Assembly: GCA_036504895.1 (NCBI GenBank)
Contig: DASXUJ010000099.1
Location: 1 to 42,543 of the forward strand
Reading direction: 5' to 3'
From: Syntrophorhabdaceae bacterium
GTDB taxonomy: Bacteria > Desulfobacterota > Syntrophorhabdia > Syntrophorhabdales > Syntrophorhabdaceae
Length of the DNA: 42,543 bases
The translations under genes and the position numbers were made by a program. The notes below the pieces were generated by a model, which was given only the letters and a program-made list of their open reading frames with translations, did no database searches and was not told where the DNA came from. This document shows positions 1 through 42,543 of this stretch, piece after piece; position 1 is the stretch's first letter; every line of letters starts with the position of its first letter.

Positions 1-187
1 CGGTTTTCTTGAAGGGTATCGTGAGATACTTTATTTTCCCGTCCGCCGTTAAAAAAATATTTCTATGTTGATACGCAGCATCTGTCAGTTGCACTTCATC
101 CATCACCATATATACGTCGCTTTTCGCTATTTTATCCAAAAGTCCCAACCAAGGAAAATAACTTGGTTGATGTATTGAAAGAATCAT
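1..187 (-). CDS. WbqC-like family protein, N-terminal part (runs off window)
   Basis: Reverse-strand ATG at 185-187 opens a frame that stays open to the window edge (62 codons). It begins MILSIHQPSYFPWLGLLDKI and continues through VYMVMDEVQL and YQHRNIFLT. The IHQPxYFPWLG and D.VQ motifs are the hallmark of the WbqC-like family, found in O-antigen and surface-polysaccharide clusters, where it is thought to assist sugar modification; the exact reaction is unclear. It lies 31 nt after the neuD-like stop, with AAGGGA about 7 nt before the ATG, so it is very likely the next gene of the same operon. Base composition is AT-rich like the neuD-like gene and unlike legC/legB. The C-terminus is outside the window, so completeness cannot be judged. 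Confidence 0.82.
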   Translation of the reverse strand, partial: MILSIHQPSYFPWLGLLDKIAKSDVYMVMDEVQLTDAAYQHRNIFLTADGKIKYLTIPFKKT

Positions 188-218
188 GATTAGTCCCTTA
201 TCCGATCAATAAAAATTT

Positions 219-809
219 TCATCTATCGTTTTTTACTAGACTATGCGCCTTAACGAAACAGTTAGAAGAGAGTAATACGTTTTCCTTTGCTACTGAGCCG
301 CTACCGAAAAAGGAGCCGGAGCCTATTTTTGCGCCGCCGTTAACAATTGCTCCTGTCGATACATGACAATGGTCTCCAATCTCCGCATCGTGCTCAATAA
401 TGGCGCCGGTGTTAATGATGCAGTTTCTCCCTATAACTGCCCCAGCATTGATCGTTACACCATGCATAACGATAGTTCCTTCACCGAGCGACGCATGTCT
501 TGAAACGTACGATCTTGGAGAAATCACGATAGGAAAAATTGGATTCATATTTTTAATTTGATTAAACAACCTGATCCGCGGCTCCGAGCTTTTGATTTGA
601 CCGATCGTAATAAGGAAATTGCGGTGTTTCTCGGCTAATTCCGTTAGCTGATCATCGCTCGCTAAGATTGGATAACCTAAAATGCTTTCTCCTATTTTAT
701 TCTTCATATCGACGATACCAATTACCCGAAATTCTCCGGCTTGCTCTATTACATCAATACAAGACCGGCAATGTCCGCCTCCGCCTATAAGAACAAGGAC
801 TTTTTTCAA
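219..809 (-). CDS. NeuD/PglD-family sugar O-/N-acyltransferase
   Basis: 196 residues, the usual length of NeuD/PglD/VioB-type acetyltransferases. The N-terminus (VLIGGGGHC, about residues 6-14) is the small nucleotide-sugar-binding Rossmann fold. From about residue 105 there are left-handed beta-helix hexapeptide repeats (GEGTIVMHGVTINAGAVIG, IIEHDAEIGDHCHVSTGAIVNGGAKIG). The family transfers an acetyl group from acetyl-CoA to an amino or hydroxyl group of an activated sugar such as a nonulosonic acid or its bacillosamine-type precursor. The start is a TTG: an in-frame TAG lies only 9 nt upstream, so no longer version exists. It follows a broken neuC-like gene and precedes the wbqC-like gene. 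AT-rich codon use differs from the genes to its right, suggesting separate origin. Exact acceptor sugar unknown. Confidence 0.85.
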   Translation of the reverse strand: MKKVLVLIGGGGHCRSCIDVIEQAGEFRVIGIVDMKNKIGESILGYPILASDDQLTELAEKHRNFLITIGQIKSSEPRIRLFNQIKNMNPIFPIVISPRSYVSRHASLGEGTIVMHGVTINAGAVIGRNCIINTGAIIEHDAEIGDHCHVSTGAIVNGGAKIGSGSFFGSGSVAKENVLLSSNCFVKAHSLVKNDR

Positions 810-813
810 ATCG

Positions 814-948
814 TTACGCTAACCCTCGGCTTGACTGTTCTGTTCTTCCAACTGCTTTACATTGTTGAGGAATCTCCTTCATGAGCCAATAGAGGAGTCC
901 GTATTCGGCGCGCGAGCCCGTGACTACACAGATTTTACGTCTATTCAT
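814..948 (-). pseudogene. neuC/legG-type UDP-GlcNAc 2-epimerase remnant (N-terminal stub)
   Basis: ATG at 946-948 overlaps the end of legC by 8 bp and starts MNRRKICVVTGSRAEYGLLY then WLMKEI, an unmistakable start of a hydrolysing UDP-GlcNAc 2-epimerase of the NeuC/NnaA/LegG group (family length about 370-390 residues). After roughly 27 codons the similarity ends; the frame continues as unrelated sequence to TAA at 814-816, giving only 44 codons. In another frame the sequence after the break reads like the tail of a second protein (FLNNVKQLEEQNSQAEG, stop at 819-821), and base composition turns AT-rich at the same point (about 870-880). This looks like a recombination or deletion scar joining the neuC start to foreign DNA. 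An unusual short peptide cannot be excluded, but a functional epimerase can. Confidence 0.72.
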
Positions 949-2119
949 GCCCTCTTCCCAGGAAAGGGCTGCTGGGGATATTTATCAGCCTTTTTGCAAG
1001 CCTTTCGGCACATGACAAATCCATTGCCGGACAGTCTTTAAAGGGGACCAGCTTATTTATGAGAGTCCATGCGGGACGGGTCATAATCCCGTTATTATTG
1101 GTATAATCGAGTAATTCATCCCGCGTGCCTGCATATATCTCGTCCAGAACCAGCGCATTAAGCCAGTAGTTGCTCCTCGCGAGGGGCGGCTCCAGGAAGA
1201 GCCTGATTCCTCCTATCCCTTCGAATGCCTTCTCATAGAGGCCCGTGAGATGGCGTTTTTGTTTCAGGAACCCGGGAAGCTGCTCCATCTGCGCGCATCC
1301 AACCGCTGCATTTATATTGGGGAGGCGATAGTTGTACCCGATATAATCATGGGTATATTCCCACCGGTGGGGGACCTTGGCGGTGGAGGTAATATATTTT
1401 GCATGACTTGCCAGTTTTTCGTCATTGCTGAGGATCGCCCCGCCTCCGCCGGTCGTGATGGTTTTGTTGCCGTTGAAGCTCAGAACCGAAATCTTCCCCT
1501 TGTTACCCGTATGTTCTCCCTTGTAATAAGAGCCCAGGGCCTCGGCCGCATCTTCGACGACTTCTATACTGTATTCGCGGCACGCTTCCATGAGGGGGTC
1601 CATATCTACGGGATGACCGAATACATGGACGGGAACAATCGCCCTTATCCTCCTTCCGGTGAATTTATTAAAGCTTTCGCCGGAGCTCATCCGAACTGCG
1701 TCCTTTAAATAATCTGCCAGCTTGTGGGGATCGACGCCGAGAGTCCCTTCCTCGCTATCGATAAAATGGGGGATGGCGCCGCAATAGGTGACCGCGTTCG
1801 CCGTGGCCACAAAAGTAAGGGCCGGGACAAGGACTTCATCGCCCGGTTCCACGCCGGCCAGCTTGAGGGCGATATGAAGAGCCGCCGTGCCGTTTACGAC
1901 CGCTACGGCCCTCTTCGTACCCGTGAATTCCGCGAGCATCGATTCGAATTTATCGACATAGGCGCCGACGTAGGAAACAAATGTCGAATCAAGGCAGTCC
2001 TTCAGATAGGCCCATTCATTGCCGCGGAAGCACGGCTCATGGAGGGCGACCGCGCCGCTCTCCGGGATTACGCTCCTTATGGCTTTCACAATGCGGTCCA
2101 TGTCGAGGGGAGTCGTCAT
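941..2119 (-). CDS. legC: LegC-family PLP-dependent aminotransferase (DegT/DnrJ/EryC1)
   Basis: 392 residues, full length for the family. In the legionaminic/bacillosamine route it aminates the 4-keto sugar made by LegB, with PLP in the cytoplasm. Visible signatures: HEPCFRGNEWAYLKDCLDS near residues 27-45, NGTAALHIAL (76-85), the PLP-phosphate region VEDAAEALGSYY (188-199), and the Schiff-base lysine in SFNGNKTITTGGGG (K219). The stretch VPALTFVATANAVTYCGA is typical of the LegC subfamily. Its ATG overlaps the legB stop by 4 bp (ATGA at 2116-2119), indicating translational coupling. Its own end overlaps the neuC stub start. Assignment to LegC over other sugar aminotransferases rests on the N-terminal motif and the adjacent legB. 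Confidence 0.88.
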   Translation of the reverse strand: MTTPLDMDRIVKAIRSVIPESGAVALHEPCFRGNEWAYLKDCLDSTFVSYVGAYVDKFESMLAEFTGTKRAVAVVNGTAALHIALKLAGVEPGDEVLVPALTFVATANAVTYCGAIPHFIDSEEGTLGVDPHKLADYLKDAVRMSSGESFNKFTGRRIRAIVPVHVFGHPVDMDPLMEACREYSIEVVEDAAEALGSYYKGEHTGNKGKISVLSFNGNKTITTGGGGAILSNDEKLASHAKYITSTAKVPHRWEYTHDYIGYNYRLPNINAAVGCAQMEQLPGFLKQKRHLTGLYEKAFEGIGGIRLFLEPPLARSNYWLNALVLDEIYAGTRDELLDYTNNNGIMTRPAWTLINKLVPFKDCPAMDLSCAERLAKRLINIPSSPFLGRGHE

Positions 2120-3126
2120 ATGTGGTATTCACCCGGGCGGTAACATTTTAAGTTCTCGGGATCGATATACCAGCGGATGGTCTCCTCCAGGCCTCTTTTC
2201 AACCCTTCAAATCCGCCGTAAAGAGGCTCCCATCCTGCGAGCTCCTTCGCTTTGCCGTTATCCGCCCACAGCCGTTCCACCTCGCTCTTTTCCGGCCTGA
2301 ACCGCTGCTCATCGCTCTCGATCTCGATTTCGGCATTCATAATCCCGGCAATCGTCTTGACCGTGTCTCCAATCGAGATCTCATAATTGCTGCCGATATT
2401 GACCACTTCCCCCTTTGTCCGGTCCGATTCAGCCACCGAGATAAAACCCGAGACCGTGTCTTTCACAAAATTGAAATCCCGGGTGGGGTGAAGGGCGCCC
2501 AATTTTATTTTTGAGGCGCCCGAGGCGATCTGGGTGATGACCGCAGGGATGACGGCGCGGGTCGATTGCCTCGGCCCGTAAGTATTGAAGGGACGGACAA
2601 CGGCAACGGGCGAATCGAAGGCGTGGTAGAAGGAGAGGGCAATCTGATCGGCGCCTATCTTGCTTGCGGAATAGGGGGATTGGCCCTGCAAAGGGTGCTC
2701 TTCCGTGATGGGCACAAATCGGGCCGTGCCGTAAACTTCGCTCGTCGAGGTATGGATAACTTTCGATACCCCAAGGTCGCGCGCGGCCTGCATGATATTC
2801 AGGGTTCCTTTCACGTTGGTATCCACGTAAGTGTCAGGAGAGTGGTATGAGTAAGGAATCGATATCAATGCGGCCAAATGGAAGACCACGTCGCATCCTT
2901 TCATGGCCTCCTTCACACCGTGAGGATCGCGCACGTCTCCTGCGAAGATCTCGATGTTCTTCCTGATCTCTGCTTCCGAGTGATCGAGCCACCCGTTGCT
3001 GTTGAATGAATTATAGAGCACAAAAGCCCGTACCTTGCGGCCCTGTCTCACCAATTTCTCGACGAGATGAGAGCCGATGAAGCCGTCGGCGCCTGTGACG
3101 AGAATTTTACTCCCTTTTAGGTTCAT
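2116..3126 (-). CDS. legB: LegB-type NAD-dependent nucleotide-sugar 4,6-dehydratase
   Basis: 336 residues, extended short-chain dehydrogenase. NAD-binding glycine motif GADGFIG at 12-18, catalytic region HTSTSEVYG near 125-133 and YSASK (Y152, K156). The subfamily converts UDP- or GDP-GlcNAc to the 4-keto-6-deoxy sugar, the first step toward bacillosamine, legionaminic acid or related sugars. The RPFNTYGPRQSTRAVIP block and the C-terminal RPGEYHI ending fit LegB rather than RmlB. It is followed directly by legC with a 4-bp overlap. The gap to fcl upstream is 148 bp and shows no convincing promoter, so it is probably read from the gmd promoter. Confidence 0.88.
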   Translation of the reverse strand: MNLKGSKILVTGADGFIGSHLVEKLVRQGRKVRAFVLYNSFNSNGWLDHSEAEIRKNIEIFAGDVRDPHGVKEAMKGCDVVFHLAALISIPYSYHSPDTYVDTNVKGTLNIMQAARDLGVSKVIHTSTSEVYGTARFVPITEEHPLQGQSPYSASKIGADQIALSFYHAFDSPVAVVRPFNTYGPRQSTRAVIPAVITQIASGASKIKLGALHPTRDFNFVKDTVSGFISVAESDRTKGEVVNIGSNYEISIGDTVKTIAGIMNAEIEIESDEQRFRPEKSEVERLWADNGKAKELAGWEPLYGGFEGLKRGLEETIRWYIDPENLKCYRPGEYHI

Positions 3127-3274
3127 TGAATATCCATCTTTAATCGTTCGCCTGTGTGCCGGCGGTGATCTGCTTCCCTATTATGTGTATCGATTCTGCC
3201 ACGACTGGGTTTGAAGAAAATTGTTTTGATTGAAATCTGAGGTCCCGGTTTCTTTACGGCGCCCCTATCCCGGC

Positions 3275-4387
3275 TTACCCCGCCTGCGCCCGTGCTACAT
3301 ACCATGCTATCGTAGTCCGCAGCCCTTCTTCGAAGGAGGTTTTGGCCTGGAAATCGAATTCCACTTTTGCTTTTGTGGTATCGAGCATCCTCCGGGGCTG
3401 ACCGTCCGGCTTGCTCTTATTCCACACGATCCTGCCTTTGAAAGAGAAGATGCGGGAAATCAGCCCGACCAGGTCTTTGATCGATATCTCGAAACCTGCA
3501 CCTATGTTTATTGGATCGCTCCGGTTGTATCGCTCCGCAGCGAGAATGATGGCTTCGGCGGCATCCTCTACATAAAAGAATTCACGGGTCGCATTTCCCG
3601 CACCCCATACTTCGATAGCGACATCTTCCTGGTCATGGCTATCGCCCGAGAAATAGATGCCATACCGGGCAAGTACCGATATGGTCTCTTTTCTCGATTC
3701 ATCCTCGCTTTTTCCCTTTTCATCAACCGAGAAGCGATAATCTCCGTTTATGCGGAAATCCTTTCGAATGCCTTGTAAATCATCCTTTGCAAGGAGGTAG
3801 GCCAGGTGAAACTTCCGGATAAGGGCAGGCACTACATGGGAGGATATGAAACTGAAATTATCGCCGGGGCCATAGAGGTTCACGGGAAGGATGAATATAG
3901 AGTTGAAGCCGTATTGCTGCCGGTACGCCTGCGACTGGACAAGCATCATCTTTTTGGCGAGCCCGTAAGGGGCGTTCGTTTCTTCGGGATACCCATTCCA
4001 GATATCTTCTTCCCTGAAAGGTACGGGGGTGAACTTCGGATAGGCGCAGATGGTTCCCAGGGCGAGAAATTTCTCGACTCCCGCCATATAGCCCTCGTGG
4101 ATCAGTTGTATTCCCATCAGGGCATTTTCATAAAAAAGGGTTGCGGGGTTCTCCTGATTAAATCCGATACCCCCCACTTTAGCGGCGAGATGGATTATCA
4201 GATCGGGCCGGAGATCGACATACATTCTTTTGATGTCCGCGATATTTACGAGATCGTATTCGGGCAAATCCGCGATGAATATATCGCGGCAGCCGCGGTC
4301 CTCCCTGAGCTTTCTCACGAGGTGAGTCCCCAGAAAGCCTTTTCCGCCGGTCACGACAATTCTTTTATCTGCCAGTAAAGAGGTCAT
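3275..4387 (-). CDS. fcl: GDP-L-fucose synthase, long variant
   Basis: Makes GDP-L-fucose from GDP-4-keto-6-deoxymannose by epimerisation and NADPH reduction, the step after Gmd. GGKGFLG (14-20) binds NADP and YGLAKK gives catalytic Y141 and K145. [11 protein letters not shown] and [19 protein letters not shown] are clear Fcl signatures. At 370 residues it is about 50 longer than the E. coli-type enzyme because of an insertion at roughly residues 196-256, between [10 protein letters not shown] and EVWGAG, rich in charged residues. From memory, a similar insert occurs in some Bacteroidetes-like Fcl proteins. The usual GSSCIYP catalytic loop reads GTICAYP here, also as in that long group. It lies 54 nt after gmd, separated by a strong hairpin. 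Confidence 0.9.
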
Positions 4388-4414
4388 GTTCTATATCTTG
4401 TGGTTATTGCGGAG

Positions 4415-4449
4415 GAGACTAGTGCCTCACGAGTAGAGGCGCTAGTCTC
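4415..4449 (-). other. Intercistronic stem-loop over the gmd stop codon
   Basis: Arms 4415-4428 (GAGACTAGTGCCTC) and 4436-4449 (GAGGCGCTAGTCTC) form a 14-bp stem with one wobble position and a 7-nt loop. The gmd stop codon (4442-4444) is inside one arm. No T-run follows on the minus strand, so it is not a standard rho-independent terminator. It may stabilise the upstream message, reduce read-through into fcl, or be a remnant of a mobile sequence. Confidence 0.5.
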
Positions 4450-5605
4450 TCAGGTTGATACTCTGGTAAAGAGAAAAATCATGGCTTGTATATCCGAAGC
4501 CTTTTTCAAGGCACGCATGGACCCCTTCACCGGGGGGCTCGATTTTTACCATTTTGAGGTCGTAATCGGCCATGATCCTCACCAGATCGTCGAAGGTGGT
4601 CCGGGGCTGCCATCCCAACTGCTTTTTCGCCTTCGTAATATCTGCCTGCAAGAAATCGACTTCCGTGGGACGGAAATAACGGGGATCCACCTCGACGAGC
4701 ACGTCACCCGCATGGAGATGAGGTGCGCATGCCGACGCACGGGGCGACAGGGAACGGATGTACCCCTTCTCGTCCGACCCGTTGCCTCGCCATTCCATCT
4801 CCACTCCCACGTAACCGAATGCAAGGTTCACGAACTCCCTTATGGAATGACTCTCCCCTGTCCCCACCACATAGTCGTCCGGCTTATCCTGCTGGAGCAT
4901 GAGCCACTGCATCTCCACGTATTCCGGAGCGAATCCCCAGTCCCTCTTGGCATTCAGGTTGCCGAGGTAGAGGCGTTGCTGGTTTCCCGCGAGGATGTTG
5001 GCGAGGGCCCTCGTGATTTTTCTCGTGACGAAAGTCTCCCCTCTCCGGGGCGACTCATGATTAAAAAGAATGCCGTTGCAGGCAAATATTCCATACCCTT
5101 CCCTGTAGTTTACAGTCATCCAGTAGGCATATATTTTGGCTGCCGCATAAGGACTCCTGGGATAGAAGGAGGTATTTTCACTCTGGGGGGGCGGAGACGC
5201 GCCGAAAAGCTCCGATGACGATGCCTGATAGAACCGGGTGGTGATCCCGCTTCTCCGGACCGCCTCGAGGAACCTCGTGGTGCCGAGTCCGGTTACGTCT
5301 CCCGTATACTCGGGCATATCGAAACTTACCTTCACATGGCTCTGGGCTCCCACATGATATACTTCATCGGGTTTGATATTGTAGATGAGGTTCATGATCT
5401 GGCCCGAATCGGTGAGATCGCCATAATGGAGGAACAGCCTTACATCGGGCGTATGAGGGTCGGAGTAGATGTGATCGATGCGCCCTGTATTGAAGGTGCT
5501 TGCCCGTCTTATAAGCCCATGAACTTCATATCCCTTGCTTAAAAGAAACTCTGCCAGATAGCTGCCGTCCTGACCGGTAATTCCGGTAATTAATGCACGC
5601 TTCAT
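4442..5605 (-). CDS. gmd: GDP-mannose 4,6-dehydratase
   Basis: 387 residues; converts GDP-mannose to GDP-4-keto-6-deoxymannose in the cytoplasm, first step to GDP-fucose, GDP-rhamnose or GDP-perosamine. NADP motif GITGQDG (8-14), [17 protein letters not shown], catalytic YAAAK (Y153, K157), and [19 protein letters not shown], all diagnostic of Gmd. An insertion of some 35 residues near 280-315 ([20 protein letters not shown] region) sits in the substrate lid before [12 protein letters not shown] and is longer than usual. SD sequence AAAGGGAG lies about 7 nt before the ATG. First gene of the leftward operon, preceded by a ~285-nt leader with a consensus promoter and an ops-like element. Followed by fcl, so GDP-L-fucose is the likely product of the pair. 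Confidence 0.94.
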
Positions 5606-5684
5606 TCTTTACTCCCTTTCTTTTTTTGCCTGCCGGGATTGCTCAATCGGTAATGGAATGGGGGGATGGGGCCGGTGTTACGAG

Positions 5685-5696
5685 TATGCTACCGCC
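5685..5696 (-). promoter_or_regulatory. ops / JUMPstart-like element in the gmd leader
   Basis: Reading the minus strand, GGCGGTAGCATA matches the ops consensus GGCGGTAGNNT that pauses RNA polymerase and recruits RfaH-type NusG paralogues. Fourteen bases before it another GGTAGC copy is present (GGTAGCCAATGGCGGTAGC, 5690-5708). The enterobacterial JUMPstart sequence likewise has an upstream GGTAGC followed by GGCGGTAGC. It lies ~200 nt downstream of the predicted start of transcription and 80 nt before gmd, the expected place for an antitermination signal in a polysaccharide operon. Confidence 0.6.
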
Positions 5697-5896
5697 ATTG
5701 GCTACCGAAGAAGCCCTAAGAATCGACCTTGTATTCTCTTGAAGAGGCAATCGGCCTCAATGTCCAATGATTTACAGCTCAGACTGATATGCATGGAGGA
5801 AATATTCCGCATCCTATCTCAATTGATTTATTGAAATGGATGGGCTACTCCTCCGGTCGTTCTTTTACCTTTTCGTCTCATGGCTTAATCGTACAT

Positions 5897-5925
5897 ACTA
5901 TATCGGCGCATAGCATTTTTGTCAA
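5897..5925 (-). promoter_or_regulatory. Sigma-70-type promoter of the gmd operon
   Basis: On the minus strand a perfect -35 TTGACA (5920-5925), a 17-bp spacer and -10 TATAGT (5897-5902). Transcription should start near 5890, giving a leader of about 285 nt before gmd. It is one of only two near-perfect promoters I found in the window. Confidence 0.75.
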
Positions 5926-6142
5926 GAAAAACCCTGCCCTAAAAGCCTGAAAAATAAAGATTCCCATCTCTTTCACGACGCCATTCACCCACCATGACTG
6001 AAAACGTAAAAATAGAAAATAAAAAGTGTAATTTTTTAACTATCTTACAAGATAAGGAGCTTCCTCTTCCGGTACCCCCAAGCTCTATCACCGGCCATGA
6101 AACCGATGCTTTCCGAAGACCTCACGGCAGAGGACCGGCGTC

Positions 6143-7186
6143 TCACCCCATCGTTTCTCCCTGCTCCTTTTTTCTTAATCCGGCGTCATCCGGACAACCG
6201 CTCAGGTGCCAGCCGACGAGGGCGGAATAATATCGATAGGTCCTTCGGGTCCGCTTTCCCAGGAGCAGGAAAGGCACGCAGGTGAGCACCAGGAGAAAGA
6301 CCGCAGCCTTGATGAATCGCACAGCTTGAAAGGTCCGGTACTGGAATGGAGGATAATGGGTGCGGATGAATTTATACATGGAAATATTATATTCAATCCT
6401 GCCCCTCACCCAATTCTTTCTTACCGTGCTGCCCTGGAGGTGGATTATTCTGGCCCCGGAAAAAAGGACCAACCGAAATCCGGCTTCCCCTATTCTCATG
6501 CACAGGTCCGTCTCCTCGAGAAAAAAGAAATATTTTTCATCGAAGCCGCCGACTTTTTCGAAGGCCTCCCTTCTTACGAGAATTGCAGCCCCGATCAGGG
6601 ATTCAACGTCATAGGCACCGCCGGCACTTGCGTCTTCTCCGGATGCGGATGGCTTCCGGCCTTTTCCCTCCGGTCCGGCTTTGGAAGCTTTCTTGAATAA
6701 AAGATTACGAAGTGCTTTCGGGATGATCTCGGATGCCGGTCCCGGAATCTCTGCCCACGATCTCTGGAGACGCATATCAGGATATACGAGCTGGGGCCCG
6801 CATATTCCCACGCTTTTATTTCCCCGCATAAAAAGGACAAGCTTCAAGAGTTCACCCTTTATGAGACGGGTGTCGGAATTGAGAAAAAAGATCAATTCCC
6901 CCGTGGATTTCCTGAACCCCGAATTTGCGGATGCCCCAAACCCCATATTTGTCTCATTCCGTAGAAAAAGGGCAGAGCCGAACTCCCTCCTCACCATCAC
7001 CTCAGTGCCGTCCGAGGATGCGTTATCCACTACCACTATTTGTTTAAGAAAAGGAGTGAGAGAGATGTCCTGCTCGATTGATCGGAGCAAATCCCCGAGC
7101 AGCTCCTTCGTATCTTTCGTGATTATGATGATCGAGAGAAGGGCAGCATTACCCGCGATATTTCTCCTGTTGTCCTCATGCAACAT
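6143..7186 (-). CDS. Family 2 glycosyltransferase (rhamnosyltransferase-like)
   Basis: 347 residues. Inverting GT2 enzyme of the WbbL/rhamnosyltransferase kind that adds a sugar to a lipid-linked or surface glycan at the inner membrane. Signatures in order: LSIIIITKDTKELL near 17-30, VVVDNASSDGT near 51-61, NMGFGASANSGFR, the DXD-like FFLNSDTRL near 100-108, GAAILVRREAFEKVGGFDE, and ETDLCMRI (catalytic region). A hydrophobic segment near residues 285-308 (AAVFLLVLTCVPFLLLG) suggests a membrane anchor. Same strand as the gmd operon and upstream of its promoter, so separately transcribed. The SD before the ATG is weak; acceptor and donor cannot be read. Confidence 0.87.
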   Translation of the reverse strand: MLHEDNRRNIAGNAALLSIIIITKDTKELLGDLLRSIEQDISLTPFLKQIVVVDNASSDGTEVMVRREFGSALFLRNETNMGFGASANSGFRKSTGELIFFLNSDTRLIKGELLKLVLFMRGNKSVGICGPQLVYPDMRLQRSWAEIPGPASEIIPKALRNLLFKKASKAGPEGKGRKPSASGEDASAGGAYDVESLIGAAILVRREAFEKVGGFDEKYFFFLEETDLCMRIGEAGFRLVLFSGARIIHLQGSTVRKNWVRGRIEYNISMYKFIRTHYPPFQYRTFQAVRFIKAAVFLLVLTCVPFLLLGKRTRRTYRYYSALVGWHLSGCPDDAGLRKKEQGETMG

Positions 7187-7333
7187 TTACCGTACCATTC
7201 CTGACAGGGGTTCACCGGACCCCTTGAATTTTGCTTCAAACGTTTTATCATACCATAAGCGGATAGGGGAGATTTACGAAAAAATCATCGCCACACGTCG
7301 ATTTTGAGTCTCGCCTTTCCCGCGACAGTGTGC

Positions 7334-7339
7334 TAGAAT
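7334..7339 (+). promoter_or_regulatory. Extended -10 promoter of the lipoprotein gene
   Basis: TGCTAGAAT at 7331-7339 gives a TGn extension with -10 TAGAAT; the -35 region at 17 bp is poor, as tolerated for extended -10 promoters. The predicted start is near 7346, about 25 nt before the lipoprotein ATG. Confidence 0.45.
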
Positions 7340-7370
7340 TTCAACAAAAATAGCCGTAGGAGGTAGTGGA

Positions 7371-7964
7371 ATGTTGAAAAAACGTCTTTATTATGGATTT
7401 TTCGCCGCTCTGATCGCTCTTCCCTTTGTTATTTCGGCTGGTTGCTCTAAGCCTCCGACCGAGGAGATAGCAAAGGCCGAGAAGGCTGTGGAGGATGCGC
7501 GCCAGAAGGAAGCCCCGGCATATGTGCCCGATCTTTTCGCCAAGGCGGATGAATCTCTGAAGAAAGCAAAGGATTTCGTAACCGGAAAAAAATATAAAGA
7601 AGCGAAACAGGCAGCCGTAGAGACCGAGGGATTGGCACAGCAGGCTATCACCGCTATCGAGCCGGCCAAGGCAAAGATCAAGGCGGATGCAGACCAGGCC
7701 GTCCTGGATATACAGAAGGGCATGGACGAGTTAAAAGCAGCCGTAGAAGGGTCTGCTAAGAAGAAGGCCCTGACCCAGAAGCGTGAGGAGATCCAGGCAA
7801 TGATCGCGAAATGGGAGGCAGATTTCGCGGCGGCAAAAGAGAAGCTTCAAACGAAGGTGAAAGAGGGCGCGGACAGCCTAAAAGCCATAAAAGAGGATCT
7901 GGGCGCGAAGAAAGATGAAGCCATCAGCGCTTTGTCAGGCCCGGCGGCGGCGCCCAAAAAGTAA
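7371..7964 (+). CDS. Coiled-coil lipoprotein (DUF4398-like)
   Basis: 197 residues. N-terminal signal peptide (KKRLYYGFFAALIALPFV) ends in a lipobox ISAGC with lipidated C25, followed by Ser. The rest is almost all Ala/Lys/Glu-rich helix: PTEEIAKAEKAVEDARQ, a TPR-like stretch (ADESLKKAKDFVTGKKYKEA) and long coiled coil to the end. The pattern of lipobox plus A/E-rich repeats resembles DUF4398-type envelope proteins, which are thought to lie in the periplasm attached to a membrane; function unknown. SD TAGGAGG lies 8 nt before the ATG. Single-gene unit closed by a strong terminator at 7982-8052, fitting an abundant structural envelope protein. Confidence 0.85.
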   Translation: MLKKRLYYGFFAALIALPFVISAGCSKPPTEEIAKAEKAVEDARQKEAPAYVPDLFAKADESLKKAKDFVTGKKYKEAKQAAVETEGLAQQAITAIEPAKAKIKADADQAVLDIQKGMDELKAAVEGSAKKKALTQKREEIQAMIAKWEADFAAAKEKLQTKVKEGADSLKAIKEDLGAKKDEAISALSGPAAAPKK

Positions 7965-7981
7965 GGACCCATCAGGATTGG

Positions 7982-8052
7982 AGATTACGGAGGCTCCCTG
8001 TCTCCCGGCACGAGTCATCCCGCCGGGAGAAGACCGGGAGCCTCCGTAATCT
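7982..8052 (+). terminator. Nested-hairpin rho-independent terminator
   Basis: Perfect 17-bp outer inverted repeat (7982-7998 with 8036-8052, AGATTACGGAGGCTCCC and its complement) enclosing a second 9-bp stem (8001-8009 TCTCCCGGC with 8022-8030). It is followed by TTTTTG and begins 17 nt after the lipoprotein stop. Confidence 0.85.
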
Positions 8053-8080
8053 TTTTGACGTAACATAATGATATTATACG

Positions 8081-8113
8081 TAAGCGGCTTGACATTTCGT
8101 GTCAGGCCGCTTA
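8081..8113. other. 14-bp stem-loop upstream of the hypothetical gene
   Basis: Arms 8081-8094 (TAAGCGGCTTGACA) and 8100-8113 (TGTCAGGCCGCTTA) pair with a single wobble around a 5-nt TTTCG loop. No T-run follows on the plus strand. It ends 19 nt before the GTG at 8133, so it could be an operator-like palindrome, a second terminator or an mRNA element. Confidence 0.45.
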
Positions 8114-8132
8114 ACATTTATCAGGGTTAATC

Positions 8133-8471
8133 GTGCCGGCTATCCACATAAATAGCGGCGAAGGGAGCCGTGCCTTGGGAATAAAGCAGGTTCCATCGAA
8201 TCTTGGGGACTTACGAAATACCCTCGTGGTGCGCTCCGGAATTGCACTCACCAAAGGCAATCCGTCTAAGTCCGGGGATACGACGGATCGGGCCCTTTTA
8301 AAGACAAGCCCTTTCGTCCTTATGGAGCCGTCCCCTTATAAGAAGAGCGCCACCTTTGACCGCAACGGCGATTTCCAGCTTCCCCGGCCTTACGGAGCCG
8401 CGATTTATCAGGCCGTGGAGGCAAACTCCCGCCTCAACCCCCCCGGTTCGATCATCTCAGTCTATGCATAG
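8133..8471 (+). CDS. Hypothetical protein, 112 residues
   Basis: I do not recognise a family. The frame from GTG 8133 to TAG 8471 uses codons typical of the neighbours (GC-rich third positions), and no competing frame exists on either strand. AGGG lies 8 nt before the GTG. The protein has no signal peptide or membrane segment; it contains a basic, polar N-terminal half and a C-terminal segment FQLPRPYGAAIYQAVEANSR ending PPGSIISVYA. Lies between the nested terminator and the CBM48 gene, in an apparently single-gene unit preceded by a hairpin. Could be a chance frame. Confidence 0.5.
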   Translation: MPAIHINSGEGSRALGIKQVPSNLGDLRNTLVVRSGIALTKGNPSKSGDTTDRALLKTSPFVLMEPSPYKKSATFDRNGDFQLPRPYGAAIYQAVEANSRLNPPGSIISVYA

Positions 8472-8660
8472 GTCCTGAAACACAGCTCCCAATTTCGTGC
8501 TTCTTCTATCGTTGAATCAACAGCTGAGTTTTGCGTCCCCTGTTCCACGCGATGGAATACCCTTTCATGGAAATTATGAAATTCTTGCTGTATGATATTG
8601 TCAAAGAAACAGGTCGGTCCTGAATACAAAAAAAGGTGGTATTAATTTAGGAGGTTTGTA

Positions 8661-8978
8661 ATGGATGAAAAGAAAGCAAAAAAACGCGTGACCTTTAAAT
8701 TTCATGCCCCCGGAGCCAAAAATGTGTGTCTGGCGGGAAATTTCAATAATTGGGATCCATCGTCCTTACCCCTCAAGGCAGCGGAGGAACCCCACGCCTG
8801 GCAACGGATCATGTATTTCGAACCGGGGACTTATCAATACCGCTTTGTGGTGGATGGCGCATGGTGTGACGATCCCCTCTGTCAGGAAAGGTTTGCAAAT
8901 GAGTTCGGCTCCTTCAATTCCGTGGTCTGTGTTGAGGCCGAAAGCCCTCAAGGAAAAAAGAAGAAACCGCGAAAATAA
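8661..8978 (+). CDS. Stand-alone glycogen-binding (CBM48/AMPK-beta-like) protein
   Basis: 105 residues forming essentially one E-set carbohydrate-binding domain. KRVTFKFHAPGAKNVCLAGNFNNW starts the fold; the GNFNNWDP motif carries the glycogen-contacting Trp, and PGTYQYRFVVDGAW is the second half, typical of CBM48/AMPK-beta glycogen-binding modules. The tail is Lys-rich (QGKKKKPRK). No catalytic or kinase-interacting domain is attached, unlike branching enzymes or AMPK-beta, so it is probably a soluble glycogen/polyglucan-associated or regulatory protein. SD TAGGAGG is 6 nt before the ATG. Confidence 0.82.
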   Translation: MDEKKAKKRVTFKFHAPGAKNVCLAGNFNNWDPSSLPLKAAEEPHAWQRIMYFEPGTYQYRFVVDGAWCDDPLCQERFANEFGSFNSVVCVEAESPQGKKKKPRK

Positions 8979-9014
8979 TCAGTCTGCGCCCGGACAAAGG
9001 TATTTATTCAGACA

Positions 9015-9713
9015 TCAGGTGGAGCCGGAAATGACTCCGCTCCGGGACGCTCCGCGCGGCCCTTCCCCGCCGAGGAGAGCGGATACTCCCCGTATATCCT
9101 GAAATATATAGGTAGCGCCGGTCCTTTCGAAATCTTCCTTTGCGGTCCTGCCCGTGAGTACTCCCGCGGTCTCCATTCCCGCGGTCCGGCCGGCTTCTAT
9201 GTCCGTCGGGTGGTCGCCCACCATGATTCCCTCTCCCGGCGAAAGAGAAAGGAGCCCGGCAATGGTGAGGACATGGCGGGGATGGGGTTTTACCTCCCTG
9301 AGATGCTCCCTGGTTACGATAGCCTCCGCGTATTCATCGATATCAGGGAAGACGGCCCTCAATACATCGATACAGCTTCTCGTGATCACACCGAGCCTGA
9401 CCCCCTCTTGCCTTATTCGCCTCAATACATCTCTCGTGTAAGGGTACACACCCTTCCCCCTTGACGCGGAGAGCTCGAGCTCTCTCAGGCGGTCAAAGGC
9501 CTCCTCTTTAAACTGCCGGCCTCCATTGCCGAGATTATCCGAGATCGCGTAGATCATTTCTATGATGTACGCTCCTTCCAGCGCGGCGACCGCCTCCTTC
9601 GACTCATATCGAAAGGCAATCTCCTCTATCTCGGTCCTCATGTTGATGAAATCGAGGGTCAGCTCCGTGAGGGTGCCGTCGAAATCGAATATTACGCCTT
9701 TAATCCCCGCCAT
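9015..9713 (-). CDS. HAD-superfamily hydrolase (phosphoglycolate phosphatase-like)
   Basis: 232 residues from ATG 9713; a GTG 8 codons upstream lies inside the preceding aminotransferase gene. HAD motif I VIFDFDGTLTEL (nucleophile and acid/base Asp), motif II VITRS, motif III Lys in VKPHPRH, and motif IV GDHPTDIEAG are all present, with a helical cap between motifs I and II. This fits subfamily IA (Gph/beta-phosphoglucomutase-like). It starts 5 nt after the aminotransferase stop, so the two are surely co-transcribed. A link to glycolate/glyoxylate or serine metabolism is suggested by that neighbour; substrate not proven. Confidence 0.83.
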   Translation of the reverse strand: MAGIKGVIFDFDGTLTELTLDFINMRTEIEEIAFRYESKEAVAALEGAYIIEMIYAISDNLGNGGRQFKEEAFDRLRELELSASRGKGVYPYTRDVLRRIRQEGVRLGVITRSCIDVLRAVFPDIDEYAEAIVTREHLREVKPHPRHVLTIAGLLSLSPGEGIMVGDHPTDIEAGRTAGMETAGVLTGRTAKEDFERTGATYIFQDIRGVSALLGGEGPRGASRSGVISGST

Positions 9714-9718
9714 TGCGC

Positions 9719-10858
9719 CTACAGGCCCTTGAGGCACTCCAGCGCCTTTGTCACGCCGGCCCCCATGGTAAATGCGTATCCCAGGTCGCTCAGCGTAAAC
9801 TCCAAGGCGGCTATGGCGGTGATCACATCGTACTTATCCGCATATCCGAGGGTGGCAATCCTGAACACCTTGCCCTTCAGCTGGTCCTGGCCCCCGGCCC
9901 CTGTCACTCCGTATTTTTTCCAGAGCGTTTTGTAGATTACCTGCCCGTCTATGCCCTCAGGCGCCACGATTGCGGTCACCGCGGGACTCGGGGCCTTGGC
10001 GAACACAGCAAGACCGAGGGCCCGGGCCGCCTCCCTGGTAGCCCTTGCGAGGAGGTCGATCCTTCTATAGACGTTTTCGAGTCCTTCCTCCCGTATGAGA
10101 CGCAGAGATTCCCTAAGACCGATAATAAGCGAGATGGCCGGTGTAAAATTGGTCTGATTCTTCTCGAGGTTTTTCTTCTCCTTCGCCCAATTGAAGTAAA
10201 ACTTCGGAATGGTGGAGGATTTACTCATCTCCCACGCCTTGTCGCTTACCCCCGCGAAGGCGAGCCCCGGCGGCAGCATCAGGGCTTTTTGGGATCCGCT
10301 TATGAGAATATCGATATTCCACGCATCCTGGGGTAGCTCAAAAACCCCTACACCCGTTATGCCGTCCACCACCATGAGGGTATGAGGATAATCTTTCACA
10401 ATCGCCGCGATTTCCTTTACGGGAAAGACGGCGCCCGTGGAGGTATCCGTTGCCTGCATATAGACGGCCTTGATATCCGGGTCCGCATCTAACGCCTTCC
10501 TCACGGTCTGGGGTTCGAGGATTTCACCCCAGGGGATGTCGATATTTACGGCATGCACTCCGTAGGCCGTGCAGATCTCCGTCCAGCGCTCGCCGAATTT
10601 TCCGCTCCTTACCACAAGGGCCTTATCTCCCGGGCAGAGCATGTTCGTCACCGCCCCCTCCATGGCTCCCGTGCCCGAAGAGGTAAATATGAGGACTTCG
10701 TTCTTAGTCCCGAAGAGATATTTGAGATTCTCTCTCACCTCTTCCACGACAGTCTCAAAAAGGGGATTTCTATGATGTATTATGGGCTCGGCCATCTTTA
10801 AAAGAACTTCAGGCGGAATAGCCGTGGGCCCCGGCGCCAGCAAGTATCGTTTCTCCAT
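9719..10858 (-). CDS. Class-V aminotransferase (serine/alanine-glyoxylate type)
   Basis: 379 residues from ATG 10858, chosen because GAGGAGGAAAG lies just before it and the protein then begins MEKRYLLAPGPTAIPPEV, the classic start of this family; a frame extension of 20 codons upstream has no family match. PLP enzyme. FTSSGTGAMEGAV binds cofactor, VVDGITGVG gives the PLP-contacting Asp, and SGSQKALMLPPG carries the Schiff-base Lys. The family includes serine-glyoxylate, alanine-glyoxylate and serine-pyruvate aminotransferases. The HAD gene follows 5 nt later. A TATAAT at 10880-10885 may be part of its promoter but lacks a good -35. Confidence 0.88.
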   Translation of the reverse strand: MEKRYLLAPGPTAIPPEVLLKMAEPIIHHRNPLFETVVEEVRENLKYLFGTKNEVLIFTSSGTGAMEGAVTNMLCPGDKALVVRSGKFGERWTEICTAYGVHAVNIDIPWGEILEPQTVRKALDADPDIKAVYMQATDTSTGAVFPVKEIAAIVKDYPHTLMVVDGITGVGVFELPQDAWNIDILISGSQKALMLPPGLAFAGVSDKAWEMSKSSTIPKFYFNWAKEKKNLEKNQTNFTPAISLIIGLRESLRLIREEGLENVYRRIDLLARATREAARALGLAVFAKAPSPAVTAIVAPEGIDGQVIYKTLWKKYGVTGAGGQDQLKGKVFRIATLGYADKYDVITAIAALEFTLSDLGYAFTMGAGVTKALECLKGL

Positions 10859-10970
10859 CTCTTTCCTCCTCACATGACAATTATAAAGTATGTACCAGAT
10901 ATCACACAGACGGGTCAACCGTAAAGACCCGCTTTGAAGAACGGGACCTCCGCCGAACTTGCATTCCGGC

Positions 10971-10999
10971 TTGCATTCCAGCCTCTCTCGTCCTATACT
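10971..10999 (+). promoter_or_regulatory. Probable promoter of the TM1266-like/hydG unit
   Basis: -10 TATACT at 10994-10999, 17-bp spacer, -35 TTGCAT at 10971-10976 (weak). The -35 lies in the second of two direct CTTGCATTCC repeats (10958-10967 and 10970-10979, 12-bp period), which might be an activator site. Confidence 0.4.
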
Positions 11000-11072
11000 A
11001 TAGATAGACTGAGAAAAAGATTTTATCTCTTTCGAAGTGTCAAACTTGATTCTGATCTAAAGGAGATGTCCG

Positions 11073-11342
11073 ATAGAGAAGAGACTGGGAGCAATAATCA
11101 TTCTTTTGTCTGACAAAGGAAGCGTTCCGAAGATCAACACCCTATTGAGCGACTATGGGGAACTGATTCTGGGGCGGCAGGGTATCCCTATCCGTGACAG
11201 GGGGATTAATGTGATCTCTCTTGTGGTCGAAGGAAGCACGGATCAGATCAACGCTCTCACAGGCAAGATCGGCAAGCTTGACGGCGCGGAGGTAAAATCT
11301 GTTCTCACGAAATATAAGGAGAACGGAGATGGCCACACATGA
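11073..11342 (+). CDS. TM1266-like protein of the [FeFe]-hydrogenase system (ATA start?)
   Basis: Small ACT-like (ferredoxin-fold) protein usually encoded next to [FeFe]-hydrogenase maturation genes and annotated as an iron-only hydrogenase system putative regulator. The family starts with M-E-K-R-(I/L)-G followed by a beta-strand. Here EKRLGAIIILLSDKGSVPK is preserved in the frame, but the codon before EKR is ATA (11073-11075), 7 nt after the SD sequence AAAGGAG (11059-11065; its last base is 11065). There is no ATG, GTG or TTG upstream before TAA 11058-11060; the first conventional start, TTG at 11106, would remove the first strand. GRQGIPIRDRGINVISLVVEG and the ALTGKIGKL segment are conserved. 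89 residues with the ATA start. It overlaps hydG by 14 bp. Confidence 0.8.
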   Translation: MEKRLGAIIILLSDKGSVPKINTLLSDYGELILGRQGIPIRDRGINVISLVVEGSTDQINALTGKIGKLDGAEVKSVLTKYKENGDGHT

Positions 11343-12729
11343 AAAAGAAAAACCTTTTATAGACCGGGAGAAGCTGTACGGTCTCATCGAAGAGAAGACG
11401 CCTTCACAGGCCGAGCTGGAGTCGATCCTCAATAAATCCCTTCAATTCAAAGGGCTTAACCTCAGCGAGGTAGCTGCCCTCCTCAGGGTGAGCGAGCCCG
11501 CGCAGATCCGGCAGATCATGAATGCGGCAAGGAGTGTGAAGGAGCATATCTACGGCAAGCGCCTCGTCTTTTTCGCCCCTGTCTATACGGGCAATGTGTG
11601 CGTCAATAACTGCGTCTACTGCGCCTTTCGAAGGGACAACAAGACCCTTAAGCGCAAGGTGCTCACCATGCCGGAGATCTCCCGTGAGGTCTCCTCTCTC
11701 CTTAAAGAGGGTCATAAAAGGATACTGCTCATATGCGGAGAGTCGCCGCGGAACAATACGGACTATATGGTCGATGCGATCCGCACCGCCTACGGCGTAA
11801 GGGAGAGTGGTAATTATATCAGAAGGATCAACGTGGAGCTGGCCCCTATGCCCGTTTCAGAGTTCGCCAAGCTCAAGAACGAGAAGATCGGCACCTATGT
11901 CTGCTTCCAGGAGACTTATGATTCGGTGCTCTATAAGGATTTTCACCCCGCGGGCACCCCTAAATCGGATTATGATTACAGGATCACCGTATTCGATCGG
12001 GCCATGGAGGCGGGAATAAACGACGTGGGCCTTGGGGTGCTCTTCGGCCTTGCCGATTACCGGTTCGAGGTCCTCGCACTCATGGAGCACGCCCGCCACC
12101 TCGAGGAGGTCTTCGGGTGCGGCCCCCACACCATCAGCGTCCCGAGGATCGAGCCGGCGGACAACGCCCCTCTCACGGCGAGTATCCCCAACGCCATAAG
12201 TGATGACGATTTCAAGAAGATCGTCGCCGTAATCCGTATTGCCCTCCCCTATACGGGTATCATCCTGAGCACGAGAGAGAGTGAGGAGATGCGCACAGAG
12301 CTGTTCAACCATGGGGTGAGCCAGCTATCCGCCGGTTCCCGCACGAACCCCGGGGCTTACTCCGAAGAAGGGCAGGACACGGGAAGCCAGTTTTCCCTTG
12401 GGGACCATCGGACCCTCGATCAGGTGATCTCGACCATAATCGACAAGGAGTACATCCCTTCCTTCTGCACCGGGTGCTACCGCAAAGGCCGGGTGGGCAA
12501 CGATTTCATGGATCTGGCCAAGCCCGGTCTCATCAAGGAATTCTGTATGCCCAACGCAATATTCACATTCAAGGAATACCTGATGGATTTCGCCTCCCCC
12601 GCCACAAAGGAAAGGGGGCTCAAGCTTATCGACAAGATAGTCTCCGAGGTGGAGAGGGAATCCCTCAAGAAGCGAATGAACCAGGCCCTGGAGGACCTGG
12701 ACCAAGGGGCCAGGGATTTATATTTCTGA
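11329..12729 (+). CDS. hydG: [FeFe]-hydrogenase maturase HydG (radical SAM tyrosine lyase)
   Basis: 466 residues. HydG cleaves tyrosine to make the CO and CN ligands of the H-cluster. The radical-SAM cysteine motif is CVNNCVYC (C91, C95, C98), and the auxiliary-cluster motif diagnostic of HydG over ThiH, CX2CX22C, is complete (C380, C383, C406, in FCTGCYRKGRVG...EFCMPN). KEHIYGKRLVFFAPVY and SAGSRTNPGAY are also HydG-like. SD AAGGAG is 8 nt before the ATG. Pairing with the TM1266-like gene supports the call. No hydE, hydF or hydrogenase structural gene occurs in this window, so they must be elsewhere. Confidence 0.95.
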   Translation: MATHEKEKPFIDREKLYGLIEEKTPSQAELESILNKSLQFKGLNLSEVAALLRVSEPAQIRQIMNAARSVKEHIYGKRLVFFAPVYTGNVCVNNCVYCAFRRDNKTLKRKVLTMPEISREVSSLLKEGHKRILLICGESPRNNTDYMVDAIRTAYGVRESGNYIRRINVELAPMPVSEFAKLKNEKIGTYVCFQETYDSVLYKDFHPAGTPKSDYDYRITVFDRAMEAGINDVGLGVLFGLADYRFEVLALMEHARHLEEVFGCGPHTISVPRIEPADNAPLTASIPNAISDDDFKKIVAVIRIALPYTGIILSTRESEEMRTELFNHGVSQLSAGSRTNPGAYSEEGQDTGSQFSLGDHRTLDQVISTIIDKEYIPSFCTGCYRKGRVGNDFMDLAKPGLIKEFCMPNAIFTFKEYLMDFASPATKERGLKLIDKIVSEVERESLKKRMNQALEDLDQGARDLYF

Positions 12730-12789
12730 GCGTCATTTTGCCCGAAAGAACTCTTATCCAGCCACACCGGCTGATTAAGGAGGAGCACC

Positions 12790-13254
12790 ATGTTCGTTCC
12801 ACCGAAAAGGATTCTCGTTCCCACGGATTTTTCCCGATTCTCCGATAATGCCCTTCAATACGGACTCGATATTGCAGCCCAATATGGGGCAAAAGTATTC
12901 GTGATCCACGTCCTTCCTCCTAAAGTTTACTCGGACCACACAATTACCATCGAGATGGTCGATGCTCTCAAAAAGCAGAGACTCGAGGCCGCGGCGCAAA
13001 GCCTTCATGGGGAGGTTGAAAAATTTTCAGGAAGCAGGAATGTGGAGGTGGAACCCATAGTGCGTTCCGGCGTTGCCCATGAAGAGATTGGCCGGGCGGA
13101 AAGGGATTTGAAGGCGGACCTCATCGTCATTGCCTCCCATGGCCAGACCGGGCTGATGAGTATACTTGTGGGAAGCGTTGCCGGCAAAGTCGCTCAAGCC
13201 GCTGCCTGTCCGGTACTCCTGGTCAGGAGCCCCGGGGTCGCCTCCTCTTCCTGA
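12790..13254 (+). CDS. Universal stress protein (UspA family)
   Basis: 154 residues, single Usp domain. PKRILVPTDFSRFSDNAL at the N-terminus and the ATP-binding motif near the end, GQTGLMSILVGSVAGKV (G-2x-G-9x-G-S pattern), indicate the ATP-binding class of Usp. Cytoplasmic, probably induced under stress or starvation. SD AAGGAGGAG lies 5 nt before the ATG. It follows hydG by 60 nt on the same strand, so may share its transcript. The convergent efflux operon ends 105 nt downstream; no clear terminator is seen between them. Confidence 0.9.
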   Translation: MFVPPKRILVPTDFSRFSDNALQYGLDIAAQYGAKVFVIHVLPPKVYSDHTITIEMVDALKKQRLEAAAQSLHGEVEKFSGSRNVEVEPIVRSGVAHEEIGRAERDLKADLIVIASHGQTGLMSILVGSVAGKVAQAAACPVLLVRSPGVASSS

Positions 13255-13359
13255 GATTTACCGCGCGGAGCAATTCCCCCATCTCCGGGCGGACCCCCTC
13301 CACGCTCTCTTTCCGCAAGGGAGCAGAAACAGGAGAGGCGCCTTAGGGGCGGCAAATTC

Positions 13360-14946
13360 TTATTTTCCGGCGGAGGTGAGATTATTCGCCGGGAGTGCCT
13401 GTCTTTCAACAGAAGATTTCATTTCCTTTGCCCTCTCCAGTATCTCCCCCTGTTGAGGCAGTTGCGACGCGCTCCATCCCCCTCCCAGGGCCTGGATGAG
13501 TAGCACGCACGCAGCCATCCGGCGGCTGCTGATATTGAGGGCGGACCTCTCATTGATGAGAACCGCGGCCTGAATGACCGCTACGGTGAGGTAATTCACC
13601 GTTCCCGCCTTGTACTGGTTCAAGGAAATTTCCAGCGACTTTCGGGCCGATATGACCGCGTCACCCTGTGCCGCTGCTTCCTCCTCAAGGATGCGCAATG
13701 TCGCGAGGTTGTCCTCGACCTGCTGAAAAGCCGTGAGCACGGTCTGCCGGTAATCGGCCACACTTTGATCGTACGCTGCCCGCGCCTGCTCGTTGAGCGC
13801 CGCCCGCGCACCGCCGTCAAAGATCGTCTGCGCCACCGTCGGTCCAAGGGACCAGAACCGGCTCGGCCAGGTGAGCCAATTCGAGGTATCGATACTCTGA
13901 TAACCGATCGACCCGCCGAGCGTGATAGTGGGAAAATACGCTGCCTTTGCTACTCCGATCTGGGCGTTCGCCGCGGCAACCCGCCTTTCCGCGGCGGCTA
14001 TATCGGGCCTGCGCTCGAGAAGGTCCGAAGGAAGGCCTCGCGGTACGGGAGGGGGAAGTGCATCAAGGGGTAAGACGGGAAGAGAGAAATCGGAGGCGGG
14101 CTTGCCAATCAGAAGCGCAATCGCATGCTCGGCCTGGGCCCGCTGAACCCCCACATCGATGGCCTGGGCGATGGTGCTCTTGAGTTGGGTCTCTGCCTGA
14201 AACACGTCGGCCTTCGAGACCACGCCGCTCTCATACTGGTTGGTGGTGAGGGCAAGAGACCTCCGGTATGCAATGATCGTCTCGTCGAGGAGCTGTTTCA
14301 GGCGGTCCATTGAGCGCAGGAGATAATAGTTCTGAGCCAGGGAAGATTGCATGCTCAGACGGACGCCTTCAAGGTCTCCGGCGCTCGCCTGGGCAGTCGC
14401 GCTGTTCGATTCCACGAGGCGCCGTATCCTCCCCCACACATCGATCTCCCAGGGTGCAAGGGTGAGGGGGGCATTATAGACGGTATTCGTCCCGGTGGGA
14501 ATGCCGCTCGTGGTGACGTTCGAGGACCTTAAAGATCTCACGGCACTGGGGTTGGCCGTGATGAGGGGGAAAAAGTTCGACCGTGCCGACTGGACAAGGG
14601 TTGCTGCCTGGCGAAAGCGTGCTTCCGCGGAGGCGATGTTTTGATTCGAGACGTTGACCTGCTCTTCCAGGCTATTAAGGAGGGGATCGTCGAAGACCTC
14701 CCACCATGGACCCCGGGATGTCTCATCTTTAGGCTGGGCGACTTTCCATCCCTTATCTTCTTTGTAATCAACGGGCACCGCGGCCCCCGGCCTCATATAG
14801 TCAGGACCTATGGCGCAGGACGCAAGGACGGCGAGGGCCAAAAGAGACAGGCCGGCCGCAAAGATCATGGGAGAGAAAAGATTCCTCCCCCGGTGTATGG
14901 CTCTTTCTATTTCGTTCACTATTGCATGTATGATGCGCAACATCAT
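13360..14946 (-). CDS. Outer-membrane efflux lipoprotein, NodT/OprM type
   Basis: 528 residues from ATG 14946 (GAGG 5 nt before it; a GTG two codons earlier is less well placed). The signal region ends in LAVLASC, lipidated Cys at about residue 44 after a long n-region. GPDYMRPGAAVPVDY and SLEEQVNVSNQNIASAEARF are typical of the NodT/OprM/CusC outer-membrane factors, which form trimeric channels reaching across the periplasm. Repeated OEP halves are seen, including LLERRPDIAAAERRVAAANA. Last gene of the leftward RND operon, 18 nt after the second pump, so it should be the exit duct for that system. Confidence 0.92.
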   Translation of the reverse strand: MMLRIIHAIVNEIERAIHRGRNLFSPMIFAAGLSLLALAVLASCAIGPDYMRPGAAVPVDYKEDKGWKVAQPKDETSRGPWWEVFDDPLLNSLEEQVNVSNQNIASAEARFRQAATLVQSARSNFFPLITANPSAVRSLRSSNVTTSGIPTGTNTVYNAPLTLAPWEIDVWGRIRRLVESNSATAQASAGDLEGVRLSMQSSLAQNYYLLRSMDRLKQLLDETIIAYRRSLALTTNQYESGVVSKADVFQAETQLKSTIAQAIDVGVQRAQAEHAIALLIGKPASDFSLPVLPLDALPPPVPRGLPSDLLERRPDIAAAERRVAAANAQIGVAKAAYFPTITLGGSIGYQSIDTSNWLTWPSRFWSLGPTVAQTIFDGGARAALNEQARAAYDQSVADYRQTVLTAFQQVEDNLATLRILEEEAAAQGDAVISARKSLEISLNQYKAGTVNYLTVAVIQAAVLINERSALNISSRRMAACVLLIQALGGGWSASQLPQQGEILERAKEMKSSVERQALPANNLTSAGK

Positions 14947-14970
14947 GTTCACCTCATAATATCGGGGACC

Positions 14971-17900
14971 TTACAGTCCGTTTATCCCATTGTCCGCCAG
15001 GTTCGTACGCCCCCGTCGCTTGCTCTTTACCCAGAACCTGAAACGGTCCAGATAGAGATACATCACCGGCGTCGTGTAAAGGGTCATCATCTGACTGATC
15101 GCAAGACCCCCCACAATCGTGATACCCAGGGGCCGGCGAAGCTCCGACCCTACGCCCGTTCCCAGTGCCAGAGGGAGGGCGCCCAGGAGGGCCGCCATGG
15201 TGGTCATCATGATGGGGCGAAACCGGAGCAGGCACGCCTCGTAAATAGCTTCCTCAGGGCCTTTCCCTTCTTTACGCTCCGCCTCCAGGGCAAAATCGAC
15301 CATCATGATGCCGTTCTTTTTCACGAGTCCTATCAAAAGAAAGATGCCGATAAGGGCGATAAGGCTCAGGTCCGTACCGGTGATCAACAGGGCGAGAAGC
15401 GCCCCGACCCCTGCTGAAGGCAGGGTGGAAAGGATCGTGACGGGGTGGATATAGCTCTCATACAGCATGCCCAGCACGATATAGACCGTCATCAGGGCCG
15501 CAAGGATCAAAAGGGGCTGATTTGCCACCGAGTCTTTAAACGCCTGGGCCGTTCCTGCGAACCGTGTCCTTATTGTGGAGGGGAATCCGAGCTCCCGCTC
15601 GGCCTCCTCGACCGCCTCCACCGCACGCCCCAGCGGCACTCCCGGCGAGAGGTTGAATGACACGGTGACGGAGGGAAACTGGCCCTGGTGGGCTACCGCG
15701 AGAGAGGTGGCTTTGCGCTCGAAGCGCGAAAAGGCGCTTAACGGCGTCATGCCTCCCGATGCGGATTTGAGATAGATCTCTTTAAGCGTATCAGGGCTCT
15801 GGAGGTAGCGGGGATCTACTTCCATGATCACGCGATACTGGTTGAGAAGGGTATAGGTAATGGAGACCTGACGCTGGCCGAAGGCATCATAAAGGGTATT
15901 GTCGATGGCTGCCGTAGTCAAACCGAGCCTGGAGGCGGTGCTCCGGTCGATCACCACGCTTGCTTCACGGCCTTTCACCTGCTGGTCGCTGCTCACATCG
16001 ACCAGCTCCGGCAGGGTCCTCATCTTCTGCACGATTCGCGGCCCCCATGTGTTGAGCACACCGAAATCCCCTGCCTGGAGGGTGTACTGATAGAGGGCAC
16101 TGCCCATCCTTCCTCCTATTCTCAGGTCCTGGACGGGCTGAAGGTAGGTCGGCGCGCCGGGAAGGGCGCCGAGTTTCTTTCTGAGCCTTCCGATCACCTC
16201 GCCTGCTGTGGCTTTGCGCTGCTCAAAAGGTTTTAATGAGATAAACATGGACGCCGTGTTTGCGGCGCTGCCTCCGCCTCCGCCTCCGCCGGTAAAGCCC
16301 GATACATGCTCGACATCGGGGTCTTCCCTGACGATATCGACCACCGTCGCGAGCTTCGCTTTCATGGCCTGAAAAGAGATGTCCTGGTCCGCCTGGATGG
16401 TTCCCCGGATTCGTCCCGTATCGGTTTCAGGGAAAAATCCTTTCGGCACTATGAAGAAGAGTGCCACATTCGTTGCCACCGTGGCGAGGGTGAGGCAGAG
16501 CATAAGTCCCGAGTGGCGAAGAGCCCATCTCAGGGTCACATCATAGAGATCCCTGACGCGGTCGAAAGCCCTCTCGCTCGCCTTGTACAGCCACCTGTGA
16601 TGGTGCCCGATCTCAGGCTTCAGCAAGGCGGCGCACATCATGGGCGTGGTGGTAAGGGAGACGACGAGGGAGACTATGACCGCCGCCGAAAGGGTCACGG
16701 CGAATTCCCGGAAAAGACGGCCCACCATGCCCCCCATCAAGAGGATCGGAATAAAGACGGCGACGAGGGAGATGCTCATCGATATGACGGTAAAAGAGAT
16801 CTCTCGCGAACCTCTGAGCGCCGCCTGAAAGGGCGCCATGCCCTGTTCCATGTGCCGGGTGATATTCTCGAGGACGACTATAGCGTCGTCCACCACAAAC
16901 CCTGTCGCTATGGTAAGGGCCATGAGGGAAAGATTGTCCAGACTATAGTCAAAAAGATACATGACGCCGAAGGTGCCTACGAGGGAGACGCCCACCGCAA
17001 CCGCCGGGATTATGGTGGAGCGCACATGGCGAAGAAACCCGAAGACCACGAGGATCACGAGGGCAGCGGAAATGAAGAGGGCCTTTTCCACATCCTTGAG
17101 TGACCCTCGTATGGGCGGCGTCCGGTCCTGGACGACCGTGACCCTCACCGCGCCCGGCAAAGCCCCTGCCAATTGAGGGAGAAGATCGCGTACGCGATCC
17201 ACCGTTTCGATAATGTTTGCCCCCGGCTGGCGGAAAATAACCACCATGACCCCCGGCTTGCCGTTCGTGAGGCCCGCAGTCCTCAGATCCTCGACCGAAT
17301 CTTCCACGGTGGCCACATCGGCAAGACGCACCGCGGCGCCCGACCGGTAAGCTACGATCACCTCTTTATAGTCCCGGGCCCGCCGTAGCTGGTCGTTCGC
17401 CGTTATCTCCCACGTCCTCGTCGCGTCTGAAAGCTGCCCTTTCGGCCGGTTTACGTTCGTCGAAACGATAACTCCCCTCACGTCTTCGAGGCTGATCCCG
17501 TATTTATTGAGGGTAGTGGGGTTCATCTCGACCCGGACCGCAGGCAGGGAGCTTCCCCCCACGAACACCTGGCCCACCCCCTTTACCTGTGACAGCTTCT
17601 GCTGCATCAGGCTCGACGCGGCGTCATAAAGCTGCGCCTGGGTGAGCACCTCCGACTGGAGCGCCACGATGAGGATCGGCGCGTCCGCCGGATTTACCTT
17701 CCGGTAAATGGGGTTGTTCGGCAGGTTGGGCGGCAGGAAACCCCTCGCCGCATTGATCGCTGCCTGCACGTCACGGGCAGCCCCGTCGATATTTCTGTTC
17801 AGCTCGAACTGCATGGTGACATTCGTGGTACCGCGGAAACTGGTGGACGTCATCTCCGTCACTCCCGCAATACGTCCGAACTGGCGCTCCAGTGGGGCCG

Positions 17901-18090
17901 CGACCGCGGTGGCCATAGTCTCGGGGTCGGCGCCGGGAAGACCGGCCGAGACCTGAATGGTCGGGAAATCAACCTGCGGTAGGGGAGCAACCGGCAGGAG
18001 ACGGAAGGAGACTATGCCGGCAAGCACTATCCCCAGGGTGATGAGGGTGGTGGCGACCGGCCTGTGGATAAAGAGGGACGAGATATTCAT
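14971..18090 (-). CDS. RND efflux pump inner-membrane subunit (MdtC-like)
   Basis: 1039 residues, full-length HAE1-type resistance-nodulation-division transporter with two homologous halves. [20 protein letters not shown] is the N-terminal helix, and [19 protein letters not shown] in TM4 carries the two proton-relay Asp residues. [16 protein letters not shown] and the [20 protein letters not shown] stretch in the C-terminal half are conserved. Drives proton-coupled export through the periplasmic adaptor and outer-membrane factor of the same operon. Its ATG overlaps the stop of the preceding pump by 4 bp, and both pumps have the same length, as with MdtB/MdtC, which work together as a heterotrimer. 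Substrate unknown; multidrug or siderophore-like compounds are usual for the family. Confidence 0.94.
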
Positions 18091-21000
18091 AGTGTCGGAG
18101 GCTGGCCCCCTTCCGGGGCTTCCACTCCCGTCGTCTTTCGCCTGCGCACCCTTGCCGCCACCCGGTCAAAGGCGAGGTAGATCACTGGGGTAGTATAAAG
18201 GGTGAGCATCTGGCTGATGATAAGGCCTCCGACGATGGTGATACCCAGGGGCCTGCGAAGCTCGGAGCCCACACCCGTGCCTAATGCAAGAGGGAGTGCG
18301 CCCAGAAGGGCGGCCATGGTGGTCATCATGATGGGGCGAAACCGAAGAAGGGAGGCCTGGTAGATCGCCTCGAGCGGGCTCTTACCCTCTTTCCGCTCCG
18401 CCTCGAGGGCGAAATCGACCATCATGATGCCGTTCTTCTTCACAATTCCAATGAGAAGAATGATGCCGATAAGGGCGATCACGCTGAACTCGGAGCGGCA
18501 GATGAGCAACGCGAGGATCGCACCGACCCCCGCTGAGGGAAGGGTGGAAAGGATCGTGATCGGGTGGATATAGCTTTCGTAGAGGATCCCCAGCACGATA
18601 TATACGGTCACCAGGGCGGCGAGGATCAGGATCGGCTCATTTGCAAGGGATACCCTGAAGGCCTGTGCGGTGCCCTGGAAACTGCCCCTGATACTGGGAG
18701 GAAAATCCATTTTTCTCTCCGCCGATTCGATCACCGTCACCGCATCGCCAAGGGCCGCCCCGGGCGCCAGATTAAAGGAGATCGTGGCCGCGGGAAATTG
18801 CGCCTGCCGGGAAATGACGAGGGGTCCGGTCGTCTCGGTCGCCTTCGTAATGGCGCTTAAGGGGACCTGTCCATTATTTATCCCCCGTAGATAAATGGAT
18901 TTGAAGGCATCGGGGGTCATCTGAAAGTCGGGTTTCACCGCAAGGATGACCCGGTACTGGTTCAATTGGGTGAAAATCGTGGAAATCTGCCTCTGGCCAA
19001 AGGCATCGTAGAGGGCGTCATCGATCATCTGAGGTGTAATTCCGAGACGGGAGGCCGTGATGCGGTCGAAGACCATGGCAAGCTGCAGTCCCTTATCCTG
19101 TTGGTCGCTGCTCACATCGCGCAGCTCGGGATTGGCGCGCAGCGACTCCACGAGTTTCGGAGCAAGGTTATTCAGCTCGTTGATATCGGGATCTTCAAGG
19201 GTATACTGGTATTGGGTGCGCGTCACCCTCGCGTCCACCGTGAGGTCCTGCACGGGCTGCATGAACAGGCTGATCCCCTCCACATCGGCGAGGGTCGGTT
19301 GAATGCGCCTTATCACCTCGGAGGCGCTCGCGTTTCTTTTCGAGAGGGGCTTCAGGTTTATGAGGATTCGGCCGCTGTTGAGGGTCACATTCGTCCCGTC
19401 TATTCCGATGAAGGAAGAGAGGCTTTCCACTGCCGGGTCCTTGAGTATCACGCGGGCCAGCTCCTGTTGCCGCTCGGCCATTGCCGCAAAAGATACAGAC
19501 TGGGGCGCTTCGGATATTCCCTGGATCACCCCGGTGTCCTGACTCGGAAAAAACCCTTTCGGTACCCAGTAGAAGAGGAGAAAGGTGAGTACGAGGGTTC
19601 CCATCGCCACCCAGAGGGTCGGGCCCTGGTGGCGGAGCACCCAGGTCAGGGTCTTGCCGTAGAAGGCTATAATACGGTCGAAGGCCTTTTGAGATGCACG
19701 GTAAAACCTTCCCTCCTCCGCCTCGGTCCGGCGGCGGAGCAGCTTGGCGCACATCATGGGCGTGAGGGTAAGAGAGACCACGGCCGATATGACGATCGTA
19801 ATCCCGAGGGTGATGGCGAACTCCCGAAAGAGTCGGCCCACCACGTCGCCCATGAAGAGCAGAGGAATAAGCACGGCAATGAGAGAAACGGTAAGGGACA
19901 GGATGGTAAACCCGATCTGCTTGGAGCCCTTGAGAGCTGCCTGCAGGGGTGGATCTCCCGCTTCGATATAACGGGACACGTTTTCTATCATCACGATGGC
20001 GTCATCCACCACGAACCCCGTCGATATGGTCAGGGCCATCAAAGAGAGGTTATTGAGGCTGAACCCCAAAAGGTACATGGCGCCGAAGGTGCCCACCAGG
20101 GAAAGGGGGACTGCCACGCTGGGGATGACGGTGGCGGCAAAATTTCTCAGGAATAGAAACATGACGAGGACGACCAGAATTACGGCAAGCATCATCTCGA
20201 ACTGGACATCATGGACAGAGGCGCGGATCGTGGTGGTCCGGTCGGTCAGTACCGATACCTCTATCCCCCGCGGCAGGGCGCCCCTGAGCTGAGGCAGGAC
20301 GTTCTTGACCCGGTCCACCACCTCGATGACGTTCGCCCCGGGCTGGCGCTGGATGTTCACTATCACCGCGGGCTCGCCGTTCATCCAGGCCGCCTGCTTC
20401 ACGTTCTCCGCGTCGTCCACGGCATCGGCCACATCCGAGAGCATCACGGGAGAGCCGTTCTTATAAGCAATCACAAGGGCACGATAGTCAGAGCTTTTGA
20501 AAAGCTGGTCATTGGCGCCGATGATGTAGGAGAGGCGCGGGCCGTCAAAGGTCCCTTTCGCCTGGTTCACGTTGGCGGTCGCAATGGCAACTCTCAGGTC
20601 TTCGAGGGTCAGCCCGTAGGCCGCGAGTGCCACGGGATTGGCATGGACCCGGACCGCGGGCCTCTGTCCGCCGCTGATGCTCACGAGTCCCACACCGGGC
20701 AGCTGCGATATTTTTTGGGCAAAGCGGGTATCGGCGAGGTCTTCAACCTGCGTAAGGGGCAGGGTCTTCGACGTGAGGCCGAGGGTGATAATCGGTGCGT
20801 CCGCCGGGTTCACCTTGCTGTATACAGGCGGAATCGGCAGGTCTTTCGGCAGGTAGGTGAAGGAGGCGTTGATCGCTGCCTGCACCTGCTGCTCGGCCAC
20901 ATCCAGACTGAGATCCAGGGTGAACTGAAGGGTAATTATGGAAGAGCCGCTCGAGCTCGTGGAGGTCATCTGGGTGAGACCGGGCATCTGCCCGAACTGG

Positions 21001-21206
21001 CGCTCGAGGGGAGCGGTGATGGATGAGGCTACCACCTCCGGGCTCCCGCCGGGATAGAAGGTACGCACCTGTATGGTAGGATAATCCACCTGGGGGAGGG
21101 CCGATACGGAAAGCTGCTTATATGCGACCGCCCCGCTTAAGAAGATTGCGACCATGAGGAGCGTGGTCGCAACGGGCCGGGTGATGAAGAGGCGGGAGAT
21201 GTTCAC
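18087..21206 (-). CDS. RND efflux pump inner-membrane subunit (MdtB-like)
   Basis: 1039 residues. [20 protein letters not shown] at the N-terminus, TM4 [19 protein letters not shown] with the two proton-relay Asp residues, [19 protein letters not shown] and [19 protein letters not shown] in the second half. Same architecture and length as the next gene, with clear sequence similarity through the C-terminal half, so the two are products of an old tandem duplication. Overlaps both neighbours by 4 bp (ATGA at 21203-21206 and 18087-18090), giving a tightly coupled adaptor-pump-pump unit. Expected to form a mixed MdtB2C-like trimer, by analogy. Confidence 0.94.
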
Positions 21207-22414
21207 GGGCGGCCTTTCTTCGGGGCAACCCGCGACTGCCTGAGTTCCACTTTTGCTCCTTCCCTCAACCTGTCGGCGCCGTCGGTGACGACCAGTTCAC
21301 CGGGCGCGACCCCGGAGCGAATCGAGGCATCGCCCGACTGAATCTCCCCCACGGTTACCGGCCGGACACTCACGGTTTTGTCGTCTTTAACCGCATATAC
21401 GAACGAGCCCTGGGGACCGCGCTGGACCGCCGCGGAGGGCACGATGGTAACGCCCCTTCTCGTGTCGACGAGAAGGCGGGCGTTTACGAACTGGTTCGGG
21501 AATAATTCATTCTCTTTATTCTGAAAGGTGGCCCTGAGCTTCACCGTGCCCGTGCCCGTATCGATCTGATTATCGATGGTGAGAAGGGAGCCCAGAGCGA
21601 GACGCACCTTCTGCTCGCGGTCGAAGGCCTCCACCTCGAGATGGGCATTTTTTCTGAACCGGCGGAGCACTTCACCGAGACTATCTTCGGGAATCGGGAA
21701 AATTACCGTAATAGGCTGGAGCTGGGTAATGACGATAAGACCGTTGGCATCGGCGGCATGCACCATATTGCCGGGGTCCACGAGACGCAGCCCTATACGT
21801 CCGCTGATGGGAGAGGTGATGCGGCAGTAGACAAGCTGGAGCTTGGCCGCGTCGATGGCCGCCTGATCGGCTTTTGCTATCCCTTCATATTGGATCACGA
21901 GGGCCCCCTGGGTATCGAGCTGCTGTTTGGAAACGGAATCCTGTTTCCAGAGCGTTTGGTAACGGTTGAGGTCAACCCGGGCATTGGCGAGAATGGCGAC
22001 GTCACGGGCACGCTGCCCCTCGGCCTGGGCCAGCTGCACTTCAAAAGGTCTCGGGTCGATGAGGGCAAGGAGGTCGCCCTTGTTGACGGTCTGCCCTTCC
22101 CGGTAATAGACCTCCATCAATTGGCCGTCCACCCTCGTCCGGACTGTTACCGTGTACACAGGCGTGACAGTGCCGAGACCGTTCACGTATATCCCCATGT
22201 CGCCCTGCCGGGCAGGTACGGCCACCACGGAAACCGGGCGTCCCTGCGCACCCTGACCCTGCGCTTTAGACCCGATGCCGGGCCTGATGAGGAACAGGTA
22301 GACTGCCGCCGCCACAAGACATGCCGCGACAAGGAATATCCACCACATCTTCCTCGATTTCACGGGATTACCCGTCCCGGTGATTTCCCTTTTTTCTGTC
22401 ACGTCTCCATCCAT
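21203..22414 (-). CDS. RND periplasmic adaptor (MdtA-like membrane-fusion protein)
   Basis: 403 residues. One N-terminal membrane anchor ([20 protein letters not shown], about residues 23-42), then the adaptor core: [20 protein letters not shown], lipoyl-half-motif [20 protein letters not shown], coiled-coil hairpin [20 protein letters not shown], second lipoyl half [19 protein letters not shown], and a beta-barrel ([14 protein letters not shown]). Bridges the RND pump and the outer-membrane channel in the periplasm. First gene of the pump operon, GGAGG about 8 nt before the ATG, with a probable promoter at 22556-22584. The VDPGNMVHA context is typical of MdtA-type adaptors. Confidence 0.92.
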
Positions 22415-22555
22415 TCTTTTGTGCCTCCGTTAGATCAATACCGTCTTTCAAAGACCGGCGCCTGATTTTCTCTTTTAACGTCTCCCGTCATTCCCCCACG
22501 CGATCAGGGGTTATCGAAGTCCGACGCATTTCTTCGCCTGTCGTCCTGTTTCCTT

Positions 22556-22584
22556 ATGCTAATCGAAACGATAAAAGGGGTCAA
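22556..22584 (-). promoter_or_regulatory. Promoter of the MdtABC-like operon
   Basis: On the minus strand -35 TTGACC (22579-22584), 17-bp spacer, -10 TAGCAT (22556-22561), ~140 nt before the adaptor gene. A 15-nt palindrome GAAAAACCGTTTTTC (22585-22599) touches the -35 and could be an operator or a weak end signal for the upstream macB-like gene. Confidence 0.5.
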
Positions 22585-22610
22585 GAAAAACCGTTTTTCT
22601 CCCTCAGGGC

Positions 22611-23840
22611 TTATTCGTAGCGAAGTGCATCGATGGGGTTCAGGAGCGATGCCTTGTAGGCAGGGTAAAATCCGAAAAATATACCCACCACGCCGGAAAA
22701 GACAAAAGCGATTACCCCTGCCGTTACCGATACAGCCGTGGGCCAGCCCGCTGCCATGGAAAGTATCTCCGAACCCGAGATCCCCATAATCACTCCCACG
22801 ACTCCTCCGATAAGGGACAGAATGACCGCCTCCATAATAAACTGGAGCCGTATATCCCAGATCTTCGCTCCCACCGCCATACGTATCCCTATCTCCCTTG
22901 TCCTTTCAGTCACCGACACAAGCATGATGTTCATAATCCCGATGCCTCCCACGATCAGGGAGACGGAAGCGATGGCCCCCAGAAGGAGGGTCATTACATG
23001 GGCCGACTGTTCCGTCACCTGCATCATCTGGGTCAGGTTCCTTATGGTAAAATCCTGTTCCTGCTTAAAGCTTATATGGTGCCTCTGCCGCAGGAGGGCC
23101 TGCACCTGCTGCTCGGCATTGCCCAGGTCCTCGAGGCTCCTGGCCTTCACCATTATGGTGCGCACCATACCCGGAAATGCCATTCCGAAGAGTTTCTTCT
23201 GGGCCGTACTGACAGGCACCATGATCGTGTCGTCCTGATCCTGTCCCTGCGCTGACTGGCCTTTCGTCTCCAAAATGCCGATTACCCTGAAGGGTATCTT
23301 CTTTATCCTGATAATCTGCTCGAGGGGCTCGATTCCCCCGAAAAGGCTCTCCGCCACAGTCCTGCCGATAAGGGCCACCTTTGTCGCGCTCCTTACGTCC
23401 TCTTCGGTAAAGGACCGCCCTTCGGCCAGGGGCCAGTCCCTCACTATAAGCATGGACGGAGAGGTGCCCCACACGCCTGTGGACCAGTTCATGTTGCCGT
23501 AGACGATCTGTGCGGTGCCGCTCAACAAGGGCGCCGCCTCTGCCACGGCCGGGCAGTCCCTGAGGATCGCCTCCGCGTCGCCCACCGTGAGCGTGGGTTG
23601 GCTGCCCGAGCCCATCCTCACGCCGCCCGAGGTGGAGCTTCCCGGCATCACGATGAGAAGATTGCTCCCCATGCTCGATATCTGCTGTGCGATCTGCCTG
23701 CTTGCCCCTGTGCCCACCGCCAGCATGGCGATCACCGCCCCCACTCCGATAATAATGCCCAGCATAGTGAGGGCAGAGCGCATCTTGTTTACCTGCAAGG
23801 CCCGAAGGGCAATACGCGCGGTCCAGGGTACGTCAATCAT
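22611..23840 (-). CDS. MacB-like ABC transporter permease (FtsX domain)
   Basis: 409 residues from ATG 23840 (a GTG four codons upstream, at 23852, is possible). N-terminal helix after ARIALRALQVNKMRSALTML, GIIIGVGAVIAMLAVGTGA, then a large periplasmic MacB_PCD domain (ISSMGSNLLIVMPG, SVSTAQ-type core) and three C-terminal membrane segments with GGIGIMNIMLVSVTERTREI and GIRMAVGAK, the FtsX signature. The ATPase is a separate gene just upstream, unlike fused E. coli MacB. It works with the MacA-like adaptor and TolC-like channel in the same operon as an ATP-driven exporter of macrolide-, peptide- or lipid-type substrates. Confidence 0.9.
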   Translation of the reverse strand: MIDVPWTARIALRALQVNKMRSALTMLGIIIGVGAVIAMLAVGTGASRQIAQQISSMGSNLLIVMPGSSTSGGVRMGSGSQPTLTVGDAEAILRDCPAVAEAAPLLSGTAQIVYGNMNWSTGVWGTSPSMLIVRDWPLAEGRSFTEEDVRSATKVALIGRTVAESLFGGIEPLEQIIRIKKIPFRVIGILETKGQSAQGQDQDDTIMVPVSTAQKKLFGMAFPGMVRTIMVKARSLEDLGNAEQQVQALLRQRHHISFKQEQDFTIRNLTQMMQVTEQSAHVMTLLLGAIASVSLIVGGIGIMNIMLVSVTERTREIGIRMAVGAKIWDIRLQFIMEAVILSLIGGVVGVIMGISGSEILSMAAGWPTAVSVTAGVIAFVFSGVVGIFFGFYPAYKASLLNPIDALRYE

Positions 23841-24552
23841 GGGAGGGCTCACATCCGGGGCGCAACGCGTCGGCAGGTCCGTCGGCCACGAGGCGGCCGT
23901 CGGTGAATCGTATCACCCTTTTTGCGAAGGCGGCAATATCGGGCTCATGGGTGACGAGGATGACGGTGATATTCGAATCACTGTTGAGCTGCTGAAAAAG
24001 CTCCATGATCTCTACGCTCGTTTTACTGTCGAGATTGCCCGTGGGCTCGTCCGCGAGAATGATGGGCGCCCTGTTCACTATGGCCCGTGCGATCGCGACC
24101 CGCTGCTGCTGCCCCCCCGAGAGCTGGTTCGGACTGTGGTGCTCCCTGCCTTCCAATCCTACCTTCTGCAAGGCCGTGAGCGCCTTTTCCCTTCTCTCCT
24201 TGACGCCTACTCCGCCGTAAAGCATGGGAAGCTCCACGTTCTCCAGGGCCGATGTGCGGGAAAGAAGGTTGAACCCTTGAAAGACGAAGCCTATTTTCCT
24301 GTTTCTGATCTCCGAGAGCTCATCTCGCGCAAGGCCGGCCACATCCGTACCTTCGAGAAAATAATGTCCTTCCGTAGGCGTATCGAGGCAACCCAGGATA
24401 TTCATGAGGGTAGATTTGCCTGAGCCGGAGTGGCCCATAATGGCCATCAGCTCTCCCTGACCGATAGTCAGGGAAACGGCGTCGAGGGCTCGCACCTCCA
24501 TATCGCCCACCTGATAGATTTTGCTGATCTGGTGGATATCGATAAGTGCCAT
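23833..24552 (-). CDS. ABC transporter ATP-binding protein (LolD/MacB type)
   Basis: 239 residues. Walker [10 protein letters not shown] (40-48), Q-loop FQGFNLL, signature LSGGQ (144-148), Walker B IILADEP, D-loop and H-switch THEPDIAAF. The LolD/MacB/FtsE subgroup energises FtsX-like permeases by mechanotransmission rather than by translocation through a tunnel. Its ATG follows directly after the MacA-like stop (TAAATG), and its end overlaps the permease gene, so stoichiometric co-translation is likely. Unfused ATPase plus permease is a common variant of the MacAB design. Confidence 0.94.
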
Positions 24553-25734
24553 TTATCTCCGGCCCCTCGGGACGAGTGAGGCAGGTGCGCCATTGGGCGT
24601 TTTCGTGAGGGATTCGGTAATGACCTCCTGGCCTATCGCGAGATCCCCGGCCTCTATTTCAGTATACGCGCCGTCGCTGATGCCGGTCCTGACCTGCACC
24701 CGCTTCGGCTTTCCTTCCGAGAGGACCCACACCGCCCGGCCCTTGCGTGCTCCCGTCCCCGGGGTCCCCTGACGGACCTCCTTCTCCTGGGGCCGGAACC
24801 TGAGGGCCCCGTTCGGCAGGCGCAGCACCTTTTCCCTGACCGAGGTAATCACGGAGACGTTGGCGGTCATGCCCGGCTTCAGCCTGAGATCCTTATTCTC
24901 CACCTGGATCACCACATCATAGGTGACCACATTCTGTACGGTAATGGGCGAGATCCGCACCTGGGCGACTTTGCCTTTAAAGAGAATATCCGGATAGGCA
25001 TCTACATTGAAATCGACATCCTGGGCGACCTTTATTTTCCCGATATCCGCCTCGTCCACATTGGTGTCGATCTGCATCCTCGTCAGGTCCTGGGCGATAT
25101 AGAAGAGCGTGGGGGTCTGAAAGCTCGCCGCCACGGTCTGGCCCACATCCACATTCCTGGTGATCACTATGCCGTCCACCGGGGAAAGTATTTTGGTATA
25201 TCGGAGGTTTGTCTCCGCGAAATCGAGAGCGCCTTTATTTTGTGCGATCTGTGCCTCCTGGGCCTTCACCTGGGCTTCCGAGGAGAGCCAGGCGGCATCC
25301 GCCGTATCGAAGTCGGCCTGGGCGATGAGCTCCCGGGAGATAAGCTCTTTATTCCGGTCCCGGGTCCTCTTCGTATTGAGCGCCGTTGCCTTGAGACTGA
25401 GGAGGGTCGCCTCCGCCTGTCTCAGATTGGCCCGCGCCTGGTCGACCTGGGCCTGAAAGGTGGAGGGGTCGATCCGGGCGATAATCTGCCCTTTCTTCAC
25501 TACAGAGTTATAGTTGGCATGGATCTCTTTGATCGTACCCGATACCTGGGTGCCCACATTGACCGTCACCACGGGATTCACCGTACCCGTGGCGGTCACG
25601 GTGGCCCGTATGGCGCCCACGGTTATCGGTGCGGTCTTGTATTGGGGCGCGCCCTTCCTTCCCGCAAGAAAATACCATGTTGACGCCCCGATGAGAACAA
25701 GAATACATGCCCCTGCGAAGATCCGTTTTTTCAT
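24553..25734 (-). CDS. MacA-like periplasmic adaptor protein
   Basis: 393 residues. Signal anchor RIFAGACILVLIGASTWYFL at residues 4-23, then AVTATGTVNPVVTVNVGTQV and SGTIKEIHANYNSVVKKGQI (first lipoyl half), an alpha-hairpin rich in Ala/Gln, and ILSPVDGIVITRNVDVGQTV (second half). The family links the ABC permease with TolC across the periplasm. The ATG overlaps the TolC-like stop by 4 bp. VDFNVDAYPDILFKGKVAQV is a family block. Distinct from the MdtA-like adaptor at 21203-22414, which belongs to the other operon. Confidence 0.92.
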   Translation of the reverse strand: MKKRIFAGACILVLIGASTWYFLAGRKGAPQYKTAPITVGAIRATVTATGTVNPVVTVNVGTQVSGTIKEIHANYNSVVKKGQIIARIDPSTFQAQVDQARANLRQAEATLLSLKATALNTKRTRDRNKELISRELIAQADFDTADAAWLSSEAQVKAQEAQIAQNKGALDFAETNLRYTKILSPVDGIVITRNVDVGQTVAASFQTPTLFYIAQDLTRMQIDTNVDEADIGKIKVAQDVDFNVDAYPDILFKGKVAQVRISPITVQNVVTYDVVIQVENKDLRLKPGMTANVSVITSVREKVLRLPNGALRFRPQEKEVRQGTPGTGARKGRAVWVLSEGKPKRVQVRTGISDGAYTEIEAGDLAIGQEVITESLTKTPNGAPASLVPRGRR

Positions 25735-27074
25735 CGCCCACCTATAGCGTTTTCAATTGCTGCCACCGCGACTCTATAATCGTAGAGGGCCTGGGTATAA
25801 GAGATCTCCGCCGTGCCGAAGGCCGCCACCGAATCGGTTATCTCTATGGGGTTGCCTACACCCGCCTTGTATCTGCCCTGTGCGAGGTCCATATTCTCCC
25901 TGGCCTGTCTCACACCTATCCGGGTAGCGGTAATTCTCTCCGACGCGTCCCTGAGATTCGAATAGGCTTGCTGGACCTGGAGGAGTATGTCCTGCTTCAG
26001 GGCCTGCTCGTTTGCAGAGATCACATCCCTGGCCGATACCGCTTCGAGGACCTGGTATTTTGTGAGAAACCCGGAAAAGATCGGCAGGCTGAGGATCGCA
26101 CCCACGGACCAGCCCTCGTTCAAGGGAAAGGAAGAGCCCGTATAATAGTACGTTGCATTGCCGGTCACCACCGGTAAAAAACCTTTGTGCGACAGATTGA
26201 TCGATTCTTTCGCTGCATCTTTTTTCCTTACGATCGAGCGGAGGTCGGAGCGCCCGCCGTAAGCCCTGTGAAGGGCTTCTTCGAATGACATCGGGTAGGA
26301 CTCGAAAGCAAGGGAATCGGCCAGCCGGTAATCTTCGGGTGCGTCGGGTACACCCATGGCGTTATTGAGGGTCACCTTTGCGAGCCTCACCTGGTTCTCC
26401 GCTTTAATGAGGTTGACCCTGGCATTACTGAGATCTACCTCGGCCTTGGTAATAGCGAACCTCGGCTGGGTCCCCGCCTTGTAGAACCCCTGGGCCTGGC
26501 GAAGATGGGACTCGAATTGGCGCACCGTCTCCAGTATCGCCTCTCTGTTCCTCTGTGCCTGAAGAAGATTGAAATATGCCTGTTTCACATTGAAGGCCAC
26601 GAGATTTCTTGCATTTTCCAAGTCCGCCCGGGTCGAGTCCGTGGTCAGAGTCTGAATCCTGACCTGACTCGCCGTCTTGCCGAAATCGAGGATCGTCTGG
26701 GTCAGGTTTGCGCTGGTCGTATACTGGTCGAACACACCGGTCGATGTCGTGGAATAGGTCGTGCCGGAGGGAAGCCCGGGGGTGGAGGTGACCGAGGTGG
26801 TTCCCCGTGAAGCAGGCAGAGATCTCAGGTAGTTCTCCGTGATACTGAGCTGTGGATAGTAGTTGGCCCTCGCCTCGCCTATCCTTGCTTCGTTCACCTT
26901 TACCGTGTTGATGCCTGCAATGATAACCGGATGTTTCGTCACGGCAAGCTCGACCGCCCGCGACAGGGTCAGGGCTTCTCCCGGGGCGATTGCGGCGGTC
27001 CACGCCGAATGGGGGAGAAAAATAAGGGCCGTCATAAAACAAAAAAGACCCAGCCGGGCCCTTGATAAAATCAT
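25731..27074 (-). CDS. TolC-family outer-membrane channel protein
   Basis: 447 residues from ATG 27074. An in-frame start at 27185 is 37 codons longer, but the predicted transcription start (about 27193) and the operator leave no room for its SD, whereas AGAGGAG precedes 27074 and a signal peptide (GLFCFMTALIFLPHSAWTAA) begins there. OEP repeats: ALTLSRAVELAVTKHPVIIA, LTQTILDFGKTASQVRIQTL, and the second half VGAILSLPIFSGF. No lipobox, so a TolC-type rather than NodT-type channel. First gene of the MacA-ATPase-MacB operon. Confidence 0.91.
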   Translation of the reverse strand: MILSRARLGLFCFMTALIFLPHSAWTAAIAPGEALTLSRAVELAVTKHPVIIAGINTVKVNEARIGEARANYYPQLSITENYLRSLPASRGTTSVTSTPGLPSGTTYSTTSTGVFDQYTTSANLTQTILDFGKTASQVRIQTLTTDSTRADLENARNLVAFNVKQAYFNLLQAQRNREAILETVRQFESHLRQAQGFYKAGTQPRFAITKAEVDLSNARVNLIKAENQVRLAKVTLNNAMGVPDAPEDYRLADSLAFESYPMSFEEALHRAYGGRSDLRSIVRKKDAAKESINLSHKGFLPVVTGNATYYYTGSSFPLNEGWSVGAILSLPIFSGFLTKYQVLEAVSARDVISANEQALKQDILLQVQQAYSNLRDASERITATRIGVRQARENMDLAQGRYKAGVGNPIEITDSVAAFGTAEISYTQALYDYRVAVAAIENAIGGR

Positions 27075-27170
27075 CCGCTCCTCTTTCTTTCCTTCTCTTT
27101 TCTCTCTTTGGGCCCATCCGGAAAATAAATATTTAGAAGAAGGGGTGAGCCTGACGAGGTTTCTGATTAT

Positions 27171-27200
27171 TGAACGATGGTTCATGTGAACTTACGTTCA
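27171..27200. promoter_or_regulatory. Tandem operator palindromes, TGAAC-N4-GTTCA twice
   Basis: TGAACGATGGTTCA at 27171-27184 and TGAACTTACGTTCA at 27187-27200, each a perfect 5+5 palindrome with a 4-nt centre, separated by TG (16 bp centre to centre). The right copy touches the -10 hexamer of the TolC operon promoter and the left copy covers the early transcribed region. The size and placing suit a dimeric TetR/AcrR- or MarR-family repressor that binds as two dimers on one DNA face or opposite faces. No regulator gene is present in the window. Confidence 0.7.
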
Positions 27201-27228
27201 GTATATAATAGGGTCTCTGAATTGTCAA
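27200..27228 (-). promoter_or_regulatory. Sigma-70 promoter of the TolC-MacAB-like operon
   Basis: Minus strand TTGACA (27223-27228), exact 17-bp spacer, TATACT (27200-27205). Predicted start near 27193 lies inside the operator pair, giving a ~119-nt leader to ATG 27074. Confidence 0.75.
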
Positions 27229-27287
27229 CGATGCCCTCTTTCGAATGTCCGGTGTCACTATGGGTTTGGGGCTGCAAGAGAGTCCTC

Positions 27288-28049
27288 TTACCCCTTCTTT
27301 TCGACAGTGCCCCGGAGGGGAAGATCCGCTTTATCGAGGAGGTAATCGGTCCTGATGCGGGTATGGCTGCGAAAAATATTCTTTTTTACGTTCCGGTTAT
27401 GCTTCTTCAGCTCCGTCACGAGCCCCTTCACCATGCTTCTCTTCGATGTATCGCCGTGAGGGCATTTCGAAGCGATAACAGGCAACTCGAGGCGCGTTGC
27501 CAGACGGACAAGCTCTTTTTCCTCCACATAAGCCAAAGGTCTTATAATATGGAGCTTCCCGTGAAACATCTCCTGGCAAGGCTGCATGGTGCCTATCTCA
27601 CCCTGGAAAAAGAGGTTGAGAAGCATGGTCTCCACGATATCATCCATGTGATGGGCAAATGCGAGTTTTGTGGCCCCCCTGTGGCGGACCTCGTCAAAAA
27701 GGGCTTTCCTCCTGTTCCAGCTGCACCAGAAGCAGCCGGGCGCCTCTTCGTCGCCCCTCCATTTTTCGGATGGGTGGGCGATCACGTAAGGGACCTCCTC
27801 CTGCTCGAAATATTTGACAAGGCCGGCGATATCCATCCAGGGGAACCCCATATCCACGTGACAGGCGACTATCTCGTGGCGGACGGGCACGTATTTCATC
27901 CTCTCCTGCATAATCCTGAGCAGGCAGAGGCTGTCTTTCCCTCCCGAGACTGCGACCATGATCTTGTCGCCTTCCTTGAGCATCTGGTAGTCCCAGACGG
28001 CCTTGCCCACCTTTTTCGTGATGGAATAGAGCCCTTTCGCTACGTTCAT
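27288..28049 (-). CDS. TtcA-like tRNA 2-thiocytidine-type ATP pyrophosphatase
   Basis: 253 residues. PP-loop SGGKDS at 35-40 adenylates the substrate; C106-x2-C109 (CFWCSWNRRKALF) and C196 (SKCPHGDTSKR) match the three-Cys [4Fe-4S] site of the TtcA family that uses an iron-sulfur cluster to thiolate tRNA. FAHHMDDIVETMLLNLFFQGE is the second PP-loop ATPase block. The wider family also includes proteins thiolating other positions, so tRNA position 32 is inferred only. Preceded by the flavoprotein gene with a 4-bp overlap, so the two may share a redox or sulfur task. Confidence 0.85.
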   Translation of the reverse strand: MNVAKGLYSITKKVGKAVWDYQMLKEGDKIMVAVSGGKDSLCLLRIMQERMKYVPVRHEIVACHVDMGFPWMDIAGLVKYFEQEEVPYVIAHPSEKWRGDEEAPGCFWCSWNRRKALFDEVRHRGATKLAFAHHMDDIVETMLLNLFFQGEIGTMQPCQEMFHGKLHIIRPLAYVEEKELVRLATRLELPVIASKCPHGDTSKRSMVKGLVTELKKHNRNVKKNIFRSHTRIRTDYLLDKADLPLRGTVEKKG

Positions 28050-28588
28050 ACCGCCGATTCGGCGAGCTGTACCGCCTTCTCTAAATATTCGGGCTTCACC
28101 GGTCCTTTATCGTCACATCCCGGAGCTTCCACGCTCCCCAGCCACTTCATCCCGAGAAGATCGAAAGTTTTCTGAAATATGCCGAGAGAGGGCCCGCAGG
28201 TCTCAAGATCTGCATCACCGCAGGTCATAAGGGTAATGGCACTCTTCCCCTTCACTCTCGATTTGTATTCCTCATCCATAAAAGCTATGGAGCGGTCCAT
28301 GGCGAGCTTGAGCTGGCCCGACGGCCCGAACCAGTACACCGGCGTGGCATAGACGACAAGGTCCGATTCGAGGACATATTTTCTTATATCCTTCATGTCG
28401 TCATTGATCTTGCATAGCCCGGTTTTTAAGCAGGAGTAACAGCCCTGACAAGGTCGGATATTGAGATCGTTGAGGTAGAGCATCCGGACGTTGCCGCCCC
28501 TGGCTTTCAACGTATCGGAAACTGCCCGGGCGAGCTGAATCGTATTACCTTTTTTGCGCGGACTTCCAAAGAGAATGACTGTTTTCAA
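28046..28588 (-). CDS. Iron-sulfur flavoprotein / flavodoxin-family NAD(P)H reductase
   Basis: 180 residues. FMN loop GSPRKKGNT at the N-terminus and ATPVYWFGPSGQLK for the flavin ring. Compact cysteine motif C47-x2-C50-x2-C53-x5-C59 (CQGCYSCLKTGLC) matches the archaeal/clostridial iron-sulfur flavoprotein family, which binds a [4Fe-4S] cluster and FMN and passes electrons from ferredoxin. Cytoplasmic. The stop overlaps the ttcA-like ATG by 4 bp. SD-like GGAGGG lies upstream of the ATG. Electron partner unknown. Confidence 0.86.
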   Translation of the reverse strand: MKTVILFGSPRKKGNTIQLARAVSDTLKARGGNVRMLYLNDLNIRPCQGCYSCLKTGLCKINDDMKDIRKYVLESDLVVYATPVYWFGPSGQLKLAMDRSIAFMDEEYKSRVKGKSAITLMTCGDADLETCGPSLGIFQKTFDLLGMKWLGSVEAPGCDDKGPVKPEYLEKAVQLAESAV

Positions 28589-28758
28589 AGCATACCCTCC
28601 TTGTGTGGGTTACGACGGGTGTCCCTCGCACCGCGACTGACCCGGTTGCCGGTCGGACACCTTCGGCATTATTGACTCATTATACCCGGTTTTTGAGAAT
28701 ACGGTCAAGGAGACGTCCCGCACAAAAAAGACCGCTCGGGCTGAAACGGCCTTTGGGC

Positions 28759-28788
28759 TTGCCCTTTCGTATATTCCCGTTGTAAAAT
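28759..28788 (+). promoter_or_regulatory. Candidate promoter of the homocysteine methyltransferase gene
   Basis: -35 TTGCCC (28759-28764), 18-bp spacer, -10 TAAAAT (28783-28788), about 42 nt before ATG 28830. The 232-bp divergent gap from 28589 otherwise shows no gene. Confidence 0.4.
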
Positions 28789-28829
28789 AATGCACAACGC
28801 GCAGCATCGCGAGTACTGGAGTGAAAATT

Positions 28830-29714
28830 ATGAACCTTTCGGAATTTATATCCTCAGGAGATAGGATTATCCTCATTGACGGCGCCATGGGTACTCAACT
28901 GGCAGAGAAGGGTCTCGAGATGGGGGCTTCCAACAACCTCACTCATCCTGATGCGGTGCTCGAAATCCACCGGCAGTATGTGGATTGCGGGGTCGATTTC
29001 GTTACCACGAATACCTTCACCCTTAACCGTGCCAACATGGAATTTCACAAATCGACTCTCGACGTGAGAGAGGCGAATCTCGCCGGTGTCCGACTCGCCA
29101 GGCACGCGGCGGGGAAAGACCGTTATATATTAGGAGATATGGGCCCCACGGGAAAGATGCTCAAACCCTACGGTCCTCTTCCTGAAAACGAGGCTTACGA
29201 GTCCTTCCGGGAGCAGGCGGCCATTCTGGCCGAAGGCGGGGTTGACGGCTTCATCATCGAGACCATGTTCGAGCTCAAAGAGGCCCTCATCGCGGTGCGG
29301 GCTTGCAAGGACGCCTCCGGTCTTCCCGTCATAGCCTCCATGACCTTCAATACCTTGGTGGGGGGTGGAAAAACCGTCATGGGGAATTCAGCCAAAGACT
29401 GTGTAGCGGCTCTCACGGAGGCGGGAGTCTCCGCGGTGGGTACAAACTGCGGAAACCTGGACCCTTTCCAGATAGCGGAAATAGTGGTGGTCATGAGCGG
29501 GAATACCGCACTGCCGATCGTGGCCCAGCCGAATGCCGGGAAACCGCAATTCGTGGATAACCGCACCTTTTTCACCATGTCTCCTGCCGAATTCGCCGAA
29601 GGCGTGGCCGAATGCATTAAGGCTGGGGCCAGGCTGGTAGGCGGATGCTGCGGGACCTCCCCGGCCCATATCCGTGCCCTTGCGGAAAAGCTTGCCGAGT
29701 TCCGCCTTTCATAA
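28830..29714 (+). CDS. Homocysteine S-methyltransferase-type protein (MetH N-terminal domain)
   Basis: 294 residues from ATG 28830 (GGAG 8 nt before; a GTG three codons earlier would sit directly on the SD). It is only the zinc homocysteine-binding barrel of methionine synthase: LIDGAMGTQL, TNTFTLNRANM, GDMGPTGKMLKPYGPL, and Zn ligands C207 (TNCG) and C273/C274 (VGGCCGTSP). The folate, B12 and reactivation domains are absent, so it needs a separate methyl donor such as a corrinoid protein or methyl-THF system. Placed two genes from metF/metV, but on the other strand. It could join the C1 pathway (methyl-THF to methionine) or act on another thiol. Confidence 0.88.
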   Translation: MNLSEFISSGDRIILIDGAMGTQLAEKGLEMGASNNLTHPDAVLEIHRQYVDCGVDFVTTNTFTLNRANMEFHKSTLDVREANLAGVRLARHAAGKDRYILGDMGPTGKMLKPYGPLPENEAYESFREQAAILAEGGVDGFIIETMFELKEALIAVRACKDASGLPVIASMTFNTLVGGGKTVMGNSAKDCVAALTEAGVSAVGTNCGNLDPFQIAEIVVVMSGNTALPIVAQPNAGKPQFVDNRTFFTMSPAEFAEGVAECIKAGARLVGGCCGTSPAHIRALAEKLAEFRLS

Positions 29715-29777
29715 GTATAGGCGATTAAGGCCTGATGGCAGCGTGATCGAGGTTCGCCCCGCACGGGGCGGAGACGA

Positions 29778-30440
29778 TTATATCCTTTGATTCTCCCTTT
29801 CTATTTCGATTAATTTGCGATAGAGACGGTCTTCGACGGCCCTGTCCATGTTCCGGAATTCCGCGGAAGCGAACATGAGACCGTTTTTCAGCCTCTCATC
29901 CCCTCCACCCCACGTCCTGAGGACCCGTCCCTCGATATTTAATGATATTCCATCCATGGCCAACACAAAGTGAACGGTCTCGTAATGCACCAGAACCAGC
30001 CGCTTGTCATGGCTGAATTTTGCGCCTCCCAGGGAAAGATCTATGACCGTGACCTGTTTACCGTCTACCGTCATGGAGATATTGCTCCGGCTCGAAGGCT
30101 CCGCCCGGAAATACATCCTGATGTTGTACGGCTCGGGGTCGGTCTTGAGGGAAACACGGAATGCCCTGACCTTCTCGGAGGAAGCGAGCCTGTAATCTTC
30201 AAGGAACTCGATTACGCCGACGGATAACCCGTATCGGACAGTGCCTTTCTCCTCGCGCACCACATAGGTGACGACAAGCTCTTTCTGGACCATCGATGAA
30301 TGAATCGGGGGGTCCGTCTGGGCGAGGACCGCCTTGCCCCCTGCAATATCATAGACCACCGAGTTTGCGACCTGAACCTGCCCGGTCGCCGCGTCCTCCC
30401 CTGTAATGATCTTTATGTTCATGCCTCGCGTGATGGTCAT
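29778..30440 (-). CDS. PilZ-domain (c-di-GMP-binding) protein
   Basis: 220 residues. The N-terminal half, about residues 1-105, is a YcgR-like beta-barrel (GEDAATGQVQVANSVVYDI, MVQKELVVTYVVREEKG). The PilZ domain follows: R-x3-R in NIRMYFRAEPSS and D-x-S-x2-G in VIDLSLGGAKF, the two c-di-GMP contact motifs. Final helix runs to the C-terminus. Such YcgR-type proteins change flagellar or surface behaviour upon c-di-GMP binding. An internal ATG at 30422 is an alternative start. Not in an operon with its neighbours; 107 nt from metF. Confidence 0.85.
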   Translation of the reverse strand: MTITRGMNIKIITGEDAATGQVQVANSVVYDIAGGKAVLAQTDPPIHSSMVQKELVVTYVVREEKGTVRYGLSVGVIEFLEDYRLASSEKVRAFRVSLKTDPEPYNIRMYFRAEPSSRSNISMTVDGKQVTVIDLSLGGAKFSHDKRLVLVHYETVHFVLAMDGISLNIEGRVLRTWGGGDERLKNGLMFASAEFRNMDRAVEDRLYRKLIEIERENQRI

Positions 30441-30547
30441 TATCTACTTGATCGGCTTAAGGCCTCGATAAATTAAGATAATTTGAGAAACTTTTGACTC
30501 AACAGCCGGCGTGGCCTCTATTGCTCCGTCCTCTTTCGACCCGGCCC

Positions 30548-31468
30548 TTAGGGCCTCGGATAGAGTCCTGCCCGCTCCACGATCTGGGGAACCTTCTCCT
30601 CCCACTCGATGGCCATGATATGCACACCCGCCACGCCTTTAATGCCCTTCATCCTCTCGATGATCTCGAGGCATATGTTGATGCCTTCCTCCGCCACCTT
30701 CTCCTTGGCCACACCTTTCAGGCGCTCTATGTGCTCCTCGGGCACATCCATGCCGGGCACGGAGGTCTTCATATAGCGCGCCATGCCGATCGATTTATAG
30801 GGGGTAACACCGGCAAGGATATAGATCTTCTCATGGACCCCAAGGTCCCGGACCTGCTCCATCCATTTCTCGAATTTATCCACATTAAAGACACACTGGG
30901 TCTGAACGAACTCGGCGCCGGCGGCTGCCTTCTTCGCGAGACGCATGGCCCTTATTTCAAACGGATCAGCAAAGGGGTTCTCCGCGCACCCGACAAACAT
31001 ACCGGGTCTGCCCGCCTTGATCTCCTCCCCGTTTACGAACTTCCCCTCGTCCCTCATGCGCCGCACGGTCTGGATGAGCTGCATGGAATCTATGTCGAAG
31101 ACATTTTTTGCGCCCGGGTTGTCCCCGAAGCTCTGGTGGTCGCCGGAGAGGCAAAGGAGGTTATTGATGCCCCATGCCGCCGCTCCCAGGATGTCGCTCT
31201 GGGCGGCAATCCTGTTCCGGTCCCTGCAGACCATCTGCATGATCGGGTCGAACCCCATCTGTTTCAGGATTAAGGACGCGGCAAAGCTGCTCATCCTTAC
31301 CACGCTCGTCTGGTTGTCCGTGACGTTTACCCCGTCCACGTACCCTTTAAGGAAGCCGCCCTTCTTCTTAACCACTTCCGGATCTGTTCCCCGGGGAGGA
31401 CCGCACTCGGACGTGACGGCAAAGGCCCCGCTGGCAAGGACTCTCTCCAGATTGCTCGCTGTGCTCAT
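30548..31468 (-). CDS. metF: Methylene-tetrahydrofolate reductase, MetF
   Basis: 306 residues from ATG 31468, chosen because it overlaps the metV stop by 4 bp and has GGAGG 8 nt before; an earlier in-frame start adds 19 residues with no family match. MetF reduces CH2-THF to CH3-THF with FAD. SECGPPRGTDPEVVKKK, DGVNVTDNQTSVVRMSS (THF and FAD contacts), MVCRDRNRIA, LCLSGDHQSFGDNPGAK, and QTQCVFNVDKFEKWM are conserved. With MetV it forms the acetogen-type enzyme that receives electrons from HdrA/MvhD rather than NAD(P)H directly. In a syntroph it may run backwards. Confidence 0.94.
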   Translation of the reverse strand: MSTASNLERVLASGAFAVTSECGPPRGTDPEVVKKKGGFLKGYVDGVNVTDNQTSVVRMSSFAASLILKQMGFDPIMQMVCRDRNRIAAQSDILGAAAWGINNLLCLSGDHQSFGDNPGAKNVFDIDSMQLIQTVRRMRDEGKFVNGEEIKAGRPGMFVGCAENPFADPFEIRAMRLAKKAAAGAEFVQTQCVFNVDKFEKWMEQVRDLGVHEKIYILAGVTPYKSIGMARYMKTSVPGMDVPEEHIERLKGVAKEKVAEEGINICLEIIERMKGIKGVAGVHIMAIEWEEKVPQIVERAGLYPRP

Positions 31469-32133
31469 ATCTTTAAATCCTCCCTGATCCTTTTTCTCGG
31501 TCCCCCATCCCTGCTCGTGGACCAATCCTTCAAAGGCTGGACCTCAAGGTACTTGTCGAGCATATTCATCTCTTTGAATCTGTCGACTATGAGCTGCCAT
31601 GCGCAGGGCGTATCCTTATTGATCTCGCACTTCCCCCCCTGGGAGCCGCCGCAGGGGCCGTTGAAGATGCTTTTCGCGCACCGGGTCACGGGGCAGATGC
31701 CCAGGGTCCGGTCGAGGATACAATTGCCGCAGCCGAGGCAACGCTCGGTCCATACGCCGTGTTCTTCGGTCACTCCGTCGAAAGTGGTGTTGACCGCGGG
31801 CAGCACGATCTTCTCCCTGTAGTGCTCCCCCACGAACTGGATGCCGCACCCGCAGGCCATGGATATGATAATCTCGTACTCCTTTATTATCGGCTTCAGG
31901 CTCTCTACATATTCAGGGTCACAGTTTCTTTCGAGGGTGTGCTCCTTTACCTCTACCGGCGATCCTTCTTTCTGTCTGGCGAGTCTTATCTCGGATGCGA
32001 GGACCGCCACTTCCTTGGCGCCTCCGGCCGCGCAGACCGTCACGCACTCGTTGCAGCCGAGGAGAAGTATCTTCGAGTAAGGCTTAACCATGGCGAGGAT
32101 CTCTTCAAAAGGTTTTCGGTTCGCTACTATCAT
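31465..32133 (-). CDS. metV: MetV, zinc/iron-sulfur partner of MetF
   Basis: 222 residues. MetV-type subunits, the C-terminal-domain family of methylene-THF reductases, give MetF its electrons via FeS clusters. C27NEC30-x3-C34 near the N-terminus; ACGCGIQFVGE; and a dense motif RCLGCGNCILDRTLGICP with following CAKSIFNGPCGG are all visible and characteristic. SD AAAGGAG 6 nt before the ATG. Lies between mvhD and metF; the metF ATG overlaps its stop. With MvhD, HdrA, HdrB and HdrC upstream, this is the Moorella-like MetFV-Hdr gene set. Confidence 0.92.
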   Translation of the reverse strand: MIVANRKPFEEILAMVKPYSKILLLGCNECVTVCAAGGAKEVAVLASEIRLARQKEGSPVEVKEHTLERNCDPEYVESLKPIIKEYEIIISMACGCGIQFVGEHYREKIVLPAVNTTFDGVTEEHGVWTERCLGCGNCILDRTLGICPVTRCAKSIFNGPCGGSQGGKCEINKDTPCAWQLIVDRFKEMNMLDKYLEVQPLKDWSTSRDGGPRKRIREDLKI

Positions 32134-32179
32134 TTCGACTCCTTTATTGCTTCCTTCTTTATCCGCCTGTCCCGGCTCA

Positions 32180-32602
32180 TCATGGATCGAGGCGCTTTCT
32201 CCCGGGGCTTGGCCCCAGGTCTCTTACTTTTGCCGTCATTTCCCGTGCAATCTCGGCGAACCGCTGGCCCTGAGCGGAGGACAAGTTGAACATGGCGACC
32301 CGCTCTCCCCCGATCCCGCATTCGTCGAGGAGCTGCTTCACATACTCCACCCGTTTTCTCGCCCTGAGGTTGCCTTTCAGATAATGGCAGTCCCCCTCGA
32401 GGCACCCCACGAGACAGACCCCGTCCGTCCCGCTTTCAAAGGCTTTCAATATATGGATTATATCGACCCTGCCCGTGCAGGGGACCTTTACGATCTTCAC
32501 ATTCGTCGGGTACGTCAATCTCATCGAACCTGCCAGGTCCGCGGCGGTATATCCTCAAAATTCGCAGCAAAAGGCGATTATCTCAGGCTCGAACCTTTCC
32601 AT
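32180..32602 (-). CDS. mvhD: MvhD-type hydrogenase iron-sulfur subunit, probable selenoprotein
   Basis: Read through an in-frame TGA (32555-32557), ATG 32602 gives 140 residues, the normal length: MERFEPEIIAFCCEF, U16, then GYTAADLAGSMRLTYPTNVK. In ordinary MvhD the motif is CCNWCxYxGADLAG, so the TGA stands exactly at the second Cys of the CxxC-type motif. The ATG has an AAGGAG SD, 18 nt after hdrA. A hairpin suitable as SECIS begins 13 nt after the TGA. MvhD carries electrons from a hydrogenase or formate dehydrogenase to HdrA via a [2Fe-2S] cluster. Sec in a related subunit, VhuD of Methanococcus, is known. Standard calling would report only 32180-32524. Alternative: a Cys-to-stop mutation. 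Confidence 0.8.
32525..32541 (-). promoter_or_regulatory. SECIS-like hairpin after the mvhD TGA
   Basis: Minus-strand CGGACCT-GGC-AGGTTCG: a 7-bp stem with one G-U pair and a 3-nt GGC loop, starting 13 nt after the TGA and lying in the coding sequence. Bacterial SECIS elements lie 10-15 nt after the UGA with a short stem and a G-containing loop, so position and form fit; the sequence is not conserved enough for proof. Confidence 0.55.
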
Positions 32603-32620
32603 TCCCTCTCCTTATCCCGT

Positions 32621-35600
32621 CTATAATACGGCAGCCTCGTCCGGTTCCTCTTCGCACAGGGCCTGTTCCTTCTTTATAATCTGCACATCTCTATAGTGCA
32701 TCAGGTCTATCGCTTTCGCGGGACACTCGGCAGCGCATGAGCCGCAGCCCTTGCACTTGGTAATATCTATCTCCGCCTCGCCTTTCTCGTTTATTACCGG
32801 CACCGAATAGGGGCAAACCCTGACGCAGGTAAGGCAGGCCGCGCACTGCTCGGCATCCACATGGGCCACGATACCGCCCGCGGCCACCTGCTCCTTCGAC
32901 AGGATGGTGAGCGCCCTTGCTACCGCGCCTTCCGCCTGGGCAATCGACTCTTTCAGGCTCTTCGGTGAATGACAAAGGCCCGCGACAAACATGCCGTCAG
33001 AGGCGAAATCGACGGGGCGCAGCTTCATGTGGGCTTCGAGGAAAAAGCCCTCGTTGGTCCTGGGTAGTTTGAGAAGGGTGGCGAGCTCCTTATTCTCTCT
33101 CGGTATGATCGCGCTGCTCAGGGCTATGAAATCGGCCTGAAATACCACTTCTTCGCCTACCGAAGGGTCGTGGGAGGCCACGAAGAGGCCGCCTTCCCGC
33201 GCCTCGACTACAGGAGGCGCCTGCTTTTCGAAACGGATGAACCGCACCCCGAGCCTTCGTGCCTTGAGGTAATATTTTTCGAGGAACCCATAAGTCATCA
33301 TATCCCTGAAAAAGATCACCACGTCCGTTTCCGGCGTTTTCTCCTTGATCGCGATGGCGTTTTTCACGGCGCTTGTGCAGCAGATACGGCTGCAGTAAGG
33401 CCTTTCATCATTACGGGAGCCCACGCACTGGATCATGGCGATCCTCGTCGCATTGGAAAGTCCCCTGCCCTCGAGCCTCTCTTCCAGCTCCATCTGCGTC
33501 ATGACCCGCTCGTCTTCACCGTAAAGATAGGTCCCCGCGGGCTTCAGCTCCTCCCCGCCCGTGGCGAGGACGACCACCCCGTGAGCGATCTTTTCGTATC
33601 TTCTCTCCGGACCGATTCTGAAGCCCGTCTCGAAACTTCCCTTGAAGCCGGAATGGTCGACCGCCTCGGCATTCGTGATCACATGGATCAGGGGATGGCT
33701 TGTAACCCGCTCCATTGTTCCGGCAAGGTATTCCTGAAGATCGAGACCGTCCACGGTATGGAAGAGGCCTCTCAGGTTCCCTCCCAGGGCCTCCGATTTT
33801 TCAGCGAGAAAAACTTCGAAATTCTGGTTGGCCAGGTGCAGTGCCGCAGTCATACCCGCGATGCCGCCTCCCACCACGAGGGCTTTCTTGTTTACATCGA
33901 GCATCACTTCTTTGAGGGGCTTGATATAGTTGGCGTTCGTGACCGCCATCCGCACCAGGTCCTTTGCCTTCCGGGTTGCGCCCGGCTTATCCTGCATATG
34001 GACCCAGGAGCATTGGTCCCTGATATTCGCCATTTCAAAAAGGTATTTATTGAGTCCCGCATCCCGAATGGTAGCCCTGAATAAAGGCTCGTGGGTCCTG
34101 GGGGAGCAGGAGGCAACGACGACCCTGTTTATGCCGTGCTCGTCGATGAGCTTCTTCATCTTCTCCTGCGTGTCCTGGGAGCAGGTGAAAAGGTTCTCGT
34201 CGGAGAGCACTACATTCGGGAGACTCCTCGCGTAGGCCTGGACCTCGGGGACATTGACCACGCCCCCGATATTGACGCCGCAGTTGCAGACGAAAACGCC
34301 GATCCGGGGCTCTTCCCCTTCCACGTCCTTCTCTTCGGGAAGGACTTTAATGGTAAGGTCTTTACCGCGCGCCTCCGAGATGATCGACCCCGCCTCGCAC
34401 GCGGCGCCGCTTGCCTGGATCACGGTTTCGGGTATGTCTTTCGGTGATTCGCAGGCGCCGCTCACATAGATGCCCGGACGGGACGTAGTGAGCGGGTTCG
34501 ATCGGTCGGTCTTTATAAAGCCGTATTCGTTAAGATCAAGATCGAGTACGGACGCGAGCCCGGCAAGGTGCTCGGCGGGCCTCATGCCTACGGAGAGGAC
34601 CACGAGGTCGAACGACTCCGTTTGAAGCTCCCCGGCTTCATCGACATAGACGATCTCCACGTCTTTCGTCTCATAATCCTCGAGCACCCGGGATACGAGG
34701 GATTTCACGTACCTCACCCCGTGGTCGCCTTTCGCCCTCTCGTAATACTGGTCGAACCCTTTCCCGAAGGCGCGGACGTCCATATAGAAGATGGTGGGCT
34801 CGATATCGTTCTGGTGCTCTTTCGCGATGACCGCTTCTTTGGTGGCATACATGCAGCAGACGGACGAGCAGTATTCGTTCACCTTGTCCCTGCTCCCCAC
34901 GCATTGGAGAAAGGCGATCTTTTTCGGTATCTTCCCGTCGGAGGGCCTCATGATGACACTCGCCGTGGGGCCGGTGGCGGAGAGAATCCTCTCGAATTCC
35001 ACGCTGGTCACCACATTGGGATATATGCCGTACCCCAGCTCGGGCTTTTGCGTCGCGTCATAGGGCTCAAAACCGCTCGACACGATGATGCTCCCCACTT
35101 CGATGGTCTCCTCCGTGGGGGTCTCGAAATAATTTATCGCTTCGGGCTTGCAGAACTCTTCACAGATCCTGCATCCGAGACATTTCCGACAGTTGAGGCA
35201 GCGCTCCGCCTCGCGCCTGGCATCCTCCGCCGTCAGGGGGTGAAAGACCTCCTGAAAACCGGAACGTTCGGGAACAGGCAAGGACGGTATGGCCACCCTT
35301 GCCCGCTTCTCTATGAAGGATGGAATGTCCTCCACGAGCTTATCCTCTTTCGCCCTTCTGCCCGCTTTGAGGTTGCGACCTTCGAGAAAGCGGATGATCG
35401 ATTCCGATGCTTCCTTGCCCTGGGCAATGGCGTCGATGGCCATCTTCGGCCCTGTTACCACATCGCCGCCGGCAAACACCCCGGCGACCGTGGTCTCGAG
35501 GCTCACCGGGTCCGCCTTCACCCGCCCGTCCCTCAGGACCTCAAGACCCGGCAGGTCTTTTAAAAAGCCCGTATCCATGCTCTGCCCGATGGCGAGTATG

Positions 35601-37045
35601 ACCGTGTCCGCGTCGTAAGCGATGGTGACCGATTCATCGAAGCGGGGGCTGAATCTGCCCGCCTCGTCAAATACATCCGTGCACCTTCTGAACTCGACGC
35701 CTTTCACTGCGCCGTCCTTCACCTGTATCTCATTCGGGCCCCACGACGTGTGGACCCTCACGCCTTCCTCCACTGCCTGGTCGACCTCCCACTTGTGGGC
35801 AGGCATCTGGTCCCATGTTTCGAGGCACGCCATATGGACTTCTTTGGCTCCGAGCCTGCGGGCCGTAAGGGCCACGTCTATGGCCACGTTGCCGCCGCCG
35901 ATGACGAAGACCTTCTCCCCCATCTCCACGGGCTCGCCTGTTGCCACGGACCGGAGAAAGGCGATGCCTCCGATCACTCCCCGGGCGTCCTCGTTATCGA
36001 GGCCGAGGCTCCGGCCGCCATGGGCGCCCGCGCCGATAAAGACCGCATCATAGGAGTCGTGGATCTCGTTGACCCCTATATCCTTGCCTACTCGTGTATT
36101 ATATTTGACCTCGATGCCCATCTTCTCGACGATGGAGACCTCGCGGGCCAATTCTTCCTTGGGAAGCCTGTAGGCGGGAATGCCCACGTAGAGCATGCCG
36201 CCCAGCTTGTCGTGGGCCTCGAAGACGGTCACGCCATAGCCGGCCTTGCGAAGCTCCAGGGCACATTCGAGTCCCGCGGGCCCTCCGCCGATTACGGCGA
36301 CCTTCTTTCCCTTATCGGGCCCTGTCGCGGGTACGGGAATATCCCTCACGCCCGCCTCGTAATCGGCCACGAAGCGCTTCAGGGCGCATATGGCGACCGG
36401 CTGATCCACCTTTCGTCCCCTCAGACACTCTTCCTCGCAGGGGTGGGCGCATATGCGGCCTATGACGCCGGGGAAAGGGAGCCTTTCCCTGATAAGGTCG
36501 AGGGCTTCAAGAAATCTGCCCTCGGCGATGAGACCCACGTAATCTCTCGCGTTGAGATTTACGGGGCACCTGTTCACGCAGGGCGCGATCTCCCTGTCGA
36601 TGGCATAGGTCGAGGGTATGGCCTGGGGAAAGCTGATATAGGCGCCGGTCCTCCTGGAAAGACCCACATTATAGTCATTGCTCACGTCGATCGGACACTG
36701 GGGGGCGCACAGGGAGCAGGAGGTACACTTCTCCGGCATCACTCTGCGGGGCCTCCGCCTCAAAGTTACTTTGAAATTACCCGGCTCACCTTCAAGACCC
36801 ACCACATCCGTATTCATAAGAAGGTCTATATTGGGGTTCCGGCCCACCTCCACCAGTTTGGGCGCCATGATACACATGGAGCAATCGTTGGTGGGGAACG
36901 TCTTGTCGAGCTGCGACATCTTACCGCCGATATTCGGCTTCTCATCGGCGAGATACACCTTGTACCCCGCTTCCACGAGATCGAGGGATGCCTCCATCCC
37001 GCCTATGCCGCCGCCGATTACGAGTACCTTTCCTACCTTTTCCAT
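32621..37045 (-). CDS. hdrA: Giant HdrA fusion flavoprotein with an inserted GltD/NfnB-like module
   Basis: 1474 residues, longer than ordinary HdrA. Order: HdrA FAD site GGGIGG (11-16) and [4Fe-4S] motif CTSCSLCAPQCP (107-118); inserted glutamate-synthase-small-subunit/NfnB-like module about 150-635 with C156/C160/C199/C203/C207, FAD site GGGPAG (253-258), NAD(P) site GGGNVA (383-388) and a further Cys cluster (616-632); HdrA core continued 640-900 (CVGSRD, CSSVCC); second complete HdrA from about 913 (VCNCGVNIGG 919-928, GGGIAG 1059-1064, CVGSRN, ICCTSA); two C-terminal ferredoxin clusters (C1401-C1411, C1431-C1441). HdrA is the flavin bifurcation centre; the insert suggests NAD(P)H as electron source or sink. 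Start ATG 37045; 54 nt after the winged-helix gene, 18 nt before mvhD. Confidence 0.9.
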   Translation of the reverse strand: MEKVGKVLVIGGGIGGMEASLDLVEAGYKVYLADEKPNIGGKMSQLDKTFPTNDCSMCIMAPKLVEVGRNPNIDLLMNTDVVGLEGEPGNFKVTLRRRPRRVMPEKCTSCSLCAPQCPIDVSNDYNVGLSRRTGAYISFPQAIPSTYAIDREIAPCVNRCPVNLNARDYVGLIAEGRFLEALDLIRERLPFPGVIGRICAHPCEEECLRGRKVDQPVAICALKRFVADYEAGVRDIPVPATGPDKGKKVAVIGGGPAGLECALELRKAGYGVTVFEAHDKLGGMLYVGIPAYRLPKEELAREVSIVEKMGIEVKYNTRVGKDIGVNEIHDSYDAVFIGAGAHGGRSLGLDNEDARGVIGGIAFLRSVATGEPVEMGEKVFVIGGGNVAIDVALTARRLGAKEVHMACLETWDQMPAHKWEVDQAVEEGVRVHTSWGPNEIQVKDGAVKGVEFRRCTDVFDEAGRFSPRFDESVTIAYDADTVILAIGQSMDTGFLKDLPGLEVLRDGRVKADPVSLETTVAGVFAGGDVVTGPKMAIDAIAQGKEASESIIRFLEGRNLKAGRRAKEDKLVEDIPSFIEKRARVAIPSLPVPERSGFQEVFHPLTAEDARREAERCLNCRKCLGCRICEEFCKPEAINYFETPTEETIEVGSIIVSSGFEPYDATQKPELGYGIYPNVVTSVEFERILSATGPTASVIMRPSDGKIPKKIAFLQCVGSRDKVNEYCSSVCCMYATKEAVIAKEHQNDIEPTIFYMDVRAFGKGFDQYYERAKGDHGVRYVKSLVSRVLEDYETKDVEIVYVDEAGELQTESFDLVVLSVGMRPAEHLAGLASVLDLDLNEYGFIKTDRSNPLTTSRPGIYVSGACESPKDIPETVIQASGAACEAGSIISEARGKDLTIKVLPEEKDVEGEEPRIGVFVCNCGVNIGGVVNVPEVQAYARSLPNVVLSDENLFTCSQDTQEKMKKLIDEHGINRVVVASCSPRTHEPLFRATIRDAGLNKYLFEMANIRDQCSWVHMQDKPGATRKAKDLVRMAVTNANYIKPLKEVMLDVNKKALVVGGGIAGMTAALHLANQNFEVFLAEKSEALGGNLRGLFHTVDGLDLQEYLAGTMERVTSHPLIHVITNAEAVDHSGFKGSFETGFRIGPERRYEKIAHGVVVLATGGEELKPAGTYLYGEDERVMTQMELEERLEGRGLSNATRIAMIQCVGSRNDERPYCSRICCTSAVKNAIAIKEKTPETDVVIFFRDMMTYGFLEKYYLKARRLGVRFIRFEKQAPPVVEAREGGLFVASHDPSVGEEVVFQADFIALSSAIIPRENKELATLLKLPRTNEGFFLEAHMKLRPVDFASDGMFVAGLCHSPKSLKESIAQAEGAVARALTILSKEQVAAGGIVAHVDAEQCAACLTCVRVCPYSVPVINEKGEAEIDITKCKGCGSCAAECPAKAIDLMHYRDVQIIKKEQALCEEEPDEAAVL

Positions 37046-37099
37046 ATCCTCCTGCCTAAAACTCCCTGCGCCTGAAAGGCAACCGGTTTTCCCGCCTTC

Positions 37100-37456
37100 C
37101 TACGCTCTTGTTCTGAATGATGCATCTCTTCCCACGTGACCTGATATCTCGACCCGGTTTCTCCTCATAAGTTCCTTCAGGTGACGGAAACAGAGGTCCT
37201 CCCTGAGCCCGAGCTTCGCGGACAAGCCCCTGACCGTATCATCGCCGCCCTGCAGCGCTTCCAGGATTCTCGCCTTCTCCAGCGACATGGCGAGAAGGGG
37301 ATCGAAGACCAGGGAGAACTGCCTGTCCGTAAATTTCTCCCCATAGACGTTCCCCTCTTTGAGGGCGGTCTTTCTCTCGAGGAGCCTCGTCAGCTTGTCA
37401 GCCCCTTCAGGGTCATATTTTTTGATGAAATCAAGTTTTTCTTGCATATCCGTCAT
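37100..37456 (-). CDS. Winged-helix protein encoded inside the hdr operon
   Basis: 118 residues. N-terminal helices (residues 1-60, with a hydrophobic SLVFDPLLAMSLEKARIL stretch) and a winged helix-turn-helix near 62-110: ARILEALQGGDDTVRGLSAK, LGLREDLCFRHLKELMRRN, ISGHVGRDASFRTRA, matching the ArsR/TrmB-like fold. No metal-ligand Cys cluster. Placed between hdrB (42 nt) and hdrA (54 nt) on the same strand, so made with the complex. Could be a local repressor, a redox-linked regulator, or a structural subunit that kept the fold. I know no established role for it. Confidence 0.75.
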   Translation of the reverse strand: MTDMQEKLDFIKKYDPEGADKLTRLLERKTALKEGNVYGEKFTDRQFSLVFDPLLAMSLEKARILEALQGGDDTVRGLSAKLGLREDLCFRHLKELMRRNRVEISGHVGRDASFRTRA

Positions 37457-37498
37457 TTCTCACTATCCTATTTCTTTCTTCCGGAAAAAATCGGGTTC

Positions 37499-38386
37499 TT
37501 ATGCCGGAGTTCGAAGGGAGACCTCCGGGACGATTTTCTTCACCTTCTCCGCGATCCCGGAGGGGGCTATGATATGGGAGCCTTTTCCGGAAAGCCTTCC
37601 GAAGAGGGCAAGCTCGAAGATCTCGGAGAGAAAGAGGACAGGCAGGTTCCCTTGCTCCCTCCCGAGGTAGGGAAGGATATCGAGGTTAAGCTGGCACAGC
37701 GGGCAGGACGTGACCACCGCGTCCGCGCCGACCTTGAGCGCCATGTCCATAATCTTGCCCGAAAGCCTCAGCGTCATATCCTTGTTCGTGAGGGTCTTGC
37801 TCGCCCCGCAGCACTCCATCTTATAGGGCCAGGGCACTACCTCCGTGCCCGCCGCCCACAGGAGGGTATCCATGCTCTCCGGGTTCTCCTTGTCGTCAAA
37901 GGCGTCCATTCCCATGATGCGGGTAAGCACGCACCCGTAGTAGGGCACGACTTTCAGGTCCGACAGGTCATAGACGATGCTTCCGGCAATCCGTTCTATA
38001 CCCACATATTCGTGGAAAACCTCCATGATGTTCCTAACCTCTGCGGAGCCCAGGCATTTCAGCGGTGCGATGGCGCGGTTGACCTCGTCCCTCAGCGTTT
38101 TGTCCGTCCGGAGTTTTTCGTTGGTAATCTTCGATTTGTTGTAGCAGGCCGAGCAGGGGGCAAAGAAAGGCCGGTCAAGGCCCTCGGCGAGGCTGAGGTT
38201 CCGCGCCGTAAGGGCATAAGAGAGTGTGTCGTCTATGGTGGGCGCCGCCGAAGCCCCGCAGCACGACCAGTCGTCAAGCTCGATAAGCTCTACCCCGTAG
38301 AGCGAGAATACCTCCTTGATCGATTGCTCGTAAAACTTGCTCGAAGTCTTCATGGAACAGCCGGGGTAATAGGTAAGTTTCCTCAT
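37499..38386 (-). CDS. hdrB: Heterodisulfide-reductase-like subunit HdrB
   Basis: 295 residues with two complete CCG domains (Cx31-39CCx34-35CxxC): C10, C42-C43, C78-x2-C81 and C152, C192-C193, C228-x2-C231. In methanogens these bind two noncubane [4Fe-4S] clusters that cleave the disulfide; in MetFV complexes of acetogens the natural acceptor is unsettled. LTYYPGCSM and SCCGASAAPT are typical of HdrB. All eight ligand cysteines are kept, so catalysis at the cluster is plausible. Its ATG overlaps the hdrC stop by 4 bp. Confidence 0.94.
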   Translation of the reverse strand: MRKLTYYPGCSMKTSSKFYEQSIKEVFSLYGVELIELDDWSCCGASAAPTIDDTLSYALTARNLSLAEGLDRPFFAPCSACYNKSKITNEKLRTDKTLRDEVNRAIAPLKCLGSAEVRNIMEVFHEYVGIERIAGSIVYDLSDLKVVPYYGCVLTRIMGMDAFDDKENPESMDTLLWAAGTEVVPWPYKMECCGASKTLTNKDMTLRLSGKIMDMALKVGADAVVTSCPLCQLNLDILPYLGREQGNLPVLFLSEIFELALFGRLSGKGSHIIAPSGIAEKVKKIVPEVSLRTPA

Positions 38387-38934
38387 ATGCCCTGACCCCT
38401 CTCTTTCTTTTCGGCTTCTATACGGGCAAAGATCTCCTTGAACCCGTTGCGGTCCTTTATGTTGTGGGGGAGTATCCCGAGCCTTCCCCTGACCATCATT
38501 CCCACGCCCATCTTCGTATCTTCAAAGAAATTCTTCTTGTCCACCTTATACTTAATGACCGCCTCGATCTCATGGAGCCTGCCGTGCTTACGCACACTCT
38601 CCAGGAAAAGCCGATCGAACTTCCACGTATCTTCCTCGGCCCCTGTGCGTTCTTTCATGGCAATTTTTCTGATTGTATCGAAGACATGGGCGATATCGAT
38701 GTCATTGGGGCACCTCACGCTGCACGTGACGCACTGGAGGCAGGTCCATACGGTCTTCGACGCGAGGACACGCTCCCTCTCTCCCAGGATGATGTACCGT
38801 ATAACCCTGTGGGGGTAAATATCCATCTCTTTCACCACCGGGCAGCCGACCGTACACCGGTAACACTGGTAACATCCGGATATCTTCTGCCCGGAGGCAT
38901 TCTCCATCTCGTTAAGAAAAGAAAGATCCTTCAT
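38383..38934 (-). CDS. hdrC: Heterodisulfide-reductase-like subunit HdrC
   Basis: 183 residues from ATG 38934 (AAAGGA 6-7 nt before it); an ATG six codons upstream lacks an SD. Two [4Fe-4S] motifs: C21-x2-C24-x2-C27-x3-C31-P and C65-x2-C68-x2-C71-x3-C75-P. Soluble ferredoxin-like subunit that links HdrA to HdrB. The C-terminal part is helical (GIERIAG-like segment lacking membrane spans). First gene of the operon hdrC-hdrB-wHTH-hdrA-mvhD-metV-metF, with a probable promoter at 39004-39033. Confidence 0.93.
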   Translation of the reverse strand: MKDLSFLNEMENASGQKISGCYQCYRCTVGCPVVKEMDIYPHRVIRYIILGERERVLASKTVWTCLQCVTCSVRCPNDIDIAHVFDTIRKIAMKERTGAEEDTWKFDRLFLESVRKHGRLHEIEAVIKYKVDKKNFFEDTKMGVGMMVRGRLGILPHNIKDRNGFKEIFARIEAEKKERGQGI

Positions 38935-39003
38935 GATATGTCCTTTACCCATCTTAAATACAAGTTAATAATATCGCTGTCCTGGTAATCAGGTGTGCGC
39001 AAC

Positions 39004-39033
39004 ATTATACAATGAGAAGGGGGGTATTTGCAA
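39004..39033 (-). promoter_or_regulatory. Promoter of the hdrCBA-mvhD-metVF operon
   Basis: Minus strand -10 TATAAT (39004-39009), 18-bp spacer, -35 TTGCAA (39028-39033). Start predicted near 38997, leaving a ~60-nt leader to hdrC. The inverted sequence CCTGGTAATCAGG (38982-38994) lies just after the start, possibly an operator. Confidence 0.5.
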
Positions 39034-39221
39034 TATAGACGGGGCCCAAGAGGCCGCTGTCGGGAGAGCTTTACACCCCGGCGAGGAAGTATCTGGCGGC
39101 CGGCCCGTTATCAATAGATCTGAAAATATGAACGCTCCATGGACGAGCACGACCCGGTTCAGGCATAGAAGACCGGACACAGGACTCAACCCCTTCGTGA
39201 ACAATTTGTCCGGACCTCGCC

Positions 39222-39251
39222 TTGACAAGCCCGGGGTTCACTCCACATATT
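39222..39251 (+). promoter_or_regulatory. Candidate promoter of the 71-residue gene
   Basis: Consensus -35 TTGACA (39222-39227), 18-bp spacer, -10 CATATT (39246-39251), immediately followed by AT-rich DNA and the gene at 39297. Divergent from the hdr promoter. The 190 bp between the two promoters show no convincing gene. Confidence 0.45.
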
Positions 39252-39296
39252 ATATATAAATCCCATTAAGAACGATCTCACAAGAAGGAGGAAACC

Positions 39297-39512
39297 ATGG
39301 CAAAATTCGTCTCCATCGGCAAGAAATTCCTCAATTTGGAAAATGTTGACTACATCGAAATAGGTGAAGAAGAGAGCTCCCCTATCACCGTCTGTTTCGG
39401 AGGCCAGGGGGAGGGGTGGAGGACGCTCAAGTTTTCCGGCGATGACGCCGCCAAACTTTGGGAAATGTTGGAGGAAGAGAATATCCTTGGAACATGCAGC
39501 CCTCGCCAGTAA
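39297..39512 (+). CDS. Small hypothetical protein, 71 residues
   Basis: I do not recognise a named family. Excellent SD AGAAGGAGG 6 nt before the ATG. The sequence MAKFVSIGKKFLNLENVDYI then EEESSPITVCFGG and TLKFSGDDAAKLWEMLEEEN has alternating strands, a conserved-looking N-terminal sheet and a final helix, as in small beta-barrel-plus-helix proteins. Own promoter and SD support a real gene. Lies between the hdr operon and the desaturase. Role unknown. Confidence 0.72.
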   Translation: MAKFVSIGKKFLNLENVDYIEIGEEESSPITVCFGGQGEGWRTLKFSGDDAAKLWEMLEEENILGTCSPRQ

Positions 39513-39654
39513 CGCGGTGACCGGCTAAAACAGTAATATTCGGGAAGGCGTTGAATATGCGCCGGTGGCACAGGTGTCTTGCAAGGCAGAAGATCTGTGC
39601 CACTCCTTTAATATATCCTCAGCATTTTTCAGGAAACCATGCGCAGGAGCAGCG

Positions 39655-40797
39655 ATGGCAGGAACCGAGGGGCCCCGGCAGACGTCCGCTGAACGGACCG
39701 GTCAAGCTACGCGATCCATACTGAAGCTGGAATTCGGAGACGACAGGTCCTTTGAGAATGATCTTCGCCGCCGGGTCGATGAATATTTCACTCATGTAAT
39801 CGGGCAGTCAAGGCAAGGCAACCGGCAGATGTACCTCAAAACCGGCATCATCCTCGCCTCACTCATCACTTTCTATCTCCTCCTTGTTTTTACGGCCTCG
39901 AGCATATGGCAGGCACTTCCGCTCTCGATCCTGCTCGGATTTTCAGTGGCGGGGATAGGGTTCAACATTGCCCATGATGGGGGCCACGGAGCATATTCAA
40001 AAAACCGCGTGATCAACAAACTGGCGGCAATGACCATGGACCTCGCAGGTGTCAGCTCTTACGTCTGGTTCTGGAAACATTCGGTCATCCATCACCGGTA
40101 CGTCAATATCACCGGTTACGATACGGATGTCGACATCGGTATTCTCGGCAGGTTGTCTCCCCATAGCCGCAGGCTCCCTTTTCATCGATGGCAGCACCTG
40201 TATCTCTGGCTCCTCTATGGGTTTCTTGCGGCCAAGATGCAGTTTGTCGACGATTTCAAAAGGGTTATACGGGGTCGAATAGGCGGGCACGGGTTTCCAC
40301 GCCCCAAAGGATGGGACCTGGTAATTTTCGTCTTCGGCAAGGTGGTCTTCTTCGCGTGGGCCTTCGCCATTCCCTTCATTTTCCACCCCCTGGGCGCCGT
40401 TCTTCTCTTCTATTGCGTGGGCGTCTCCGTTCTGGGTATCATGCTTTCAGTCGTCTTTCAGCTTCCCCATTGCGTGGGCCAGTCGGAATTCCCTCAACCC
40501 GAAAAAGAGACAGGACGCATGAAAAACCCCTGGGCGGTACATCAGGCACGGGTCGCCCTCGACTTCGCCCGCAACAGCCGAATCGTTCGCTGGCCCGTCG
40601 GGGGGTTAAATTTCCATCTCGAGCACCATCTTCTTCCCACGATCTGTCACATTCATTACCCGGCACTCACGAAAATCGTGGAACAGACATGCCGGGACCA
40701 CGGGGTAAAATACGCGGAGCATCCCACGTTCCGCTCGGGTATCGCCTCCCATTACCGGTGGCTGAAGCTGATGGGCGCTCCGGATAAGGGCGCCTAA
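39655..40797 (+). CDS. Fatty-acid desaturase (membrane di-iron, D5/D6-like)
   Basis: 380 residues from ATG 39655 (AGGAGC 4 nt before); a GTG at 39565 is 30 codons earlier without good SD. All three histidine boxes are present: HDGGHGAYS near residue 110, HSVIHHRYVN near 141-150, and FHLEHHLLP near 321-329. Hydrophobic pairs (GIILASLITFYLLLVFTASS, FVFGKVVFFAWAFAIPFIF) form four membrane spans. These enzymes insert double bonds into acyl chains at the membrane using O2 and reduced ferredoxin; this is unexpected in an anaerobe. The D5/D6 front-end type lacks a cytochrome-b5 domain here. Product unknown. Confidence 0.88.
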   Translation: MAGTEGPRQTSAERTGQATRSILKLEFGDDRSFENDLRRRVDEYFTHVIGQSRQGNRQMYLKTGIILASLITFYLLLVFTASSIWQALPLSILLGFSVAGIGFNIAHDGGHGAYSKNRVINKLAAMTMDLAGVSSYVWFWKHSVIHHRYVNITGYDTDVDIGILGRLSPHSRRLPFHRWQHLYLWLLYGFLAAKMQFVDDFKRVIRGRIGGHGFPRPKGWDLVIFVFGKVVFFAWAFAIPFIFHPLGAVLLFYCVGVSVLGIMLSVVFQLPHCVGQSEFPQPEKETGRMKNPWAVHQARVALDFARNSRIVRWPVGGLNFHLEHHLLPTICHIHYPALTKIVEQTCRDHGVKYAEHPTFRSGIASHYRWLKLMGAPDKGA

Positions 40798-40846
40798 GGG
40801 AGATTCTACGATTGAGATCCGGCACAACGGACGAGGGCGTCCACCC

Positions 40847-42543
40847 CTATGACGGCATCGTCACTTCTACGGAGTGTTGCTCATGGTCGTCGACCATGGT
40901 TATCCATGAGTTCTCCTGCGTCAGTCCGTCTACAATGATCCTTGCAATGCCGTCTCCTGCCGGTGCCCGAATAACCTTGATCCGGTAGAGAGTCTCCCGA
41001 TAGCGATAGCGCACGGAAAAACCGGTCCACTCGGCGGGAAGGCAGGGCCTTACATACAGCTTGTCCCCTTCCGGTTTCAATCCGAGAAGGGATTCCACGA
41101 TACAGCGGTACATCCATCCGGCTGAGCCCGTGTACCACGTCCAGCCGCCGCGCCCGGTGTGGGGTGGAACCGCGTATACGTCAGCCGCGACCACATAGGG
41201 CTCCACTTTGTAGGTATTGATCCCCTTGACCGTTCCCCCGTGATTCACGGGATTGATCATGTCGAGGATTTCCCACGCACGCTTTCCGTCCCCCATGGCC
41301 GCGAAAGCCATGGAAGCCCAGACTGCGCCCTGTGTATATTGACCGCCATTCTCCCGGACCCCGGGGACATATCCTTTTATATAGCCCGGATTGAGGTCCG
41401 ACTTGTCGAAGGGCGGATCGAGGAGCTGGACCAGCCCGTGGTCCCTGCGCAGGAGGAGCTCATCCACTGCGTCCATTGCCGGCCGCACCCGTGGGGCGCT
41501 ACCTGCCCCTGACAGGACCGACCAGCTCTGGGCAATGGAATCGATCCGGCATTCCGGACTCTGTGCTGAACCCAGGGGAGAGCCGTCATCAAAAAAGGCC
41601 CGGAGATACCACCCGCCATCCCAGCCGTTCTTTTCGATACTCTGCTTGAGGGAGACCGCTTCTCTCCTGCACTGTTCCGAGAAGGCGAGGTCCCCGCGCA
41701 CGCGGGCGAGCTCGCTGAACCTGACGAGCACTTCGTAGAGGAAAAATGCGAGCCAGACGCTTTCGCCTTTGCCGTCTTTACCCACCATATTCATGCCGTC
41801 ATTCCAGTCGCCGGAGCCCATGAGGGGAAGGCCGTGTTCACCGAACCTGAGGCCCCTGAGGATTGCCCGTACACAGTGGTCGTAAAGGCCGCTCTTTTCC
41901 TCCGACGGGCTGGGCAGATCATAATAAGAATCTTCTTCGGCGTTCAGCTGACGCCCCTTGATAAAACCTACCGGCTCATCCAGCACTCCCGTGTCTCCGG
42001 TAGCCAGCACATAGCGGCAGGTAGCCAGGGGCAACCAGAGAAAATCATCTGAGCAATGGGTGCGGACGCCCCGCCCTGCAGGCGGATGCCACCAGTGCTG
42101 CACGTCGCCCTCCGTAAACTGCCGCGACGCACTGAGAAGGAGGTGCTGCCGTACGAGTTGCGGCTCGGTGTGGATGAGGGCCATTACATCCTGCAATTGG
42201 TCCCGGAAGCCGAATGCGCCTCCCGATTGATAAAAGCCGCTCCGCCCCCACACGCGGCATGCCAGGGTCTGATATAAGAGCCAGCCGTTTGCCAGAACGT
42301 TGATGGAGGGGTCCGGTGTCTCCACCTGCACCGCACCGAGAGTGCGGTTCCAGTACTGCCAAATCGCTTCCAGTGCCTCCCGTGCCGCACCCGGTCCACG
42401 AAAACGGCGCGCCAGATTGCCCGTATCGTCGGAATCATACCCCGTGCCCAGGGTGAAGACAATCTCGCGCTCTTCCCCGTCAGCCAGCTCAAAGGCAGTC
42501 TGGATAGCCCCGCACGGGTCAAGGCCGGCCCCTACCCTGCCTG
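40847..42543 (-). CDS. Cyclic beta-1,2-glucan synthase / GH94 family, C-terminal part (cut by window edge)
   Basis: The frame is open to the right edge (565 codons seen); a shorter version from 42331 only reflects an internal GTG. DPCGAIQTAFELADGEEREI and IVFTLGTGYDSDDTGNLARR precede the GH94 (alpha/alpha)6 barrel: GRSGFYQSGGAFGFRDQLQD, HWWHPPAGRGVRTHCSDDFL and the catalytic GSGDWNDGMN (general acid Asp), then ENGGQYTQGAVWASMAFA and the terminal beta domain. In NdvB/Cgs the GH94 region trims and controls the cyclic beta-1,2-glucan chain length by phosphorolysis. The N-terminal GT84 and membrane segments would be outside the window, so a simple cellobiose-phosphorylase-like protein is not ruled out. 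Confidence 0.84.
   Translation of the reverse strand, partial: GRVGAGLDPCGAIQTAFELADGEEREIVFTLGTGYDSDDTGNLARRFRGPGAAREALEAIWQYWNRTLGAVQVETPDPSINVLANGWLLYQTLACRVWGRSGFYQSGGAFGFRDQLQDVMALIHTEPQLVRQHLLLSASRQFTEGDVQHWWHPPAGRGVRTHCSDDFLWLPLATCRYVLATGDTGVLDEPVGFIKGRQLNAEEDSYYDLPSPSEEKSGLYDHCVRAILRGLRFGEHGLPLMGSGDWNDGMNMVGKDGKGESVWLAFFLYEVLVRFSELARVRGDLAFSEQCRREAVSLKQSIEKNGWDGGWYLRAFFDDGSPLGSAQSPECRIDSIAQSWSVLSGAGSAPRVRPAMDAVDELLLRRDHGLVQLLDPPFDKSDLNPGYIKGYVPGVRENGGQYTQGAVWASMAFAAMGDGKRAWEILDMINPVNHGGTVKGINTYKVEPYVVAADVYAVPPHTGRGGWTWYTGSAGWMYRCIVESLLGLKPEGDKLYVRPCLPAEWTGFSVRYRYRETLYRIKVIRAPAGDGIARIIVDGLTQENSWITMVDDHEQHSVEVTMPS

Follow-up and report, generated by a model that had tools for sequence, protein, structure and literature searches.

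An in-frame UGA codon almost certainly read as selenocysteine in the MvhD subunit of an HdrCBA-MvhD-MetVF operon from Syntrophorhabdaceae

The mvhD gene of this Syntrophorhabdaceae genome is a single frame of 140 codons whose only interruption is a TGA at codon 16, and the question raised by the window (the whole 42,543-nucleotide stretch of DNA analysed here) is whether this codon breaks the gene, is bypassed by a later start, or is translated. An earlier note, made from the sequence alone, had proposed that MvhD probably contains selenocysteine (Sec), and this proposal is now supported by the presence of the sel genes, a bacterial SECIS element (bSECIS) that is frozen among orthologues, an exchange of Cys and Sec at the position in question, and the lack of an intact duplicate gene. 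We conclude that the in-frame UGA is almost certainly read as selenocysteine.

The frame begins with an ATG at 32602-32600 on the minus strand, 18 nt from the stop of hdrA, and a Shine-Dalgarno sequence lies in front of it (Table 1). The segment before the TGA encodes MERFEPEIIAFCCEF, the segment after it continues in the same frame with GYTAADLAGSMRLTYPTNVK, and the frame closes with its own TGA at 32182-32180. The internal UGA falls on a Cys of the CxxC motif of the family. When translated through this codon, the protein matches the Pfam FlpD profile (PF02662) with 169 bits (cut-off 22.3) over profile positions 1-123, that is, all 123 of them, and its AF2 model (pLDDT 92.6) is closest in fold to 5odc_D (TM 0.93), followed by 7bkb_F (TM 0.91). 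The Shine-Dalgarno sequence, the 18-nt spacing, the ATG and the in-frame continuation described by the earlier note all agree with the sequence. The truncation that it expected of standard gene finders would leave an open reading frame of 114 aa, starting at ATG 32524.

Table 1. Coordinates of mvhD, its recoding signals and the neighbouring operon genes within the window
Feature	Position	Strand	Description or basis
hdrC-like 4Fe-4S protein	38383..38952	-	PF13534/PF13183; TIGR03290 below cut-off
hdrB-like, two CCG domains	37499..38386	-	PF02754; TIGR03288 below cut-off
hdrA, long form, with GltD/NfnB-like NAD(P)H oxidoreductase insert	32621..37045	-	1474 aa, no internal stop
Shine-Dalgarno AAGGAG of mvhD	32608..32613	-	read from sequence
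mvhD	32180..32602	-	140 aa with predicted Sec16 (UGA); MvhD/FlpD electron-transfer subunit, predicted [2Fe-2S]; full-length PF02662 match
In-frame UGA, mvhD codon 16 (C13-E-F-U16)	32555..32557	-	UGA/Cys pattern in orthologues
Bacterial SECIS hairpin CGGACCU-GGC-AGGUUCG	32525..32541	-	loop 32532-32534, 20 nt after UGA; bSECIS rules and codon conservation
metV (between mvhD and metF)	31465..32133	-	PF12225
metF, methylene-tetrahydrofolate reductase	30548..31525	-	PF02219

The closest named relatives of this mvhD come from a MAG labelled Syntrophus sp. SW.010 (87% identity), which matching gene sequences put in the genus of our genome, and from several labelled Syntrophorhabdaceae, and codon 16 is TGA in 25 of the 26 family orthologues (at least 65% identity, our own gene included), the sole exception (L157/L063) having TGC. 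Codon 16 is TGC or TGT in more distant orthologues (Desulfobacteraceae among others), which agrees with the earlier statement that the TGA sits where ordinary MvhD has a Cys and represents the Cys/Sec exchange that had been suggested as a check; Ser is found at residue 16 in some MetVF-linked homologues (Dehalococcoidia, Poribacteria and others). Residue 16 thus alternates between Sec, Cys and Ser, and C13, C42, C67 and C72 are invariant in 46 sequences. Among 131 distinct homologues, every internal stop is a TGA and lies either at the column of Cys16 (28 cases) or at that of Cys67 (4 cases), with no TAA or TAG inside the frame except one at its natural end, and hence TGA16 is not a product of chance. 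The whole-genome search yielded a TAA in one paralogue of 39% identity and a TAG in one orthologue match, the latter outside the aligned part of that orthologue. The Ser codon that takes the place of Sec is TCN in seven MetVF-linked MvhD sequences. Four homologues (L042, L079, L081 and L089) carry their in-frame TGA at the invariant Cys67 and not at codon 16, and L079 and L081 have in common a strong GGA-loop hairpin some 23 nt downstream of TGA67.

The region downstream of codon 16 carries the second line of evidence. A 7-bp stem (CGGACCU/AGGUUCG) closing a GGC loop starts exactly 13 nt past the TGA, in agreement with the earlier note, and its MFE is -8.2. Published bSECIS rules ask for a loop of 3-9 nt, a stem of 4-16 bp, a G in loop position 1-2, a distance of 16-37 nt from the UGA and an MFE of at most -7.5 (PMC13188914), and the hairpin lies within all of these limits (3-nt loop with G first, 7 bp, 20 nt, -8.2). 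It is important to note that fold energy alone is weak evidence for a SECIS element, given that energy-only folding of the 54-nt region gives z = 0.01 and that a fold as good as the native hairpin is reached by 2.2% of the synonymous reshuffles; it is the comparative evidence that carries the case. Specifically, codons 21-25 (GCG GAC CTG GCA GGT), which encode the hairpin, are free of synonymous change across 27 distinct UGA orthologues and codon 26 is nearly so, and the normalised synonymous diversity of the UGA genes (n=27) is 0.04 at codons 21-26 vs. 0.84 elsewhere, whereas in Cys-codon orthologues (n=18) it is 0.86 vs. 0.83. Correspondingly, pS is 0.036 in the hairpin and 0.67-0.92 outside. 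These codons are frozen in UGA orthologues only. The TGC-bearing L157/L063 has one change within codons 21-26 (GCA to GCC), the pattern to be expected if Sec had recently reverted to Cys and the element were decaying. An Rfam scan of the region returned no RNA family, its single match (Guanidine-III RNA, 13.5 bits vs. a cut-off of 36) being noise.

The machinery for selenocysteine insertion is present in the same genome, which contains selA, selB (C51), a tRNA-Sec with a TCA (UCA) anticodon and two copies of selD, so that all four of the genes (selA, selB, selC and selD) that the earlier note had proposed to look for were found. Of the two selD copies (C108 and C96), one has an in-frame TGA and the other has none; the TGA-bearing copy is likely itself a Sec-containing SelD. 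A full selB match is missing in 9 of 60 relatives, some of which have a UGA mvhD; most of these relatives still show tRNA-Sec or a split selB, which fits incomplete MAGs. The presence of selB is a low-power predictor of a UGA mvhD because nearly all relatives carry both. The genome encodes five FlpD-type copies, two of them with a TGA, namely the mvhD studied here and copy C73. The earlier note had named a second, intact mvhD beside a degenerating one as evidence against its proposal; the other four copies are paralogues only 36-41% identical to mvhD, and hence there is no intact twin. Copy C73 has its TGA at the same codon, is 36% identical, and differs in the sequence after the TGA.

Other explanations of the internal TGA need to be considered. 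If it were a nonsense mutation or a sequencing error, mvhD would be an inactive pseudogene, as might be suggested by the gene having one in-frame stop, close to its 5' end, and the genome having other MvhD copies. However, the same TGA recurs across many genera, and in another family, in MAGs independent of one another, the operon is conserved, the gene has no other internal stops, and purifying selection is strong on both sides of the codon, with pN/pS of 0.14 (pS 0.92) over the upstream codons 2-15 and 0.21 downstream. That is, both flanks of the UGA are coding, and the substitution pattern indicates that selection acts on the read-through protein, with the codons before the UGA under strong constraint. 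The value for codons 2-15 excludes a pseudogene, to which we attach practically no probability, and it also makes it unlikely that translation restarts past the UGA at ATG 32524 (Met27) to yield a 114-aa protein, with the upstream part as a leader. This shorter product is what a standard gene finder lists, yet it would be devoid of residue 16 and of C13, though C13 is invariant, and a restart is hard to reconcile with the amino-acid constraint on codons 2-20 (pN/pS 0.10-0.14) or with codons 21-26 being frozen only where codon 16 is UGA; we consider it very improbable.

It is also conceivable that the UGA is read as a residue other than Sec, through Trp or Cys suppression or a change of the code, and UGA is indeed reassigned in some bacteria. 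Under this explanation, however, one would have to account for UGA still serving as the stop codon of mvhD itself, for the Cys that relatives have at position 16, and for a full Sec machinery and a bSECIS being present, which leaves it scarcely credible.

Hence, we strongly favor the reading of codon 16 as selenocysteine, inserted by SelB and Sec-tRNA(UCA) with the help of the hairpin, and of the product as the [2Fe-2S] subunit that joins HdrCBA to MetVF, and we regard this combined reading as highly probable. The genes hdrC, hdrB, hdrA, mvhD, metV and metF adjoin one another, as in the HdrCBA-MvhD-MetVF methylene-tetrahydrofolate reductase complex, in the order hdrC-hdrB-(118-aa ORF)-hdrA-mvhD-metV-metF. 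The order hdrA-mvhD-metVF is kept in relatives, and metV and metF follow the mvhD of every UGA orthologue with a single exception, for which the flank returned no match. The 118-aa ORF (37100-37456), in the gap between hdrB and hdrA, has a weak helix-turn-helix match and is possibly a regulator of the operon. According to the proposed mechanism, SelB and Sec-tRNA(UCA) would decode UGA16 under the direction of the hairpin starting 13 nt downstream, and the resulting 140-aa MvhD would wire the HdrCBA core, predicted to be electron-bifurcating and with an NAD(P)H-oxidoreductase insert in its HdrA, to MetVF, which in turn would reduce methylene-tetrahydrofolate or, in reverse, oxidise methyl-tetrahydrofolate.

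A [2Fe-2S] cluster is known from MvhD homologues (PMC12350162), and by analogy with the family the present MvhD would hold such a cluster and the corresponding electron path. Sec16 probably sits beside this cluster and is not a required ligand of it, because C13, C42, C67 and C72 are invariant and residue 16 can be Cys, Sec or Ser. In such a position, Sec16 would serve to tune the potential, to withstand oxidation, or as a gate for electron transfer. C13-x-x-U16, the redox motif of the earlier note, may form a thiol/selenol pair. We offer with considerable reserve, as an unlikely extension of this model, that Sec16 acts next to the cluster without being a ligand and there gates or tunes the passage of electrons into the bifurcating flavin of the methylene-tetrahydrofolate reductase complex, and that lineages choose Sec, Cys or Ser by selenium supply and thermodynamic need. 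In any case, a subunit of a complex central to the one-carbon metabolism of anaerobes is rescued here from gene-finder truncation, and a single operon type that occurs with Sec, Cys or Ser offers aligned natural variants for asking what selenium does beside a cluster that feeds flavin-based electron bifurcation.

Sec-containing MvhD is an already known family, of which the present protein is a further, well-supported member. The earlier note was right that Sec is known in VhuD of Methanococcus (PMC2933860, PMC11097638), but Methanococcus is not the sole precedent, since bacterial Sec-MvhD had already been published, with four such proteins in Desulfobacterium autotrophicum (mvhD1, 2, 3 and 5; PMC2702500) and one in Desulfococcus multivorans (PMC5109826), and a 2026 review lists PF02662 with CxxU among selenoproteins (PMC13188914). 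VhuD belongs to the same family and has its CxxU at the same position, although it is archaeal and depends on an archaeal-type SECIS. In the solved VhuD chain 9sfi_K, a non-standard residue (X) occupies the equivalent of position 16 and a second one that of Cys67, both of which would be Sec judging from the VhuD literature; the second is absent from our protein and occurs alone in the four homologues with TGA67, so that another Sec position, comparable to that of 9sfi_K, seems to be in use in bacterial MvhDs. The sulfate-reducer proteins resemble ours in being bacterial MvhDs with a UGA-encoded Sec, next to hdrA and in genomes with sel genes, but the D. autotrophicum clusters involve hdrL/hdrA, fdh, dsr or mvhAG genes, whereas the partners here are metV and metF. 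In the part of the literature that was searched, no MetVF-linked MvhD is named as containing Sec. Another close known system is the HdrCBA-MvhD-MetVF complex that PMC5039349 and PMC6085437, citing Mock et al. 2014, describe from Moorella thermoacetica and which, as far as these citing papers describe it, has the same six subunits encoded together, with Cys in MvhD where ours has Sec and without the 118-aa ORF found here between hdrB and hdrA; the GltD/NfnB-like insert is described here for our HdrA. What the present locus adds to these systems is that the Sec form of this Syntrophorhabdaceae lineage sits in an HdrCBA-MvhD-MetVF operon, together with the exchange of Sec, Cys and Ser at residue 16 against four other invariant Cys and the putative Sec codon UGA67 of some bacterial relatives.
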